Below, in pieces: positions 1 to 64,000 of a stretch of DNA of 64,000 bases; position 1 is the first letter of the stretch, and the number at the start of each line of letters is the position of its first letter. This DNA comes from Actinomadura chibensis NBRC 106107 (GTDB taxonomy: Bacteria > Actinomycetota > Actinomycetes > Streptosporangiales > Streptosporangiaceae). Where the stretch lies: assembly GCF_001552135.1 (NCBI RefSeq), contig NZ_BCQP01000017.1:310001-374000 (forward strand), in the 5' to 3' direction. The notes under the pieces were generated by a model, which saw only the letters and a program-made list of their open reading frames with translations, was not told where the DNA came from and searched no databases. The translations under genes were made by a program, and so were the position numbers.

Positions 1-22
1 CGCGCTTGCCCCGGCCGAGCAT
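1..22 (-). CDS. start of a further gene after the Mce-associated protein (cut by window edge)
   Basis: An ATG on the minus strand at 22 follows the stop of the upstream Mce-associated gene (25-27) by two bases. A GTG at 28-26 overlaps that stop as GTGA. The few visible codons read M-L-G-R-G-K-R, a basic start typical of a membrane-anchored protein. mce operons often end with two or more Mce-associated proteins, so a second one is likely, but too little is visible to assign it. Confidence 0.35.
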
Positions 23-24
23 CG

Positions 25-513
25 TCACGGGACGACCTCCAGTCCGGAAATGAGCCAGCGGTCATCGACCCGCGTGAGGTCCATCTGGTACCGGTAGCCC
101 TTGGGTGTGCCGTTCTTGACCTTGTCGTTGGTCACGGTCCCGTTCAGGGAGACCATCACTTCGGCGGAGTCCCCGTCGATGGAGACCAGGGCCGCGTCGA
201 TGTCGCTGACCGTCGACTTGGCCTTGTACTTGCTGACCTGCTGCATGAACGCGTTCGACTGGGACGCCAGCTTGTTCTTCAGCTCGCCCGTCGTGCCCGC
301 GACGATGCGGTCCAGGTCGCGCTGGGCGGTGGACGCGTCGAGCGACATCAGGTTCACGCCCATCTGCCGCGCCGCCTGGACGGCCTTCGCCTTCTGGTCG
401 GCCTCGTCCTTGTTGTGGAGGGTGACGACGCCGAGCCAGCCGGCCGCCACGGCGAGCGCGAGCACGACCGCGCCGAGCGCGACCACGGTCACCAGGGACG
501 CGCGCCGGCTCAT
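25..513 (-). CDS. Mce-associated membrane protein
   Basis: A protein of 162 residues with one N-terminal membrane segment (about residues 7-30) and an extracytoplasmic domain. It lies 34 bp after mceF in the same direction. Its layout (short basic start, one TM helix, charged helical linker, then an NTF2-like beta region ending in DDRWLISGLEVVP) is that of the Mce-associated (Mas/Mam) proteins, which stabilise Mce complexes at the cell surface in actinobacteria. The assignment rests on size, topology and position; no catalytic residues are expected. The ATG at 513 is used because the membrane segment follows it directly. Confidence 0.8.
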   Translation of the reverse strand: MSRRASLVTVVALGAVVLALAVAAGWLGVVTLHNKDEADQKAKAVQAARQMGVNLMSLDASTAQRDLDRIVAGTTGELKNKLASQSNAFMQQVSKYKAKSTVSDIDAALVSIDGDSAEVMVSLNGTVTNDKVKNGTPKGYRYQMDLTRVDDRWLISGLEVVP

Positions 514-547
514 CGGCCCCGTCCCGGCTTCACCGGCTCACCCGGCC

Positions 548-2014
548 TCATTGGCTCAACGGTCCGAGCAGGAGCCACTTCCACGAGGAATCCTCTCCGA
601 GCTGGCGGGAACCGGCGCTGCGCGGCATGACGTACCGCTTGCCGTCGGGCCCGTAGACCGCACCGGTCGTTGGATCGTATCCAGCGAATTCGACTGTGTC
701 GGCCGGATACGAGAGGTACAGCCGGTCATCTGACAACTGACCGGTCGGGGCCGCCGCGGCGGGCGTGCCGCCGGAGCCGTCCGTGTTCTTCGGAGCGCCC
801 TTGGCCTGCGACTTCGCACCGCCCCGCGGACCGGCGCCGCCCTCCGGGAACCCGGCTCCCGCCGTCGCGCCCGGCGGCACCTGCGGGACGGGGGCGAGGT
901 CCTCGCGCGGGAAGTTGCGCCCGCCCCGGACGGCCGTCTGCGCGTCGTGCGGGGCCTTGCAGCCCGCGTCCAGGCGCGGCTTCTTCTTCGAGGTGTCCTG
1001 CGGCCAGCGGTGCTTCACCTTCTCGTAGCCCTTGGTGCAGGCGGGCGGCGCGTCGATGTTGAGGGCGAGGCCGAGGTGCTGGGTGCCGTCGCCGGGCGTG
1101 ACGGTGAACGCGCCCGCCATGGTCACCGGGTACAGGATGAACAGCGACCGGAGGCCCGCCTTGCGCGTCGCGATGATCTGGCCCGTGGTGGTGAGGTTGG
1201 CCAGGAAGACCGGCAGCGTCGGGGCGAGCTGGTTGATGGCCTTGTGGGACTCGTCCACCGCGCCGGGGACCGCGTCGATCGTCCTGCGCAGGGCGGGGTC
1301 GTCGTTGCGCAGGGACGTGGTGAGCTCGTTCAGGTTGGCGGCGAAACCGCGGATGTTGGCGGCCTGCCCGCGCTGCGTGTCCAGGACGGTGACGCTGTTG
1401 TCCAGGAGCCGCTTGGTGTCGGGGTAAGCCTGCTCGGCGGTTTTCAAGAGGCGGTCGGTGTCGTCCAGGAGCGACTGGAGGTCGTCGGCCGAGCCGGAGA
1501 ACGCCTTGTTGAGTTCGTCCACGATGACGCCGAGGTCACGGGTGTCGACCGAGCCGACGAGCGAGTCGACGTTGCGCAGAAGCTCGGCGGTCGAGATGGG
1601 GAGCGCCGTGCGCTGGCGGGGGATCGTGTACGCGTCGCCCTCGTCCAGGTACGGGCCGGTCTTCTTCGTGGGCTCCAGGTCGATGTACTGCTCGCCCACC
1701 GCCGACCGGTTGGCGATGGTCGCCTTGGTGCCGTCCCTGGGGATGCGCTTGCCGCGTTCGAGGATCAGCTTGACGCGGATGCCGTCCTTGGTCAGCTCGA
1801 TGGGGCCGACCCGTCCGACCGGGACGCCCCGGTAGGTGACCTCGGCATTGGTGAACACGCCGCCCGAGTCGGTGAGGTCGACGTAGGCGATGTACTGCTT
1901 GCCGAGCAGGTCGCGTCCGATGCCGATGTAGTTCACCGAGACGATCGCCACGCCGACGACCGTGATGACCGCGAAGGCGATCAACTGGATGATGACGCCG
2001 CGTTTCAGGATCAC
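548..2014 (-). CDS. mceF: MceF, MlaD-domain substrate-binding subunit of the Mce lipid transporter
   Basis: A protein of 488 residues. A TM helix near residues 8-28 is followed by an MlaD/Mce domain (about 35-115, with VTYRGVPVGRVG and GEQYIDLEP), a long helical region to about 290 and a low-complexity Gly/Pro/Ala tail (about 350-420). Mce proteins form hexameric tunnels that carry hydrophobic substrates across the envelope. The start is the GTG at 2014, overlapping the mceE stop as GTGA. Any longer upstream frame is only the shadow of mceE. Last of six consecutive Mce subunits. Confidence 0.9.
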   Translation of the reverse strand: MILKRGVIIQLIAFAVITVVGVAIVSVNYIGIGRDLLGKQYIAYVDLTDSGGVFTNAEVTYRGVPVGRVGPIELTKDGIRVKLILERGKRIPRDGTKATIANRSAVGEQYIDLEPTKKTGPYLDEGDAYTIPRQRTALPISTAELLRNVDSLVGSVDTRDLGVIVDELNKAFSGSADDLQSLLDDTDRLLKTAEQAYPDTKRLLDNSVTVLDTQRGQAANIRGFAANLNELTTSLRNDDPALRRTIDAVPGAVDESHKAINQLAPTLPVFLANLTTTGQIIATRKAGLRSLFILYPVTMAGAFTVTPGDGTQHLGLALNIDAPPACTKGYEKVKHRWPQDTSKKKPRLDAGCKAPHDAQTAVRGGRNFPREDLAPVPQVPPGATAGAGFPEGGAGPRGGAKSQAKGAPKNTDGSGGTPAAAAPTGQLSDDRLYLSYPADTVEFAGYDPTTGAVYGPDGKRYVMPRSAGSRQLGEDSSWKWLLLGPLSQ

Positions 2015-3294
2015 GAGAGGCCCCCCGTCATCAGGGTCCGCAGACCGCCGTCGTCGGACCGCGGCGCGAGCGCGCCCGGACGCCCCGGCGTGGAGCCGCC
2101 GCTCGGGAGCCCCGGCAGGCCGGGAAGCCCGCCGGAGCCGGAACCGGAACCGGAGCCGGGGTCGCCCGGCATCTGCGGCAGGACGCCCAGCGGCGTGTCC
2201 GGCAGCGTCACGTTCGGCACCTGGAGCATGTTGCGCATCTGCCGTCCGCTGCCGAGCAGCCCCTCCAGGTCGGTGCCGCCGAGGAGGTTCTGGGCGACGG
2301 ACTCCAGGTCGAGGTCGAGGGTCAGCCGGACGTTGCCGTAGTCGCCCTCGATGACGTTCTCGAACGTCGCCGGGAACGGGAACGTGATCAGGCTCTCCAG
2401 CGACTTCGGCAGGTCGGAGCCCGCCTTGTTCAGGTTCCGCAGGATCTTGTCGAGGTCCTGGAGGTTCGCCAGCAGGTCGGCCTTGGACTTGTCGATCACG
2501 TAGGTCGTGGTGCGGCTGAGCTTGTTCAGCGCGACGAGCATCTTGGTCAGGTCGGCGCGGTTCTGGTTGAGGACGGAGATCGCGGGACCGGTCTTGTCGA
2601 TCGTGTCCTGGATCGTCTTCCGCTCGTCCGAGAGCTTGCCGGTGAGCCGGTCGATGCTGTCCAGCGCGCGGGTGATCGCGGCGCGGTTGCGGTCGAGCGT
2701 CCCGGCGAAGGTGTTCACCCGGGACAGCACGGACCTGATCGTCGGCTCCCGGCCGCGCATCGCCGCCTGCAGCTCGTGGCTGATCGTGGAGACCTGTTCG
2801 AGGCCGCCGCCGTTCAGCAGCAGCGACATCGCCGACAGCACCTCTTCGATCTCGGTGCCGTGGTTCGTCCGGTTCAGCGGGATGAGGTCGCCGTCGCCGA
2901 GGTCGCCGACCGGCGTCTCCTTCTCCGGCGGTCTCAACTCGACGAACTTCTCGCCGAGCAGGCTCGTCTGCCCGATCGTCGCGTAGGCGTTGTCGGGGAG
3001 CCTCGTGTCGCCGCGCACCTTGACCGTGACGACCGCGTGCCAGCCGTCCTGCCCCGGCCGCCCGGCCAGCCTGATCTTCTCGACCTTGCCGACCGACACG
3101 TCGTTGACCTTGACCGCCGACTGCGGGACGAGGTCCAGCACGTTCGCGAACTCGATCTTCACGGTCTTCGGGTGCGGGCCGAGGTCGGGGCCGCCCGGCA
3201 GCGGAAGCGACTGGACCCCGTCGAACGAGCAGCCCGACAGCGCCACCGCGCCCGCGGCGGCGGCGACCGCGAGGCCCCTCAGCCGTGCTCTCAT
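2011..3294 (-). CDS. mceE: MceE, Mce-family lipoprotein
   Basis: A protein of 427 residues. The signal peptide ends in an ALSGC lipobox with the lipidated cysteine at residue 22, as in LprK-type MceE proteins, which are the lipoprotein members of Mce operons. An MlaD domain follows (VKVNDVSVGKVEKIRL, then GEKFVELRPP), then a helical region to about residue 340 and a Gly/Ser/Pro-rich tail with a short GSGSGSGSGG run. The ATG at 3294 overlaps the mceD stop as ATGA and places the signal peptide correctly. Confidence 0.92.
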   Translation of the reverse strand: MRARLRGLAVAAAAGAVALSGCSFDGVQSLPLPGGPDLGPHPKTVKIEFANVLDLVPQSAVKVNDVSVGKVEKIRLAGRPGQDGWHAVVTVKVRGDTRLPDNAYATIGQTSLLGEKFVELRPPEKETPVGDLGDGDLIPLNRTNHGTEIEEVLSAMSLLLNGGGLEQVSTISHELQAAMRGREPTIRSVLSRVNTFAGTLDRNRAAITRALDSIDRLTGKLSDERKTIQDTIDKTGPAISVLNQNRADLTKMLVALNKLSRTTTYVIDKSKADLLANLQDLDKILRNLNKAGSDLPKSLESLITFPFPATFENVIEGDYGNVRLTLDLDLESVAQNLLGGTDLEGLLGSGRQMRNMLQVPNVTLPDTPLGVLPQMPGDPGSGSGSGSGGLPGLPGLPSGGSTPGRPGALAPRSDDGGLRTLMTGGLS

Positions 3295-4529
3295 CGGGCA
3301 CCTCCCGGCAGCAGCGCGGAGAGGTCGCCCGGCTGGCTCCGTGTCTTCCCCGACTTCGGCGGGCCCTGCGGGCCGTAGGCGTCCGGCGGGATCGGCACCG
3401 GCTCGTAGTGCGTGGTCAGCGCGGTGATCCAGGACAGGTCGAGGCTGAACCCGGTCAGCGCCTTCCCGATCCCGTTGTACGGGCGGACGAAGTCGAGGCA
3501 CTGCTTGGCGGGCGTCCCGACCGAGTAGGCCAGCGAGCAGATCCAGTCGGCCAGGTCGTGGAACTGGCGGAAGTTGTCGCGGGTGTGGATCGTGCCGCTG
3601 ATCGGGTCGTAGGCGCGGGCCAGGTTGTTGATCGCGAGCGGGCCCGCGGTGAGGATCTCGGCCAGCGAGTCCTTCTCCTTGACCAGCACGCCGGTGATCT
3701 GCGCGAGCTGCCGGACGTTCGACGCCAGCTCCGTCCGGTTGTCCTTGACGAACCGCTGCACGTTCCGCAGCGTCGGGGCGAGCGTGTTGAGGGCCGCGCT
3801 CAGCTCCTCCTTCTCCCCCGCGAGCTGCCCCGACACCCCGTTCAGATGCCCGGTGAACGACTTGATCTGCTGGTCGTTCGCCTTCATCGCGTCGGTGATG
3901 ACCCGCAGGTTCCGGATCGTCTGGGCGACGTCGCCGCGGTCGGTGCTGAGCGTGCTCAGCGCCTTGGAGGTGTCGGCGATCGTCTGCCGGATGTCCTCGC
4001 CCTGCCCCTCCAGGTTCGCGGCGCCGACGCGCAGGAGCCGCGACAGGGAGCCGGTGCCGTCCGCGCCCGGCGCGTTCGCGCCCTGCGGGCCGAGCGCCTT
4101 GGAGAGCCTGTTCAGGCTGGCGCCGACCTCGTCCACCTCGACCGGGACGGCCGTCCTGCTCGTGGTGAGCGTCGCGCCGTCCGCCAGGACCGGGCCGCCC
4201 TTGTAGACGGGCGCGAGCTGGATGTAGCGGTCGGCGACGAGCGTCTGGTTGACGATGACGGCCTTCGCGTTCGCGGGGACCTTGTACTTCGCGTCGTACC
4301 TCAGTTCGACCTTGACCGCGTCGCCGACCGGCTCGACGCTCGTGACCTCGCCGACCGGGATGCCGAGGATGCGGACGTCCGCGCCCTTGTAGAGGCCGAC
4401 CGTCTTCTCGAAGTACGCGGTCATGTGCCGCTGCTCCGTCCCCTGGAAGACCAGCAGGAGCGCGGCAGCCAGCACCGCGACGGCGAGGATCGCGCCGCCG
4501 AGGCGAAGAATGGTCGCGGAGTTGCGCAC
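3291..4529 (-). CDS. mceD: MceD, MlaD-domain subunit of the Mce transporter
   Basis: A protein of 412 residues: N-terminal TM helix (about 8-28), Mce domain with DVRILGIPVGEVTSVEP (about 50-66) and VADRYIQLAPVY, then the typical long amphipathic helices. The C-terminus is Pro/Gly-rich and ends shortly after a PPKSGKTRSQPG stretch. The gene lies 18 bp after mceC and overlaps mceE by four bases, so translation of the subunits is probably coupled. Which of B, C or D it is comes from operon order, because sequence alone separates these subunits poorly. Confidence 0.88.
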   Translation of the reverse strand: MRNSATILRLGGAILAVAVLAAALLLVFQGTEQRHMTAYFEKTVGLYKGADVRILGIPVGEVTSVEPVGDAVKVELRYDAKYKVPANAKAVIVNQTLVADRYIQLAPVYKGGPVLADGATLTTSRTAVPVEVDEVGASLNRLSKALGPQGANAPGADGTGSLSRLLRVGAANLEGQGEDIRQTIADTSKALSTLSTDRGDVAQTIRNLRVITDAMKANDQQIKSFTGHLNGVSGQLAGEKEELSAALNTLAPTLRNVQRFVKDNRTELASNVRQLAQITGVLVKEKDSLAEILTAGPLAINNLARAYDPISGTIHTRDNFRQFHDLADWICSLAYSVGTPAKQCLDFVRPYNGIGKALTGFSLDLSWITALTTHYEPVPIPPDAYGPQGPPKSGKTRSQPGDLSALLPGGAR

Positions 4530-4547
4530 TGGAACCTGCCTGCTAGT

Positions 4548-5612
4548 TCACGGGAGGAAGGGGAGGGGGTTGTCCGGCCGGTTGCCGGTCTGGCCCTGCC
4601 GTCGAGTCGGCTTCTCGGTCTGGGACGTCCCGCCGCCCTGCTGCTTGGGGGCCTGGATCGAGGCGGGGATCGGGATGAGGTTCTGGATCCAGGAGTCGAA
4701 CCAGCGCCCGGTGCCGGTCACGTCGGAGAACTGGCGGGCGAACGGCGCGAACAGCTGGATGATCCGGTCGAGGTTGTCCTGGTTCTTCAGCAGGACCCGG
4801 TTGACCTGCGAAAGGTTGTCGAGCATCGGCCGGAGCTGCTTGTCGTTCTCGTTGATCAGCGCGTTGACCTGCTGCGACAGGGTGACCGTGTTGATCAGGA
4901 GCTGGTGGATGACGGCCCGCCGCGCCTGCACGGCCTGGAGGACCCGGTCGCCGTCCTGGACGAGCTTCGCGAAGTCCTGGTTGCGGTCCGCGAGGAGCTT
5001 GGAGACGTCCTTGGCCTTGCCCGCGAGCTCGTGCAACTGGTCGTCGCGGGACGCGACGGTGTTCGACAGCCGCCGCAGCCCCTGCAACGACGCCCTGACC
5101 TCCTCCGGCGAGTTCTTGAAGGTCTCCGAGAGCACGTCGAACGACTTCGCGACCTGCTGGACGTTGATGTCGCCGATCGTCTTGCTCAGCTCGCTGATCG
5201 CCGGGACGACCTCGAAGGGCTCGCTCGTCCGCGAGATCGGAATGTCGCGACCGAGCCGCCCCTTCCCGCGCGGGGTGAGCTCCAGGTAGTGCGCGCCGAG
5301 CACCGTCTTGATCTTGATGGACGCCTTGGTCGTCGCCCCGAGCCGCACGCCGTCGTCCACCCGGAAGGTGACCTTGACGTGGTCGCCGTCCAGCTCAAGC
5401 TTCTTGACCTCGCCGACCTTGACGCCCGCGATGCGGACCTCCTCGCCCGCCTTCAGCCCGGCCGCCTCCCGGAACGACGCCGTGTGGGTCTTGCCGCCCG
5501 ACACGAACGGGATGTTGTCGAGGTTCAGCGCCAGCGCCAGCAGGACGGCGATGACCGCGAACCCCGCGAGGCCGATGGGGACCGGGTTGCGCTCCCGGAA
5601 GGACACCCTCAT
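4548..5612 (-). CDS. mceC: MceC, MlaD-domain subunit of the Mce transporter
   Basis: A protein of 354 residues with a TM helix at about 12-30, an Mce domain (EVRIAGVKVGEVKKLEL, then GAHYLELTPRGKG) and a helical region rich in leucine and aspartate that builds the tunnel. Its ATG at 5612 follows the mceB TAG with no base between (TAGATG), so re-initiation by the same ribosome is likely. The C-terminal 40 residues are Gln/Gly/Pro-rich and probably disordered. The letter comes from its place in the operon. Confidence 0.88.
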   Translation of the reverse strand: MRVSFRERNPVPIGLAGFAVIAVLLALALNLDNIPFVSGGKTHTASFREAAGLKAGEEVRIAGVKVGEVKKLELDGDHVKVTFRVDDGVRLGATTKASIKIKTVLGAHYLELTPRGKGRLGRDIPISRTSEPFEVVPAISELSKTIGDINVQQVAKSFDVLSETFKNSPEEVRASLQGLRRLSNTVASRDDQLHELAGKAKDVSKLLADRNQDFAKLVQDGDRVLQAVQARRAVIHQLLINTVTLSQQVNALINENDKQLRPMLDNLSQVNRVLLKNQDNLDRIIQLFAPFARQFSDVTGTGRWFDSWIQNLIPIPASIQAPKQQGGGTSQTEKPTRRQGQTGNRPDNPLPFLP

Positions 5613-6644
5613 CTACTTGCACCTCGCGCTCTCGTTCACGATCGCCGGTGTCTGGTAGACGGGACCGCCCGGCAGCCGCACCCGCGCGTCGAGCCCGCAG
5701 ATGTACATGTTGAACCAGGACCCGTAGGACGAGATGTTGACGAGCCCCTCCAGCCGCTTCGGGGTGCGCTGGAGGCCCTGGTCGAGGTCGCGCTTGTTGG
5801 CGTCGAGGGTCGCCGTCAGCTTGCGCAGCCCGGCGATGTCGGCGGCGATGCCCGGCCGGGCGTCGGCGAGCAGGCTCCGCGTCGTGCCCTCCAGGTCGTT
5901 GATCGCCGCGACCGAGTCGAAGATCGCCTGCCGGTCGGCCGACACCCCGCCGACGAACCCGCGCAGGTCGGTGATCAGCCGGTTGACCTCGGTGTGCCGC
6001 TCGTCGATGGTGCCGAGCACGGTGTTGAGGTTGTCGATCACCTGGCCGATGACGCGGTCGCGGTCGGCGAGCGTGTTGGTCAGCGACGCGACGTGCGCGA
6101 GCAGGCTGTTGATCGTCCCGCCCTCGCCCTGGAGCACCTGGACGATCTGCGTCGCGAGCGTGTTCACGTCCTTCGGCTCCAGCGCGCTGAACAGCGGCCG
6201 GAACCCGTTGAACAGCGTCGTCAGGTCGAGCGCGGGCTCGGTGTGCGCCACCGGGATCGTGCCGCCCTTGCGCAGGTAGCCGTTGACGCTCCCGGCCCCG
6301 TCGGTGAGCGCGAGGTACCGCTGCCCCATCAGGTTGCGGTACCGGATCTGCGCCCGCGTGGACGACGGCAGCCCCGCCTTGAACACGTCGTCGTCCTCGA
6401 CGCTGAACGTGACCTCGGCCTGGGTCCCCTTGTAGAGCCTGATGCCCTCGATCTGGCCGACCCGGACGCCCGCGACGCGGACGTCGTCGTTCTTCAGCAG
6501 CCCGGTCACGTCCGTGAAGATCGCCTTGTAGCGGACGGTGTCCCGGAACCGCGTGTTCGAGATCGTCATCGCGAGGATGCCGGTGGCCACCGACGTGACG
6601 ACCACGAAGATGCCCAATTTGACCGCGGCGCTCGTCGTCCTCAC
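5613..6644 (-). CDS. mceB: MceB, MlaD-domain subunit of the Mce transporter
   Basis: A protein of 343 residues: N-terminal TM helix (about 8-27), Mce domain with DVRVAGVRVGQIEGIRL and GQRYLALTDG, a helical tunnel region, and a short C-terminus containing MYICGLDARVRLPGG. Several actinobacterial MceB proteins end in a similar small cysteine-containing segment. The start ATG overlaps the mceA stop as ATGA. It works with MceA and MceC-F as one envelope-spanning assembly above the YrbE permease. Confidence 0.88.
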   Translation of the reverse strand: MRTTSAAVKLGIFVVVTSVATGILAMTISNTRFRDTVRYKAIFTDVTGLLKNDDVRVAGVRVGQIEGIRLYKGTQAEVTFSVEDDDVFKAGLPSSTRAQIRYRNLMGQRYLALTDGAGSVNGYLRKGGTIPVAHTEPALDLTTLFNGFRPLFSALEPKDVNTLATQIVQVLQGEGGTINSLLAHVASLTNTLADRDRVIGQVIDNLNTVLGTIDERHTEVNRLITDLRGFVGGVSADRQAIFDSVAAINDLEGTTRSLLADARPGIAADIAGLRKLTATLDANKRDLDQGLQRTPKRLEGLVNISSYGSWFNMYICGLDARVRLPGGPVYQTPAIVNESARCK

Positions 6645-7945
6645 TTGATCGTCACCACCGATCCGTCACCGAGCAGGGGGCCGAACATCAGCGCGGACAC
6701 GTCGGAGAGCTCGTCGGCGGGCGTCCGCGTCATCGGGCCGACGATGTTCTTGATCTTGTCCTTCTCGCTCATCGAGCCCGGGTCGACGAACACGTTCGAC
6801 ACGGCCCGCCCGCGGCTCCCGCCGCCGTTCGGGTCGCTGGGGTTCTTCCACCACAGGTCGTCCTGGGTGCCGTCCAGCGCCAGGTAGTCGGGGAAGGGGA
6901 CCTTCGGGTTCGGCAGGTTGTAGCAGCGCGGGTTGCGCTGGTCCTTCGCCTCGGGCGCGTCCAGCGGGTACTTGTAGCCCGGCCGCGGCTTGACGATCTC
7001 GATCGTCAGGTTGAAGGTCTTCGAGCCGTTCCCGCCCGCCACCCGCTCGGCCTCCGGCTTCAGCTTCATCATCCCGGCGAGGACGCAGGGCAGCGACGGC
7101 GAGTACTTCGCGACGACGCTCAGCCCGTCCCGGTTCGCGATGTTCACCCCGATGATCTTCGGGCCGTTGCGCCGCATGAACGTGTCGCCGTCCTGCGCCA
7201 GCGCGGTCGTCGCCGGGATCAGCTGCTCGATCGTGCCGCGCTTGTCGGTGATCGTCCGGCTGGTGACGTTCAGGTTGCGAAGCGTCCGCACCAGGTCGGG
7301 CGCGGCCGCGTGGTAGATGTCGGACACGTCCGCGAGGCCGTTCAGGTCGTGCACCAGCGTGCCGAGCTGCGGGTTGATCTTGCGGAGCAGCTCGTCGGCC
7401 TCCTCCAGGTTCCGGCCGATCTGGTCGCCGCGGCCCTGCAGCGCCGTGGCGAGCGCGTTCAGCGTCGCGTGCAGCTCCTTCGGCTTCACCGCCTGGAGCA
7501 GCGGGAGCAGGTCGTCCAGCACCTTGTCGATCTCGACGGCGGCCTGCGAGCGGTCCTCCGGGATGACGGCGCCCGCGCGCAGCCCGAGCGGCCCGGGCCG
7601 CTCGGGGATCTGCAGATCGACGTACTTCTCGCCGAACAGCGTCTTCGGCAGCAGCCGCGCCCGGACGTTCCCCGGGATCATCTTCGCCTTGCCCGGATCG
7701 AGCGCCAGCCGCAATGTCGCGCCATTCGCGGTCGCGTCCGTGCCGCGCACCTCGCCGACGATCAGGCCGCGCACTTTGACGTCCGAATGCGGCAGCAATT
7801 GCAGCCCGGCGCGCCGCGCGGACACCGTCACCTCGGTCACCGGCGTGAACGACTTGTTGTACAGCGCGACGGTCAGCGCCAGCAGCAGGGCGATCACGAG
7901 AAGCATTCCCGTGCCGAGGAGCCGATACCGGATGCGTTGACTCAT
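6641..7945 (-). CDS. mceA: MceA, first MlaD-domain subunit of the Mce transporter
   Basis: A protein of 434 residues, the first Mce subunit after the two permease genes, as in nearly all actinobacterial mce operons. A TM helix at about 10-28 is followed by an Mce domain (HSDVKVRGLIVGEVRG, then GEKYVDLQIPE), helices to about 270 and a long C-terminal domain rich in Pro, Asn and Lys that is probably exposed. It lies 16 bp after yrbEB. Confidence 0.9.
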   Translation of the reverse strand: MSQRIRYRLLGTGMLLVIALLLALTVALYNKSFTPVTEVTVSARRAGLQLLPHSDVKVRGLIVGEVRGTDATANGATLRLALDPGKAKMIPGNVRARLLPKTLFGEKYVDLQIPERPGPLGLRAGAVIPEDRSQAAVEIDKVLDDLLPLLQAVKPKELHATLNALATALQGRGDQIGRNLEEADELLRKINPQLGTLVHDLNGLADVSDIYHAAAPDLVRTLRNLNVTSRTITDKRGTIEQLIPATTALAQDGDTFMRRNGPKIIGVNIANRDGLSVVAKYSPSLPCVLAGMMKLKPEAERVAGGNGSKTFNLTIEIVKPRPGYKYPLDAPEAKDQRNPRCYNLPNPKVPFPDYLALDGTQDDLWWKNPSDPNGGGSRGRAVSNVFVDPGSMSEKDKIKNIVGPMTRTPADELSDVSALMFGPLLGDGSVVTIK

Positions 7946-7961
7946 CTGACCGTCACCCCGT

Positions 7962-8810
7962 TCACCCCGCGATCCGAACGCCGGTGCCGGTGCCCCAGAT
8001 GGCCATGCCGAGGAGCAGGTCGGCCACGTTGATCACGACGATGCTGGTGCGCACCGCGCGGCCCACCGCCACGCCGACGCCCGCCGGGCCGCCGCTCGCG
8101 TGGTAGCCGTAATAGCAGTGGATCAGCATCACCAGCACCGAGAAGATGATCACTTTGCCGAAGGACCACAAGATATCGTTCGGCGGCAGGAATAGATGGA
8201 AATAGTGGTCGTAGGTGCCGGTCGACTGCCCGTAGAACAGCGTCACGATCACGCGCGTCGCGCCATAGGACGCGAGCAGCCCGACGATGTACAGCGGAAT
8301 GACCGCGATCATCCCGGCCAGCATCCGGGTCGTGACGAGGAACGGCATCGACGGGACGGCCATGACCTCCAGCGCGTCGATCTCGTCGGAGATCCGCATC
8401 GCGCCGAGCTGCGCGGTGAACCCGCAGCCGACCGTCGCCGACAGCGCGAGCGCCGACACGAGCGGCGCGATCTCGCGCGTGTTGAAGTAGGACGCGACGA
8501 ACCCGGTGAACGCGGCCGTGCCGATCTGGTTCAGCGACTCGTAGCCCTGGAGGCCGACCTGGCTGCCGGTGAAGAACGTCATGAAGCCGACGATCACCAC
8601 CGAGCCGCCGATCACCGCGAGCCCGCCGGTGCCGAGGCTGACCTCGGCGAGCAGCCGCAGCACCTCCTTCCGGTAGCGGCGCAGCACCCGGAACGTCCAC
8701 GCGAACGCGCGGGCGTAGAACGACATCTGGTGGCCGAAGTCGTCCAGCCGGTCGAGGGGGGTGTTGAGCCACCTGGAGAACGGCGTCCGCCCGCTGCCCG
8801 AGGCCGCCAT
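7962..8810 (-). CDS. yrbEB: YrbEB, MlaE-family permease subunit of the Mce transporter
   Basis: A protein of 282 residues with about five to six membrane segments. It shows the MlaE/YrbE signature: FVASYFNTREIAPLVSALAL, then the loop with ISDEIDALEVMAVPSMPFLV, which contacts the ATPase. Two YrbE proteins form the membrane channel beneath the Mce tunnel. The ATG at 8810 overlaps the yrbEA stop as TGATG. A GTG one codon earlier is possible. The gene continues directly into mceA. Confidence 0.93.
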   Translation of the reverse strand: MAASGSGRTPFSRWLNTPLDRLDDFGHQMSFYARAFAWTFRVLRRYRKEVLRLLAEVSLGTGGLAVIGGSVVIVGFMTFFTGSQVGLQGYESLNQIGTAAFTGFVASYFNTREIAPLVSALALSATVGCGFTAQLGAMRISDEIDALEVMAVPSMPFLVTTRMLAGMIAVIPLYIVGLLASYGATRVIVTLFYGQSTGTYDHYFHLFLPPNDILWSFGKVIIFSVLVMLIHCYYGYHASGGPAGVGVAVGRAVRTSIVVINVADLLLGMAIWGTGTGVRIAG

Positions 8811-9670
8811 CACATGCCCTTCGACGGGACGAACTGGAAGTACAGCGTGGAGATCAGGAAGTTCTCCAGGAAGAGCAGCATGAACGTGATCACGACGGTC
8901 TGGTTGACGGCGTCGCCGACGCCCTTCGGGCCGCCCTTGGCGTTCAGCCCCTTGTAGGCGGCGACGAGCCCCGCGGTGATGCCGAACACGAACGCCTTGA
9001 ACTCCGCCTGAAGGAGGTCGGGGAGCTGGGCGATCGCGTTGAAGGACGCCAGGTAGGCGCCGGGCGTCCCGCCCTGCAGCATGACGTTGAAGAAGTAGCC
9101 GCCCATCAGGCCGACCACCGACACGAGCCCGTTCAGGAACAGCGCGACGAACGCGCAGGCGAGCATCCGCGGCACCACGAGCCGGTGCAGCGGATTGATG
9201 CCGAGCACCTCCATGGCGTCGATCTCCTCGCGGATCTTCCGGGAGCCGATGTCGGCGCACATCGCCGACCCGGCGGCCCCGGCCACCAGCAGCGAGGTGA
9301 CGAGCGGGCTCGCCTCCCGGACGATCGCGACCACCGCCGTCGCGCCCGTGTAGGACTGCGCGCCGAGCTGCCGGATCAGCCCGCCGACCTGCAACGACAG
9401 CACGCCGCCGAACGGGATCGCGACGAGCATCGTCGGGACGACGGTCACGCTGACGATGAACCACGCCTGCTCGATGAACTCGCGCCACTGGAACGGCCAC
9501 CTGAACAGCGCGCGGCCCGTGTCCAGGCAGAGGGCGAAGAACCGGCCCGGCTCCTTCACCAGGATGTTGACCGCGCCGTCGCCGACCTTGCGGAACGCCG
9601 CGGCGGAGCCGCCGCCGCCCTTGTCGCCCCCTGGCCGGCCCGCGCCGATGCCGGTGTCAGGAGTGGACAT
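8810..9670 (-). CDS. yrbEA: YrbEA, MlaE-family permease subunit of the Mce transporter
   Basis: A protein of 286 residues. A Gly-rich cytoplasmic N-terminus (about 35 residues) precedes the MlaE membrane domain, with AIVREASPLVTSLLVAGAAG and the ATPase-contact loop KIREEIDAMEVLGINP. The ATG at 9670 overlaps the mkl stop as TGATG, so ATPase and both permeases are one translational unit. Frames running upstream of 9670 lie inside mkl and are shadows. Confidence 0.93.
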   Translation of the reverse strand: MSTPDTGIGAGRPGGDKGGGGSAAAFRKVGDGAVNILVKEPGRFFALCLDTGRALFRWPFQWREFIEQAWFIVSVTVVPTMLVAIPFGGVLSLQVGGLIRQLGAQSYTGATAVVAIVREASPLVTSLLVAGAAGSAMCADIGSRKIREEIDAMEVLGINPLHRLVVPRMLACAFVALFLNGLVSVVGLMGGYFFNVMLQGGTPGAYLASFNAIAQLPDLLQAEFKAFVFGITAGLVAAYKGLNAKGGPKGVGDAVNQTVVITFMLLFLENFLISTLYFQFVPSKGM

Positions 9671-10743
9671 CAGCGGCCCGCACCTCCGGCCGGCCCCGGC
9701 GGCGGACTGCCGGGGAAGGGCCCGCCGGGTCCGCCCGGCCCGGCCGCGCCGACGGGCGTCATGGACGCCACGTACCGCGGCCACTCCGTCACCCAGTCGC
9801 GGCCGAGGTCGTCGATGAACGAGCCGGGCGGCGGGGTGACGCCGTGCGCGGCGCACCACGCGCCGGGCGCGTGCATGCCGGCGCGGAGCAGCCCGTTGCT
9901 CGGCATCTGCTGCGGCGGGATCGGCGGCAGCTTGCCCGGGTCGTGGCCCATCTTGGCCTCGGCCTCAAGCTCGGACTCGTCCTTCTCCTCCGACATCCCG
10001 ATCGGGCCGATCTTGCTGGCGTTGAGGAACTGCCGGACGACCGGCTCCTCGCTGGACAGCAGCATCTCGCGCGGTCCGAACATCGCGAGGTGGCGCTGGT
10101 AGAGCAGGCCGATGTTGTCCGGGACGGTCCGCGCCGTGTTGATGTCGTGGGTGACGATCAGGAACGTCGCGCCGATCTGCGCGTTGAGGTCGATGAACAC
10201 CTGGTTCAGGAACGCCGTGCGGACGGGGTCGAGGCCGGAGTCGGGCTCGTCCACGAGCAGGATCTCCGGGTCGAGGACGAGCGCGCGGGCGAGCCCGGCG
10301 CGCTTGCGCATGCCGCCGGAGATCTCGCCGGGCAGCTTGTGCTCGGCGCCGAGCAGGCCGACCATCTCCATCTTCTCCAGGACGATCCGCTTGACCTCGG
10401 ACTCGGACTTCCTGGTGTGCTCGCGCAGCGGGAAGGCGATGTTGTCGAACAGGCTCATCGAGCCGAACAGGGCGCCGTCCTGGAACAGCACGCCGAACAG
10501 CTTCCGGGTCTCGTAGAGCTGCGACTCCGGGAGGTGGGGCAGGTCGCGGTCGCCGATCCAGATGTGGCCCCGGTCGGGCTTGAGCAGCCCGACGAGCGAC
10601 TTCAGGAAGACCGACTTGCCGGTACCGGACGGGCCCAGCAGCACGGAGATCTCCCCGGCGGGGATGGTCAGCGACACGTCCTGCCAGATCACCTGGCGGC
10701 CGAAGGACTTCGTCAGGCCCTCGACTCTGATCTCGACGCCCAC
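9670..10743 (-). CDS. mkl: Mkl/MceG, ATP-binding subunit of the Mce transporter
   Basis: A protein of 357 residues of the MlaF/Mkl ABC ATPase type. Walker A is GPSGTGKS (37-44), Q-loop Gln at 88, signature SGGMRKR (142-148), Walker B ILLVDEPD (161-168), H-loop His at 199. SGGMRKR is typical of MlaF/Mkl. The ATPase core ends near residue 250. A further 100 residues are Pro/Gly-rich with a short conserved-looking stretch (about 300-330); mycobacterial Mkl is similarly long. It energises lipid import by YrbE/Mce. In Mycobacterium mkl lies close to rplL, and here it is the next gene after rplL, with the mce operon directly attached. Confidence 0.95.
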   Translation of the reverse strand: MGVEIRVEGLTKSFGRQVIWQDVSLTIPAGEISVLLGPSGTGKSVFLKSLVGLLKPDRGHIWIGDRDLPHLPESQLYETRKLFGVLFQDGALFGSMSLFDNIAFPLREHTRKSESEVKRIVLEKMEMVGLLGAEHKLPGEISGGMRKRAGLARALVLDPEILLVDEPDSGLDPVRTAFLNQVFIDLNAQIGATFLIVTHDINTARTVPDNIGLLYQRHLAMFGPREMLLSSEEPVVRQFLNASKIGPIGMSEEKDESELEAEAKMGHDPGKLPPIPPQQMPSNGLLRAGMHAPGAWCAAHGVTPPPGSFIDDLGRDWVTEWPRYVASMTPVGAAGPGGPGGPFPGSPPPGPAGGAGR

Positions 10744-11198
10744 TCGTCACCTTTCGTCCAGGCCGGGGGGAAATCCCGAACCAATGAGCGAGTAGCTCTC
10801 AGGCTCTGTCTGTCTGCGCTGTCTGCGGCTGTCCGGCTCCGTCGGTCGGTCGGCTGTCACGCCGTGTGCCCGCTCTCTTACTACCGTTCGGTAGCCGCGA
10901 GGGGTTCAACTACCGTAGCGGCCTCCCGTCCAAATGGAAGGGGTTCCGGCCCAGATCAGCGGCTAAATGCGACGTCGTAAGACAATCGTTACTTATGGCG
11001 GCAATGAGGCTAATGGTGCAGAACCGGCGCATCACCTGGGAGGGGAGGCGGCCGCGACGCCAGACGGGACGCTACGCCGCGTCCGCGGACCGGCACAACC
11101 CGCCGCGGCACACGGATTTCCGCTGCGGTTTATCACTCGGGGACGGAAACCCGGCGGCGCCCCGGGGCGCGGACGCCGCGGACGCCCCGGACGCGAAC
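10744..11198. other. intergenic region upstream of the mce operon
   Basis: About 450 bp without a convincing gene. Short frames on the plus strand lack ribosome sites and family resemblance. It holds the mce promoter region (minus strand) with two palindromic elements listed separately, and ends at the rplL terminator. Confidence 0.6.
10881..10918 (-). promoter_or_regulatory. candidate repressor operators upstream of the mce operon
   Basis: Two related dyads lie about 26 bp apart centre to centre: CTACCGTTCGGTAG (10881-10894) and CTACCGTAG (10910-10918). Both carry CTACCG/CGGTAG arms of the kind bound by TetR-family repressors. On the minus strand a TTGAAC box lies between them, overlapping the edge of the upstream dyad, about 160 bp before mkl. 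The operator reading is an inference from symmetry and position; no cognate regulator is in the window. Confidence 0.4.
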
Positions 11199-11236
11199 GA
11201 GGCGGCCGCCCCACCTTCCGGTGGGACGACCGCCTC
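11199..11236 (-). terminator. terminator of the rplJ-rplL transcript
   Basis: A hairpin with 17-bp arms (two mismatches) and a TTCC loop begins about 40 bp after the rplL stop. There is no clear T-run, as is usual for actinobacterial terminators. Confidence 0.7.
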
Positions 11237-11276
11237 GTGAGAAGCGCCGTTAGAAGGACGGCGGTCCTGGACGGTC

Positions 11277-11666
11277 CTACTTGACCGTGACGGAGGCGCC
11301 CGCCTTCTCCAGGGCCTCCTTCGCCTTGTCGGCGGTCTCCTTGTTGACCTTCTCCAGGAGCGGCTTCGGCGCGCCGTCGACCAGGTCCTTGGCCTCCTTG
11401 AGGCCGAGGCTCGTCAGCGCGCGGACCTCCTTGATGACCTGGATCTTCTTGTCGCCCGCGCCCTCCAGGATGACGTCGAACTCGTCCTGGACGGCGGCCT
11501 CCTCGCCACCGGCGGCCGGGGCGCCCGGGGCCGCGGCGACGGCCGCGACGGGGGCGGCGGCCTTGACGTCGAAGACCTCCTCGAACTCCTTCAGGAACGC
11601 CGACAGCTCCAGGAGGGTCATCTCCTTGAACGCGTCGAGCAGGTCGTCATTGCTGAGCTTCGCCAT
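11277..11666 (-). CDS. rplL: 50S ribosomal protein L7/L12
   Basis: A protein of 129 residues. The N-terminal dimerisation domain (about 1-35) is followed by an Ala/Pro/Gly hinge (about 36-58) and the C-terminal factor-binding domain with [20 protein letters not shown]. It forms the stalk that recruits translation factors, binding to L10 as dimers. It follows rplJ by 51 bp and shares its leader and terminator. Confidence 0.98.
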
Positions 11667-11717
11667 GATCTTTCCTCCGCTGTGGCTACGTGGATGGGGT
11701 GTGGGTACCGCGGGTGC

Positions 11718-12329
11718 CTACTCGGCGGACGCCTCTGCGGGTGCCTCCGCGTCGGCGGCCGGGGCCTCCTCGGCCGGAGCCGCGTCGGCCGGGGCCTCGG
11801 CGGTCTCGCCGGCGGCCTCGCGCTTGACGCGCAGCGCCTCGACGAGCTGGGCCGTCTGCGTCGGCAGTGCGTTGAACAGCGCCGCCGCGTTCGACATCGA
11901 CGCCTTCATCGCGCCCGCGAGCTTCGCGAGGAGCACCTCGCGCGACTCGAGGTCCGCGAGCTGGGCGATCTCGGCGGCGTCCATCGACTGACCGTCGATG
12001 AAGCCGCCCTTGATCACCAGGAGCGGGTTCGCCTTGGCGAAGTCACGCAGGCCCTTCGCGGCCTCGACCACGTCGCCGCGGACGAACGCGATCGCCGACG
12101 GGCCTTCGAGCAGTTCACCGAACTTCTCGTCGACGCCGGCCTCGTTCGCCGCGCGCTTGGTCAGCGTGTTCTTCACCACGGCGAACCGCGCGGTGTCGCC
12201 GAGGTTGGTGCGCAGCTCCTTGAGCTGCGCCACCGTGAGCCCGCGGTACTCGGTCAGCACGGCGCCGTTGGAGCTCTCGAACTCGTTCTTGAGCTCGGCG
12301 ATCGCCGCGGCCTTTTCGGCCTTTGCCAT
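11718..12329 (-). CDS. rplJ: 50S ribosomal protein L10
   Basis: A protein of 203 residues. The L10 domain (about 1-170, with [16 protein letters not shown] and [12 protein letters not shown]) anchors L7/L12 dimers to the ribosome through the C-terminal helix. An Ala/Glu/Pro tail of about 30 residues is common in actinobacteria. The ATG at 12329 has a GGAGG-type site just upstream. The gene is preceded by a leader of about 220 nt with a terminator-like hairpin, probably the site of autogenous control. Confidence 0.97.
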
Positions 12330-12404
12330 GGGGCCTCCTTCCGATTACCTGGGTTGGTCACGACCCCTCGCCCGTCTTGGAGGACGGACCGGATCGACCA
12401 AAAA

Positions 12405-12433
12405 ACGCCCCGGCGCAGATAAGCGCGGGGCGT
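12405..12433 (-). terminator. intrinsic terminator (attenuator) in the rplJ leader
   Basis: On the minus strand a G+C-rich stem (ACGCCCC plus GCGC arms, one bulged base, six-base loop) is followed by six T residues, a textbook intrinsic terminator. It lies about 75 nt before the rplJ start and downstream of the rplJ promoter, so it can act on the rplJ-rplL transcript itself. This fits an L10-leader attenuator. The control mechanism is inferred from position and known L10 leaders. Confidence 0.65.
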
Positions 12434-12556
12434 CCACAGGCAGGGCGCGGAGGCCATGCGGGAAGCTCTCGTCTCACCTGCGCAGGCCGCCCGAAACGAA
12501 TCGGGTCCTTCGGCCGCCCCGGGTGGGGCGACGACCGGCGGTCTTCGGCACAGGAC

Positions 12557-12585
12557 AGGATACGTACGCCCACTGGCTAAGCCAA
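12557..12585 (-). promoter_or_regulatory. promoter of rplJ-rplL
   Basis: Minus-strand -35 TTGGCT (12585-12580), a 17-bp spacer, and -10 TATCCT (12562-12557). The predicted start near 12550 gives a leader of about 220 nt. The same TATCCT box recurs before tRNA-Met and tRNA-Tyr in this window. Confidence 0.65.
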
Positions 12586-12600
12586 ATCGGAAACGGCGAA

Positions 12601-12627
12601 GGCCGCGCCGGTGATCGCGGCGCGGCC
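12601..12627 (-). terminator. terminator of the lipoprotein gene at 12652
   Basis: A perfect 10-bp stem (GGCCGCGCCG with its complement, 7-base loop) starts 25 bp after the lipoprotein stop. A T-rich stretch (TTCGCCGTTTCC) follows on the minus strand. It separates the lipoprotein from the rplJ promoter. Confidence 0.65.
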
Positions 12628-12651
12628 CTCGGACGTCTCGTCCCGCCGGGA

Positions 12652-13536
12652 TCAGGTGCCGGGGATGCCACCGCCGCCGCCGAGCCCGTTCAGGAGCTGG
12701 CCGAAGTCGGTGACCTCGCTCTCCGGCGGCGCGCTGATCTGCACCGGCTTGCCGAAGTCGCGGTAGGTCATGGTCAGGTCCATGGCGCTCTGCGCCCCCT
12801 GCTTCGACTTCAGCGCCATCTTCCGGGGAAGCTGCTGGCCGTCCACCCACAGGTCGAAGTTCATGGCGTCCAGGCCCGTGGTGCCGAGGTTCTTGCGGAA
12901 CGTCTCCTGGCTGTCCGCCGGGAGCTTCGCGATCGCGTCCTCGACCCGGTAGGTGCCGGTGTAGTGCGTCGTCTCGACGCCGTCGACCGTCTCCTTGCCG
13001 ACCTCGCGGGCGTCCTTGGACGCCGTCAGCATCTTCGTGTTCTGGACGGGGTCCATCTGCTGCGACTGCTTGAGCAGCTGGTCGAAGTTCATGCCGGACT
13101 TCTTGCCGAGGTCGTCCAGCGAGATCTTGATCCAGGGCTTGGCGCCGGTCGCGCCGCCGAGCTGGCTGAGCATCGGCATCTTCATGTACATGGTGCGGCC
13201 GACGAGAACCTGCTGCATGCCGCCCGTCGACTTGCCGCCGACCGTCATCGTGTCGAAGTTCATGCTGTAGGCGAGGTCGGGCTTCGTGCGGTACTGCATG
13301 TTCCCGGTCGCCGTGACGTCGCCGGCGCCCGACCCGCTCACCCGCATCGACAGCTCGGCCTTGAACGAGTCGGCGGTGCCGGTCTTCTCGGCGGTCTTGC
13401 CGAGCACCTGGGCGGCGGTCAGCTTCAGGTTCTTGCCGGCCTCGTCCACCTTGTTCCCGGTGTCGCCGAGACAGCCGGTCAACGAGAGGGCGAGGCCGGT
13501 CGCCAGCGCCGTTCCTACGGCGAAACGACGGATCAT
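12652..13536 (-). CDS. lipoprotein, paralogue of the gene at 13676
   Basis: A protein of 294 residues. The signal peptide ends at lipobox LTGC with Cys at residue 22. The mature domain has the pattern of LppX/LprG-like or LolA-like lipid-binding lipoproteins: a short helix (AAQVLGKTAEKTGTADSFKA), long beta hairpins, VDGVETTHYTGTYRVEDAI, and DLWVDGQQLPRKM. The C-terminus is Gly-rich. Its product and that of the next gene upstream share these landmarks throughout and are clearly paralogues. Lipid carriage or a sensory role is inference; no catalytic residues are visible. Own terminator at 12601. Confidence 0.85.
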   Translation of the reverse strand: MIRRFAVGTALATGLALSLTGCLGDTGNKVDEAGKNLKLTAAQVLGKTAEKTGTADSFKAELSMRVSGSGAGDVTATGNMQYRTKPDLAYSMNFDTMTVGGKSTGGMQQVLVGRTMYMKMPMLSQLGGATGAKPWIKISLDDLGKKSGMNFDQLLKQSQQMDPVQNTKMLTASKDAREVGKETVDGVETTHYTGTYRVEDAIAKLPADSQETFRKNLGTTGLDAMNFDLWVDGQQLPRKMALKSKQGAQSAMDLTMTYRDFGKPVQISAPPESEVTDFGQLLNGLGGGGGIPGT

Positions 13537-13675
13537 CGTGGAGGGTCTCCTTGGTCTGGGTCGCCCCGCGCCCGCTCCGAATTGGCGGCCGGGGGTCCGG
13601 GCCGATGGTAGATCAGACGTCAGGCAGACCGCTGTGGTTCACTCCGTCCTGGTGTGTCCCGGTTTCGGGCACCGT

Positions 13676-14542
13676 TTAGTTGCCGCCGAGGATCCCGTTG
13701 AGCGACAGCTGCCCCACCTGGTCGGACGGCGGCGGATTCACCTTGAAGGACGTGCCGTAGTCGCTGTAGAGGACCGTCACCGTGCCCGAGTCGCCCTGCT
13801 TGTCGGACGCCTTGGAGACGAGCTTGCGCGGCAGGTTGTCGCCGTCCGTCCACAGATCGAAGTTGATCTTGCCGTTCGCGCGGTCCTTCGGCAGCCACTT
13901 CTCGACCTTCTGGCGGGCGTCCGCGTCGAGGCGGTTCAGCGCGTCCTGGACGGTCACCGTGCCGGTGTAGTGCGTCGTCTTCACGCCGTCGATGGTCTCG
14001 GCGCCGACGCGGCGGGCGTCCTTGGAACCGGTGAACATCTTCGTCTGCTCGGCCGGATCGACCTGCTGGATCTGGTCGACGACGCTCTTCATGTCGAACC
14101 CGGTCCGCTGCCCCACCTCGTTCAGGTCGACCTTCACCCACGGCTTGCCGTCGCTGACGAACCGGGCGAGCTGCGGCACCTTCGCGTACAGCACGTTGTC
14201 GGTGAGGAGCGCCTGGCCCTTCGCGCCCGGGACGGACTGCCCGTTGCTGCTGAACTCGTCCAGCTTCGCGCTGAACTTCAGCGTCGGGCGGAGCTGGAAC
14301 CGCCCGTCGGCGTGGACCTTGCCCTTGTTCTCGCCGGTGCCCGTCACCGTGAGGTCGGCCTTGAACGTGTCCGCGCGCCCCGCCTTCTGGGACGTCTTCA
14401 GCAGTGCCTCACCGGCACTGAGCTTCATGTTGTCGGTGTTCGCCGTGCCGTCGCCGTTGCATCCGGACAGCAGGAGCGCGGTGCCCACCGCCGCGCCTCC
14501 GGCCGCCACCACGAGTCGTCGGTTGATGCGGGTCGAGCTCAT
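13676..14542 (-). CDS. lipoprotein, paralogue of the gene at 12652
   Basis: A protein of 288 residues with lipobox LLSGC (Cys at about residue 28), followed by the same fold pattern as its neighbour: KTSQKAGRADTFKADLTV, IDGVKTTHYTGTVTVQDAL and DLWTDGDNLPRKL. The two genes are 139 bp apart in the same direction, so they probably arose by tandem duplication followed by considerable divergence. The function is unknown beyond a probable hydrophobic-ligand-binding or envelope role. Confidence 0.85.
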   Translation of the reverse strand: MSSTRINRRLVVAAGGAAVGTALLLSGCNGDGTANTDNMKLSAGEALLKTSQKAGRADTFKADLTVTGTGENKGKVHADGRFQLRPTLKFSAKLDEFSSNGQSVPGAKGQALLTDNVLYAKVPQLARFVSDGKPWVKVDLNEVGQRTGFDMKSVVDQIQQVDPAEQTKMFTGSKDARRVGAETIDGVKTTHYTGTVTVQDALNRLDADARQKVEKWLPKDRANGKINFDLWTDGDNLPRKLVSKASDKQGDSGTVTVLYSDYGTSFKVNPPPSDQVGQLSLNGILGGN

Positions 14543-14677
14543 GAGGGTAGAGCCTCCTTGATCGCCTGCTGGTGTTCCCAGTGTCGCGTCGCGCCCACCG
14601 CGCTACATCACCCGTTGGTACGAATGGGCGTCCGCGCGGTACGACCATCGGCGTAGCACCGCACCTCCCGTCCGGCG

Positions 14678-16201
14678 CTACCCCAGGCGGGCCCGCAGCA
14701 CGGATTTGCGGATCTTTCCGGTGCCGGTGCGAGGGAGGTCGTCGGCGAACTCGACGCGGCGCGGCGTCTTGAAGCCCGCGAGGCGGGAGCGGCAGGCGGC
14801 GATGAGGTCGTCCGCGCTGGGCGGGGCGGAGCCGTCCGGGACGACCACCGCGCACACCGTCTGGCCCCAGCGCGGGTCCGGCAGGCCGACGACGGCGACC
14901 TGCGCGACGCCGGGGACGGTCAGCAGCACGTCCTCGACCTCGCGCGAGGAGACGTTCTCGCCGCCCGTGATGATCACGTCCTTGAGGCGGTCGACCAGGT
15001 AGAGGTAGCCGTCCGGGTCGACGCGCCCGGCGTCGCCGGTGCGGAACCAGCCGTCCGCGAACGCCTCGGCGGTGGCCTCGGGGTCGTCCCAGTAGCCGGG
15101 CGTGACCTGCGCGCCCTTCACCGCGACCTCGCCGAGCGCGCCGGGCGGGAGGTGCCCGCCGTCCGGGCCGAGGACCGCGATCTCGACGCCGCCGACCGGG
15201 CGTCCGGCCGACTCCGCCAGCTCGGGCCGGGTCGTGATCGCGGCGCGGTGGTCGGCGGGCGTCAGGAACGTCGCGTTGCCGGACAGCTCCGTCATCCCGA
15301 AGCCCTGGTTGAAGTCGCAGCCGAGCAGGTCGGCGGCGCGGCGCAGCAGCGGGACGGGCATCGGCGCCGACCCGTAGGAGATCACGCGGAGCGAGCCGCG
15401 CAGCACGGCGGCCGCCGCCGGGTCGGCCGCGACGTGCGCGAGCAGGTCCTCCAGCATCGTCGGGGCCAGCGACAGGCTCGTGAGGCCGTGCCGCCGCGCC
15501 GCCTCGACCAGGGCGTCCGCGCGGAACCGGCGCAGCACCACGGCGTGCCGTCCGAACAGGTGGTGCAGCATGACCTGGTAGCCCGCCACATGGCAGAGCG
15601 GGAACGGCGTGCAGAACACGTCGCCCGGCCGCACCGGACGCCCGACCGCCGACACGTCGATGCCCGCGAGCAGGCTCCGGTGCGTGAGCCGCACCCCTTT
15701 CGGACGGCCCGTCGTCCCGCTGGTGAACATCAGCCAGGCGACGTCGTCGCCGTCCTCCGCCGCCTTGGACGGTTCGACGGGCGGAGCGTCCCAGGGGACG
15801 TCGTCCAGGTCGACCAGCGGAGGACGATCGGCGGGCAGGTCGCCGTCGGCGGCCAGCCGGGCGAGCAGATCGGCCTCGCCGAGCACGACGCCCGCCCCGG
15901 CGCGGACGATCTGGTCCGCCCATTCGCGCGGATGCAGCCGCTGGTTCAGCGGCACGAGGACGCGGCCGTCGCGGGGAACCCCGTAGTAGGCGGCCACGTA
16001 CTCCGGACGGTTGTGCGACAGCAGCGCCACCCGCGTCCCGGCCGGGAACCGCGTGGTGAGATGGGCGCTCAGGGCGTCCGTCCGGGCCCGCAGCTCGCGG
16101 AACGACCAGGTCGTGGCGCCGACCGAGAGCGCCGGAGCGTCGGGGACGTCCCGGGCCGCACCGTCGAGGACGTCGTAGAGCCGATGCCGTGAACCGTCCA
16201 T
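14678..16201 (-). CDS. AMP-dependent acyl-CoA synthetase (fatty-acid--CoA ligase family)
   Basis: A protein of 507 residues of the ANL superfamily, which adenylates a carboxylic acid and then forms the CoA thioester. The P-loop MFTSGTTGRPKG is at 158-169. Further motifs are GFGMTELSG, GWFRTGDAG, DRLKDVIITGGENVSS and the catalytic lysine region RTGTGKIRK (Lys at about 496). The substrate cannot be read from sequence; medium- or long-chain fatty acids or aryl acids are all possible. It stands between ribosomal protein genes and the lipoproteins. Confidence 0.9.
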   Translation of the reverse strand: MDGSRHRLYDVLDGAARDVPDAPALSVGATTWSFRELRARTDALSAHLTTRFPAGTRVALLSHNRPEYVAAYYGVPRDGRVLVPLNQRLHPREWADQIVRAGAGVVLGEADLLARLAADGDLPADRPPLVDLDDVPWDAPPVEPSKAAEDGDDVAWLMFTSGTTGRPKGVRLTHRSLLAGIDVSAVGRPVRPGDVFCTPFPLCHVAGYQVMLHHLFGRHAVVLRRFRADALVEAARRHGLTSLSLAPTMLEDLLAHVAADPAAAAVLRGSLRVISYGSAPMPVPLLRRAADLLGCDFNQGFGMTELSGNATFLTPADHRAAITTRPELAESAGRPVGGVEIAVLGPDGGHLPPGALGEVAVKGAQVTPGYWDDPEATAEAFADGWFRTGDAGRVDPDGYLYLVDRLKDVIITGGENVSSREVEDVLLTVPGVAQVAVVGLPDPRWGQTVCAVVVPDGSAPPSADDLIAACRSRLAGFKTPRRVEFADDLPRTGTGKIRKSVLRARLG

Positions 16202-16266
16202 AACTCCCCCTCCCAGACCACTTGAATCTACCAGTCGTCCGGTTGGCTGAGCAGCCCTGGAGAAAG

Positions 16267-16301
16267 CGAACAGGGCGCCCCCGGCGGGGACGCCCTGTTC
16301 G
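16267..16301 (-). terminator. terminator of the rplK-rplA transcript
   Basis: An 11-bp perfect outer stem (CGAACAGGGCG with its complement), one mismatch, four more pairs and a 3-base loop. It starts 18 bp after the rplA stop, and CTTTCT follows on the minus strand. Confidence 0.75.
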
Positions 16302-16318
16302 ATGTCGCTCGCGCTGGA

Positions 16319-17035
16319 TCAGGCCTCGTCCAGCTCCGCGGTCAGGTTGCGGACGGCGTTCGGGTCGACGGGGATGCTCGGCCCCATGGACGTCGTCATC
16401 ACCGCCTTCTTCACGTACCGGCCCTTCGCGGCGGACGGCTTCAACCGCTGGATCTCGTCCACGGCGGCCGCGTAGTTCTCCACCAGCTGGCGCTCGTCGA
16501 ACGACGCGCGGCCGATGATGAAGTGCAGGTTCGCGTGCCGGTCGACCCGGAACTCGATCTTGCCGCCCTTGATGTCGGCGACGGCCTTCGCCACGTCCAT
16601 GGTGACCGTGCCGGTCTTCGGGTTCGGCATCAGGCCGCGCGGACCGAGCACCCGGCCGAGCCGTCCGACCTTGCCCATCTGGTCCGGCGTCGCGACGACG
16701 GCGTCGAAGTCCAGGAAGCCGCCCTGGATCCGCTCGATCAGGTCGTCGGAGCCGACGAGGTCGGCGCCCGCCGCCTCCGCCTCCTGCGCCTTCGCGCCGA
16801 CCGCGAACACGAGGACGCGGGCCGTCTTACCGGTGCCGTGCGGCAGGTTGACGGTGCCGCGCACCATCTGGTCGGCCTTGCGCGGGTCGACGCCCAGCCG
16901 CAGGGCGACCTCGACGGTCGGGTCGAACTTGACGACCTTGGTCTCCTTGGCCAGCTTCACGGCCTCGACCGGGCTGTACAGCCGCTCCCGGTCGATCTTG
17001 TCCGCCGCGGAGCGGTAGCCCTTGCTGCGCTTCAT
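16319..17035 (-). CDS. rplA: 50S ribosomal protein L1
   Basis: A protein of 238 residues, the usual size. It contains the L1 signature around [20 protein letters not shown] and [11 protein letters not shown]1 binds 23S rRNA at the mobile stalk near the E site and in many bacteria represses its own operon. The ATG at 17035 is chosen because GGAGG lies 7 bp upstream and family members start with the MKRSK-type basic tail. A longer frame starting 12 codons earlier is possible but has no ribosome site. Confidence 0.97.
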
Positions 17036-17099
17036 GTGCGTTCCTCCAATGGAACTCGTGGTACGGGCCAAGCGCCGGCCCTGCCACTGTTTCGGTGAC

Positions 17100-17528
17100 C
17101 TACTTGACCTCGATGCCCATCGACCGCGCGGTGCCCGCGACGATCTTCTCGGCGGCGTCCAGGTCGTTGGCGTTGAGGTCGGGCATCTTGGTGGTCGCGA
17201 TCTCGCGGATCTGGTCGCGGGTGACCGAGCCGACCTTGGTCTTGTGCGGCTCGCCGCTGCCCTTCTCCACGCCCGCGGCCTTCAGGATGAGCTGCGCGGC
17301 CGGCGGGGTCTTCGTGACGAAGGTGAACGACCGGTCCTCGTAGATGGTGATCTCGACGGGGACGACGTTGCCGCGCTGGGACTCCGTGGCAGCGTTGTAC
17401 TGCTTGCAGAAGTCCATGATGTTGACGCCGTGCGGACCGAGCGCGGTGCCGACGGGCGGCGCCGGAGTGGCCTGTCCGGCCTGCAACTGGACCTTGACCA
17501 GCGCGGCGACCTTCTTCTTCGGAGGCAT
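17100..17528 (-). CDS. rplK: 50S ribosomal protein L11
   Basis: A protein of 142 residues starting [18 protein letters not shown]. It contains the proline-rich N-terminal domain ([15 protein letters not shown]) contacted by thiopeptides and the C-terminal rRNA-binding domain. It forms the GTPase-associated centre with L10/L12. The ATG at 17528 is preceded by AAAGGGG. rplA follows 64 bp downstream. Confidence 0.98.
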
Positions 17529-17668
17529 GTGAACCCCTTTGTCCCATTTGATGTTGATCCCGGACTCCCGCTTCGCGGGCAACACGGCGGCGGGACGACC
17601 CGCCGTGTGGGGACCACCTGAAACTCACGACCCCGCGTGCAGGATACGGCCCGCACGGAGGGGCTCTG

Positions 17669-18900
<1,232 letters not shown>

Positions 18901-19023
18901 TTGCCGCCGTTCACCTCATCGGTCGTGATCCAACCACCGGGGTGGTCGCCGCGCGGTCCCGTGCCGCGGAGCGCCACGGACCCGCCATGACGCGGCCGGT
19001 ACGGGTGCGCGCACCGCACCTCG

Positions 19024-19096
19024 CAGGGCAGGAGGGACTCGAACCCCCAACCGCCGGTTTTGGAGACCGGAGCTCTACCAATTGAGCCACTGCCCT
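19024..19096 (-). tRNA. tRNA-Trp (anticodon CCA)
   Basis: A 73-nt cloverleaf: acceptor AGGGCAG/CTGCCCT, discriminator G, anticodon loop CTCCAAA with CCA, and T-arm with GGTTCGAGTCC. CCA is not encoded. A small hairpin TCTCCG..CGGAGA lies just upstream of the 5' end. Position before secE is conserved. Confidence 0.95.
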
Positions 19097-19362
19097 TCAT
19101 TCTCCGGCTGCGGAGAACCCCCGGCCACGGGGCCGGGGCGTGTCGCGTCCCAGCTTACGGCCTGGAAGAACGTCCGCGTGCGGACAGGCGCGTATACCGG
19201 TGACGCTTCACTAGGACGGTGAGTCTACGTGCCGGAGGCCCCCGCGTCGAACCAGCCGGGCGGACGATCCGCCCGCGCGCGGGCCGTACTCCGGGGACAT
19301 GGTGTCCTACCGGCGCTGATATATGGCTCGGGTCGGTGAACGTCGTCTGTAACGATAGGGGC

Positions 19363-20574
19363 ATGAGCATCGACCGTCCTCGCATCTCCAAGCGAATCGC
19401 CGCGATATCCGAATCCGCCACGCTGGCCGTCGACTCCAAGGCCAAGGCGCTGAAGGCGGCGGGCCGCCCGGTCATCGGGTTCGGCGCGGGCGAGCCCGAC
19501 TTCCCGACTCCCGACTACATCGTCGAGGCGGCGGTGACCGCGTGCAGGGTGCCGCGCTTCCACAAGTACACGCCCGCGGGCGGGCTGCCCGAGCTGCGCT
19601 CCGCCGTCGCCGAGAAGACCGAGCGCGACTCCGGGTACCGCGTCGAGGCGTCCCAGGTCCTGATCACCAACGGCGGCAAGCAGGCGGTGTACGAGGCGTT
19701 CGCTGCGCTGCTCGACCCGGGCGACGAGGTGCTCCTCCCGACCCCGTACTGGACGACCTACCCAGAGTCGATCAAGCTGGCGGGCGGCGTCCCGGTGGAC
19801 GTGGTCGCCGACGAGACCACCGGTTACAAGGTGAGCGTCGAGCAGTTGGAGGCGGCCCGCACCGACCGGACGAAGGTCCTGCTGTTCGTGTCGCCGTCCA
19901 ACCCGACCGGGGCGGTGTACTCCCGCGCCGAGATCGAGGCGATCGGCCGCTGGGCCGACGGGCACGGCCTCTGGGTCGTCACCGACGAGATCTACGAGCA
20001 CCTCGTCTACGGAGACGCCGAGTTCCACTCGATGCCCGTCGTGGTGCCCGAGCTGGCCGACCGGACGCTCGTCCTGAACGGCGTCGCGAAGACGTACGCG
20101 ATGACGGGCTGGCGCGTCGGCTGGCTGATCGGCCCGGCGGACGTGGTGAAGGCCGCGCAGAACCTCCAATCGCACGCGACGTCCAACGTGGCGAACGTGT
20201 CGCAGGCCGCCGCGCTCGCCGCGGTGACCGGCGACCTCACGGCGGTGGCGGAGATGCGCAAGGCGTTCGACCGGCGCCGCAAGACGATCGTGCGGATGCT
20301 GAACGAGATCTCGGGCGTCGTGTGCCCCGAGCCGGAGGGCGCGTTCTACGTGTACCCGTCGGTCAAGGAGCTGCTCGGACGCGAGATCCGCGGCAAGCGC
20401 CCGCGGACCTCGGTGGAGCTGGCGTCGCTGATCCTGGAGGAGGCGGAGGTCGCGCTCGTGCCGGGCGAGGCGTTCGGCACGCCGGGATACTTCCGCCTGT
20501 CCTACGCGCTCGGCGACGACGATCTCGTCGAAGGCGTCTCGCGGGTCGCGAAGCTGCTCGCCGAGGCCAACTGA
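19363..20574 (+). CDS. aspC: pyridoxal-phosphate aminotransferase, aspartate aminotransferase type I fold
   Basis: A protein of 403 residues of the subgroup Ib aspartate aminotransferases, which interconvert aspartate/2-oxoglutarate and oxaloacetate/glutamate. Motifs: [10 protein letters not shown] (41-50), SPSNPTG (177-183), TDEIY with the PLP-ring Asp at 208, the Schiff-base Lys at 243 ([16 protein letters not shown]), and a C-terminal substrate Arg in GYFRLSYA. The ATG at 19363 is preceded by AGGGGC with only one or two bases of spacing, a poor ribosome site. A TAACGA box 8 bp before ATG may mean a leaderless transcript. Upstream frames are unsupported. Confidence 0.93.
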
Positions 20575-20610
20575 CCTCCCCGCCCTGACCTTCCCGCCTT
20601 TCATGCCGAA

Positions 20611-20649
20611 GACCGGCCCCGGGCTCGTTCGCGCCGCCCGGGGCCGGTC
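20611..20649 (+). terminator. terminator between aspC and the convergent gene at 20767
   Basis: A perfect 14-bp stem (GACCGGCCCCGGGC with its complement) with an 11-base loop, 37 bp after the aspC stop. It can serve both directions, since the next gene converges. Confidence 0.75.
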
Positions 20650-20766
20650 TCGTCGCGGAACGGGGCTGCCTCGAACGACCCGTTCCCGGATGTCCGGCGG
20701 GACGTCCCGCGAGCAGCCCCTCTCCGCCCTGGGACGCCCTGCCGGAGCAGGGCTCTTCTCGTCACC

Positions 20767-21519
20767 TCACGGCCGTACGCCTTCGGCGATGCGCATCAGG
20801 TGGTCGGCGGCCAGCCCGCCCGCGGCGACCGTCACGCCGACGCCGCGCCGGGCGAGCCAGCACACCTGCCGTCCCGAGCCGACGTGGTCGCCGGTCAGCG
20901 CGGGCATCCCGCGCACGGTCGCGTGGCCGGGGATGCCGGTCGTCTTCATCAGGTCCTGCGGGCCGGTGAGCCCGCCGCCCTTCACGAGGACGATCTCCAC
21001 CCAGCCGCCGTCCCCCGCCCACCGGCAGGTCGTCGTCTTCCGTCCGGCGGCCTCGGCGACGGCGCACGGCGCGGCGGCGGCCAGCCCGGACGGCAGGTAG
21101 GTGATCCAGCGCGGCAGGTCGTCCAGGACCGCGGCGCCGGGACGCCGCGGGCCCCCGCCCGGGCCGTCCTGCGGCGGCCGCCCCTCCTGCTTCGGCGGGG
21201 TTCCCGCCCCGGGCCTCCCCCGTTCGGACGGGGACTGGGGAAGGCCCGAGGCAGGCGGTCGTTCCGGCATCCGGAGCGCCGAGACGGTGTTGCTCGGACG
21301 GGCCGTCTCGGAGTTCCCGGCAGGTGCGGCCCGGAACGACTGGTAGGTGGGCACCAGGGCGAGCGCGGCGACCGACGCGGCGACGGCCCCCGCCGCGGCC
21401 TGGACGCGCGCCCGCCGCCTGCGGTGGCGGCGCTTCACGTCGGTGACGAGCGACGGCGTCGCGGTCGTCCCGGCCACCTGCTCGGCCATGGCCTTCCGCA
21501 GTTCGCTCTCCAGTTCCAT
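20767..21519 (-). CDS. membrane-anchored protein paired with the sigma factor (possible anti-sigma factor)
   Basis: A protein of 250 residues: cytoplasmic N-terminus (about 1-38, with a basic RRHRRRR stretch), one TM helix (about 39-60), a Pro/Gly-rich linker (about 70-130) and an extracytoplasmic domain with two cysteines (PCAVAEAAG and TTCRWAG) plus one in QVCWLARRG. It follows the sigma factor by three bases. Topology and coupling suggest an anti-sigma or sensor role. No zinc-finger (ZAS) HxxxCxxC motif is present in the N-terminus, so it is not a classical ZAS anti-sigma factor. Confidence 0.65.
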   Translation of the reverse strand: MELESELRKAMAEQVAGTTATPSLVTDVKRRHRRRRARVQAAAGAVAASVAALALVPTYQSFRAAPAGNSETARPSNTVSALRMPERPPASGLPQSPSERGRPGAGTPPKQEGRPPQDGPGGGPRRPGAAVLDDLPRWITYLPSGLAAAAPCAVAEAAGRKTTTCRWAGDGGWVEIVLVKGGGLTGPQDLMKTTGIPGHATVRGMPALTGDHVGSGRQVCWLARRGVGVTVAAGGLAADHLMRIAEGVRP

Positions 21520-21522
21520 CGC

Positions 21523-22032
21523 TCATCTCCCCAGTGGCGCCAGGTTCTTGTCGAGGCGTTCCCGGAGCCTGGCGAGCCCCCGGGACGCCTGGCTCTTGAC
21601 CGTTCCGACCGAACAGCCGAGGGCCTCCGCCGTCTCCGCCTCCGACAGGTCCTCCCAGAAGCGGAGGACCAGCACCGCCCGCTGGCGCGGGCCGAGCTTG
21701 CGCAGTTCGTCCATGAGCGTCCCCCTCAGCTCGACGGAATGGTTGGGCGAGTTCGTCGGCGTCTCCGGCAGCCTCGCCATCTGGATCTCCCGGAGCACCT
21801 TCCACCGCCGGGCCCGGCTGATCACGAGGTTGACCAGGATCCGGCGGACGTAGGGTTCGGGATCGCTGCCAGCCTCCAGCCGTCCCCAATGGCGGTAGGC
21901 CTTCTCCAGCGCGGTCTGCAGGATGTCCTCGGCGTCCTGCCGGGCCCCGCACATGAGCGCCGCGGTGCGCAGCAGGGCATCGCCGCGTTCCGTCACGAAC
22001 TCCACGAACGACTTCTCGTCTCGACGCCCCAC
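21523..22032 (-). CDS. RNA polymerase sigma factor, SigE-family (ECF group)
   Basis: A protein of 169 residues with region 2 (DAEDILQTALEKAYRHWGRL, about 33-52) and region 4 (LSEAETAEALGCSVGTVKSQASRGLARLRERL, helix-turn-helix at about 128-160). Region 3 is absent, as in ECF sigma factors. Spacing and sequence match the actinobacterial SigE family (RNA_sigma70 SigE subgroup). Starts at GTG 22032 with GGAG five bases upstream. The downstream membrane protein is probably its partner. A candidate target promoter lies at 23260. Confidence 0.9.
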   Translation of the reverse strand: MGRRDEKSFVEFVTERGDALLRTAALMCGARQDAEDILQTALEKAYRHWGRLEAGSDPEPYVRRILVNLVISRARRWKVLREIQMARLPETPTNSPNHSVELRGTLMDELRKLGPRQRAVLVLRFWEDLSEAETAEALGCSVGTVKSQASRGLARLRERLDKNLAPLGR

Positions 22033-22074
22033 TGTGCTCCGTCCCGGCTAGAGCAGATCCGGCTCGTGTACCGA

Positions 22075-22108
22075 GGGCGGGCGGCCTCCGCGCCAGGGCC
22101 GCCCGCCC
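22075..22108 (-). terminator. terminator after the proline-rich protein gene
   Basis: A perfect 12-bp stem GGGCGGGCGGCC with its complement and a 10-base loop, between the stop at 22166 and the sigma-factor start. A second very GC-rich self-complementary stretch lies nearer the stop (about 22128-22152). Confidence 0.55.
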
Positions 22109-22165
22109 CGCGTCCTTCGTGTGGCCCGCGCGCGGCGCGGCCGCGCGCGGACCGGGTCGCTACCG

Positions 22166-23197
22166 TCAGCCCGCCTGCCGCAGGGCGCCGGTGACGTCCT
22201 GGAGGCTGCCCGCGAAGACCGGGCTGCCGTTGACGAACAGGGAGTAGCCGTTCGGGTCGAACAGGAGCAGGCCGCTGCCGCCCGGGCCCATCCAGCCGGC
22301 CGAGCCGAACAGGTTCACCGGGGTGCCGCCCTGGGGCAGCTTCAGCGCCTGGCGGAGCTGATTCTGCGTCATCCCGGCCGGGGTCTTCAGCGTTTCGACG
22401 GTGATCCACTGCCCGGCGGCGCCGGTCCACTTCTGGGTGACGCCGCAGATGTTGAGCTTGCCGAGCTCGGCGCCGCCCGGGACGGTCGACGTGTAGTGCA
22501 GGCCCTTCGCCAGCATCACGGTCTTCTCGACGGCGCTTCCGACCGGCACGGCGGGCTTCAGCGAGTCGCAGTCGAGCTTCGGCGCGGCGGGCAGGGCGGG
22601 CTTGCCGGGCACGCGGGCGTCGGGCTTCGGCGCGGCCGGGAGGTGCTTGCCGAGGTCCTTCGGGTTCGGGGCGCAGGTCGGGAGGTCCGCGGGGAGCTTG
22701 CCGTCCGGGGCCTTGACGCCGGGGACGCCCGGCTTCGGCAGCTCCGCCTTCGGGACGCCCGCGTTCGGCACGCCCGCGTCCGGCACGCCGGGCACGTTCG
22801 GCTTCGGCACGTCCGGGTTCGGGACGCCCGGCACGTTCGGGTTCGGGACGCCGGGCGCGCCCTGCGGGACGCCGGGCAGGTTGTCGGTCTTCGGGAGCTG
22901 CCCCTTCGGCAGGTCCTTGGTGACGGGGTTCTGCTTGAGCTGCTCCTCGACCTGCTTCTTCGCGGCGCCGGTGTCCGGGACCTTCGCGCCGGGCAGGCCG
23001 GGCTTCGCCGGCAGGCAGGTCGGCGGGGTGGCGGGCAGGGCGTCCTGGACCTGGCGCTGCTGCGCGGGGGCCTTCGCGGTCTGCGACTGGAGGCCCGCGT
23101 CGTGGTGGGATCCGGTCATCGCCCACGTCGCGCCGCCGCCCGCCGCGACGGCCCCGATGGCGGACGCGGCGACCAAGGCTGCCTTCAGCGTGATCAT
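22166..23197 (-). CDS. secreted or membrane-anchored protein with a Pro-rich VPNP/VPGVP repeat stalk
   Basis: A protein of 343 residues. A signal or anchor segment (about 5-25) is followed by a Pro/Lys/Ala-rich region (about 35-225). This contains degenerate repeats of the type PGVPNPNVPGVPNPDVPKP and PNAGVPKAELPKPGVP, and several single cysteines (PTCLP, PTCAP, LDCDS). A globular C-terminal domain (about 235-343) contains LNICGVTQKWTGAAGQW and GLLLFDPNGYSLFVNG. The ATG at 23197 has AAGGGA upstream. The repeat part looks like a wall-spanning stalk. I do not recognise the C-terminal domain. A SigE-type promoter lies 63-90 bp upstream, so it may be regulated by the adjacent sigma factor. Confidence 0.75.
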   Translation of the reverse strand: MITLKAALVAASAIGAVAAGGGATWAMTGSHHDAGLQSQTAKAPAQQRQVQDALPATPPTCLPAKPGLPGAKVPDTGAAKKQVEEQLKQNPVTKDLPKGQLPKTDNLPGVPQGAPGVPNPNVPGVPNPDVPKPNVPGVPDAGVPNAGVPKAELPKPGVPGVKAPDGKLPADLPTCAPNPKDLGKHLPAAPKPDARVPGKPALPAAPKLDCDSLKPAVPVGSAVEKTVMLAKGLHYTSTVPGGAELGKLNICGVTQKWTGAAGQWITVETLKTPAGMTQNQLRQALKLPQGGTPVNLFGSAGWMGPGGSGLLLFDPNGYSLFVNGSPVFAGSLQDVTGALRQAG

Positions 23198-23259
23198 CGT
23201 GTATCCCTTCTGCCCGTGCTCTCTGCGGGGGTGTGCTTGTTTCTCTCTGGCGCCCCTCG

Positions 23260-23287
23260 TATACGCACGGTGCCCGGACGGGGTTGC
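23260..23287 (-). promoter_or_regulatory. candidate ECF (SigE-family) promoter for the gene at 22166
   Basis: On the minus strand, GCAACC (23287-23282), a 16-bp spacer and CGTATA (23265-23260). The AAC -35 core and CGT -10 core with this spacing are the hallmark of ECF-dependent promoters. A GGAACC also lies 10 bp further upstream but has no suitably spaced -10. Assignment to the neighbouring sigma factor is inference. Confidence 0.4.
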
Positions 23288-23418
23288 ACGCGGTTCCAAA
23301 GTTTTTTTCGGGATGCCCATGGGCGGGATGGCCGCGGCGTGTCATGCGAGGTAGTCCGGTCAGGTGGTCCTGAGGGGCCGGGGGTTCGGGCGGGACGAAG
23401 ATCCGGCAGCATTGGCTC

Positions 23419-24516
23419 ATGGAGGCCCGTACCGTTTCAGCCCGTCCGGTGGAGGACAGCCGCCCGCCGGACCGCGGGGAGCGCCCAGCGCGTTCTTCGG
23501 CCCGCCAGGACGTGGCCCTGCTCCCCAAAGCACACCTGCACCTGCACTTCACCGGTTCGATGCGGCACAGCACGCTCGTCGAACTGGCCGGGACGCACGG
23601 CGTCCACCTGCCGGACGCCCTCGTCGAGGACTGGCCGCCCCGCCTGCACGCGACCGACGAGCGCGGCTGGTTCCGGTTCCAGCGCCTGTACGACATCGCG
23701 CGCTCGGTGCTCCAGACGCCGGACGACCTGCGCCGCCTGCTGCGCGAGACCGCCGAGGACGAGGCCGCGGAGGGCTCCGGCTGGCTGGAGATCCAGGTCG
23801 ACCCGAGCGGGTACGCGGCGAAGTTCGGCGGGCTGACCCCGACCGTCGAGCTGGTCCTCGCCGCCGCCCGGGACGCGACCGAGGCGACCGGCGTCGGCAT
23901 CGGCGTGGTCATCGCCGCGAACCGGACGCGGCACCCGCTGGACGCGAAGACGCTGGCGCGGCTCGCCGTCCGGTACGCGGGGGACGGGGTCGTCGGGTTC
24001 GGCCTGTCCAACGACGAGCGGCGGGGGCGCGCCTACGACTTCGAGGGCGCGTTCCGGATCGCGGCGCGGGGCGGGCTGCTGTCCGTCCCGCACGGCGGGG
24101 AGCTGCTCGGGCCGGGCAGCGTCCGGGAGTGCGTGGAGACGCTGCGCGCCGACCGGATCGGGCACGGCGTCCGCGCCGTCGAGGACCCGGGCCTGCTCGA
24201 CCGGATCGTCGAGCGGGACGTCGCGCTGGAGGTCTGCCCCGCCTCCAACGTCGGGCTCGGGGTGGCGCGGACGGCGGCGGACGTCCCGGTCCGGCGGCTG
24301 TTCGAGGCGGGCGCGACGATCGCGCTGGGCGCGGACGATCCGCTCCTGTTCGGCGCCCGGCTCGCCCGGCAGTACGAGCTGGTCCGCGGCGAGCACGGCT
24401 TCTCGGACGCCGAGCTGGCCGAGCTGGCCCGCCAGTCGATCAAGGCGTCGGCCGCCCCGGAGGACATCCGCCGCCGCCTCCTGTCCGGCGTGGACGCCTG
24501 GCTGGCCGCCCCGTAG
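23419..24516 (+). CDS. adenosine deaminase family protein
   Basis: A protein of 365 residues of the metal-dependent adenosine/AMP deaminase family. Zinc-binding HxH is in LPKAHLHLHFTGS (His 41 and 43), then SVPHGGE (zinc His and catalytic Glu), RIGHGV, EVCPASNVGLG and LGADDPLLFG (metal Asp). Compared with classical adenosine deaminases, the substrate-contacting Asp of the first motif (HLDGS) is Thr (HFTGS) and the preceding Glu is His. This variant occurs in actinobacterial members, so substrate preference may differ from adenosine. A charged N-terminal 30 residues precede the domain. No RBS of strength is visible; a later start near residue 30 cannot be excluded. Confidence 0.85.
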   Translation: MEARTVSARPVEDSRPPDRGERPARSSARQDVALLPKAHLHLHFTGSMRHSTLVELAGTHGVHLPDALVEDWPPRLHATDERGWFRFQRLYDIARSVLQTPDDLRRLLRETAEDEAAEGSGWLEIQVDPSGYAAKFGGLTPTVELVLAAARDATEATGVGIGVVIAANRTRHPLDAKTLARLAVRYAGDGVVGFGLSNDERRGRAYDFEGAFRIAARGGLLSVPHGGELLGPGSVRECVETLRADRIGHGVRAVEDPGLLDRIVERDVALEVCPASNVGLGVARTAADVPVRRLFEAGATIALGADDPLLFGARLARQYELVRGEHGFSDAELAELARQSIKASAAPEDIRRRLLSGVDAWLAAP

Positions 24517-24534
24517 CCGGGCGGGGGCGCGCCG

Positions 24535-25116
24535 TCACCCGACGATGCCCTCGACGAGGAGGAGGACGCCGAACACCGCGAACCCGGCCGCCGCGCCGTA
24601 CTTGATGACCCGCTCCGGGAGCTTCCTGCCGAGCATCTGCCCGACGACGATGGCGAGCGCGTCGGCGGCGACCATCCCGACCGTCGACCCGGCCCACACG
24701 CCGGTCAGGCCGAGGAACCCGCCGTGGTCGGCGGCGAGGGTGACGGTGGCGAGCATCGTCTTGTCGCCCAGCTCGGCGAGGAAGAACGCCCCGCCGACGG
24801 CGAGGATCGCCGACCCGGTCGCGCGGCTGGCCTTGTCGCGTTCGGCGTCGTCCAGCTCGTCGCCGCGGAGCGTCCACAGCGCGAAGCCGAGGAACGCGAG
24901 CCCGGCGAGGATGGAGATCGGACCGGTCGGGAGCGCGGCGCCGACCGCCGCGCCGAGCGCGACGCTCGCCAGGTGGACGATCGCGGTCGCCGCCGTGATG
25001 CCGATCAGCACCGGGAGGGCGCGGAAGCGGGTGGCGAAGGTCATCGCCATGAGCTGGCTCTTGTCGCCCAGCTCGGCGACGAAGATCACGGCCAGACTGA
25101 TGAGGAAGGCGGTCAC
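24535..25116 (-). CDS. GDT1/TMEM165 (UPF0016) family manganese exporter
   Basis: A protein of 193 residues with six predicted TM helices in two homologous halves, each carrying the family motif E-x-G-D-K-[ST]: ELGDKS (about 15-20) and ELGDKT (about 113-118). These acidic residues bind the cation. Bacterial members export Mn2+. The gene lies directly downstream of a yybP-ykoY-type manganese riboswitch, which supports the substrate independently. It converges with the deaminase gene with 18 bp between stops. Confidence 0.92.
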   Translation of the reverse strand: MTAFLISLAVIFVAELGDKSQLMAMTFATRFRALPVLIGITAATAIVHLASVALGAAVGAALPTGPISILAGLAFLGFALWTLRGDELDDAERDKASRATGSAILAVGGAFFLAELGDKTMLATVTLAADHGGFLGLTGVWAGSTVGMVAADALAIVVGQMLGRKLPERVIKYGAAAGFAVFGVLLLVEGIVG

Positions 25117-25150
25117 CGGTTCCCTCTCGCTCGGATGCCGAGCGGAGGGC

Positions 25151-25295
25151 GGGAGTGCGCTCAGCGCATGCGACCTCGGCCCGGCATCGCTGCCAGGCCG
25201 AAGGTCTCGTCCGCGCGATCAGAGATCGGGGCCCGCGTGACCGGGCGCCGTCGGCGGCGCCAGTGTGTCGATCACGCGATCAGGACTACTCCCCC
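25151..25295 (-). promoter_or_regulatory. yybP-ykoY (manganese) riboswitch
   Basis: The 5' leader of the GDT1-family gene. It starts with GGGGGAGTAG (25295-25286), contains GACGAGACCTTCGGCC with a following GGCCGAGGTC arm, and closes with ACTCCC (25156-25151) pairing to GGGAGT of the 5' end as P1. These are the conserved blocks of actinobacterial yybP-ykoY elements, which turn on Mn2+ export genes when Mn2+ is high. Recognised from motif order and target gene; not folded computationally. Confidence 0.8.
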
Positions 25296-25421
25296 TCGAC
25301 GCCGACCACCGTACCAAGCCCCGGCCGGACGGACGCTGTGCGGATCGTCACAGCTCAGAGGGTCCTTTTCGGACGGTCGCCGCCGCATGCGGCACGACGT
25401 GCGCCGCGGCGTGCGGCACGG

Positions 25422-26489
25422 TCAGAGCGTCACGCCGACGAGGACGGGCTCGTTGACCAGCTCGACGCCGAACGCGTCCCGGACGCCGCGCCTGACCTCG
25501 CGGGCCAGCGCGAGCAGGTCGGCGGTGCTGGCGCCGCCCGGGTTGGTGAGCGCGAGGGTGTGCTTGGTGGAGATCCGCGCGGGGCCGACGGCGTGGCCCT
25601 TGGCGAACCCGGCGCGGTCGATCAGCCAGGCGGCGGACGTCTTCACCCGGTCGCCGACTTCGGGGTAGCGGGGGAACGCGGCGTCCGGCCCGAGCCGGTC
25701 GGCGACGCGGCGCTCCAGCTCGGCGAGCTGCTCCGGCTCCAGGATCGGGTTGGTGAAGAACGACCCGGCGCTGCGGGTGTCGGGGTCGGCGGCGTCCAGG
25801 ACCATGCCCTTGCCGCGCCGCAGTTCGAGGACGGCGTCGCGCGCCTCCTTGAGCGTCACCCTGTCCCCGGCGGCGACGCCGAGCCGCTTCGCCAGCTCCG
25901 CGTAGGCGACGGGCTGCGACTCCTCCGACTCGTGCAGCGCGTACGTCACGTCCAGGACGACGTACCGGTCGTTCCCCTTGAACACGCTGTGCCGGTAGGT
26001 GAAGCGGCAGGCGTCGCGGTCGAGGGTCACGTGGGCGCGGGCGTGCCGGTCGTAGGCGCGGACCTCGACGATCGTCTCGCTGACGTCCTGCCCGTAGGCG
26101 CCGACGTTCTGGATGGGCGTCGCGCCGACGCGTCCCGGGATGCCGGACAGGCACTCGACCCCGGCGAGGCCGTCGGAGACGCAGCGGGCGACGAAGGGGT
26201 CCCAGTCCTCGCCCGCCTGGACGCGGACGAGCACCCGCCCGCCCTCGGCGGCGACGCGTTCGGCGCCGCGCGTGCCGATGTGCACGACCGTGCCGGGGAA
26301 CCCGTCGTCGGAGACCACGAGGTTGGAGCCGCCGCCGAGGACGAGCACCGGCTCGCCCGCGTCGTCGGCCTCGCGGACCGCCGCGACGACCTCCGCCTCG
26401 GTCGTGGCCTCGACGAAGCGCCGGGCGGGCCCGCCGAGGCGCAGCGTGGTGTACCCGGCCAGGTTCACGTCTTCGGCGAACACCGCCAC
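25422..26489 (-). CDS. murB: UDP-N-acetylenolpyruvoylglucosamine reductase
   Basis: A protein of 355 residues, the FAD enzyme that reduces UDP-GlcNAc-enolpyruvate with NADPH to UDP-MurNAc in peptidoglycan synthesis. FAD-binding GGGSN is at 52-56 with SGIPGRVGATPIQNVGAYG (about 115-133). The active-site Arg is in TYRHSVFKGN (166), the proton-donor Ser in SAGSFFTNP (243), and Glu in NEPVLVG (347). The region with YRxS and a large C-terminal insertion marks type I MurB. Confidence 0.96.
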   Translation of the reverse strand: MAVFAEDVNLAGYTTLRLGGPARRFVEATTEAEVVAAVREADDAGEPVLVLGGGSNLVVSDDGFPGTVVHIGTRGAERVAAEGGRVLVRVQAGEDWDPFVARCVSDGLAGVECLSGIPGRVGATPIQNVGAYGQDVSETIVEVRAYDRHARAHVTLDRDACRFTYRHSVFKGNDRYVVLDVTYALHESEESQPVAYAELAKRLGVAAGDRVTLKEARDAVLELRRGKGMVLDAADPDTRSAGSFFTNPILEPEQLAELERRVADRLGPDAAFPRYPEVGDRVKTSAAWLIDRAGFAKGHAVGPARISTKHTLALTNPGGASTADLLALAREVRRGVRDAFGVELVNEPVLVGVTL

Positions 26490-26587
26490 GTCGTCTTCCT
26501 CCCCTGCGTGCCACGTCCGGTCGCTCGCGGGCCGCGCGCCGGGCCGGAGATGGAGCTCGGCCCGGCGCGTCGGGTCCGCCGTGCCGG

Positions 26588-27013
26588 TCAGGCGAGCTTG
26601 ACGACCGCCTTGGCGCGCGTGAGGACCTTCTGCTCGCCGGAGCGGGCGGTGAGCGCCACGACGACCTTGTTGTCGTCGAGCTTCTCCTCCACCCGTCCGC
26701 TGATCTCCAGCGTCGCGCCGCCCTCGTCGGGGACGACGACCGGCGAGGAGAACCGTACCCCGTAGTCGACGACCGCGCCCGGGTCGCCGACCCAGTCGGT
26801 GACGAACCGTCCGCCCTGCGCCATCGTGTACATGCCGTGGGCGATCACGTCCGGGAGCCCGACGGCCTTCGCGGTGGACTCGCGCCAGTGGATCGGGTTG
26901 AAGTCGCCCGACGCGCCCGCGTACTGGACGAGGTTCGCCCGGTCGACCGGGAAGGTGCGGAGGGGAAGCTCGGTGCCGACCTCGACGTCGGCGTACTTGA
27001 CGGTGGCGGCCAT
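26588..27013 (-). CDS. hadB: (3R)-hydroxyacyl-thioester dehydratase subunit HadB-like (MaoC domain)
   Basis: A protein of 141 residues with a MaoC hot-dog fold. The catalytic Asp 37 and His 42 lie in ASGDFNPIHW, followed by DVIAHGMYTMA. In Mycobacterium HadB is the catalytic partner of HadA in the FAS-II dehydratase. In organisms without mycolic acids the pair probably dehydrates other 3-hydroxyacyl thioesters. The ATG overlaps the hadA stop as TGATG, supporting 1:1 translation. Confidence 0.88.
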   Translation of the reverse strand: MAATVKYADVEVGTELPLRTFPVDRANLVQYAGASGDFNPIHWRESTAKAVGLPDVIAHGMYTMAQGGRFVTDWVGDPGAVVDYGVRFSSPVVVPDEGGATLEISGRVEEKLDDNKVVVALTARSGEQKVLTRAKAVVKLA

Positions 27014-27450
27014 CAGACTCCCCGTTCCACGATGCTGTTGTAGGACTTGCAGACCAGCTCGCCCTCGACCGTCCTGATCTCCGTCTCCAGGACGAGCTTC
27101 TCGTTTTTCCCGATCGACCTGATCTCGGTGACCGTCCCGGTGCAGACGATGACGTCGCCCGCGCGGATCGGGCGCGTGTACTCGAACCGCTGCTCGCCGT
27201 GCACGACCATCGCGTAGTTGAGGCCGAGCTCGGGGTCGGCGAGGCCGTTGTCGCCGAGGGACACGACGATCGGGAAGGTCGGCGGCGCGATCACGTCGGG
27301 GTGCCCGGCGGCCTTGGCCGCCTCCTGGTCGCGGTAGACCGGGTTCTGGTCGCCGATGGCGTCCGCGAACTCGCGGATCTTCACCCGGCTCACCTCGTAC
27401 GGCTCGCTGGGCGGGAACGTCCGCCCGATGAAATCACGGTTGAGTGCCAT
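27013..27450 (-). CDS. hadA: (3R)-hydroxyacyl-thioester dehydratase subunit HadA-like
   Basis: A protein of 145 residues with the FAS1_DH/MaoC N-terminal-like hot-dog domain (FADAIGDQNPVYRDQEAA, PTFPIV, FEYTRPIRAGDVI). The canonical D..N..H catalytic pair is incomplete (GDQNPVY, no His), as in HadA, which binds substrate while HadB supplies catalysis. The ATG at 27450 has GGAGGG ten bases upstream; longer frames run into the upstream spacer. Downstream of rpmG as in other actinobacteria. Confidence 0.88.
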   Translation of the reverse strand: MALNRDFIGRTFPPSEPYEVSRVKIREFADAIGDQNPVYRDQEAAKAAGHPDVIAPPTFPIVVSLGDNGLADPELGLNYAMVVHGEQRFEYTRPIRAGDVIVCTGTVTEIRSIGKNEKLVLETEIRTVEGELVCKSYNSIVERGV

Positions 27451-27619
27451 GCAGTCCCGTCCCTCCGGCCCGGCCGGGGCGGTCGGTCGCCGAGGCCCGC
27501 CCTGGCCGCGCGTGTCGCGTTCGTCTCGTCGTCGCGTGGATCCCGCGTGGTCCCCTGTGGTTCTCGCGTGGTTCCGTCGCGCCGTCGCGTCTCGGACGGA
27601 CGCTAACAGAATGACGTTC

Positions 27620-27656
27620 AGCCCGCCCCCGCGGGTCTCACCCACGGGGACGGGCT
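27620..27656 (-). terminator. terminator between rpmG and hadA
   Basis: A 17-bp stem with two mismatches and a 3-base loop (AGCCCGCCCCCGCGGGT opposite ACCCACGGGGACGGGCT). A second near-perfect dyad (CCGCCGGAT with ATCCGGCGG) lies closer to the rpmG stop, near 27713-27731. Confidence 0.65.
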
Positions 27657-27747
27657 GATCAGGTATGGCAAGCGTGCGAAGAAGTCACCGCTCTGCGTTC
27701 GCGGGCGGTCGGGCCCGCCGGATCATCCGGCGGCCGCGCCCCGCGGG

Positions 27748-27912
27748 CTAGCGGGTCTCCCGGTGCGGACGGTGCGTCCTGCAGTTGGGGCAGTACTTCT
27801 TGATCTCCAGGCGGTCCGGGTCGTTGCGCCGGTTCTTCCGCGTGATGTAGTTGCGGTGCTTGCACTCCTGGCAGGCCAGCGTGATCTTCGGCCGGACGTC
27901 GGTGGCAGCCAC
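27748..27912 (-). CDS. rpmG: 50S ribosomal protein L33
   Basis: A protein of 54 residues starting at GTG 27912 (read M-A-A-T-D-V-R-P). It carries the zinc-ribbon cysteines CxxC twice (ACQEC and YCPNC), so this is the Cys-containing (C+) form. AAAGG nine bases upstream supports the start; longer frames from 27990 have no ribosome site. L33 binds 23S rRNA near the E site. Confidence 0.95.
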
Positions 27913-28030
27913 GTTGGAGTGCCTTTCTGAGCTGGGGACAGGAACTTCTGACCGCGGCCGCCCGGGTGGGCGGCCGGTCTTTCGACCCACGGCCGCCCGC
28001 CTCCCGGAGGAGGTGGAGAGCCTTGGGTAG

Positions 28031-28104
28031 TAGCGAGGGCCGGACTTGAACCGGCGACACAGCGATTATGAGCCGCTTGCTCTGCCTGACTGAGCTACCC
28101 CGCC
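28031..28104 (-). tRNA. tRNA-Met (anticodon CAT, elongator type)
   Basis: A 74-nt cloverleaf with acceptor GGCGGGG/CCTCGCT (two G-U pairs), anticodon loop CTCATAA, T-arm GCCGG-TTCAAGT-CCGGC and discriminator A. The paired first base and lack of three G-C pairs in the anticodon stem argue against initiator tRNA. Confidence 0.95.
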
Positions 28105-28410
28105 GTGCTGGTCGGTGTGGACCGGTTTGTAAGGATACCGGATGCGCACCGCGCCCCGGAAACACGAAAACCCGGATGATGATCGGGAATCGGTTTCGCG
28201 TGCTCCGCGGACCGCCGTCCAGGATACCGGGTGCGCCGATGACCTGCGAAACGTCCTGCCGGAACCGGTGGGACGGTACCACAGCCCCCGGTATGGAGCG
28301 AATCGGTCTGCCCCCGCCGGGGCGGCGGGGTGGCGGGCCTGGGTGGCGGGCCTGGGCGCTGGGACGACGAAGGCCGCCGTCCTTGTCGGATGGCGGCCGG
28401 GATGCCGTTG
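28105..28410. other. spacer between tRNA-Met and tRNA-Thr
   Basis: About 300 bp with no gene. It contains two copies of AGGATACCGG[AG]TGCGC (28132-28147 and 28221-28236). On the minus strand each presents a TATCCT -10-like box, and the proximal one lies 28 bp before the tRNA-Met 5' end. No good -35 box is visible for either. It may hold tandem promoters for tRNA-Met. Confidence 0.5.
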
Positions 28411-28483
28411 AGCCCCTTTACGGAATCGAACCGTAGACCTTCTCCTTACCATGGAGACGCTCTGCCGACTGAGCTAAAGGGGC
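28411..28483 (-). tRNA. tRNA-Thr (anticodon GGT)
   Basis: A 73-nt cloverleaf with acceptor GCCCCTT/AAGGGGC, anticodon stem TCTCC/GGAGA with loop ATGGTAA (anticodon GGT), T-arm ACGG-TTCGATT-CCGT and discriminator T. CCA is not encoded. Confidence 0.95.
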
Positions 28484-28608
28484 TTGCGACGTTCGCGCAG
28501 TGAAACCATACACGCCCCCAGCGCATGGCGCGAACTCCTTTGCGCCCCCTCCGGGCGGGCTCCGGCGCAGCCCCTTCACCACCGCCCGAGCCCCCGGCTC
28601 ATGGGCTT

Positions 28609-29346
28609 CTAGAAGCGGACGAGGACGGCGGTGGCGTCGTCGTGGCGCTTTCCGCGCGCGTCGGGCGCGGACGCCTCGGCCCGCCTCGTCCGCCGGACGA
28701 GCTCGCGCGGGCCCTCCTCGTCCAGGACGCGGAGCAGGCCGTCCCAGTCCAGCTCGCCGAACCGCTCCACCAGCCGGGACGCGCCGTCGCTGAGCACCGC
28801 CGCCCGGCGCAGCCCCGCGACCGGCAGCTCCCCGGTCAGCCCCTGGTACGCGGCCTCCGGCCGGGTGCTCGCCACCCAGAACCCGCCCGGGCTGTTGCGC
28901 GCCTTGCGGACGCCTTCGAGCGTGTAGCTCGGCAGATGGTCGACGCGGTCGTCGCGGAACACGCGGACCTCGCCGACGTCCACCACGATCGGCGAGTCGG
29001 CGAGCACGAACCACTCCACCACGTCGTCGCGCCGGCGCAGCAGCGACACCGTCGCGGACGGGCTGTCCGGGTTCCGCAGGTCGCACGTCGCCGTGTGCGC
29101 CTCTCCCGTCACCTTGATCGCCTCGGCCACCAGGTCGGGCAGCGGCTTGCCGTCCTCCAGGGCGAGCAGCGCCGCGATCCGCCCGCCGAGCCTGCGCACC
29201 AGCCATGCCGGGTCGTGCCGGCACCCGCTGTCCACCCCCGCCGGGGCCGTGGCCCCGTCCAGCAGCGCGACCCAGCCGGGGCCCGCCGCGACGAAGTCCT
29301 CGTTCTCCCGCCCCGGGGTCGCCTCGCTCACATAACTAACCTGCAC
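28609..29346 (-). CDS. PP2C-like protein phosphatase domain protein
   Basis: A protein of 245 residues from GTG 29346 (or 240 from GTG 29331). It shows the PP2C pattern: metal Asp in GRENEDFVAAG and LLDGAT near the N-terminus, FVLADSPIVV in the middle, then AAVLSDGASRLVERFG and C-terminal KRHDDATAVLVRF. These match the metal-binding Asp positions of PPM/PP2C phosphatases, which remove phosphate from Ser/Thr. Substrates are unknown. The start is uncertain: a strong GGAGGT sits 12 bases before 29346 but lies inside a stem (29354-29393), and a weaker AGG serves 29331. A farther frame to 29403 passes through the hairpin and is unlikely. Confidence 0.75.
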   Translation of the reverse strand: MQVSYVSEATPGRENEDFVAAGPGWVALLDGATAPAGVDSGCRHDPAWLVRRLGGRIAALLALEDGKPLPDLVAEAIKVTGEAHTATCDLRNPDSPSATVSLLRRRDDVVEWFVLADSPIVVDVGEVRVFRDDRVDHLPSYTLEGVRKARNSPGGFWVASTRPEAAYQGLTGELPVAGLRRAAVLSDGASRLVERFGELDWDGLLRVLDEEGPRELVRRTRRAEASAPDARGKRHDDATAVLVRF

Positions 29347-29353
29347 ATAAGCA

Positions 29354-29393
29354 GGTCTACCTCCTGGCCCTGTCACTATGACAGAGGTAGACC
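29354..29393 (-). promoter_or_regulatory. hairpin covering the ribosome-binding site of the PP2C-like gene
   Basis: GGTCTACCTC and GAGGTAGACC pair over 10 bp and enclose an inner dyad (CTGTCA-CTA-TGACAG), with one asymmetric bulge. On the minus-strand transcript the 3' arm contains the GGAGGT Shine-Dalgarno. The element starts a few bases after the stop of the upstream membrane protein gene. It could hide the ribosome site or act as a terminator; the same dyad in DNA could be an operator. Confidence 0.55.
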
Positions 29394-29399
29394 AAAGCC

Positions 29400-30083
29400 T
29401 CACCGCGCGTCGCGCCTACCTGCGCTTTCCTGTATTTCCAGCCTGTCCGGCGCCGCCGCGAGGACGGCCGTCAACGCGGCCGGGTCGTCGGCGTAGAAGC
29501 GGATCGTGCGGGCCGTGTCCCGTCCGCCGAGGGGCCGGACGACCGTGATCGGCGCGTCCAGTTCCACGACCACGTTCGTCTGCGCGGCGACCGCGACCGA
29601 CAGTTTCCCGTCCCGGACCCTGACCATTCCGCGCTCGTCGTAATTGCGCGCGATCCGCACCGCCGATATCGAACCGCGGGGCACGCGGAGGTCGAAGAAG
29701 GCGCCGTAGCGGATGCGCAGCTCGCCGTCCGAGAGCACGTGCGGACGCGTCACGCACGCCGCGATGACGGCGACCACGATGAGGATCGAATAGACGTCGA
29801 TCATCAGGACCGCCGCGCGCAGCCCGCCGGGCGCGTCGACGCCCCGCAGCAGAAGTTCGACCACGACCGTCTCCAGCAGCATGGCGAAAAGGAAGGCCAG
29901 TTGAAGGGTGGTCTGCGCGCCCGAGTACGAGAGCGCCACGGCGCCTTTCGGAACTCCGTGGCGGCGGCGCCCGGCGAGCAGGACGAGACTGACCAGACCC
30001 TTCGCGTCGAAACCCATGATTCTGCGCACCGGATACGGCACCAGCTCTATGGCGCTCCTGAAGGCGCCGCCACGTGTCAGCAT
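29400..30083 (-). CDS. two-TM membrane protein of unknown function
   Basis: A protein of 227 residues with two TM helices (about 58-80 and 92-112) and a C-terminal cytoplasmic domain with a beta-rich pattern (LRIRYGAFFDLRVPRGSISAVRI, then VVVELDAPITVVRPLGG). This layout resembles bacterial PH-domain-like membrane proteins (YdbS/bPH type), but I cannot name the family. It overlaps the merR stop by seven bases and is probably cotranscribed with it, so it is a likely target or partner of that regulator. Confidence 0.65.
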   Translation of the reverse strand: MLTRGGAFRSAIELVPYPVRRIMGFDAKGLVSLVLLAGRRRHGVPKGAVALSYSGAQTTLQLAFLFAMLLETVVVELLLRGVDAPGGLRAAVLMIDVYSILIVVAVIAACVTRPHVLSDGELRIRYGAFFDLRVPRGSISAVRIARNYDERGMVRVRDGKLSVAVAAQTNVVVELDAPITVVRPLGGRDTARTIRFYADDPAALTAVLAAAPDRLEIQESAGRRDAR

Positions 30084-30796
30084 TTCCAGTCCTTCAGCAT
30101 CGCGATGGTGAGACGGAAGACCTCGGCCTGCGCGGCGGACATCTCGTCCAGCCAGGCGGCGTCCGGGGTTTGCGCGGACAGCGCGGCCGCCAATTCACCG
30201 GGCAGCAGCGCCGCGAGCGTCTCGGCGATTTCGGCGACCCTCGGGTCGTCGGGCGCGGCGTCGGCTATCTCGTCCAGCCGCGCGTAGATCTCGGCGCCGT
30301 GCGCGACGAGCGGACGCAGCAGGTCCGCGAAGCCGGAGCCGGGGCCCGCGACCGTGTCGACGAACGCGAGCATCTCCCGGTCGAGCTCGGCGAACCGCGA
30401 CCCGCTGCCGCCGCCGGGAAGGCCGCGGAGCACGTCCGCCATCTCCGGCGAAACAGCCGAATCGGGGCTCAGCTCGGGATCGGCCAGGAGCGTCGCGAGG
30501 CGGGCGCGGCGGGCGGCGATCGCCCGCTGCTGCCGCGCCAGGTCCGCGTCCAGCTCGGCCAGGACCTCGCGCAGCTCCCGGCCGCGCTCGTCGGCGAGGA
30601 CGTCCCGGATCTCGTCCAGCGCGAGGCCCAGCTCCGCGAGCCGCCGCACCCGCGCGAGCAGGACGGCGTCCCGCAGCCGGTATTCCCGGTACCCGTTCGC
30701 CAGGCGCTCCGGCTCGGGCAGCAGTCCAAGGTGGTGGTAGTGCCGGACGGTCCGGGTTGACACCCCGACCAGCGCGGCCAGTTCGCCGATCCGCAT
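30077..30796 (-). CDS. MerR-family transcriptional regulator
   Basis: A protein of 239 residues. The winged helix-turn-helix is at the N-terminus (MRIGELAALVGVSTRTVRHYHHLGLL, HTH and wing to about residue 70) with a coiled-coil dimer helix (about 75-115). The C-terminal effector domain (about 130-239) has no metal-binding cysteines except the terminal one, so a small-molecule ligand is more likely than a metal. The promoter has a 19-bp spacer with an internal dyad, typical for MerR control, and appears to give a leaderless message. It overlaps the next gene. Confidence 0.88.
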   Translation of the reverse strand: MRIGELAALVGVSTRTVRHYHHLGLLPEPERLANGYREYRLRDAVLLARVRRLAELGLALDEIRDVLADERGRELREVLAELDADLARQQRAIAARRARLATLLADPELSPDSAVSPEMADVLRGLPGGGSGSRFAELDREMLAFVDTVAGPGSGFADLLRPLVAHGAEIYARLDEIADAAPDDPRVAEIAETLAALLPGELAAALSAQTPDAAWLDEMSAAQAEVFRLTIAMLKDWKC

Positions 30797-30802
30797 GGCC
30801 TC

Positions 30803-30833
30803 ATTACAGACGTTGACGCAACGTCAAGGTCAA
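30803..30833 (-). promoter_or_regulatory. autoregulated promoter of the merR gene with 19-bp spacer
   Basis: Minus strand: -35 TTGACC (30833-30828), a 19-bp spacer holding overlapping dyads (TTGACG-TTG-CGTCAA and ACGTTG-CGT-CAACGT), and -10 TGTAAT (30808-30803). The ATG follows six bases later, so the transcript probably starts at the start codon. Long spacers with a central dyad are the mark of MerR-family promoters, where the regulator untwists the DNA. Confidence 0.6.
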
Positions 30834-31241
30834 GCACCGCGACGGCTTGCTCGGACCGGCGCCGAACCGGCTCCGGTGGCTAAGCGGCAGGGGCTTGACC
30901 TGGCCAAACGTTTTCTCGGGCCGTGTGTCGTGTCCGCTCCCGGACGCGGCCTTCGTCAACCTTCGCGGCGGCCGCGCGTCATCGGCCCCTCGCGCCTCGT
31001 TGGCCGCCCCTCGCGTCGGACGACGTTTCCGCAGGTCAGCGCATGGATGGATCACCTCGCACAGAGGGATCAGGGACGGCACTGACATCGGAAGCTGACA
31101 GCTCACCCGCCCGTCACATGCTGTTCACCTGCGACTTTACCCACCAGAAGGGTTAAACCTTCACTCTCAGGCATTACGGTCAAATTACCGCCACCGTCCG
31201 TGGCGCGACCTGTATCGGCCGAGCCGCGGAGGAGAGCACGC
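30834..31241. other. intergenic region between merR and the sortase gene
   Basis: About 400 bp without a gene I can support. The part near 31130-31190 is more A+T-rich (TTTACCCACC, GGGTTAAACCTTC, CAAATTACC) and probably holds the promoter for the sortase gene. No clear -35/-10 pair can be chosen. Confidence 0.4.
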
Positions 31242-31937
31242 GTGGATCATCGTCGCCTGCGCTCGCGCGTCCTCGCGGCCGTGGCCGTCGGGCTGTCCGG
31301 CCTGGTCATCGCGGGTTTCCTGCTCGCCCAGGCGGTCCGCGACCGGCCTGCCGCCGCCACCCCTCCCGCACCGGACCCCTCGACCTCGGGGCCGTCCGCG
31401 GCGCCGACGCCGGGGCGGCGGCCGCCCGCTCCACCGCCGACGTCGTCGGAAGCACTCCCGCCTTCGGTGCCGGTGCGGCTCGACGTCCCGCGGATCGGCG
31501 TCCGGACACCGCTGATGAAGCTCGCGCAGAACGCCGACCGGACCGTCGAGACCCCGCCGCTCAGCCGGGCCGGGGACGCGGGCTGGTACCGGCTCGGCGC
31601 CGCGCCCGGCAGCCGCGGCGCCGCCGTGATCATCGGCCATGTCGACACGTCCCGCGGCCCGGCGGTCTTCTACCGGCTCGGCGAGCTGCGTCCCGGCGAC
31701 CAGGCGACGGTCCTCCGCTCCGACGGCCGGACCGCCGTGTTCGAGTTCGATTCAATCGAGCGCGTCGACAAGGACCGCTTCCCCACCGGACGCGTTTACG
31801 GCGATCCCGGCTATGCGGCGATCCGCCTGATCACCTGCGGCGGCCGATTCGACCGCGGCACCGGCCATTACACCGACAACGTCATCGCCTATGGCCACCT
31901 GGTGCGGACGAACGGCACGAGCGCGGGGGCCCGCTGA
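31242..31937 (+). CDS. class F-like sortase (LPXTG transpeptidase family)
   Basis: A protein of 231 residues from GTG 31242, which has GGAGGAG seven bases upstream. N-terminal TM anchor (about 10-30), Pro-rich linker (40-75), then the sortase barrel with catalytic His 133 (IIGHVDT) and Cys 199 (LITCGG). The pattern TCGGxFDxxxGxYxDNV is typical of the class F sortases of actinobacteria. It would cleave a sorting signal and attach a protein to the wall. No canonical LPxTG substrate is nearby; a 54-residue protein with a sorting-signal-like layout lies 1.4 kb downstream. Confidence 0.9.
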   Translation: MDHRRLRSRVLAAVAVGLSGLVIAGFLLAQAVRDRPAAATPPAPDPSTSGPSAAPTPGRRPPAPPPTSSEALPPSVPVRLDVPRIGVRTPLMKLAQNADRTVETPPLSRAGDAGWYRLGAAPGSRGAAVIIGHVDTSRGPAVFYRLGELRPGDQATVLRSDGRTAVFEFDSIERVDKDRFPTGRVYGDPGYAAIRLITCGGRFDRGTGHYTDNVIAYGHLVRTNGTSAGAR

Positions 31938-32259
31938 CGTGTCCCCCCAGTTCGAGCGCGACACCTCCATGCCGCCGTCGCCAATCGTCCACCGTTTCGG
32001 ACGCTACCGGCTGGCTCATTCGGTACGAGACGAACGCCCGGCGGCACCGAGCGCTCCCGCCTCGGGACATTTGTCGTCCGCGACCCCACGGGGCTTCGTC
32101 CTCTCACCCACGGTGACCGTTCCCGATCGGCTCCCCACCGTCCGACACGGAGGCGCGCCGCCACTCGCCATTCAAGAAGAGGCAGCCCGGCCCAGCGGCC
32201 GCCTTCGCCGACAAAAACGGGACGGAAAACGCAGCCTGCCTCCGGTGGACGCGGCCGCG
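31938..32259 (+). other. spacer or weakly coding leader before the glycosyltransferase
   Basis: The reading frame of the glycosyltransferase stays open back to the sortase (GTG 31939 right after its stop, ATG 31969). However, third-position GC is clearly lower here than in neighbouring genes and the sequence resembles no domain, with many Arg/Pro/His codons. I treat it as mostly noncoding. Confidence 0.45.
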
Positions 32260-33303
32260 ATGCGCGTGCTGGTCCTGATCCCCGCCCACAATGAGGCTGA
32301 GCAGATCGCCGAGACGATCGAGTCGCTGCGCGCGCAGGAACGCCCGCCCGACCACATCGTCGTGATCGCGGACAACTGCACCGACGCCACCGCCGAAATC
32401 GCCCGGCGTCGCGGCGTCGAAATCGTCGGCACGCGCGGGAACCGGCACAAGAAGGCGGGCGCGCTGAACCAGGTCCTGGACCGGCTGCTGCCGATCTTCG
32501 GCCCGGACGACGCGATCATGGTGATGGACGCCGACTCCGCGCTCGACCCCGGCTTCATCCGCAACGGCGTCGAGTACCTCGCCGCGGGCCGCTACGCCGC
32601 CATCGGCGGGACGTTCACCGGCAAGCCCGGCGGCGGCGCGGTCGGCATGTTCCAGCGCAACGAGTACGCCCGGTACGCGCGGGACGTCCGGCGACTGCGC
32701 GGCAAGGCCCTCGTCCTGACCGGCACCGCGACGATCTTCCGCGTGGCCACCCTGCAGGAGGTGGTCGCGGCCCGCCGGGAAGGCCGCCTCCCCGGCCTGC
32801 CGCACGTGTACGACGTGCGCGTCCTGACCGAGGACAACGAACTCACCCTGGCCATCCTCCACCTCGGTTTCCGCATTCTCTGCCCCAAGGAATGCACGCT
32901 GACGACCGAGGTGATGCCGACCTGGCGGGACCTGGCCAGGCAGCGGCTCCGCTGGAAACGCGGTGCGCTCGAAAACCTCGTCGACTACGGCTGGACGCCG
33001 ATCACCCGCCCCTACTGGGGACGGCAACTCCTCTCCCTGATCGGCATCATCGTCATCGCCGCCTACCTTTCGTCGATCGCCTATTCGGCGATCTGGCTGG
33101 GCGGCGTCAAACTAAGCCCGATCTGGGCCGCCGTCACCGTCATCTTCATGGTCGAGCGAGTGGTGACCGTACGTCGGCGCGGCCCCTTCCAAATGGCGCT
33201 GGCCGCCACGATCGTCGTCGAAATGGTCTTCGACGTCTTCCTCCAGTTCGTCCAGGCACGCGCATTCTGGCAGGCCGCCTGGCGTAAAGAAAGGAAATGG
33301 TGA
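32260..33303 (+). CDS. glycosyltransferase family 2, membrane-anchored
   Basis: A protein of 347 residues from ATG 32260. GT-A fold: LIPAHNEAEQIAETIESL at the N-terminus, IADNCTDAT (about 36-44), nucleotide-binding DAD at 90-92 (MVMDADSALD), acceptor-site TEDNEL, and the processive-type (Q/R)RxRW motif in ARQRLRWKRG. Two or three TM helices follow at the C-terminus. This is the pattern of chitin/hyaluronan-synthase-like GT2 enzymes that build and export polysaccharide. Start uncertain: the frame is open to 31939. Neighbouring sortase and small membrane protein suggest an envelope-assembly locus. Confidence 0.85.
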   Translation: MRVLVLIPAHNEAEQIAETIESLRAQERPPDHIVVIADNCTDATAEIARRRGVEIVGTRGNRHKKAGALNQVLDRLLPIFGPDDAIMVMDADSALDPGFIRNGVEYLAAGRYAAIGGTFTGKPGGGAVGMFQRNEYARYARDVRRLRGKALVLTGTATIFRVATLQEVVAARREGRLPGLPHVYDVRVLTEDNELTLAILHLGFRILCPKECTLTTEVMPTWRDLARQRLRWKRGALENLVDYGWTPITRPYWGRQLLSLIGIIVIAAYLSSIAYSAIWLGGVKLSPIWAAVTVIFMVERVVTVRRRGPFQMALAATIVVEMVFDVFLQFVQARAFWQAAWRKERKW

Positions 33304-33305
33304 AC

Positions 33306-33470
33306 ATGTACAATACTCCCCCCGTGGGCGGAGTGGCCGCCGGTTTCGGCGGCGCGGCCGCCGCGTCCCCCTGGCTGGGATTCCAGGCGGTCTGGCTGGG
33401 CCTGGCCCTCTTCACCCTGATCTCCGCGGCCGTCGCCGTGAAGCGCATCCTCCCCACGCGCAAGGGTTGA
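33306..33470 (+). CDS. 54-residue single-TM protein with sorting-signal-like C-terminus
   Basis: Starts at ATG 33306 (or GTG 33300, overlapping the GT2 stop), with AAAGGAA upstream. The sequence is Gly/Ala-rich, then SPWLGF, a hydrophobic stretch of about 20 residues (QAVWLGLALFTLISAAVAV) and a basic tail (KRILPTRKG). The order motif / hydrophobic segment / basic tail is that of a cell-wall sorting signal, although the pentapeptide is not LPxTG or LAxTG. High third-position GC and tight coupling to the GT2 gene support it as real. I do not know the function. Confidence 0.7.
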   Translation: MYNTPPVGGVAAGFGGAAAASPWLGFQAVWLGLALFTLISAAVAVKRILPTRKG

Positions 33471-33481
33471 CCGCGATAAGT

Positions 33482-33503
33482 CCGGGGCCCGTGACCGCCC
33501 CGG
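33482..33503. terminator. terminator between convergent genes
   Basis: A 6-bp CCGGGG/CCCCGG stem with a 10-base loop in the 42-bp gap between the small gene ending at 33470 and the opposite-strand gene ending at 33513. Short stem, so only moderately convincing. Confidence 0.4.
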
Positions 33504-33512
33504 CCTTCCCCC

Positions 33513-33680
33513 CTAAACGACAACGGCCGCGATCGCGACGAACAACTCCTCCCCGCTCTCCAACTCCACGCTGAACATGCCGTTCTCGTCCTCCACGGCA
33601 CTAACCCGCACCGCCCCGGGAAAGTCCCCCGCGGCCCCCATCAAATAGTCACGAAGATCAACAATAGTCTCTTTAGTCAC
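33513..33680 (-). CDS. 55-residue acidic protein of unknown function
   Basis: Starts at GTG 33680 with a strong GAGGAGG site that overlaps the stop of the upstream gene (33690). The product (VTKETIVDLRDYLMGAAG, then FSVELESGEELFVAIAAVVV) reads as a short helix followed by a beta hairpin. No family is recognised. Coupling to the 170-residue gene and the strong ribosome site support expression. Confidence 0.6.
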   Translation of the reverse strand: MTKETIVDLRDYLMGAAGDFPGAVRVSAVEDENGMFSVELESGEELFVAIAAVVV

Positions 33681-33689
33681 ACCGCCTCC

Positions 33690-34202
33690 TCACTTGGCAT
33701 GCTTGCGAGCCGCCCGCGCGAATTCCTCGATCGCCTCGTCGAAAGCACGCACGGCCGCCAGCACCTCCGACGGCAACCCACCGCCAGAACCATCCGCATT
33801 AACTGCCCGACGGTGAGCATGCAACTGCATCTCCGCCTTATGCACCTGCTTGGCCCGTTCAACCAACTCTTCAGGGCCGCTCATGACCAGAAGCCCGAAG
33901 ATCTGACGCATCGAAGCACGGGCCTGATAGAACGCGTCAGTGCTCGCCAGATACTTGTCCGGGTCGGCCCGCGCATCGTCGGGCGAGCGTTCCCTGAGGC
34001 GATGAAGCACATTGAACTCCACCAGCCGTTCCCGGGCCGTGGTCGCCGCCTCGATGTAGGCGGCACACCGCTCGGTCCGCTCCCGCCTGATCCGCGCCCG
34101 CTCCCCCGCGCCGAGCTTCAACGGCTCAACCAGCGCCCCCAACGTGACCCCCACAAGCGAAGAAAGCGCCCCCACCGCCGTAGCAACAACCGCACCATCC
34201 AC
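33690..34202 (-). CDS. membrane-anchored helical protein of unknown function
   Basis: A protein of 170 residues: N-terminal TM helix (about 5-27), then a mainly helical, charged cytoplasmic domain (RARIRRERTERCAAYIEAATTA, RQIFGLLVMSGPEELVERAKQ) and a C-terminal helix. Single-TM plus helical-bundle proteins like this occur in many actinobacterial accessory regions. I cannot assign a role. It forms a two-gene unit with the 55-residue gene downstream. Confidence 0.6.
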   Translation of the reverse strand: MDGAVVATAVGALSSLVGVTLGALVEPLKLGAGERARIRRERTERCAAYIEAATTARERLVEFNVLHRLRERSPDDARADPDKYLASTDAFYQARASMRQIFGLLVMSGPEELVERAKQVHKAEMQLHAHRRAVNADGSGGGLPSEVLAAVRAFDEAIEEFARAARKHAK

Positions 34203-34738
34203 GCCAAAGAATCCAACAACACCCCCAACCCCCTGACCAGCCCCACTCCGCTAGCACCGGAATGACGCTGGCGCACACTCAAGGGCAGCCGCCTCAAGGC
34301 CCGCCAACAGAACCGGCGAACATCCCGATCGACACCGGCGTGCTGGGCGAGTGCCTTCACGAGAGTGAGCGTCTGACTGCCGGTGTCGACAAGTGCGGCC
34401 TTGTCCTCACCGTGTCGATCAACCCGGGCCTCGGCGTCCCGAAGCCCCATCTCGACCTCAAGGCGCACGTAGCGCGTTCACATCGGTTTCGAGGGCGCGT
34501 TCACGCAAACGAGTGCCCCGGCTCGCGGGGTCGAGGGGCGGCAGAGCCCCCTGGGTCGAGCACGCTCAACCCTCTGCGGTGTGGCTGACCGCTTGTCGCG
34601 ATCTTGCCCTCAAGCCCGCGAGGCTGGGAACCCCCGAAGCCCCCGCTCCGGATTCGCATAGCGATAATCAAGGTCGGATTCTAGTCCGCCAGCGGTCAAA
34701 CCCCGCCTGTACATGTCATTTTGTCGCTGGTCTCGCTA
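34203..34738. other. region without a confident gene; possible gene remnant
   Basis: About 540 bp. A minus-strand frame (34468 to 34118) begins with a plausible helical protein segment (LRDAEARVDRHGEDKAALVD, ALAQHAGVDRDVRRFC, RALRRLP). It then degenerates into Arg/Trp-rich sequence and runs into the 170-residue gene, so it may be the decayed end of a gene. Nothing else is recognised. Confidence 0.35.
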
Positions 34739-34754
34739 TCATGCGATCGCATGA
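34739..34754 (+). promoter_or_regulatory. 16-bp perfect palindrome over the start codon of the next gene
   Basis: TCATGCGATCGCATGA is a perfect 16-bp palindrome whose right half contains the ATG at 34751. A TATCAT box (34737-34742) overlaps its left edge and is correctly placed for a transcript starting at or just before ATG. This is what an autorepressor site would look like. The role is inferred. Confidence 0.45.
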
Positions 34755-35410
34755 CGCGCGTTGACTGGCCGCACCTGGATGTGTGGATCGGGCGCAGCCC
34801 CCATGACGTCACCCTTAACTTCAGTGCCGCGCCGGGTCGGGACCGAGTAACTGCGCTAATCACGAAAGAACCTCGACCGCTCGTCTGGCTTGGTGTCGTT
34901 ACTCGCACTGCTGTACAACTGCTTACAGGCCAGCCGGACTACCGGCGCGGCGTTGCAGCCCTGGCCTTGGAGGACTCCTCCGTCCTGCATCCCGAGGCGC
35001 CCTCGCGACCTGGCTGGCCGGCACTGCCCTACCGCCTTACACGCACCGACAGAGCTGTAACCATTGGCGGCCGCCGCGATGACGAGCGTCACATAGCCGA
35101 TGCATACTCGATTTCATTTCCTAGCGATCCAGATCTCGTGTGGAATTTGGATGTCTTTGTGGAAGAGGCTATATGTCGCGTTACAGATATCGATGACTAC
35201 GAGCAGGCCATCCGTGCCCTAGGCAAGCGTGGCCGCGACCGCGACCGCTTTGGCAATCCTGTGGAGCCTGGCCGCGAGAGCCGGGTCGGTGATCCGTTCG
35301 CACGCGCCGGAGGCTGGACTAAAGAGAGCAAAACTCCTATCCCCAAGTGGCGTGGTCGCGATCCTCGCGTCATCTACACCGGACTGCCGGGACAGGGAAA
35401 GCGCTATTGA
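34751..35410 (+). CDS. hypothetical protein of unusual base composition
   Basis: A protein of 219 residues from ATG 34751. It has no TM segment or signal peptide. Segments such as WPHLDVWIGRSPHDVTLNF, DLVWNLDVFVEEAICRV and the C-terminal KWRGRDPRVIYTGLPGQGKRY resemble no family I know. Third-position GC is visibly lower than in the rest of the window (many codons ending in T or A), and an integrase remnant starts about 75 bp after its stop, so acquisition by transfer is likely. The first ATG (34721) of the open frame is less likely than 34751, which sits in a palindrome. Confidence 0.6.
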   Translation: MTRVDWPHLDVWIGRSPHDVTLNFSAAPGRDRVTALITKEPRPLVWLGVVTRTAVQLLTGQPDYRRGVAALALEDSSVLHPEAPSRPGWPALPYRLTRTDRAVTIGGRRDDERHIADAYSISFPSDPDLVWNLDVFVEEAICRVTDIDDYEQAIRALGKRGRDRDRFGNPVEPGRESRVGDPFARAGGWTKESKTPIPKWRGRDPRVIYTGLPGQGKRY

Positions 35411-35486
35411 GCGAATGCGGTTGCCCGGTCCGGTAATGCGGGACCAGACGGGACAGTCCGTACCCCAGCGCGCCGAGGCAAGCCAC

Positions 35487-35700
35487 CGCTTCGTCCGGAA
35501 GAAGCCGAAGACCTGCGTCGCGATCACGAGCCTGCCGGATGATGGCTAGGCGAGATGCGGCTGATCCACTCCAAACCGCACAGCGGCTCCCGGTGGACGG
35601 ACAGGGGCGAGCCTCAGACAGGTAGCCGCTCTAGCATCGCGCACCCGGTGAGACCCGGCCCGTGCCGATCCATCCGGAACTCGTCACGCTGCTGCGCCAC
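35487..35700 (+). pseudogene. fragment of a tyrosine integrase (inverted copy)
   Basis: Homologous to 37428-37648 on the opposite strand, roughly 85% identical by eye. It encodes RPEEAEDLRRD, then a 5-bp deletion and a stop, then MRLIHSKPHSGSRWTDRG, and in another frame RPVPIHPELVTLLRH. The intact family has one continuous frame. It contains only the middle of the catalytic domain (first catalytic Arg region) and is cut before the HxxR box. Clearly dead. Confidence 0.8.
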
Positions 35701-35803
35701 TCAACATCCCGCCGGGTGGTCGGCTGGCCGTTGGGCCGTGCGGCGAGATCTCGGCCGCTGGACGTGCCTCCGGGTCTGGGACGGGCACGTGAGGCGGTGC
35801 TCG

Positions 35804-36287
35804 GTGGAGGTCGTCGGGGAGGCGGGGAACGGCGCGGACGTGGTGGAGCTGATCCGCCGCACCCGTCCGGACGTGGCGCTGATGGACATCCAGATGCCCG
35901 GGACGGACGGGATCGAGGCGACGCGCCAGGTCCTCGCCCATGGAGTGCCGGTGCGGGTACTGATCCTGACGACGTTCGGCCTGGACCACTACGTGTTCCC
36001 CGCCCTTCAGGCGGGGGCGAGCGGGTGCCTGCTCAAGGACACCCCGGCCGGCGACCTGCTGACGGTGATCGAGGTCGTGGCCGTCGGCGACGCGGCCCCT
36101 GTCGCCGCGCGTGACCCGGCGGCTGGTCGCCGAGTTCGCCAAGCGCTCGACGGTGGCGCTGGCGGCGGAGCGGACCGCGGACCTCACCGCCCGCGAACGC
36201 GAGGTGCTGATCCTGGCCGCCCGCGGCCGGGCCCGCCTCGTCATGGCCGCTTACGAAGCAGGACTCACAACCCTGGGCACCCCCTAA
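35804..36287 (+). pseudogene. degenerate NarL/LuxR-type response regulator
   Basis: The receiver domain begins abruptly at VEVVGEAGNGADVVELI (first strand and acidic pocket missing) and keeps the phospho-acceptor region VALMDIQMPGTDGIEA, LILTTFG and the Lys in CLLKDTPAG. A frameshift after about VVAVGDA moves the frame to SPRVTRRLVAEFAKRS. The LuxR helix-turn-helix begins (LTAREREVLILAARGRA) but jumps to the last residues of the domain (RLVMAAYEAGL), so the recognition helix is deleted. The frame is open upstream into the integrase fragment only by chance. Confidence 0.8.
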
Positions 36288-36320
36288 GTCGGATGTTCGC
36301 CGACGCGGCGGGCGCGGGGC

Positions 36321-36344
36321 GCGGGCGCAGGTGAGAGCGCCCGC
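36321..36344 (-). terminator. possible terminator of yajQ
   Basis: A perfect 8-bp stem GCGGGCGC/GCGCCCGC with an 8-base loop, 12 bp after the yajQ stop on the minus strand. No T-run. Confidence 0.4.
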
Positions 36345-36355
36345 ACCCCCGTCAG

Positions 36356-36844
36356 CTACCGGTAGTTCACGAACTGAAGCGCGACGTCCAGGTCCTTGCC
36401 CTTCAGCAGGCTGATGACCTGCTGCAGGTCGTCCTTCTTCTTCGAGGTGACGCGCAGCTCCTCACCCTGGATCTGGGCCTTGATCCCCTTGGGCCCCTCG
36501 TCCCGGATGATCTTGCTGATCTTCTTCGCGTCCTCCTGGGCGATGCCCTCCTTGAGGCCCACGCTCAGCTTGTGCACCTTCCCGGACAGCTTCGGCTCAC
36601 CGGCGTCGATCGCCTTCAACGAGATCCCCCGCTTGACGAGCTTGTCCTTCAACACGTCAAGCACGGCGTTCGCCCGCTCGGCCGTGTTCGCCTGGATCTC
36701 GATCGTCTCGCCGGACCACTTGATCCCCGCGTCCACGTTCCGGAAGTCGAACCGGTTGGCCACCTCCTTGGCGGCCTGGTTCAGCGCGTTGTCGACCTCC
36801 TGCCGGTCGAGCTTGCTGACGATGTCGAAACTGCTGTCAGCCAT
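36356..36844 (-). CDS. yajQ: YajQ-family nucleotide-binding protein (UPF0234)
   Basis: A protein of 162 residues from ATG 36844: [21 protein letters not shown] start, [34 protein letters not shown] and the C-terminal [10 protein letters not shown], all landmarks of the YajQ family. Xanthomonas YajQ binds cyclic di-GMP; elsewhere nucleotide or tRNA binding is reported. Start ambiguous: ATG 36856, GTG 36850 and ATG 36844 are in frame, and GAGGGG is best spaced for GTG 36850. It is the one intact housekeeping gene inside an eroded region. Confidence 0.93.
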
Positions 36845-36949
36845 CGGCACACACATCCCCTCAGCAGCGTCTTCGCGATCCGTAGAGCCTAGCGACTCCC
36901 CCGATCAAGGCCGTCCCGCCTCGATGTCACACCAGCCCCTGCCGTCCGC

Positions 36950-36955
36950 TATCCT
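36950..36955 (+). promoter_or_regulatory. -10 box of the tRNA-Tyr promoter
   Basis: TATCCT, identical to the -10 boxes before rplJ and tRNA-Met, 30 bp upstream of the tRNA 5' end. A TGTCAC 19 bp upstream is the best -35 candidate. Confidence 0.45.
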
Positions 36956-36984
36956 TTCCAGTGCCGTCGCGACAGCGACGCCAC

Positions 36985-37066
36985 GGCGGGTTGCCCGAGT
37001 GGCCAATGGGAGCGGACTGTAAATCCGTCGGCTTAGCCTACCCAGGTTCGAATCCTGGACCCGCCA
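36985..37066 (+). tRNA. tRNA-Tyr (anticodon GTA)
   Basis: An 82-nt class II cloverleaf: acceptor GGCGGGT/ACCCGCC, anticodon loop CTGTAAA (GTA), long variable arm (GTCGGCTTAGCCTAC region), T-arm CCAGG-TTCGAAT-CCTGG and discriminator A. A decayed integrase gene begins 120 bp downstream on the other strand, so this tRNA was probably the integration site of a lost element. Confidence 0.95.
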
Positions 37067-37077
37067 CACCGCACGAA

Positions 37078-37114
37078 ACAGCCCTTGACCAGGCCCAACC
37101 CGGTCAAGGGCTGT
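37078..37114 (+). terminator. terminator of tRNA-Tyr
   Basis: A perfect 13-bp stem ACAGCCCTTGACC/GGTCAAGGGCTGT with an 11-base loop, 11 bp after the tRNA, followed by the pyrimidine-rich TCTCTATCTGT. Confidence 0.85.
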
Positions 37115-37187
37115 TCTCTATCTGTCCGGCTGTCGCTGCTCGTCTACGGCCTCCTACGGATGCCTGCGCCGAATACGTGCCGAAGTT

Positions 37188-38130
37188 CTAGGACGCTTTT
37201 CGCCTGGTCGCTTCGCTGATTCGACGCATGGCGTCCTCCTCTTGCCCGGCCACGCACTTCGCATGGACGCGCAGCAGAACGGCAACGCTGTGCCCCGCCC
37301 ATTCGGCACCTGAGCCGGTGCCACTCCGGCCCGAGGTACGTCGACACGGCGGCGTGCCGGAGGTCGTACGGCATCTTCGCGAGCGGCGAGGCCGACCGCC
37401 CGGTGGAGTGTTGAACTCCTTGATGTGGTGGCGCAGCAGCGTGACGAGTTCCGGGTGGATCGGCACGGGCCGGGTCTCGCCGGGTGCGCGGTGCTTGAGG
37501 GGTTGCCTGTCCCGAGGCTTGCCGCTGTCCGTCCATCGGGAGCCGCTGCGCGGTTCGGAGTGGGTCAGCCGCATCTCGTCGGAGCCGTCGTCCGGCAGGC
37601 TCACGAGGTGATCGCGACGCAGGTCTACGGCTTCTTCCGGGCGTAGCGCGGCGTAGTACATGCCATGGCGTTGTTGAAGGTCGCTTGCTTGCGCGTCGCC
37701 GTGCTGCCTGCCGCGGGAGTTCCGTCCTGTCGACGGCAGGTCGAGAACTTGCCGCGCGAGCTGCGTCCCCTGTCGGTCCGGCGCGAAGTCGCCTATGTCG
37801 ACCGTGTTCCGCCCCAGGCAGCGGACGGCCGAGGCCAGGTGTTCGGGCGGGTCCTGCTCACCGTTCTGTAGCCGCCCGCTGTACGCCCAGGCGCGCAGAG
37901 CCTCTGTCGCGTCGGTGGGCGCCTCTGCGGTGCCCCGCCGATGGTCCGGAGAGGCGTACGGCCATTTGGCCGCGCAGTAGTCGAGGGAGGACGCGAACCA
38001 GGTGATCGCGCGCTCCTCTCGCTCCCACGAGAGCGGATGACCGGTCTTGCTGGAGAATGCCTCGCCCTTACGAGCCGCGGTGAGAAGGGACGAGCGGAAG
38101 CTATCGGCTCGGTCTGGCCTGGGGCGCCGG
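37188..38130 (-). pseudogene. decayed tyrosine integrase gene at tRNA-Tyr
   Basis: Read along the minus strand, recognisable pieces of an actinobacterial phage/ICE-type integrase occur in order but in different frames. They are SFRSSLLTAARKGEAF, WFASSLDYCAAKWPYASPDH, LRAWAYSGRLQNGE, TPAAGSTATRKQATFNNAM, MYYAALRPEEAVDLRRDHL (first catalytic Arg), RPVPIHPELVTLLRHHIKEF, YDLRHAAVSTYLGPEW (second Arg box), and AEWAGHSVAVLLRVHAKCV. The catalytic Tyr expected in the VYAKC position is His. There are at least three frame changes and deletions of the linker between the N-terminal and catalytic domains. The remnant lies beside tRNA-Tyr, its likely attB. Confidence 0.85.
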
Positions 38131-38240
38131 TAGGGTCCTGGTGATCCCGTGGTCGTGCTTGGCGGGGCTGGGCGCCGCGCTGGTCCGCGCCGTGTGGGTG
38201 GCCTGCCTGAACCGGCTGAGGCTGCGGCCGGCCGAAAAGG

Positions 38241-38283
38241 GAGCGCGCCGGCCCCATCCCCCGCAGAAGTGGCCGGCGCGCTC
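38241..38283 (-). terminator. terminator downstream of htpX
   Basis: A perfect 13-bp stem GAGCGCGCCGGCC/GGCCGGCGCGCTC with a 17-base loop. On the minus strand CCTTTTC follows. It lies about 80 bp after the htpX stop. Confidence 0.6.
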
Positions 38284-38365
38284 TCGTTGGGTTATGACGC
38301 CGCCGCGTCCGGAATGGTTCGGGGGAATTGGCCCAAGTTCTGCGGCGGGTCCGGGAGGACCACCG

Positions 38366-39253
38366 CTAGCGGCGGCGGCCCGCCATGCGCTCCAGGCGGG
38401 CGATGCGGTCGGCCGTGGGCGGATGGGTGGAGAACAGGCGGCCGATGCCGACGCCGGTGAACGGGTTGGCGATCATCAGGGAGCTGGTGGTGGCGAGCTC
38501 CGGGTCCTGCGGCAGCGGCATCGCGCGGGTGCCCGCGTCGATCTTGCGGAGGGCGGCGGCGAGGGCGAGCGGGTCGCCGGTGAGCCGGGCCCCGGCGGCG
38601 TCGGCGGCGTACTCGCGGGTGCGGCTGATCGCCATCTGCACGACGGCGGCGGCGACCGGGCCGAGGACGATCATCAGCAGCGCGCCGAGGACGCCGGGTC
38701 CGTCGTCGTCCTCCGAGCGTCCGATCGGGATGAAGATCGCCAGGTGCGACAGGTAGGTGATCACGGTGGCGATGGCGGCGGCGACGGACGAGATCAGGAT
38801 GTCGCGGTTGTAGACGTGGGACAGCTCGTGCCCGAGGACGGCGCGCAGTTCGCGCTCGTCCAGCATCTGGAGGATGCCGCGGGTGCAGCAGACGGCGGCG
38901 TTGCGCGGGTTGCGCCCGGTGGCGAACGCGTTCGGCTGCCGGGTCTCGGAGACGTAGAGGCGCGGCATCGGCTGGTGCGCCGAGTTCGCCAGTTCGCGGA
39001 CGAGCCGGTACAGCACCGGCGCCTCGACCTCGCCGACCGGGTGGGCGCGCATGGAGCGCAGCGCGATCCGGTCGCTGAAGAAATAGGCGACGCCGTTGGT
39101 CGCCAGCGCGATGACCAGCGCGATCGTCAGCCCGGCCCGGCCGCCGACCGTCCATCCGGCGACGAGCACCAACGCCGACAGCGCCGCGATCAGGGCAGCC
39201 GTCTTGACGCCGTTGAACCGCACTTCCGCCCGCCTCCCCGTCGACTCCCGCAT
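38366..39253 (-). CDS. htpX: M48-family zinc metalloprotease HtpX
   Basis: A protein of 295 residues from ATG 39253 (ATG 39259 or GTG 39223 also possible). Two N-terminal TM helices (about 17-55), the zinc motif HELSH at 142-146 ([11 protein letters not shown]), two further TM helices, and the third zinc ligand Glu in [13 protein letters not shown]. HtpX degrades misfolded membrane proteins at the cytoplasmic face. It is transcribed in the same direction as the nuo genes, 84 bp after nuoN, but may have its own promoter. Longer frames continue into nuoN and are shadows. Confidence 0.93.
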
Positions 39254-39336
39254 GAACATCAACGGTTTGACCTGCGTGAACGTTCCCGTCCCCGCCCATT
39301 CACGGTACCCGCAGGGGGGCGTGGGACGAGCCGCGC

Positions 39337-40824
39337 TCAGGTGGCCTGGGTGACCGTCTGCAGGACGATCTGCGGCGCCACCGACAGCACCACGGCGCCC
39401 GCCGCGGCGGCGGCGATCGCGGTCCGGACGGGCAGGCCGGGCGCGGGGTCGTAGGACGGCCCGTCCGCCGGGGTGAACAGCCGGACGGCCCAGGCCAGGT
39501 AGTAGTACAGCCCGATCACAGTGTTGACCGCCATGACGACGGCGAGCCAGGTGACGCCGCCCGCGACCGTCGCGCGGAACACGACGACCTTGGCGAACAG
39601 TCCCATGACGCCGGGCGGCAGCCCGGCGAGGCAGATCAGGAAGAACGCGAGCGCGGCGGCGACGTGGGGGCTGCGGCGGGCGAGGCCGCGGTAGTCGTCC
39701 AGCGTGTCCCATGACGGCGACAGCGGAACGGCGCGGCGGCGGAAGCCGATCACGACGGCGAACGCGCCGAGGTTCATCACGGCGTAGAGCGCGACGTAGG
39801 CGGTGGTGGCGGCGACGGCCTCGGGCAGGCGGTCCGCGCCGACGGAGAGCGGCGCCAGCATGTACCCGGACTGCGCGACCGACGACCAGGCGAGCAGCCG
39901 GATCGCGGTGCGCTGCCGGAGCGCGACGAGGTTCCCCACCGTCATCGTGACGGCGGCGAGGACGGCGATCACCGGCCCCCACACATGGCCGTAGGACGGC
40001 AGGCCGAGCGCGAGGACGATCGTCAGCCCCGCGAACCCGGCGGCCTTCGACACGACGGACAGGAACGCGGCGACGGGCAGCGGGGAGCCCTGGTAGACGT
40101 CCGGGGCCCAGAAGTGGAAGGGGACGGCGGCGACCTTGAACGCGAACCCGGCGAGGACGAGCACCGACCCGGCGGCGGCGACCGGGTCGAGGTCGGCGGG
40201 CAGCCGCGCCAGCGCGGGCGCGATCCGGTCGAGGTGCATCGCGCCGGTCGCGCCGTAGACGAGGCTGATCCCGAACAGCATGATCGCCGTGGACACCACC
40301 GAGACCAGGAACAGTTTCAGCGCGGCCTCGGACGCCGTCCCGTCGTAGCGGCGGAGCGCGGCGAGCGCGAACACCGGCAGCGACAGCGTCTCCAGCGCGA
40401 CGACCAGCAGGACGAGGTCGCGGGCGGCGACGAGCGTCAGCGCGCCGACGACGGCGGCGAGCAGCAGGAAGTGGTACTCCCCCGCCGGCATCTTCGAGTC
40501 GGTGATCTCCTGGAGGGAGAGCAGCACGACGACGACGGCCGCGGCGAGGACGATCCCCTGGAACAGGAGCGTGAAGTCGTCCGCGACGTAGGAGCAGGAG
40601 CGGGGCCCGGAGCCGCGCAGGACGCCGGGAAGGCAGAACGTGGCGCGCCGGTCCCCGAAGGACAGCACGGCGACGGCGGCGAGCGCGACCGCCAGCGCGC
40701 CGCCGGACAGCAGCGAGATCAGGCGGCGGGGCGCGTCGAAGGCGTCGGCGAGCAGCAGCGCCAGCGCGGCGGCGGCGAGGATCAGCGGCGGCGCGATCGC
40801 CGCGTAGTCGATGCCCTGGATCAT
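39337..40824 (-). CDS. nuoN: NADH-quinone oxidoreductase subunit N
   Basis: A protein of 495 residues, an antiporter-like proton channel with about 14 TM helices. Conserved charged residues include the Glu in [19 protein letters not shown], the Lys in [20 protein letters not shown] and the Lys in the SVVSKAAGF helix. The start ATG 40824 overlaps the nuoM stop as TGATG. Last gene of the nuo run. Confidence 0.95.
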
Positions 40825-42322
40825 CAGCCGCCTCCGAACAGCGCGCGGACGGGGTCGGTCGTCACGTCCAGCAGGGTCTTCGGCCACAGGCCGACGAGCA
40901 GCGTGAGCCCGATCAGCGGGACCCAGGCGGCGTACTCCTGCACGGACACGGCGGGGGCCGGGCCGCCCGACGCGCCGTCCGCCCGCCCATGGGTCAGCTT
41001 GGCGAGCATGCGCAGGAAGTAGGCGGCGGTGAGGACCGCGCCGAGCGCGGCGACGGCCATGAACGTCACGAACGTCTCGCGCGGCAGGTCGGCGTGCGGG
41101 CGGTACGCGCCGAGCAGCGCGAGCATCTCGCCCCAGAACCCGGCGAGCCCCGGCAGCCCGAGCGAGGCGACCGACGCGAACGTGAGGACGGACGCGAGCC
41201 GCGGCGACGTGCCGAGCAGCCCGCCGCCGAGCGCGTCCATGTCGGCGGTGCCCCAGCGCTCCTTGACCGATCCGGCGAGGAAGAACAGCAGGCTGGTGAC
41301 GAGGCCGTGCGCGACGTTGCCGAACAGCGCCGCGTTGATCCCGACCGGGGTGAGCGTCGCGATGCCGAGCAGCACGAAGCCCATGTGCCCCACGGACGAG
41401 TACGCGATCATCCGTTTCAGGTCGCGCTGGGCGAGGCAGGCGAGCGCGCCGTAGACGATCCCGATCACGGCGAGGAGGCCGAGCCAGGGCGCCCAGAACC
41501 GGGCGCCGTCCGGGGCGAGCGGCAGCGCCACCCGGACGAGCCCGTACGTCCCCATCTTCAGCAGCACCCCGGCGAGCAGCACGGACCCGACGGTCGGGGC
41601 CTCGGTGTGCGCGTCCGGCAGCCAGGTGTGCAGCGGCCACATCGGCGCCTTCACCGCGAACCCGACGCCCATCAGCGCGAACGCCGCGAGCTGCACGCCG
41701 TGCGAGAGCCCGGAGCCGTGCCGGGCGGCCAGCTCGGTCATGTCGAGCGTGCCCGCCGTCGCGCCGACGAGCAGCATCCCGGCGAGCAGCAGGCCGGAGC
41801 CGAGCAGGGTGTAGAGGATGAACTTGGTGGCGGCGGCGCGGCGGTCCGTCCCGCCCCACAGCATGATCACCACGTACATGGGGACCAGGACGGTCTCGAA
41901 GAACACGAAGAACAGCACGAGGTCGAGCGCGACGAACGTGCCGAGCAGCCCGACCTCCAGGACGAGCAGCAGCGCGGTCAGCAGCCGGATCCGGCCGCCC
42001 GCCGGAGGGTGGCGCAACGTGTAGAGGAAGCAGAGGAACGTCAGCAACGCGGTCAGCACGACCAGCGGCAGCGAGATCCCGTCGACGCCGAGGTGGAAGC
42101 GGAGCCCGATCGCGGGCGCCCACTCGCGGTCGATTTCGAGCTGCATCCGGGACGTCGCGCCGAAGTCGAACGCCGTCAGCGCGGACACGGCGACGAGCAG
42201 CGTCGCGCCGGACACGGCCGTGCCGAACGCGCGGACGGCGAAGTCGGTCCGCAGGAACCGGTTCGCCGGGACGAGCATCGCCAGCGCCCCGGCCAGCGGG
42301 ATCGCCATCATCAGCACGAAGA

Positions 42323-42326
<4 letters not shown>
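40824..42326 (-). CDS. nuoM: NADH-quinone oxidoreductase subunit M
   Basis: A protein of 500 residues, antiporter-like. Glu 144 lies in [13 protein letters not shown], at the same residue number as the essential Glu of E. coli Nuo[20 protein letters not shown] carries the channel Lys and the NuoL/M/N signature. GTG start 42326 overlaps the nuoL stop as GTGA. Confidence 0.96.
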
Positions 42327-44181
<1,855 letters not shown>

Positions 44182-44185
<4 letters not shown>

Positions 44186-44553
44186 GGCGCGGCCTCCTCG
44201 ACCCGCTCCGGCTCGGCGCCCTGGGGCGCCGGTTCCTCGGCGGCCGGTTCCTCGGCGAGGGTGCGGAGGCGGTCGACGTCCACCATCCGCCGGTTCCGGA
44301 ACACCAGCAGGACGAGCGCGAGCCCCAGCCCGATCTCCGCCGCCGCGATCACGATCGTGAACAGCGTGAGGACCTGCCCGCCGTGCAGCCGGTCGCGGTA
44401 GAAGACGTCGAACGTGACGAGGTTGAGGTTGACCGCGTTCAGCATCAGCTCGACCGACATCAGCACGAGGATCGCGTTGCGCCGCGCCAGCACCCCGTAC
44501 ACACCGACGGAGAACAGCAGCGCGGCGACGACCGTCGGGTACGCGAGGTGCAT
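44182..44553 (-). CDS. nuoK: NADH-quinone oxidoreductase subunit K
   Basis: A protein of 123 residues with three TM helices and the two membrane Glu residues ([15 protein letters not shown] and [12 protein letters not shown]) needed for proton transfer. About 25 extra acidic residues follow the last TM helix ([23 protein letters not shown]). ATG 44553 overlaps the nuoJ stop as TGATG. Confidence 0.95.
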
Positions 44554-45086
44554 CAGACGTCGCCCCCCTCGCCGGTCCTCGCGCGGGGCCCGATGTCGGA
44601 CCGGGACAGGACGATCGCGCCGACCAGCGACGCCAGCAGCAGCACCGACAGGATCTCGAACGGCAGCACCCACGTGCGGAACACTCCGGCGCCGAGCTCC
44701 TCCGCCGATCCGCCGCCCTCGCGGAGCGGGGTCCGCGCGTCCCCGAAGCCCATGACGACGACGGTCACGAGGACGGCGGCCGTCGCGGCGGCGACGCCGA
44801 GCGCCGCCCACCGGTTGCCGGAGTCGAGGTCGGCGGACTCCCCGATCGGCGCCCGGGTCAGCATGATCCCGAACAGCAGCAGGACGACGACCGCGCCGAC
44901 GTAGATCAGCACCTGCACCCACGCGACGAACTCCGCGGTGAGGACGAGGTAGCCGCCCGCGAGCGCGCCGAACGACACCACCAGCCACAGCGCCGCGTGG
45001 ACGAGCCGCCGCGTCGTCACCACCAGGACGGCGGACCCGACCGCGACGACGCCGAGCAGCGTGAACACGACCTCCTGGCCGCTCAC
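44553..45086 (-). CDS. nuoJ: NADH-quinone oxidoreductase subunit J
   Basis: A protein of 177 residues with five TM helices. It has the conserved third helix ([21 protein letters not shown]) containing the pi-bulge tyrosine. GTG 45086 overlaps the nuoI stop as GTGA. Longer open frames overlap nuoI. Confidence 0.94.
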
Positions 45087-45622
45087 CGCGGCGTCCCGGG
45101 GCGGCGGCGCGCGGCGGCCTTCGCGGCCGCGGCGATCTCCTTCGGCGGCTCGGCGGCCGGGTCGTGCGCCTGCGGCGGCGGGACGGTCCACATCCATTCC
45201 CGCAGCCGTTCCTTCTCGTGCGTCAGCTCGGCGATGTCGTACTCGGCGTACTCGAATTCCGGCGACCAGAACAGGGCGTCGAACGGGCACACCTCGATGC
45301 AGATGCCGCAGTACATGCAGAGCGCGAAGTCGATGGCGAACCGGTCGAGGACGTTGCGGGTGCGGGCGCGCCCGCCGCCCTCGGCGGGCAGCGTCTCCTT
45401 GTGCGAGTCGATGTAGATGCACCAGTCGGGGCATTCGCGGGCGCACAGCATGCAGACGGTGCAGTTCTCCTCGAACAGCGCGATGACACCGCGGCTGCGC
45501 GGAGGCAGGTCCGGCTGCACTTCGGGGTATTGACGCGTTATGGAGCGCCGCGTCATCGTTCGCAACGTGACCGCCAGCCCCTTGGCCAGCCCGCCTCCTG
45601 GTAGCCGTCCCACCCGCCCCAT
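45083..45622 (-). CDS. nuoI: NADH-quinone oxidoreductase subunit I (two [4Fe-4S] clusters)
   Basis: A protein of 179 residues with two CxxCxxCxxxCP motifs: Cys 54/57/60/64 and Cys 102/105/108/112, ligating clusters N6a and N6b that pass electrons towards NuoB. An N-terminal amphipathic helix ([16 protein letters not shown]) docks on the membrane arm. First gene of the nuoI-N run, divergent from the gene at 45724, so a promoter must lie in the 101-bp gap between them. Confidence 0.96.
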
Positions 45623-45723
45623 GATTGCGCACGATCGGCGCGCGGGGAACGCGACCGGGTCCGGCTTCGTCTCATCTGTGAGGGGTGTGCGGCTTTGAGC
45701 GGGAACGTTGCGCAGGAGGTCTG

Positions 45724-46575
45724 GTGAGCGATCACGCGGAGCGCCCCGACGACATTGGGCCCGGGCACCGTCCGCGGCCCTCCGCCCACCGCGGTCCGGC
45801 GGGGCGTCGGCCGCGGCCGTACGGGGCTCCGCCGGGGTGGCGTCCGCCCTATCCGCGGCCGCCGGTTCCGCCCGTCCCGGTCACGCCGGTGCCGCATGTT
45901 CCTCCTGTTCCGCCGCCGCCTCCGCCGCCCGTCCCGGTGCGGGGGCCGGAGAGCTCGCGCGGGGTGCTGTGGGCGGCGATCCCGTTCCTCACCCTCGGCT
46001 ACGGGACGCCCGTGTCCTTCCTCTACGCGGCCGTGAAGCGCGGGTCGTGGCAGCTCGGCGCGACCGCGGCCGGGTACGGCGCGGGGACGGCGGGCGTGCT
46101 CGTCCTGCTCCAGCTCGGCAGCGCGGCCTCGGTCGTCCTCGGCTCCTTCCTGGCGATCATGCTGTGGCTGGCGGGCACCGGGCACGCGTTCGCCGTGCGG
46201 ACGTCCGTCTTCCCGCCCGAGGCCCCGCGCAACAGGCTCAACGAGCACGCGATCGAGGTCGCCAAGTACCGCCGGGGCCTGCGCGAGGACGCCCGGGCCC
46301 TCGCCGCCGAGGATCCGGCGCTGGCCCGCGAGCTGCGGATCGGCCGTCCGGACGTGCCCCGCACCTACGACGACGGCGGCCTCGTGGACGTCAACCACGC
46401 CCCGCCGGAGATCCTCGCCGCGCTGCCCGGCATGACGTCGGAGATGGTGGAGCGGGTGGTGCGCCGCCGCGAGGAACACGGCGGCTTCGTCTCCGCCGAG
46501 GAGATGGCGGTGGACGCCGACATCCCGCCGGACGTCCTCCCCGAGATGGCCGACTTCACCATCTTCCTGCGCTGA
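45724..46575 (+). CDS. membrane protein with C-terminal helix-hairpin-helix domain
   Basis: A protein of 283 residues from GTG 45724; AGGAGGT lies only three bases upstream, a tight spacing. Pro-rich N-terminus (about 10-85), two or three TM helices (about 88-155), a charged helix, then a ComEA-type helix-hairpin-helix (about 220-283: [26 protein letters not shown]). HhH domains bind DNA or protein. It is the only plus-strand gene inside the nuo cluster and splits nuoH from nuoI. No relation to complex I is evident. Confidence 0.8.
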
Positions 46576-46587
46576 CCCGCCGGGCCC

Positions 46588-47541
46588 TCAGAGCGCGACC
46601 TTGAGGACGCCGGTCAGCGCGAGCTGCGCCAGCGACAGCGGCACGAGCCAGCCCCAGGCGAGTTTTTGCAGCTGGTCCTCGCGCATGCGCGGGTAGCTGA
46701 CCCGGAACCAGATCACGCAGAACGCGAGCACGGCGACCTTGAGCAGCGTCCAGAGCCAGCCCAGCTCGGTGTTCAGGAACGGGCCCTTCCAGCCGCCGAG
46801 GAACAGCACGGCCGTCAGCCCGCACAGGACGACGATCCCCGCGTACTCGGCCAGCAGGAAGAACGCGAACCGCAGCCCGCCGTACTCCGTGTACGGGCCG
46901 AAGATGATCTCCGAGTCGGCGACCGGCATGTCGAACGGCGGGCGGCGCAGCTCCGCGAGCCCCGCGACGAAGAACACGACGGCGCCGACCGCCTGCCAGG
47001 GCAGCCAGTACCAGCGCCACTCGCCGACGATGCCCTGGAGGGAGAGCGTCCCGGCGGCCATCGCGACCGACGACGCGGCGAACACCATCGGCAGCTCGTA
47101 CGACATGAGCTGCGCGGCGACCCGCATCCCGCCGAGCAGCGAGTACTTGTTCGCGCTCGCCCAGCCCGCCATGATCGCGCCGATCACGCCGACGCCCATC
47201 ACGGCCAGCGCGAAGAAGACGCCCGGCCCGAGGTCGAGCGCCACCTGCCCGCCGGGCCCGATCGGGATGACGAGCAGCACCAGCAGGTAGGGGACGAGCG
47301 CCACGCCCGGGGCCAGCTTGAACACCCACCGGTCGGCGTCGCGCGGGACCACGTCCTCCTTCTGCGCGAACTTCACGCCGTCGGCGACGAGCTGCGCCCA
47401 GCCGTGGAAGGCGCCCGCGTACATGGGTCCGAGACGGCCCTGCATGTGCGCCATCACCTTGTGCTCGGCCTGCCCGACGAGCAGCGGCAGCAGCGCGAAC
47501 GCGCCCGCCACCAGCGCGAGCTTGACCACGACCTCAAGCAT
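46588..47541 (-). CDS. nuoH: NADH-quinone oxidoreductase subunit H
   Basis: A protein of 317 residues with eight or so TM helices. It has the quinone-chamber loops (HMQGRLGPMYAGAFHGWAQL, GWASANKYSLLGGMR, ELRRPPFDMPVADSE, then EYGGLRFAFFLLAEY). It links the peripheral and membrane arms. It overlaps the nuoC stop by eight bases, so here nuoC is followed directly by nuoH with no nuoD-G between. Confidence 0.95.
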   Translation of the reverse strand: MLEVVVKLALVAGAFALLPLLVGQAEHKVMAHMQGRLGPMYAGAFHGWAQLVADGVKFAQKEDVVPRDADRWVFKLAPGVALVPYLLVLLVIPIGPGGQVALDLGPGVFFALAVMGVGVIGAIMAGWASANKYSLLGGMRVAAQLMSYELPMVFAASSVAMAAGTLSLQGIVGEWRWYWLPWQAVGAVVFFVAGLAELRRPPFDMPVADSEIIFGPYTEYGGLRFAFFLLAEYAGIVVLCGLTAVLFLGGWKGPFLNTELGWLWTLLKVAVLAFCVIWFRVSYPRMREDQLQKLAWGWLVPLSLAQLALTGVLKVAL

Positions 47542-48094
47542 CGGGCCCCCAGTCGTCGGGTACGCCGGGTGGCCGCATACGGCGCCGGCTGGGCGCGCCG
47601 TGCCCCGATTCGCCGGGTTCCTTCGCGCCCGGCCACGGCTTGGCGACGCGGGCGGCGAGGACGAAGTCCTTGCGGAGCGGGTGGCCCTCGAAACCGTCCG
47701 GGAGCAGCAGCGGGACGAGGTTCGGGTGCCCCTCGAACAGGACGCCGAACATCTCCGCCGTCTCCCGCTCGTGCCACGCCGCGCCCCGGTAGACGCCCGT
47801 CGCGGTCGGCAGGACGGGTTTCCGCTTCGGCACGCGCGTCCGGATCAGCAGGTGGTGGCGGCGTTCGAGCGAGTACACGTGGACGACCACGGCGAAGCCG
47901 TCGGCCAGTTCGTCCACGCCGGTCAGCCAGTCGAAGAAGCCGCAGGACAGCTCGTCGCGGGCGAAGGCCAGCGCGTCCAGCCAGTGCTCGGGCGGGACGC
48001 CGACCGCGAGCCCGCCGGTCGTCTCCTCGGTGCTGATCTCGTCGCCGTAGCGGGACGTCCAGGCGTCGTGGAGGGCCTCGGCCTCGGGGCTCAC
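47534..48094 (-). CDS. nuoC: NADH-quinone oxidoreductase subunit C
   Basis: A protein of 186 residues, the 30-kDa subunit type: [10 protein letters not shown], the signature [23 protein letters not shown], then [17 protein letters not shown] short Pro/Arg-rich tail follows. It is not fused to a D subunit. ATG overlaps the nuoB stop (ATGA). Confidence 0.93.
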
Positions 48095-49017
48095 CGGTCG
48101 CGCCCGATCTGGTCGTCGTGGCCGTCGTCGTGATCGTCGTCCATCAGGCCGGGGATGATCGACGGGTCGTGCCGGTCGGTGTCGTCCGCGATGGGCGCGA
48201 CGGGGCGCGTCACCTCGTCGTCCGTGACCGGCACGTTGGGACGGGTCACCTCGTCGTCCTCGATCGGCGCGACGGGGATGGTCACGTCGTCCGGGCGCAC
48301 CGGCTCCTCCCCGAGGTGCTGGACGGGCACGGTCGCGTCGTCGGCGCCGTCCGGCGGGGACGCCTCGCCCGCGTCCCCGTTCGCGGCCTCGCCCATGACG
48401 TCCCAGTGCTCGAACGTCTCGTCCTCCCGCGGAGGCGGCGGCTGGATCGGGCGGCGCAGCACCGTCGCGGTGAACGGCCGCGGCCCCGGCGGCGGGGACG
48501 ACGGCTCACCGCCACCGCCGTACCGGTCCCCGAGCGACTCGGCCGCGATCTTCTCCTGCAGATGGACGATCCCCTGGAGCAGCGCCTCCGGACGGGGCGG
48601 GCAGCCCGGCACGTACACGTCCACCGGGATGATCTGGTCGACGCCCTTGGTCACGCAGTAGGAGTCCCAGTAGGGCCCGCCGCAGTTGGAGCACGCGCCG
48701 AACGAGATGACGTATTTGGGCTCGGGCATCTGCTCGTACAGGCGGCGCACCGCGGGCGCCATCTTGTCGCTGACGGTGCCGGACACGACCATGAGGTCGG
48801 CCTGCCGCGGACCGGGCGCGAACGGGATCACGCCGAGCCGGATGAAGTCGTGCCGCGCCATGGACGTCGCGATGAACTCGATGGCGCAGCAGGCCAGGCC
48901 GAAGTTGAAGACCCACAGCGAGTAGCGGCGGCCCCAGTTGAGCACGAACTTGACCGGCTTCGGCGCGAGCCGCGACAGCGGCCCGACGCTCGGCGGGGGT
49001 AGATCGACGGTGCCCAC
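48091..49017 (-). CDS. nuoB: NADH-quinone oxidoreductase subunit B with long acidic C-terminal extension
   Basis: A protein of 308 residues. The core (about 1-165) has the N2 cluster ligands Cys 43, 44, 109 and 139 ([30 protein letters not shown]). The usual NuoB ends near here. About 140 further residues are Pro-rich, then Asp-rich with tandem copies of a DDEVTRP-x-x-P-x-x-DD unit (roughly residues 250-285) and an Asp/His tail. Starts at GTG 49017, 10 bp after nuoA. Confidence 0.94.
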
Positions 49018-49027
49018 GGGAGCATTG

Positions 49028-49399
49028 TTACACCCAGGACAGCACGCCCTTCTTGCCCGCGTACGCGAGCCCGACCGCGAGGAAGGCGAGGAACACGAAC
49101 ATCTCGCCGAGGGTGGTCGCGCCGTACCCCGGGTCGGAGAAGACCGTCGCCCACGGGAACAGGAACACCGCGTCGACGGCGAACACGACGTACAGGTAAG
49201 CGAAGACGTAGTAGCGGACGTACGAATGCGCCCACCCCTCGCCCACCGGATCGACGCCGCATTCGTACGTCGTCAGTTTCTCCGCCGTGGGACGGTGCGG
49301 ACGAAGCATCCGGTTGGCGGTGAGCGCACCGCCGACGATTCCCGCGCCGACGAGGAGCAGAGCAACCACGACGACATATGTGTCGAAATAGTTATGCAC
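49028..49399 (-). CDS. nuoA: NADH-quinone oxidoreductase subunit A
   Basis: A protein of 123 residues with three TM helices, the signature [14 protein letters not shown] in the first loop, and Asp/Glu residues in helices 2 and 3 ([19 protein letters not shown]). First gene of the cluster, GTG start at 49399. Confidence 0.95.
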
Positions 49400-49556
49400 C
49401 AGATCCTCCCCGGCTGCGTCTCATCCAGTATCCCCGTGTCGGGCCACGCGGGGGCACTGTGACCTTGTACCTCCACACCGGGGGCAGCAGGATGTCATGG
49501 TTTTACTGCACACTAGATTTGCATTGGGGTCAGTTGACCTGGAAGGACGTGACAGG

Positions 49557-50864
49557 ATGAGCAACCCTCCGCCGCCCCCGGGCTGGGACCCCCCGGGCGG
49601 TGCCTCCTGGCCGCCTCCGCCGCCGCCCGCCGGACCGGGCGGACCGGGTCCGGGCGGGCCCGGAACCCCCGGCGGACCTGGGGCTCCCGGTGGAGTGGGC
49701 CCCGGCGGACCGCCGCCTCCGCCCGGTGGCTACGGCGGCCCCGGCACGCCGCCGCCCTTCTTCCCGCCGCCGCCCGGCGGCCCGCTCGGCCCCGGCATGC
49801 CGCCGCCGAAGCGCGGCGGAGGCGGCGCGGTGATCGCGGCGATCCTCGGCGGCGCGGTGGTCGTGCTGGTCCTGATCGGCGTCGTGGTGTACGTGCTGAC
49901 CGCGGGCAGCGGCAAGTCGCCGGAGGAGAAGCTGACCGCGGCGGCCGTCAGCATGGACTCCGCCCGCGCGGTCACGCTGAAGGGCACCATGGGCGGCACG
50001 GGGACGCTGAACGGTGAGGTGAACGTCACCAAGGGCGGGCGCGCGGCCGGCGACGTCACCTGGAACGGCGACAGCGTGACGCTGCTCTCGGCCGACGGCA
50101 AGCTGTTCGTGAAGGCCGACTCCGCGTACTGGAAGAAGGAGCTGTCCTCGAACGACGACCCGTTCTTCCTGACGTCCGGCCAGCAGTGGGGGCGGCTCAG
50201 CCCCGACGAGCTGAACCTCGACTTCAAGGCCCAGCTCTCGCCGGCGGCGCTGGCGGGCAAGCTGCGCGCCGCGCGGACGTCGAGCGTCAAGCCCATCAAG
50301 ACGACCTGGCAGGGCAAGAAGGCGCTGAAGTTCAGCACGTTCTCCTCCACCCTGTACATCACCGACGAGGACGACGCCGAGCTGCTCCGCTACGAGGCGA
50401 CGACGCCGCGGGTGCGCGTCGACGTCACGCCGAAGAGCTCCAGCGACGCCTCGTCCGTCCTGTCCAACATGCGGACGAGCATCGGTGAGCTGAAGGACTC
50501 CTTCAACGGCTCCGCCCAGCCGCGCGTCGCCGAGTGGAAGCGCGGCGGCTGCAACGGCGACTCCGGCTGCACGGTCGAGGCGAAGATCCGCCCGCCGTAC
50601 GACGTGGAGACGCCCGTCACGATCGACGTCCGGTTCCGGCTCACCGCGGGGACGCTGACCGGCCGCGACCTCGGCAACTGCACGACCCGCATCACGATGA
50701 CCAGCTCCACCCCGCAGTGGGCGAGCTGCCGGGTCACGAGCAGCTCGTGGACGAGCTGGGCGAAGGCCACCGGCGGCACGTTCTACAAGCACGCCTCCTA
50801 CAAGGTGATCGGCGCGACCTCCGAAGAGGTCTCGTCGATGCAGAGCGGCCTCGACAGCGAGTAG
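49557..50864 (+). CDS. proline-rich single-TM protein with extracytoplasmic domain (paralogue of 51099)
   Basis: A protein of 435 residues from ATG 49557. The N-terminal 85 residues are almost wholly Pro/Gly (disordered, cytoplasmic), with one TM helix (about 97-120). The extracytoplasmic domain has a lipoprotein-like beta pattern (LKGTMGGTGTLNGEVNVTKGG, LLSADGKLFVKADSAYWKKEL), followed by a cysteine-bearing C-terminal part (GGCNGDSGCTVEAKI, LGNCTTRITM, QWASCRV). The same four-Cys C-terminal pattern occurs in the next gene. Function unknown; a surface sensor or wall-interacting protein is possible. Confidence 0.75.
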   Translation: MSNPPPPPGWDPPGGASWPPPPPPAGPGGPGPGGPGTPGGPGAPGGVGPGGPPPPPGGYGGPGTPPPFFPPPPGGPLGPGMPPPKRGGGGAVIAAILGGAVVVLVLIGVVVYVLTAGSGKSPEEKLTAAAVSMDSARAVTLKGTMGGTGTLNGEVNVTKGGRAAGDVTWNGDSVTLLSADGKLFVKADSAYWKKELSSNDDPFFLTSGQQWGRLSPDELNLDFKAQLSPAALAGKLRAARTSSVKPIKTTWQGKKALKFSTFSSTLYITDEDDAELLRYEATTPRVRVDVTPKSSSDASSVLSNMRTSIGELKDSFNGSAQPRVAEWKRGGCNGDSGCTVEAKIRPPYDVETPVTIDVRFRLTAGTLTGRDLGNCTTRITMTSSTPQWASCRVTSSSWTSWAKATGGTFYKHASYKVIGATSEEVSSMQSGLDSE

Positions 50865-50885
50865 GGGCTCGCCCCTCGCGACCCC

Positions 50886-50936
50886 GGGTGCCCGGCGGCG
50901 CTTTCCCAAGATCGGGAACAGCGCCGCCGGGCACCC
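50886..50936 (+). terminator. terminator after the gene at 49557
   Basis: A perfect 17-bp stem (GGGTGCCCGGCGGCGCT with its complement) continuing into an inner TTCCC/GGGAA stem, 21 bp after the stop, followed by TTATGCTCGTTGG. Confidence 0.85.
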
Positions 50937-51098
50937 TTATGCTCGTTGGGGACGCCCCAGGGCCGGCGGCCCCCGAATCCGTGACCGAAACCGTCCGGAC
51001 ACCGCCGGCGGCATTCCCGGGCGCCGTCCGGATTCCTTGCTTTGTGCCTGACGGTCGGGCCGCGACCCGGCCCCGGAAGTGAGCAGAGTGAGCCCCCA

Positions 51099-52340
51099 GT
51101 GAGCGTTGAACAGGACGACCCGTCACCCGCGCCCGCCGCGCCGCGGCCCCCGCTCCCCCACCCGCCGCCCCCGCGGGCGGTGTTCAGGAGGCGGCGGCTG
51201 GCCGTCGCGGCCGGGGCGGCGGCGGCCGTCGTGGCGGTCGGCGCGGGCGCCGCGGTCGCGCTGACCGGGGACGGCGAGCCGGCCGGAAGGCCGGTGAAGC
51301 CGACCGTGTCCGCCGCGCCCCCGGAGTGGTCGGTCAAGGCGGGACGGCTGCTCACGTCCGGTCCGGGCGTCCGCTACGACGGGGCGCTGACGGTGGGCGG
51401 CAGGACCGTGCTCGCCCGGCTGCGGATCACCCCGGCGGGCTCGGCGACCGGCACGCTGACGGCCGGTCCGCTGACGGCGTCCGTCGTCGCCGTCGACAAC
51501 GCGACATATCTCAAGGCGGGGCTCGCGTTCTGGCGCGACTACGCGGGCGAGGTCGCGCACCCCGAGTACTACGCCGGACGCTGGGCGAAGGCCCCCGCCG
51601 CCCTGCCCGGCTTCGACGTCGCGAGCGTGCTCGGCCCGGAGGCGATCGCCCGGACGCTCGCGAAGGCCCCCCGGCGCCCGGCCACGGAGGACGTCGGCGG
51701 ACGTCCCGCCTACAAGGTCAGGACGCCGACCGCCGAGTACCTGGTGGCGTCGGCGGCGCCGTACCGGCTGCTGGCGGTGCGCGCGACCGGGCCGAACGCG
51801 CCGTGGTTCACGGCCGCGCCGGTGGCGGCGCCCGCGCCGGTGTTCGCCGAGCTGCGGTCCCGGGTGGCCCGGCTCGGCGGGGCCGCCGATCCGGGGCTGC
51901 GCTTCCGTCCCGGGACGCTCACGTTCAGCAACTGCGACCAGAACACGAACGGCTGCACGGTGACCGTCCCCGCCACATTGGACTCTCCCGCCGGAACGGT
52001 TCCGTCCGGGGCGCGGGCGGCGCTGCGGGCGGCGATCACCTCGCGCGGGCGGCCGCTCGGGTCGTGCGCCGAGTCGAAGCCGGTCCCGGCGAGCCGGGCG
52101 CTGGTGCTGACCTGCACCGTGAAGAGCGGGCTGTGGCGGCGCTGGGTGCGGACCGCGCTCGACAACCCCGGCTCGTACCCGTACGCGGCGACGGCCCAGG
52201 TCATCGGGGAGGCGGTGGCGGTGGCGGACGTCCCGAAGCTGCTCGCCGCCGTCGACCGCGAGCGGGCCTCGGTCGCCCAGCCGGAACCGGCCACGCCGGG
52301 CACGCCGGGCTTCGGCCCGCCCGAATCGGGCCCGGCCTGA
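51099..52340 (+). CDS. proline-rich single-TM protein with extracytoplasmic domain (paralogue of 49557)
   Basis: A protein of 413 residues from GTG 51099 (weak ribosome site). Pro-rich cytoplasmic N-terminus (about 1-30), TM helix (about 34-56), then an extracytoplasmic domain sharing with its neighbour the order of a lipoprotein-like beta region (VDNATYLKAGLAFWRDY), NCDQNTNGCTVTVP, LGSCAESK and LVLTCTVKSGLWRRW, ending in a domain with AQVIGEAVAV. Tandem duplication with strong divergence. No function assigned. Confidence 0.7.
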   Translation: MSVEQDDPSPAPAAPRPPLPHPPPPRAVFRRRRLAVAAGAAAAVVAVGAGAAVALTGDGEPAGRPVKPTVSAAPPEWSVKAGRLLTSGPGVRYDGALTVGGRTVLARLRITPAGSATGTLTAGPLTASVVAVDNATYLKAGLAFWRDYAGEVAHPEYYAGRWAKAPAALPGFDVASVLGPEAIARTLAKAPRRPATEDVGGRPAYKVRTPTAEYLVASAAPYRLLAVRATGPNAPWFTAAPVAAPAPVFAELRSRVARLGGAADPGLRFRPGTLTFSNCDQNTNGCTVTVPATLDSPAGTVPSGARAALRAAITSRGRPLGSCAESKPVPASRALVLTCTVKSGLWRRWVRTALDNPGSYPYAATAQVIGEAVAVADVPKLLAAVDRERASVAQPEPATPGTPGFGPPESGPA

Positions 52341-52931
52341 CCTGGCGGTCCCGTCGGCGGGACAGAACGCGCACAGGCCGCGAAGCGGGCCGCGCCGGTG
52401 GGTTCGCGAGCGCCACGCAAGGCCCGGTGCAGGTGAACTTTATTCCGCCTGTCTACACTTCGGGACGTGAACGCCACGCCCGCGGGGAGCCGCGGCTCCT
52501 CGACGAACCTCGCGCGGCGCCTGGTCAGGCGGCTGCACGTCGACCTGTGCCGGCAGCGCAGCAGCCTGTGTCGACGATGAACTCGGGGACCCGCCGGGGT
52601 CGTACCACGGGATAGGACCTGCCCGAATCCGGGAGGGCCCAGTGAACCCCGCATCGGAGTGATACGTCTTGTGTTACGGGGTCACGACCTCCCAGGAAGC
52701 GGGACGTCACACGACGGGCGGAGTGGCGGCCCCGGTCCATGCCTCGAAGGACCGGCGGCGACCGGCGACCGGACGCGGCGGCTTGTCGCAGCGTGCCGTC
52801 ATCCCGGTGAGCAGTCCGTCCCCGACACCATCATCGAAGCCCGGACATACCATGAAGGTAATCCTAAGTAGCATCACGTTCCTGGGTGCCTCCCCCAGGA
52901 CGGATGCTGCGCGTCGAGGAGGTCTTCCTCT
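52341..52931. other. intergenic region upstream of korA
   Basis: About 590 bp with no gene I can support. A TACACT box (52454-52459) is a possible -10 element without a convincing -35. Just before korA the sequence GAGGA-GGTCT-TCCTC can form a small hairpin that includes the GGAGG ribosome site. Confidence 0.4.
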
Positions 52932-54779
52932 GTGACCAAACAGGTCCAGCAGCTCGACCGCGTCATCATCCGCTTCGCCGGGGACTCCGGCGACGGGATG
53001 CAGTTGACCGGCGACCGCTTCACCCAGGAGACCGCGGCGTTCGGCAACGACTTGTCGACCTTGCCGAACTTCCCGGCCGAAATCCGCGCCCCCGCCGGGA
53101 CCCTCCCCGGCGTTTCCAGCTTCCAGTTGCACTTCGCCGACCACGACATCCTCACGCCGGGCGACGCGCCCAACGTCCTGGTCGCGATGAACCCGGCCGC
53201 CCTGAAGGCCAACCTCGGCGACCTGCCCCGCGGGGCCGACCTCATCGTCAACACCGACGAGTTCACCAAGCGGAACCTCGCCAAGGTGGGCTACGAGACG
53301 AACCCCGTCGAGGACGACTCGCTCGCCGAGTACCGGGTGCACGCGCTGCCGCTCACCTCGATGACCGTCACCGCGCTCACCGACTACGACATCTCCAAGA
53401 AGGACGCGGAGCGCGCGAAGAACATGTTCGCGCTCGGGCTGCTGTCCTGGCTGTACCACCGTCCCACCGAGGGAACGATCTCCTTCCTGGAGAAGAAGTT
53501 CGGCAACAAGCCCGAGATCATGAAGGCCAACATCGCGGCCTTCCAGGCGGGCTGGTCCTACGGCGAGACCACCGAGGCGTTCTCGGTGCAGTACGAGATC
53601 AAGCCCGCCGAGCACGAGCCCGGCCTGTACCGCAACATCACCGGAAACCTCGCGCTCGCCTACGGCCTCGTCGCCGCGGGCGTGCAGAGCGGGCTGCCGA
53701 TCTTCCTCGGCTCGTACCCGATCACCCCGGCGTCCGACATCCTGCACGAGATGTCGAAGCACAAGCGGTTCGGCGTCCGGACGTTCCAGGCCGAGGACGA
53801 GATCGCCGCGGTCGGCGCGGCGCTCGGCGCCTCCTTCGGCGGGTCGCTCGGCGTCACCACGACGTCCGGCCCCGGCATCGCGCTGAAGAGCGAGACGATC
53901 GGGCTCGGCGTCGCGACCGAGCTTCCGCTGCTGGTCATCGACGTGCAGCGGGCGGGCCCGTCCACCGGGATGCCGACCAAGACCGAGCAGGCCGACCTGA
54001 TGCAGGCCATGTACGGCCGCAACGGCGAGGCGCCCGTCCCGGTGATCGCGCCGCAGTCGCCGTCGGACTGCTTCGACGCCGCGATCGAGGCCGCCCGGAT
54101 CGCGGTGAAGTACCGCACCCCGGTGATCATCCTGTCGGACGGCTACCTCGCCAACGGCTCCGAGCCGTGGCGGCTGCCGGACGTCGCGTCGCTGCCGACG
54201 ATCGAGCCCGGCTTCGCCGCGCCCGCGGCGGACGGCGCCGAGTTCCAGCCGTTCGCCCGCGACGCCGACACCCTCGCGCGCCCGTGGGCGGTGCCGGGGA
54301 CGGCGGGCCTGGAGCACCGGATCGGCGGCCTGGAGAAGGCCGACATCACCGGCAACATCTCCTACGACCCCGCCAACCACGACCGCATGACGAGGCTCCG
54401 GCAGGCCAAGGTCGAGGGCATCGCGAACGACATCGCGCCGCTCGCGGTGGACGACCCGTCCGGCGCGGCGCGCGTCCTCGTCCTCGGGTGGGGCGGGACG
54501 TACGGCGCGATCTCGGCGGGAGTGCGGCGCGTCCGGGCGTCCGGGCGGAACATCGCGCAGGCCCACCTGCGCCACCTCAACCCGTTCCCCGCGAACCTGC
54601 CCGAGGTGCTGCGGTCCTACGACAGGGTCGTCGTGCCGGAGATCAACCTCGGCCAGCTCGCGATGCTGCTGCGCGGCCGGTACCTCGTCGACGTGATCGG
54701 CTACAACCAGGTCCGCGGCCTGCCCTTCAAGGCCGAAGAGCTGCAGGGCGTCATCCAGGATGTGATCGACAGTGAGTGA
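52932..54779 (+). CDS. korA: 2-oxoacid:ferredoxin oxidoreductase subunit alpha (2-oxoglutarate type)
   Basis: A protein of 615 residues from GTG 52932, with GAGGAGG nine bases upstream. The N-terminal gamma domain (RFAGDSGDGMQLTG, residues 14-27) is fused to the alpha/pyrimidine-binding domain (GNLALAYGLVAAG from 238; YPITP at 262-266; TSGPGIALKSETIGL; GPSTGMPTKTEQADL). This gamma-alpha fusion is the actinobacterial KorA form. With KorB it oxidatively decarboxylates 2-oxoglutarate to succinyl-CoA and reduces ferredoxin, bypassing the NAD-linked dehydrogenase. It overlaps korB by eight bases. Confidence 0.95.
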   Translation: MTKQVQQLDRVIIRFAGDSGDGMQLTGDRFTQETAAFGNDLSTLPNFPAEIRAPAGTLPGVSSFQLHFADHDILTPGDAPNVLVAMNPAALKANLGDLPRGADLIVNTDEFTKRNLAKVGYETNPVEDDSLAEYRVHALPLTSMTVTALTDYDISKKDAERAKNMFALGLLSWLYHRPTEGTISFLEKKFGNKPEIMKANIAAFQAGWSYGETTEAFSVQYEIKPAEHEPGLYRNITGNLALAYGLVAAGVQSGLPIFLGSYPITPASDILHEMSKHKRFGVRTFQAEDEIAAVGAALGASFGGSLGVTTTSGPGIALKSETIGLGVATELPLLVIDVQRAGPSTGMPTKTEQADLMQAMYGRNGEAPVPVIAPQSPSDCFDAAIEAARIAVKYRTPVIILSDGYLANGSEPWRLPDVASLPTIEPGFAAPAADGAEFQPFARDADTLARPWAVPGTAGLEHRIGGLEKADITGNISYDPANHDRMTRLRQAKVEGIANDIAPLAVDDPSGAARVLVLGWGGTYGAISAGVRRVRASGRNIAQAHLRHLNPFPANLPEVLRSYDRVVVPEINLGQLAMLLRGRYLVDVIGYNQVRGLPFKAEELQGVIQDVIDSE

Positions 54780-55884
54780 CAGCGGAGCGCCGAACGGAAA
54801 CGGCGCCTCGAACGGAAACGGCTCCACGGACGGGTCCGGGAACGGGCGCGGCCTGCTCTCGCTGGTCCCGAAGACCGACGTGAAGCAGACCATGAAGGAC
54901 TTCAAGACCGACCAGGAGGTGCGCTGGTGCCCCGGGTGCGGTGACTACGCGATCCTCGCGGCGGTCCAGTCCTTCCTGCCGGAGCTCGGGCTGCGCCGCG
55001 AGAACATCACGTTCGTGTCGGGGATCGGCTGCTCGTCGCGGTTCCCGTACTACATGAACACCTACGGGTTCCACTCGATCCACGGCCGCGCGCCCGCGAT
55101 CGCCACGGGCCTCGCGACGTCGCGCCCGGACCTGTCGGTGTGGGTCGTGACCGGCGACGGCGACGCCCTCTCCATCGGCGGCAACCACCTGATCCACGCG
55201 CTGCGCCGCAACGTCAACCTGAAGATCCTGCTGTTCAACAACCGGATCTACGGGCTGACGAAGGGGCAGTACTCGCCCACGTCCGAGATCGGCAAGATCA
55301 CCAAGTCGACCCCGATGGGCTCGCTGGACGCCCCGTTCAACCCGCTGTCGCTGGCGATCGGCGCGGAGGGCACGTTCGTCGCCCGGACGATCGACTCCGA
55401 CCGCAAGCACCTCCAGTCGGTGCTGCGGGCGGCGGCCCAGCACCGCGGCACCGCGCTGGTCGAGATCTACCAGAACTGCAACATCTTCAACGACAACGCG
55501 TTCGAGCCGTTGAAGGACGCCGCCGTCCGCGACGATGTCACGGTCCGGCTGGAGCACGGCGAGCCGATCATCTTCGGCGCGGACCGGTCCAAGGCGCTGC
55601 GGCGGTCCGCGTCCGGGTCGTTCGAGGTCGTGAACGTCGCCGATGTGGACGCGTCGGAAATCGCCGTCCACGATGCCCACAACCCGGACCCGTCGATGGC
55701 GTTCGCGCTGTCCCGGCTCGACCAGCCGGCGTTCGAGCACACCCCGATCGGGATCTTCCGCGATGTGGACCGCCCGTCCTACGACGAGCTGATGCGGGCC
55801 CAGCTCGACGAGGCCGTCGAGCGGCAGGGCGCGGGCGACCTCGCCGCCCTGCTCGGCAGCGGGGACACCTGGCGCATCGACTGA
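54772..55884 (+). CDS. korB: 2-oxoacid:ferredoxin oxidoreductase subunit beta
   Basis: A protein of 370 residues from GTG 54772. A Gly/Asn/Ser-rich N-terminal 28 residues precede the beta domain. [4Fe-4S] ligand Cys are in RWCPGCGDYA (53, 56) and GIGCSSR (87), with a further Cys in QNCNIFND. The thiamine-diphosphate motif is GDGD 128-131 to NN 156-157 (ILLFNNRIYGLTKGQ). It completes the KorAB enzyme. The use of ferredoxin as acceptor is known for the family. Confidence 0.95.
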   Translation: MSDSGAPNGNGASNGNGSTDGSGNGRGLLSLVPKTDVKQTMKDFKTDQEVRWCPGCGDYAILAAVQSFLPELGLRRENITFVSGIGCSSRFPYYMNTYGFHSIHGRAPAIATGLATSRPDLSVWVVTGDGDALSIGGNHLIHALRRNVNLKILLFNNRIYGLTKGQYSPTSEIGKITKSTPMGSLDAPFNPLSLAIGAEGTFVARTIDSDRKHLQSVLRAAAQHRGTALVEIYQNCNIFNDNAFEPLKDAAVRDDVTVRLEHGEPIIFGADRSKALRRSASGSFEVVNVADVDASEIAVHDAHNPDPSMAFALSRLDQPAFEHTPIGIFRDVDRPSYDELMRAQLDEAVERQGAGDLAALLGSGDTWRID

Positions 55885-55903
55885 TCGCCGCGCGATTCGC
55901 GCA

Positions 55904-55934
55904 GGCCCGGCCCCGGTTCGACCGGGGCCGGGCC
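55904..55934 (+). terminator. terminator of korAB
   Basis: A perfect 14-bp stem GGCCCGGCCCCGGT/ACCGGGGCCGGGCC with a 3-base loop, 19 bp after the korB stop, followed by GTTTCGTGT. Confidence 0.88.
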
Positions 55935-56077
55935 GTTTCGTGTATTGAGACGCCGCGAACGGGGCACGGTTGAACACGTCGGTGATCGACCGGGGACGTT
56001 CCGGACATGCCGTGTTCGCGAGCGGCACCCCGTCCTGCAAGACTGACTAGATCATGTGAAACGTCGGGGAGGTGACG

Positions 56078-57127
56078 ATGCGGGTCATTCCGCGCCGCAA
56101 CAAGGGTCGTCGGCGGGACGAGAAACCCGCGACCAACACCCCGTCCCCACCTCCCGGCCGCCCGACGTCCACGGAAGTGATAGACCCGGCCCAACCCTTC
56201 TACCCGGGTCCGTCCGAAGCACCGGCCGCGAAGGCACCGAGCACGCCGCCACGGGGCACGCAGGGACCACCGGACGCGCGGGCCCCCGACACCCGGCCGC
56301 TGAACACGCAGTCACTCAACCCGCAAACCCCACTCGGAACGCAACCGCCGGGCATCCAACCTCCCACCGGTCGTGCGCCAGGCGCACCGCAGCCGCCCGC
56401 GTCCGCGGGACGGACGTCCGGCAGCGGGCAGACGAGGCGCGGGCCCGAATCGACGACCGCCGTCCTCCCGCCCATAACCGTCCCCGCGGACGTGGCGGCG
56501 CGGCGGCGGGCGCGGTCGGCCGAGCGGCAGCGCGCCGCCGCGGAGACGAAGCGGAGCCGGGCAGGACGACGACCGGCCAGCCGGACGGCCCCACCGCCCT
56601 CGGCACGCGCCGCGGCCCAGCACCGCTCCGCCCTCGTCGTCATGGTGCTGACCCTGGGCCTGCTGATCGCGGCGGTGGCGGTGACCGGCACCATGGTCGT
56701 CTCGTCCCGCCGCACACGGCCGGTGACGCTGGCCGCGCCCCTCCAGATCTACCCGGTCTCCCAGGCGACCCCGGGCCAGTGCCCAGCGGGCACGCGCGGC
56801 ATCACCGCGCAGTCCGGCGCGGGCCCCACCTGCTACGGCCTGTCGCAGGGCATCGCGATCCGCAAGGTCGCCGACCTCCGGGTGCAGAAGTCACGGTCGA
56901 AAACCGGCGGCTACGACGTCGCGGTGACCCTGCGTCCCGTCGACCGCCACGCCTTCGCCCAGCTCACCCGCGCGACGGTGGGCCGCGACCTGGCCTTCGT
57001 CGTCCGCGACCGCCTCGTCACCCTCCCCCGCGTCGACATGGCCATCACCAACGGCAAGGTGATCGTGACGGGCCCGCCCGACCGCGCCTCCGCCAACCGC
57101 CTGGTCCACGAACTAAAAGGCACCTGA
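56078..57127 (+). CDS. membrane protein with extracytoplasmic SecD P1-head-like domain
   Basis: A protein of 349 residues from ATG 56078 (GGAGG five bases upstream; the in-frame GTG at 56072 lies within that site). A long Pro/Thr/Arg-rich cytoplasmic part (about 1-185) with a basic coiled segment is followed by one TM helix (about 189-213). The C-terminal domain has IYPVSQATPGQCPAG, GPTCYGLSQG, VAVTLRPVDRHAFAQLT and VDMAITNGKVIVTG. The last part matches the pattern of the SecD/SecDF first periplasmic head subdomain. It lacks the rest of SecD, so it is not a translocase. Unknown role; 80 bp before a Ser/Thr kinase. Confidence 0.75.
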   Translation: MRVIPRRNKGRRRDEKPATNTPSPPPGRPTSTEVIDPAQPFYPGPSEAPAAKAPSTPPRGTQGPPDARAPDTRPLNTQSLNPQTPLGTQPPGIQPPTGRAPGAPQPPASAGRTSGSGQTRRGPESTTAVLPPITVPADVAARRRARSAERQRAAAETKRSRAGRRPASRTAPPPSARAAAQHRSALVVMVLTLGLLIAAVAVTGTMVVSSRRTRPVTLAAPLQIYPVSQATPGQCPAGTRGITAQSGAGPTCYGLSQGIAIRKVADLRVQKSRSKTGGYDVAVTLRPVDRHAFAQLTRATVGRDLAFVVRDRLVTLPRVDMAITNGKVIVTGPPDRASANRLVHELKGT

Positions 57128-57210
57128 CCCCGCCGTGATCCACAAGTGATCACCGTGCGACATGATTCTCCGCGACGAATCGGTTGTTCTCCGGTCTGCG
57201 GGGTGAACGG

Positions 57211-58785
57211 GTGCAGGCGTTGCGGGCCGGGGATCCGGCGGAGCTCGGCGGCTACCTTCTGCTCGCCCGGCTCGGCGCGGGTGGCATGGGCCAGGTCTAC
57301 CTGGCGTTGACCGGGGGCGGTCGGCACATCGCCATCAAGGTCGTCCGGGACGACTTCGAGGGGCCGCAGGCGTTGGCGCGGTTCCGGCGCGAGGTCGCCA
57401 CCGTCCAGGCGATCCGGAGCCCGCACACCGCGGCGCTGGTCGGGGCGGGACTGGACGAGCCGCCCTACTGGCTGGCGACCGAGTACATACCCGGGCCGAC
57501 CCTCGCACAGGCGGTCGCCGCGCAGGGAGCGTTCTCGCCGCGGGCCGGGCTCCGGTTGCTGGCGGCGCTGGCCGAGGCGGTCGCCGACGTGCACGCGCGC
57601 GGGATCGAGCACCGCGACCTCAAGCCGCAGAACGTGATCCTGGCGAAGGACGGCCCCAAGCTCATCGACTTCGGCATCGCGCGCGGCGACGACCAGACGG
57701 CGATCACGCGCACCGGGACGATGGCGGGGACCCCGGGCTATCTGGCGCCCGAGGTGGTGCTGCGGGGTGAGACCGGACGGGCGATGGACGTGTTCGCCCT
57801 GGCGGGCACCGTCGCGTTCGCGTGCACGGGGCGCCCCCCGTTCGGCGGGGGTGACGCGCAGGCCGTCGTCTACCGCAGCATCCACCAGGAGATGGACCTG
57901 GAGGGCCTCGACCCGCAACTGACGGCGCTGCTTCGCGGCGCCGCCCACAAGGACCCGCGGATGCGGCCGACCGCCACCGAACTGCTCGAACGCTGCCGCG
58001 TCTCCGGGGCGCTCACCGACGAGGACGACTACCGGCGCCTGCACTCGATCGCCCCGGCGCCACCGGCGAGCGCCGAGGAAGCGGTCGCCACCGGCCTGCT
58101 GCCCAGCGGCCGGTACCGTGCGCGCCGTCCGCGCGCCGCCGTCGTCGCCACCGTCGTCGGAGTCGTCGCCGTGGTGCTCACGCTGTCGTTCACCGCCAGG
58201 TCGCTGATGCGGGACAGCGAAGGCCGCTCGGGCGGTGCCGGTGGGACGTCCACCGGGGCGGGTCCGTCCGGCGGACGTCCGAGCGGGTCGGCCGGATCGG
58301 TGGAAGGGCGGAACACCGACCCCAGTCCCGGAGTCTCCCCGTCGGTCGTGAACAACAAGATCGCGGGAGCCCCGGACGACCTCTACTGGTCGCCGAAGAC
58401 CCGGACGTGCCAGCCGAGCGTGCCGGTCGTGGAAAGGGTTCCGATGCGGCTGGAGGTGGCCCCGCCCACGGGCAAGGTGACCGGCCCCAGCACCAAGATC
58501 AAGTTCTGGGTGACGGGCGGCGGCGTGCCCGACCCGCCGTACTACCTGGCCGCCGCCGTCTATCCCGCCCTGCCCGCCACCGGCTGGGACGAGTCGCAAC
58601 TCTCCAAGCCGTTCGCGCTACCGAAGCAGGGCTGGGAGAGGACCCTCGAATATCCCCGGGACTTCCAAAGCAAGTACCACGAGACGTGGCCGCTCAATTC
58701 GGGGGAATGGGTCGTCCTCACCTACCACGTCCACTCCAACGGCACCGCCGTCCTGATTGACTGCACCGGCTTCGAGGTCGCCTGA
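57211..58785 (+). CDS. Ser/Thr protein kinase (PknB-like) with extracytoplasmic domain
   Basis: A protein of 524 residues from GTG 57211 (GGGG seven bases upstream; a TTG nine codons earlier is less likely). Hanks-type kinase: glycine loop GAGGMG (22-27), Lys 43 (HIAIKVVR), HRD 134-136 (EHRDLKPQN), DFG 153-155, activation loop TRTGTMAGTPGYLAPE. A single TM helix (about 300-320) leads to a Gly/Ser-rich linker and a C-terminal extracellular domain (about 380-524, with YYLAAAVYP and the single-Cys IDCTGFEV) that I do not recognise; PASTA repeats are absent. It probably senses an envelope signal and phosphorylates cytosolic targets. Confidence 0.92.
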   Translation: MQALRAGDPAELGGYLLLARLGAGGMGQVYLALTGGGRHIAIKVVRDDFEGPQALARFRREVATVQAIRSPHTAALVGAGLDEPPYWLATEYIPGPTLAQAVAAQGAFSPRAGLRLLAALAEAVADVHARGIEHRDLKPQNVILAKDGPKLIDFGIARGDDQTAITRTGTMAGTPGYLAPEVVLRGETGRAMDVFALAGTVAFACTGRPPFGGGDAQAVVYRSIHQEMDLEGLDPQLTALLRGAAHKDPRMRPTATELLERCRVSGALTDEDDYRRLHSIAPAPPASAEEAVATGLLPSGRYRARRPRAAVVATVVGVVAVVLTLSFTARSLMRDSEGRSGGAGGTSTGAGPSGGRPSGSAGSVEGRNTDPSPGVSPSVVNNKIAGAPDDLYWSPKTRTCQPSVPVVERVPMRLEVAPPTGKVTGPSTKIKFWVTGGGVPDPPYYLAAAVYPALPATGWDESQLSKPFALPKQGWERTLEYPRDFQSKYHETWPLNSGEWVVLTYHVHSNGTAVLIDCTGFEVA

Positions 58786-58815
58786 CGAGTCGACCGCGAA
58801 CGCGGCGGGCTCGCG

Positions 58816-59187
58816 TCACTCCTCGCCGGAGAACCGCTCCCACGCGGACTGGCGGGTGGTCCCGAGCGCTTCGCCGATCTTGGTCCAGGTGACGCCCCGC
58901 CGGCGCAACTCCCGCACCCACGAGCGCAGGTCGGCCTCGGCCTGATCGATGTGCGCGGCGACGCGCGGAATGTGGTCCAGCATCTCCACGTCCGTCAGCG
59001 AATCCCAGATGGGCGCACGCGGCTCCGTGGTGCCGCCGAGGCTCCCGTCAATGATCGACGCGGCCAGAGCCACGCACTCGTCGCAGATGTTCACTCCAGC
59101 ACCGGCGACCAGCTTCTGGACCTCGGTATCCGGCTTGCCGCAGAAGGAACACCGAGCAAGTTCGGCCGGGATGTCGGGTACAGCCAC
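58816..59187 (-). CDS. ClpX-type zinc-finger protein with C-terminal helix-turn-helix
   Basis: A protein of 123 residues from GTG 59187 (GGAG six bases upstream). C4 zinc finger of the ClpX N-domain type (Cys 13, 16, 35, 38: [20 protein letters not shown]), then a linker and an HTH at the end ([25 protein letters not shown]). No AAA+ domain, so it is not ClpX. It is probably a DNA-binding regulator. Its own promoter carries two 17-bp palindromes, which suggests autoregulation. Confidence 0.8.
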
Positions 59188-59202
59188 GTGCACTCCTCAG
59201 AT

Positions 59203-59248
59203 GTCAGGGCGTCCCTGACACCCTAGCCCGTCAGGGAAACCCTGACAA
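59203..59248 (-). promoter_or_regulatory. promoter with two near-identical palindromic operators
   Basis: Minus strand: -35 TTGTCA (59248-59243), 17-bp spacer, -10 TAGGGT (59225-59220). Two copies of GTCAGGG-N3-CCCTGAC lie at 59230-59246 and 59203-59219, 27 bp centre to centre. The first covers the -35 and spacer, the second the start site downstream of -10. Arrangement typical of cooperative repression. Confidence 0.75.
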
Positions 59249-59350
59249 CCGCAGCCGAGCCACGCAGCCCGGATGCATCGAACGGGGCCAACGGCAGACC
59301 CGGGCGAGTCCTCCCAGACGCGGTGCGACTGAGTCGCTCCCTGCGCCACT

Positions 59351-59800
59351 TCAGCGCGTATCAGCGCCCAGCCACTCGTCGGCGAGCTTGCGAGCCTCGT
59401 CCAGGAACACGTCCAGTTGAGCCTCGGAAAGGCCGACGACCTTGACTATCCCCGCGAGGAGCAGCATGTAGTAACTGCCCTTGGTCTCGTCTGGGACGTC
59501 ACTGATGGACTCATCGGTGAACGTGGCCAAGAGAAGACGTTCCGCCGTGTGCGGGTCGAAGTCCTCCGTCAGCGGATGGTGGGCGCGCAGATCGGAGACG
59601 AACCGCATGACCGCCGCCGACGGATCGGCGGCTTTCGCGAACCTCCGGTAGGCGGCCTCAGCGAAGGCCGCCGCGACGAGCACACCGCGAGCATCCCTTT
59701 CCTCCGAGCTGAGTCGCTCGCTAACGCGGTCGAAGGTGTCAACGTCCCCTTCAAGCACCGCTCGTATCGACGCCACCTGATCAGCGCTCACCGCCGCCAT
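59351..59800 (-). CDS. small paralogous protein D of the duplicated cassette
   Basis: A protein of 149 residues from ATG 59800, with GGAGAGG just upstream. Mainly helical: DQVASIRAVLEGDVDTFDRV at the N-terminus, AAFAEAAYRRFAKA, HTAERLLLATFTDE, then LDEARKLADEWLG near the C-terminus. Nearly identical to copy B at 60633 and more distantly related to copies A and C. No TM, signal or catalytic motif. Family unknown to me. Confidence 0.7.
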   Translation of the reverse strand: MAAVSADQVASIRAVLEGDVDTFDRVSERLSSEERDARGVLVAAAFAEAAYRRFAKAADPSAAVMRFVSDLRAHHPLTEDFDPHTAERLLLATFTDESISDVPDETKGSYYMLLLAGIVKVVGLSEAQLDVFLDEARKLADEWLGADTR

Positions 59801-59941
59801 CGACCTCTCCGTTCTCGGCTCCGACTCCCGACGCACCTGGCCGCCTCAAGCCGGACGACACCGAACGTAAGAAGATAAAGGGCATGTGACGGCGAACCAG
59901 GGCGCTCGTCCTTCCATAGCGAGGCCGTCCACTTCGCTGGT

Positions 59942-60382
59942 TCAACGCGGGCCGTCGGCCAGCCACTCGTCGGCGAGCTTACGGGCATCGTCCAGGAACG
60001 CGTCCAACTGGGCGTCGGACAGGTTCGCGTCTGCGATGATCCCGCTCAACAGAATGGCGAAGTGGTCGGCTTGAGCGTCGCCGTTGATGTCTTCGATGTT
60101 CTCGTCGGTAAAGGTGGCCAGGAGCAATCGCTCGGCTGTGCGAGCGTCGATGTCATCCGCGAGTCCGCGCCGTGTGCGCAGATCGTCCACGAAGGCGGTG
60201 ACGTCGGAGGGCGACCTGCCCTTGAACCTCCGCTCTGCCGCCAGGAAGAACGCGGCGGAGATGAGCGCACCCCGCGCCGGCCGCGTGGCCGGATCGAGTT
60301 GCTTGCTGATCCGCTCGAAACTCTCGGCGTCGCGGGTGAGCATGGCCCGAATCGACTCCACCTGATCAGCGGTGACCTTCAT
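59942..60382 (-). CDS. small paralogous protein C of the duplicated cassette
   Basis: A protein of 146 residues, starting MKVTADQVESIRAML, with AAFFLAAERRFKG, RTAERLLLATFTDENIEDI and the C-terminal LDDARKLADEWLADGPR. Closest to copy A at 61226; together with D it forms the second copy of the A-B cassette. Helical, no recognised domain. Confidence 0.7.
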   Translation of the reverse strand: MKVTADQVESIRAMLTRDAESFERISKQLDPATRPARGALISAAFFLAAERRFKGRSPSDVTAFVDDLRTRRGLADDIDARTAERLLLATFTDENIEDINGDAQADHFAILLSGIIADANLSDAQLDAFLDDARKLADEWLADGPR

Positions 60383-60429
60383 CTGTCTCCCTCTTCGGTG
60401 GGCGTCCTGCGATTGGGAACCCGCGCGCA

Positions 60430-60579
60430 GACTTCGAGGTCGCCCAATACGGCGAGCGCAGATTATGGGACGAGGCCGAGGTCGCTTTCACCTGGTGAGT
60501 GGACAACGACACACCCAGTGAAGAACGCTCCGGCATCACGATCGACGCCCAGGGCGAACGGCTTTGGCTCCTGCTGTGA
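60430..60579 (+). pseudogene. C-terminal remnant of a PCMT/FxLD-type methyltransferase
   Basis: A plus-strand frame encodes DFEVAQYGERRLWDEAEVAFTW, stop, VDNDTPSEERSGITIDAQGERLWLLL. This fits the C-terminal end of the actinobacterial methyltransferases annotated as FxLD-system or L-isoaspartate type (pattern QYG-x-RRLWDE-x-E-A-x-x-WW, later ER-G-x-T-x-x-x-G-x-x-x-WL). The second Trp codon appears to have become TGA. No other part of the enzyme is present. It sits between copies B and C on the opposite strand. Confidence 0.45.
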
Positions 60580-60632
60580 CGTCCGCCTGGATGTGACAAG
60601 AGCCGTTCCGCTGCATCACTCCCTGCGCCGAT

Positions 60633-61082
60633 TCAGGACGTGTCGGCGGCCAGCCACTCGTCAGCGAGCTTGCGAGCGTCGTCCAGGAACGTGTCCAGTT
60701 GAGCGTCGGAAAGGCCGACGACCTTGACTATGCCCGCCAGGAGCAGCATGTAGTAACTGCCCTTCGTCTCGGCCGGGACGTCGCTGGTGGACTCATCGGT
60801 GAACGTGGCCAAGAGGAGGCGTTCCGCCGTGTGCTGATCGAAGTCCTCTGTCAGGGGATGCTGAGCGCGCAGATCGGAGACGAACCGGATGACCGCCGCC
60901 GACGGGTCGACGGCTTTCGCGAACCTCCGGTACGCGGCCTCAGCGAAGGCCGCCGCGACGAACACACCGCGAGCATCTCTCTCCTCCGAGCTGAGTCGAT
61001 CGGTAATGCGGTCGAAGGTGTCAACGTCTCCCGTGAGCACTGCTCGTACCGACGCCACCTGGTCAACGCTTACCGTCGTCAC
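60633..61082 (-). CDS. small paralogous protein B of the duplicated cassette
   Basis: A protein of 149 residues from GTG 61082, with GGAG eight bases upstream. Sequence runs parallel to copy D without gaps (SVDQVASVRAVLTGDVDTFD, QHTAERLLLATFTDES, LDDARKLADEWLAADTS). Their upstream spacers are also similar, showing a recent duplication at DNA level. Unknown function. Confidence 0.7.
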   Translation of the reverse strand: MTTVSVDQVASVRAVLTGDVDTFDRITDRLSSEERDARGVFVAAAFAEAAYRRFAKAVDPSAAVIRFVSDLRAQHPLTEDFDQHTAERLLLATFTDESTSDVPAETKGSYYMLLLAGIVKVVGLSDAQLDTFLDDARKLADEWLAADTS

Positions 61083-61225
61083 CGGCGTCTCTCCATCCTT
61101 GGCTCTGACTCGCCACGCGCCTGGCCGTCTCAAGCCGGACGACACCGAGCGTGAGAAGGCGAAGGGCATGTGACGGCTCACCGGGGTGCTCGTCGTTCCA
61201 TAGCGAAGCCGTCCACGTCGCCGGT

Positions 61226-61669
61226 TCAGCGTGGGTCGTCGGCGAGCCACTCGTCGGCGAGCTTGCGAGCGTCGTCCAGGAATGCGTCCATCTCCGAGCT
61301 GGAGAGATCTGATTCAACGACAAGAGCGGTCAGAAGGAGGATGAAGTGTCCGCCCCGCGCCTCAGCGTCGATGTCGTCGATGTCCGCGCCAGTGGATACG
61401 GCTAGGAGGAGACGTTCGGCAATGTGCGGGTCTACGGCGTCCGCCATGCGGTCCGACCTTCCTCGCACCCTTCCTACGAACGCCGCCACCTCGGCCTTGT
61501 TACCATCCTTGAATCTCCGCTCAGCAGCTGTGAAGAACGCGGCCATAACCAGCGCGAGATAGCCACTTTGTGTGTTCGGGTCGAGCCGATCGTAGATCTG
61601 ATGGTGAGTGTCGAGATCGCCCACCAGAACTGAACGCAACGCCGACACCTCGTCAGCCGTCACTTGCAT
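61226..61669 (-). CDS. small paralogous protein A of the duplicated cassette
   Basis: A protein of 147 residues, MQVTADEVSALRSVLVGDLD start, FFTAAERRFKDG, HIAERLLLAVSTGADIDDI and LDDARKLADEWLADDPR end. It pairs with copy C. Its start overlaps the end of the upstream linker protein gene by 17 bp, so the two are translationally coupled. Confidence 0.7.
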   Translation of the reverse strand: MQVTADEVSALRSVLVGDLDTHHQIYDRLDPNTQSGYLALVMAAFFTAAERRFKDGNKAEVAAFVGRVRGRSDRMADAVDPHIAERLLLAVSTGADIDDIDAEARGGHFILLLTALVVESDLSSSEMDAFLDDARKLADEWLADDPR

Positions 61670-62729
61670 CCCTTGTCTCCCAATCTCTAATCTTGCCTCG
61701 ACCCCACCGGAGCAACTCGGCGCCGACTATACCCAGCGCAAGCAAGGAGGAGGCTGCGGTCCCGGCATCAACGCCCGAGTGATGTGGGTCTGCCATCCTG
61801 GGGCCGCTATCAGCCCGGGTCTCGGCATGGCCGGAGGGACGTGGACCGAAGAGGTCGGCAGCCAGGTCGGCGTTTTGCTCGACGCTCTTCTTAGCGTTTC
61901 CGTATCCCGAGTACAGCGCCTTGCGGAAGCCGTCACCCTTGGACCTTTCCCCATCATCTCCTTCGGACAAGGTCTCGCCGGTCGGTATGTCTTCAAGCCG
62001 GTCTACACCCTCGGTCCAGTCGGCGTCGGAGTCCCGGACGGTCCGCTCGAAGGTTTCTTTGCGGCCCTCGGTCTTGCTGAGGTCGGGTGCGAACGGGTCG
62101 ATCTGTTCCTTGATCGCGTCATCGTCCAGCTCGGCCGTTTGCTTGTCCGGCTTGCCGGTCTCGGAGGGCTGCTCGTTGGTGGCTCCGTTTCCTTGAGCGG
62201 CCTCGCGGCTCGCGCGCCGGGCGTCGAGTTCCTCGGCCAGGTTAGCGAACCCGCAATTAGAAGGTGTCCGCTCAAGAGGGGACTCCGTCTCCGTCGGCTT
62301 CTGCTCCCTCTCCGGTGCTGGCTCGGCCGTCTCCGACTTGCCGCCAATCTCGGCGCCTTCCACCGGTTTGTCGGTTTCCCGGGCCGCCGCGCGCGACTCG
62401 GCACGGGAGGGTTGATCAGGAGAACCGGGCCGGTCCGGAGGTGGCGGTAATGGCCGGTCCGCACCTCCCGTTCCCTCCGGCTCGTCAGGCCGATCTAACC
62501 GTGGGTCGTTGTCCACGCACGGAAGTCTGTCAAGACACTGGAAACCTCCACAAGGCCACCGGCATCGGCGAAGGCATGCAACGGACCGCCCTGGACACGG
62601 GGACTGTGCATTCCTTCTACCGAATCGATGCTTGAACGCCAGGACGATCATGCCGGGGACGACGACGGCCAGCAGAGAGAACCATGTGGAGATCATGGCG
62701 ACCAGGACCGCTTGGACGAGTTCCGTCAT
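61653..62729 (-). CDS. two-TM protein with long acidic linker, head of the duplicated-cassette cluster
   Basis: A protein of 358 residues. An N-terminal TM helix (about 5-33: LVQAVLVAMISTWFSLLAVV, then PGMIVLAF) is followed by a Cys-rich stretch (about 43-72) with atypical codons that may mark a frame error. Then comes a long Glu/Asp/Lys/Pro-rich disordered region (about 75-290) and a C-terminal hydrophobic segment (ASSLLALGIVGAELLRWG, about 327-344) with a basic end. Ribosome site weak at ATG 62729; the N-terminal 80 residues are the least certain part. Coupled to copy A. No family recognised. Confidence 0.5.
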   Translation of the reverse strand: MTELVQAVLVAMISTWFSLLAVVVPGMIVLAFKHRFGRRNAQSPCPGRSVACLRRCRWPCGGFQCLDRLPCVDNDPRLDRPDEPEGTGGADRPLPPPPDRPGSPDQPSRAESRAAARETDKPVEGAEIGGKSETAEPAPEREQKPTETESPLERTPSNCGFANLAEELDARRASREAAQGNGATNEQPSETGKPDKQTAELDDDAIKEQIDPFAPDLSKTEGRKETFERTVRDSDADWTEGVDRLEDIPTGETLSEGDDGERSKGDGFRKALYSGYGNAKKSVEQNADLAADLFGPRPSGHAETRADSGPRMADPHHSGVDAGTAASSLLALGIVGAELLRWGRGKIRDWETRDASDG

Positions 62730-62871
62730 GCCTTATCGCTCTCGCTCAGCCGGACAGGGATAGCGGACGTGGCGGGGGCTCGGCGGCCCTCGCCCCTGTG
62801 GCTTCAGGGCGCGCGTTCGGTGGGGGGCACGAACGGGCGCGGGGGGTGATGCCGCAGGGGCGAGGGCCTGT

Positions 62872-63375
62872 CTAGGGGGACACCGTCATGCGGTGTGTTC
62901 TGTCCAGGTGCGGGAGGGCGCCGACTATGGGGTGTCCGACGGAGAGGGCGGCGGCTCGGATGAAGCGCTCGTCGATGGCGATGCGGGCCCAGACGACCTT
63001 TCCCGCCGCGAGTTCGGCCCAGCCGCAGCCGCCGGTCGCGAACGCCTGGACGATGATCAGGCCCCGGCCGTGGGCGCCGAAGTAGCCCGGGGTCTGCAGC
63101 AGCGGCCGGCCGGGGTGGTCGTCCCAGACGCACATCTCGATGCCGACGTCGAGGCGGCTGACCCACGCGCGCATTTTCTCGCTCACGCAATAGCGTGCCG
63201 CGTTGGACGCCAACTCCGACATGATCTGGCACGCGTCACTGCGGTAGGCGTTGAGCCCCCACACATTGAGGCTGCTCCGCACGAGATCGCGCGTCAAATA
63301 CACGGTTTCGCGACATGCGGCAACTCTCACCGCAAATTGGTTGGTCTGGCCCGTTTTGCACGTGGCGGCGTCCAT
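62872..63375 (-). CDS. ATP-binding (HATPase/anti-sigma type) regulatory protein
   Basis: A protein of 167 residues of the RsbW/SpoIIAB-like GHKL fold: N-box SELASNAARYC, G1 box VWDDHPGRP and G2 box GAHGRGLIIVQ, then the terminal strand KVVWARIAI. In actinobacteria such proteins are commonly encoded beside XRE/DUF397 genes. It is divergent from an XRE regulator of that kind at 63474. It may antagonise a sigma factor or act with the XRE protein. Confidence 0.85.
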   Translation of the reverse strand: MDAATCKTGQTNQFAVRVAACRETVYLTRDLVRSSLNVWGLNAYRSDACQIMSELASNAARYCVSEKMRAWVSRLDVGIEMCVWDDHPGRPLLQTPGYFGAHGRGLIIVQAFATGGCGWAELAAGKVVWARIAIDERFIRAAALSVGHPIVGALPHLDRTHRMTVSP

Positions 63376-63412
63376 GACCCCCCTTTCGGAAATCTGTTTC
63401 TCGCGACACAGA

Positions 63413-63460
63413 CTGCCGACGGCAGGTACAGTTCAAGCATTCAACCCGACAATCTGTACT
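63413..63460 (+). promoter_or_regulatory. divergent promoter region with palindrome
   Basis: CTGCCGACGGCAG (63413-63425) is a 13-bp palindrome between the divergent ATPase and XRE genes. For the XRE gene, TTCAAG (63432-63437), 17 bp and TGTACT (63455-63460) form a plausible promoter 13 bp before the start codon. The palindrome could be the XRE binding site. Confidence 0.4.
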
Positions 63461-63473
63461 TCCGGGATCTCGA

Positions 63474-64000
63474 ATGCCCCCTCGGAACGATCTTGATCCA
63501 GATAACGATCATTGGCATTGGCTGGCTTCTGACCTGCGGGTATGGCGGCTTGAGCGGAACATGACACAGCCCGCTCTCGGCGAGATTCTTGGGGTGACGA
63601 AAACTCAGGTTTCGAACTGGGAATCGGCTCGCGAAAACCTGCCGATGAAGCACGCCGAAACTCTTGACCTGGTATGGCGTACTGCGGGGCATTTCACCCG
63701 GCTTCGTCGGCTGGCGGAGCGGGCGCACGATCCCGGCTGGTGGAGTCAATACACGCCGATTGAGGCCAGGGCGTCCCGCATCTGCTACTGGGCTCTAGCG
63801 ATCATCCCCGGACTGCTCCAGACCCCGGACTATGCACGTGCGCTGCTGGAGGGCGGTCAGATCATCGAGGACGTAGAAGAGTTCGTCACCGCTCGCATGG
63901 CCCGTCAAGCAGTGCTTGAGCGGGAGCAACCGCCGGAGTTGCGGGTGTTGATCAACGAGGCGGCACTGGATCAGCCCGTAGGTGGTGCGGAAGTAATGCG
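63474..64000 (+). CDS. XRE-family regulator with DUF5753-like (Scr1-type) domain, cut by window end
   Basis: Starts at ATG 63474 (MPPRNDLDPDNDHWHWLASD) and remains open to the window end (about 175 residues visible). N-terminal HTH (MTQPALGEILGVTKTQVSNWESARENLP), then HAETLDLVWRTAGHFTRL and the effector domain opening with ARASRICYWALAIIPGLLQTPDYARALL, the hallmark of the actinobacterial XRE/DUF5753 family. A later ATG at 63561 would cut into the HTH region. Partner of the divergent ATP-binding protein. Confidence 0.9.
   Translation, partial: MPPRNDLDPDNDHWHWLASDLRVWRLERNMTQPALGEILGVTKTQVSNWESARENLPMKHAETLDLVWRTAGHFTRLRRLAERAHDPGWWSQYTPIEARASRICYWALAIIPGLLQTPDYARALLEGGQIIEDVEEFVTARMARQAVLEREQPPELRVLINEAALDQPVGGAEVM

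What the first reader, a model, noticed from the sequence alone, without database searches (positions are those of the whole stretch)
59351..62729. Unrecognised cluster: two-TM acidic linker protein plus four small paralogues made by cassette duplication
A membrane protein with a long disordered acidic linker is translationally coupled to small helical proteins that exist as two types (A/C and B/D). These were multiplied by tandem duplication of an A-B unit. All four end in the same LD[DE]ARKLADEWL motif. Keeping two co-encoded types and amplifying them together suggests they work as a pair. Similar amplification is seen in immunity, antitoxin and antiphage loci. I cannot match any described system, and a regulator pair and an autoregulated HTH gene flank it.
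Basis: partly seen in the sequence, partly recalled or inferred. Interest (0 to 1): 0.62.

Follow-up and report, generated by a model that had tools for sequence, protein, structure and literature searches.

The report
Likely toxin gene with immunity array
This soil actinomycete locus looks like one module of a bacterial toxin arsenal: a disordered protein with a membrane-inserting tail, followed by four related helical proteins that probably protect the producer; in its genus such modules go together with one particular, uncharacterised motor protein.

Summary
The cluster is real: a linker gene, then four paralogues (X1,Y1,X2,Y2), without significant Pfam or NCBIfam matches. Two details change. 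(1) The N-terminal TM is probably a mis-called start; GTG 62516 fits the homologues. (2) All four paralogues are of one subtype (A); the usual second partner (B) is missing, and the recent duplication covers only the 3' end of X, the spacer and Y. The linker is a polymorphic-toxin-type protein: its N-terminal motif (PPPDRPGSPGQPSRxES) heads other proteins of the genus, one in this genome, whose C-termini match toxin families (papain-fold amidase, calpain-like protease, Scabin-like ART, CdiA nuclease, XopAD end), most with a small downstream gene. Linkers instead end in a hydrophobic helix; A and B diversify with that C-terminus more than with the N-terminus. Of all 65 held genus genomes, 30 have one HerA-type ATPase and all 30 have A/B genes; of the other 35, three have only orphan A or B. 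Best reading: a membrane-active toxin plus A/B immunity array, served by an uncharacterised HerA-type machine (in most loci examined, an ATPase with a two-TM, P-loop-less relative). System membership is well supported; toxicity, immunity and export are inferred.

The parts
61653..62516 (-).
   Evidence: N-terminal motif and layout as in homologues; GTG at 62516; AF2 on 6 rows: mean pLDDT 51.5, 150 of 287 residues under 50, longest helices 191-222 and 251-282
62376..62447 (-). Conserved N-terminal motif PPPPDRPGSPDQPSRAESRAAARE, shared with toxin-domain proteins elsewhere
   Evidence: (window hit G000:C17:372373-372507, E 5.2e-9)
61710..61766 (-). C-terminal hydrophobic segment AGTAASSLLALGIVGAELL followed by a basic tail
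   Evidence: KD 1.56 over 19 aa; lies in predicted helix 251-282
61226..61669 (-). X1, A-type small protein, 147 aa, overlaps the linker stop by 17 nt
60633..61082 (-). Y1, A-type small protein, 149 aa
59942..60382 (-). X2, A-type small protein, 146 aa; modelled as a 7-helix domain
   Evidence: AF2 mean pLDDT 93.7, pTM 0.88 on 14 rows
59351..59800 (-). Y2, A-type small protein, 149 aa
60633..61270 (-). Recently duplicated unit, copy 1: last ~14 codons of X1 + spacer + Y1
   Evidence: step in sliding identity at about 61270
59351..59985 (-). Recently duplicated unit, copy 2: last ~14 codons of X2 + spacer + Y2
62872..63375 (-). HATPase-like regulator next to the cluster (context)
   Evidence: PF02518 21.4 bits, below its cut-off of 26.4
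63474..64000 (+). XRE regulator with DUF5753, runs past the window end (context)
   Evidence: PF19054 176 bits at G000:C17:373750-374265; gene

Best explanation
The locus is an effector-immunity module of a polymorphic toxin system. The linker protein carries the system's shared disordered acidic N-terminus (probably the targeting region) and, in place of an enzymatic toxin, a ~100-residue C-terminal region ending in a glycine/alanine-rich hydrophobic helix and a basic tail, which I infer inserts into and disturbs the target cell membrane. A and B (here four A copies) are soluble-looking proteins (A modelled as 7 helices) that I infer bind the linker's C-terminus and protect the producer and its kin. 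Amplification and recombination of A copies would broaden immunity. Delivery is inferred to depend, in trans, on the HerA-type ATPase 'HerA-2' and its membrane-anchored, P-loop-less relative, encoded elsewhere in this genome (contig C31). Shown: gene order, N-terminus shared with toxin-domain proteins, co-occurrence with HerA-2 in the genus, co-diversification of A and B with the linker C-terminus, orphan A or B in genomes without HerA-2. Inferred: toxicity, immunity, export, target.
For: (1) Proteins with this N-terminus and recognised toxin domains above Pfam cut-off: PF15644 papain-fold amidase (L058; L286), PF00648 (L287, L300), PF22596 Scabin-like (L289; L299 in this genome), PF18451 CdiA_C (L294); partial matches to the C-terminal end of XopAD (L292, L302). 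A small same-strand gene follows in eight of these nine; L294 has none adjacent in my gene call. (2) The slot after a HerA-type ATPase holds linker+A+B (L010, L143, L144, and L133 with a HerA-1-like ATPase) or a toxin-domain protein plus a small gene (zeta toxin, L136; ADP-ribosyltransferase, Streptomyces clavuligerus pSCL4). (3) All 65 held genus genomes: HerA-2 in 30, A/B in 33, both in 30 (Fisher p 2e-15, not corrected for relatedness). On a HerA-1 gene tree of 60 of them HerA-2 changes 5 times at least and A/B goes the same way in 4.9 of 5 independent pairs on average (sign test p 0.0625, the least that five pairs can give). (4) N-terminal motif at E<1e-5 in 25 of 27 HerA-2+ and 0 of 33 HerA-2- genomes. 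(5) A distances follow the linker C-terminus (r 0.72) more than the N-terminus (r 0.29); B likewise 0.71 vs 0.32 (n=41 and 37). (6) The three genomes with A/B but no HerA-2 have a single A without linker (G007, G019) or an intact B beside relics of linker and A (G555). (7) Tandem immunity paralogues recombining through shared blocks are documented for some T7SS immunity genes (PMC9484751, abstract and one section read).
Against: No toxin, pore or immunity family is recognised in the window proteins. A/B genes occur in all 30 HerA-2+ genomes, unusual for one toxin among many and compatible with a core component. Two homologous co-encoded partners are unusual for an immunity function. A and B look soluble, whereas the immunity protein of the nearest membrane-active analogue, TspA, is membrane-bound (PMC7456083). 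The C-terminus is nearer than the N-terminus to A on the DNA, so linkage could explain part of the correlation. HerA-2 presence is strongly clustered on the tree, so few independent changes exist. In G136 the neighbouring HerA is HerA-1-like (46% identity) without a P-loop-less gene nearby. In L311 an N-motif gene call without hydrophobic tail stands before an A gene (possibly a broken gene). The window linker lacks the shared upstream element. No export has been shown.
Confidence: 0.58

Rival explanations
1. Linker+A+B is not a toxin module but a core or adaptor part of the HerA-2 machine: the linker is a membrane tether sharing the docking N-terminus, and A/B are a helical partner pair that loads or targets substrates, somewhat as small helical pairs do in ESX/T7SS systems (recalled comparison).
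For: A/B genes in all 30 HerA-2+ genomes; cassettes directly beside HerA-2 or its P-loop-less relative in divergent members (L010, L036, L050, L070, L143, L144); recurrent A-then-B pair with small overlap or gap. N-motif toxins with other C-termini were fetched as places away from A/B, so their lack of adjacent A/B is partly by choice; in L058 a linker+A+B cassette lies about 3 kb downstream of the amidase gene.
Against: Several divergent copies in many genomes (up to 11 matches; C-terminus mean identity 0.22, A 0.45), unlike a core part; A or B persists where HerA-2 and an intact linker are absent; B is dispensable (window, L036, L037).
Confidence: 0.25
2. An anti-phage defence module built on a HerA-type ATPase, with the linker as a membrane-damaging abortive effector and A/B as its controllers.
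For: HerA-2 has partial matches to PADLOC mad8 and HerA models (L070: 59 bits to mad8, 54 to HerA).
Against: NCBIfam anti-phage HerA scores 40 bits against a cut-off of 800; no linker, A or B protein scanned matches PADLOC; one A-type protein each against plasmids and phages gave no match; varied effector C-termini with small downstream genes fit inter-bacterial conflict better.
Confidence: 0.1
3. A developmental or stress regulatory locus of the XRE-DUF5753/DUF397/HATPase kind, in which linker and small proteins are signalling partners.
For: XRE-DUF5753-like genes within six genes of a family member in 31 loci; same-strand within 5 kb downstream of A in 20 of 45 cassettes, against 40 DUF5753 hits in the 9.4-Mb genome; flanking regulators in the window.
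Against: 25 of 45 cassettes do not show that neighbour (some loci are cut short); the N-terminal motif and the toxin-domain siblings are unexplained.
Confidence: 0.06

Closest known systems
Polymorphic toxin systems (Zhang et al. 2012, PMC3482391; four passages read)
   Same: Constant N-terminal region joined to variable C-terminal toxin domains, small downstream genes, tandem immunity-like paralogues, orphan copies
   Different: The disordered PPPDRPGSPGQPSRxES N-terminus and the HerA-2/P-loop-less pair are not in the passages I read; the linker's C-terminus has no family match
TspA/TsaI of Staphylococcus aureus T7SS (PMC7456083; passages read)
   Same: Toxin encoded away from the secretion locus, found in all strains of its species, membrane-acting C-terminus, several immunity homologues beside it
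   Different: TspA has an LXG domain and a membrane-bound immunity protein; here the N-terminus is disordered and A/B look soluble
EsaG and TipC tandem immunity arrays (PMC9484751; abstract and one section read)
   Same: Tandem paralogues recombining through blocks of high similarity
   Different: No sequence relation tested or shown; A has its own 7-helix model
HerA/FtsK/VirD4-type ATPases of T4SS and conjugation (PMC12857230; passages read)
   Same: HerA-2 (L070) has HerA_C, DUF87 and TrwB_AAD_bind matches above cut-off
   Different: Paired with a two-TM, P-loop-less relative; neighbours were not scanned systematically for VirB4 or channel subunits
XRE-DUF397 pairs of Streptomyces (PMC10364602; passages read)
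   Same: Regulators of this kind neighbour many cassettes
   Different: Neighbours only; the linker and small proteins have no DUF397 or DUF5753 match

Membership tests
Polymorphic toxin system | Constant N-terminal region with varied recognised C-terminal toxin domains | tested here: met
   For the wider set. The window's own C-terminus matches no toxin family.
Polymorphic toxin system | Small immunity-type gene directly downstream | tested here: met
   Small genes follow eight of nine N-motif proteins with a recognised domain; A/B follow the linker. Immunity function itself untested.
Polymorphic toxin system | Toxicity and neutralisation | not testable with these tools
   Needs a bench test
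Polymorphic toxin system | Dedicated export route | tested here: inconclusive
   30 of 30 HerA-2+ genomes have A/B; export not shown
Type VII (ESX) substrates | WXG/LXG N-terminal domain | tested here: not met
   No such Pfam match in the five linkers scanned (window; L036 and L070; L144 and L133)
TspA/TsaI | LXG toxin with DUF443-type membrane immunity | tested here: not met
   No such Pfam match in the window linker or its four small proteins
Type IV secretion system | VirB4/VirD4 ATPases with channel subunits | tested here: inconclusive
   TrwB_AAD_bind above cut-off for HerA-2; VirB4 models only far below cut-off; neighbours not scanned systematically for channel subunits
Anti-phage HerA systems | Full-length match to an anti-phage HerA model | tested here: not met
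   L070 HerA-2: 40.4 bits against a cut-off of 800
Known fold for A | Significant structural match in the PDB | tested here: inconclusive
   Foldseek: 0 hits at E<=0.001; best VIA Z 5.1, rmsd 4.6, 95 aligned

The most novel reading that the evidence does not exclude
A previously undescribed protein-delivery system: a soluble HerA-type ATPase plus a membrane-anchored, P-loop-less HerA-like partner exports toxins recognised through a disordered acidic N-terminus with the PPPDRPGSPGQPSRxES motif, with membrane-active toxins neutralised by a new family of paired helical immunity proteins.
Probability: 0.4. Interest if true: 0.88.

Novelty: new variant of a known kind. Interest (0 to 1): 0.68.

Why it matters
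It turns an orphan cluster into part of a toxin arsenal found in about half of the held genomes of its genus, with a candidate motor, a candidate targeting motif and a candidate immunity family. The linkage predicts specific tests: does HerA-2 export these proteins, does the PSRxES region target them, do A/B neutralise the linker tail. I saw no description of it in the listings of six searches; these cover open-licence PMC papers only, and four of the six listings showed only the best 8 to 15 of more hits.

Tried and rejected
Profile and sequence searches of Pfam, NCBIfam, PADLOC and PDB with A and B proteins gave nothing useful. Foldseek and VIA gave only weak, scattered helical matches (Bcl-2, Nur77, cyclin K, VP30), set aside as common arrangement. 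tblastn of one A-type protein against plasmids and another against phages: no match. The first HerA-1 tree used wrong reading frames for part of the rows and is discarded; one search replaces it. A two-TM linker was rejected after comparing 44 homologues (linkers of 190 aa or less, such as the one before the L057 pair, and those more than 30 nt from A were not in that set). Gene calls come from my own simple codon-usage caller, not a standard annotation; it gave no N-motif gene in L296, L297, L298 and L304, no HerA-2 row in L183, and splits L293. Rows L039, L056 and L015 were dropped as duplicates of L011, L012 and the window; L142 repeats L010. Family members under 130 aa were left out of the tree.
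Full report
What is there. On the minus strand the window holds a linker gene followed by four small genes X1, Y1, X2, Y2. Linker and X1 overlap by 17 nt; the other gaps are 143, 250 and 141 nt. None of the five proteins has a significant Pfam or NCBIfam match. The window lies in a 9.4-Mb assembly. Its GTDB genus includes genomes named Actinomadura: the contig lengths of G046:C529 and G028:C29 equal those of L011 and L012.

The start and the TM count. Of 44 homologous linkers (3 cut at the 5' end), every one has its best hydrophobic window 25-45 residues from the C-terminus, and the second best is under 0.6. 30 of the 44 carry the strict PSR.[DE]S-type motif and others carry variants such as PGADGRTPRIDS; L010 lacks it. 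The window ORF from 62729 has an extra hydrophobic segment upstream of that motif. GTG 62516 restores the homologues' layout, without a clear Shine-Dalgarno. AlphaFold2 on six rows gives mean pLDDT 51.5 with 150 of 287 residues under 50 and long helices at 191-222 and 251-282.

The duplication. X1 and X2 are 52-70% identical in DNA up to about 61270 and 75-96% from there through the spacer and most of Y. The last recombination therefore involved the 3' end of X, the spacer and Y. This resembles recombination of some tandem T7SS immunity genes through shared blocks (PMC9484751, abstract and one section read). In a maximum-likelihood tree of 108 family proteins A-type (first genes of cassettes) and most B-type (second genes) separate; a few second genes from early members (L050, L070, L009, L010) branch near the A side. 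All four window proteins fall in one starred clade (100/99) inside A with L036 and L037, whose cassettes have a single A and no B.

The family and its cassette. 29 of 60 genus genomes have the family, 33 of all 65 held. In the regional loci the usual layout is a linker (mostly about 330-720 aa), A within about 20 nt of its stop on either side, then B with a short overlap or gap. The order-level search found 13 of 200 genomes, 12 in this genus and one, G136, in another; the phylum sample found 1 of 296, the window's own genome. Relatives also occur in an Actinoallomurus and a Streptosporangiaceae record (a capped scan). One A-type protein each against plasmids and phages: no match. AlphaFold2 of X2 gives a confident 7-helix domain (pLDDT 93.7, pTM 0.88) with no Foldseek match at E<=0.001 in the PDB and no PDB sequence match.

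What the linker N-terminus is attached to elsewhere. A profile of the N-terminal ~52 residues (A7) hit 28 of 60 genomes at E<=0.01 and 25 at E<1e-5. I fetched 20 further places, chosen away from A/B hits; my gene caller found an N-motif gene in 16. Pfam on ten: PF15644 (L286), PF00648 (L287, L300), PF22596 Scabin-like (L289 and L299, the latter in this genome), PF18451 CdiA_C (L294), YwqJ-deaminase below cut-off (L301), none for L292, L302, L303. L292 and L302 match the C-terminal end of XopAD in NCBIfam (96 and 104 bits, far below the whole-protein cut-off); PMC12691689 (passages read) says some XopAD-containing proteins hold Rel-like domains. L058 has the linker N-terminus with PF15644. L288, L291, L293 and L295 look like L287 by eye only. 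L285 runs off its contig and L290 is short. Small genes of about 83-144 aa follow most of them, two in the L291 case. This is the anatomy of polymorphic toxins.

The HerA link. Beside cassettes of divergent members stand a ~955-aa HerA-type ATPase (HerA_C, DUF87 and TrwB above cut-off for L070) and a ~710-aa relative. Among the close ('type 2') proteins over 500 aa in my loci, 30 of 30 HerA-2 have a Walker A motif and no TM; 24 of 24 relatives have two TMs and no Walker A. In 19 of the 20 HerA-2 loci the two stand divergently (L183 gave no row) and none of the 20 contains A/B; flanking genes recur in most. The slot after HerA can hold linker+A+B, a zeta-toxin protein (L136) or an ADP-ribosyltransferase (pSCL4); the last two have acidic N-termini but not the exact motif.

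Co-occurrence. All 65 held genus genomes: HerA-2 in 30, A/B in 33; 30 share both, 3 have A/B only, 32 neither. Five genomes were outside the first 60, in which the pattern was seen: G552, G554 and G185 have both (G185's A/B had already appeared), G553 neither, G555 A/B only. Fisher p 2e-15 ignores relatedness. On the HerA-1 tree of 60 genomes HerA-2 changes at least 5 times and A/B 6; in five independent pairs A/B goes the same way in 4.9 on average, sign test 0.0625. Exceptions: G007 and G019 have a lone A without linker (L072, L075), and G555 an intact B beside relics of A and linker (L305). This genome has a similar relic in L013. The N-motif at E<1e-5 is in 25 of 27 HerA-2+ genomes (not G032, G052) and 0 of 33 others; G026 and G054 had hits near 2e-3. 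I did not fetch the cassettes of every HerA-2+ genome: for G004, G012, G032 and G052 only search hits were seen. In loci of G552, G554 and G185, six of seven cassettes show a linker with C-terminal hydrophobic segment; L311 does not.

Co-diversification. Over 41 cassettes mean pairwise identity is 0.46 for the first 55 residues, 0.22 for the last 105 and 0.45 for A; 0.40 for B (n=37). A distances correlate 0.72 with the C-terminus and 0.29 with the N-terminus (partial 0.71 and 0.25); B 0.71 and 0.32. Both partial correlations of A exceed the permutations (p 0.001), and linkage is a confounder.

Shared control. A DNA element GCACGTGCAAAGTT (up to 2 mismatches) lies 133-149 bp before the start of 14 of 54 N-motif genes, including L287, L301 and L303, against 10 of 1511 other genes; the 7 of these listed at one mismatch or fewer are themselves linker genes with a variant N-terminus. 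The window linker does not show it. XRE-DUF5753-like genes lie same-strand within 5 kb downstream in 20 of 45 cassettes.

Interpretation. Membership of the linker in this toxin-like set, and the tie between the set and HerA-2 in the genus, are well supported. That the linker tail is a membrane-active toxin and A/B its immunity proteins is the simplest reading of slot, co-diversification, array growth and orphan retention. The strongest rival is a core or adaptor role, because every HerA-2+ genome has A/B; TspA shows that a toxin present in all strains and encoded away from its secretion locus is possible (PMC7456083, passages read). In the four passages of Zhang et al. 2012 that I read (PMC3482391), FtsK/HerA ATPases appear for T7SS and T4SS routes. 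I saw no paper describing this set in the listings.

Noticed in passing
L286:5706-6308, L012:2687-3280, L181:11706-12281 and other HerA-2 loci: A ~191-200 aa gene (starts like MARVELYVSVDVEADGPIPGPYSM; exonuclease-like by eye) recurs next to HerA-2, to a linker cassette and to an N-motif toxin.
   Followed up: no
L131:11313-12266, L036:13325-14653, L182:12127-13248, L190:8562-9548: N-motif proteins related to each other (found with the L131 protein; L036 by eye) and encoded beside HerA-2; no Pfam match for the two scanned (L131, L036). Possibly another effector or a core part.
   Followed up: partly
L138, L148-L150: A second HerA paralogue (HerA-1, found in all 60 genomes) with its own P-loop-less relative sits next to MurT/GatD-like genes (names by eye) in these loci.
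   Followed up: no
L013:10269-10977 and L305:7252-8100: Matching relic cassettes (truncated A, intact B) before a similar helicase-like gene in two genomes; one of the two lacks HerA-2.
   Followed up: partly
L011, L037, L286, L306 upstream of N-motif genes: A recurring short reading frame or DNA element (peptide like VHVRELNVQILDVRAYMDG) shortly before N-motif genes, perhaps another form of the shared promoter element.
   Followed up: no
L036:3-4077: Genes resembling Tad-pilus ATPase and inner-membrane parts (by eye only) about 5 kb from a linker cassette; may be chance.
   Followed up: no
window 58816-59187, minus strand: Small protein with a ClpX-type C4 zinc finger (PF06689, 63.9 bits) just downstream of the array.
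   Followed up: no
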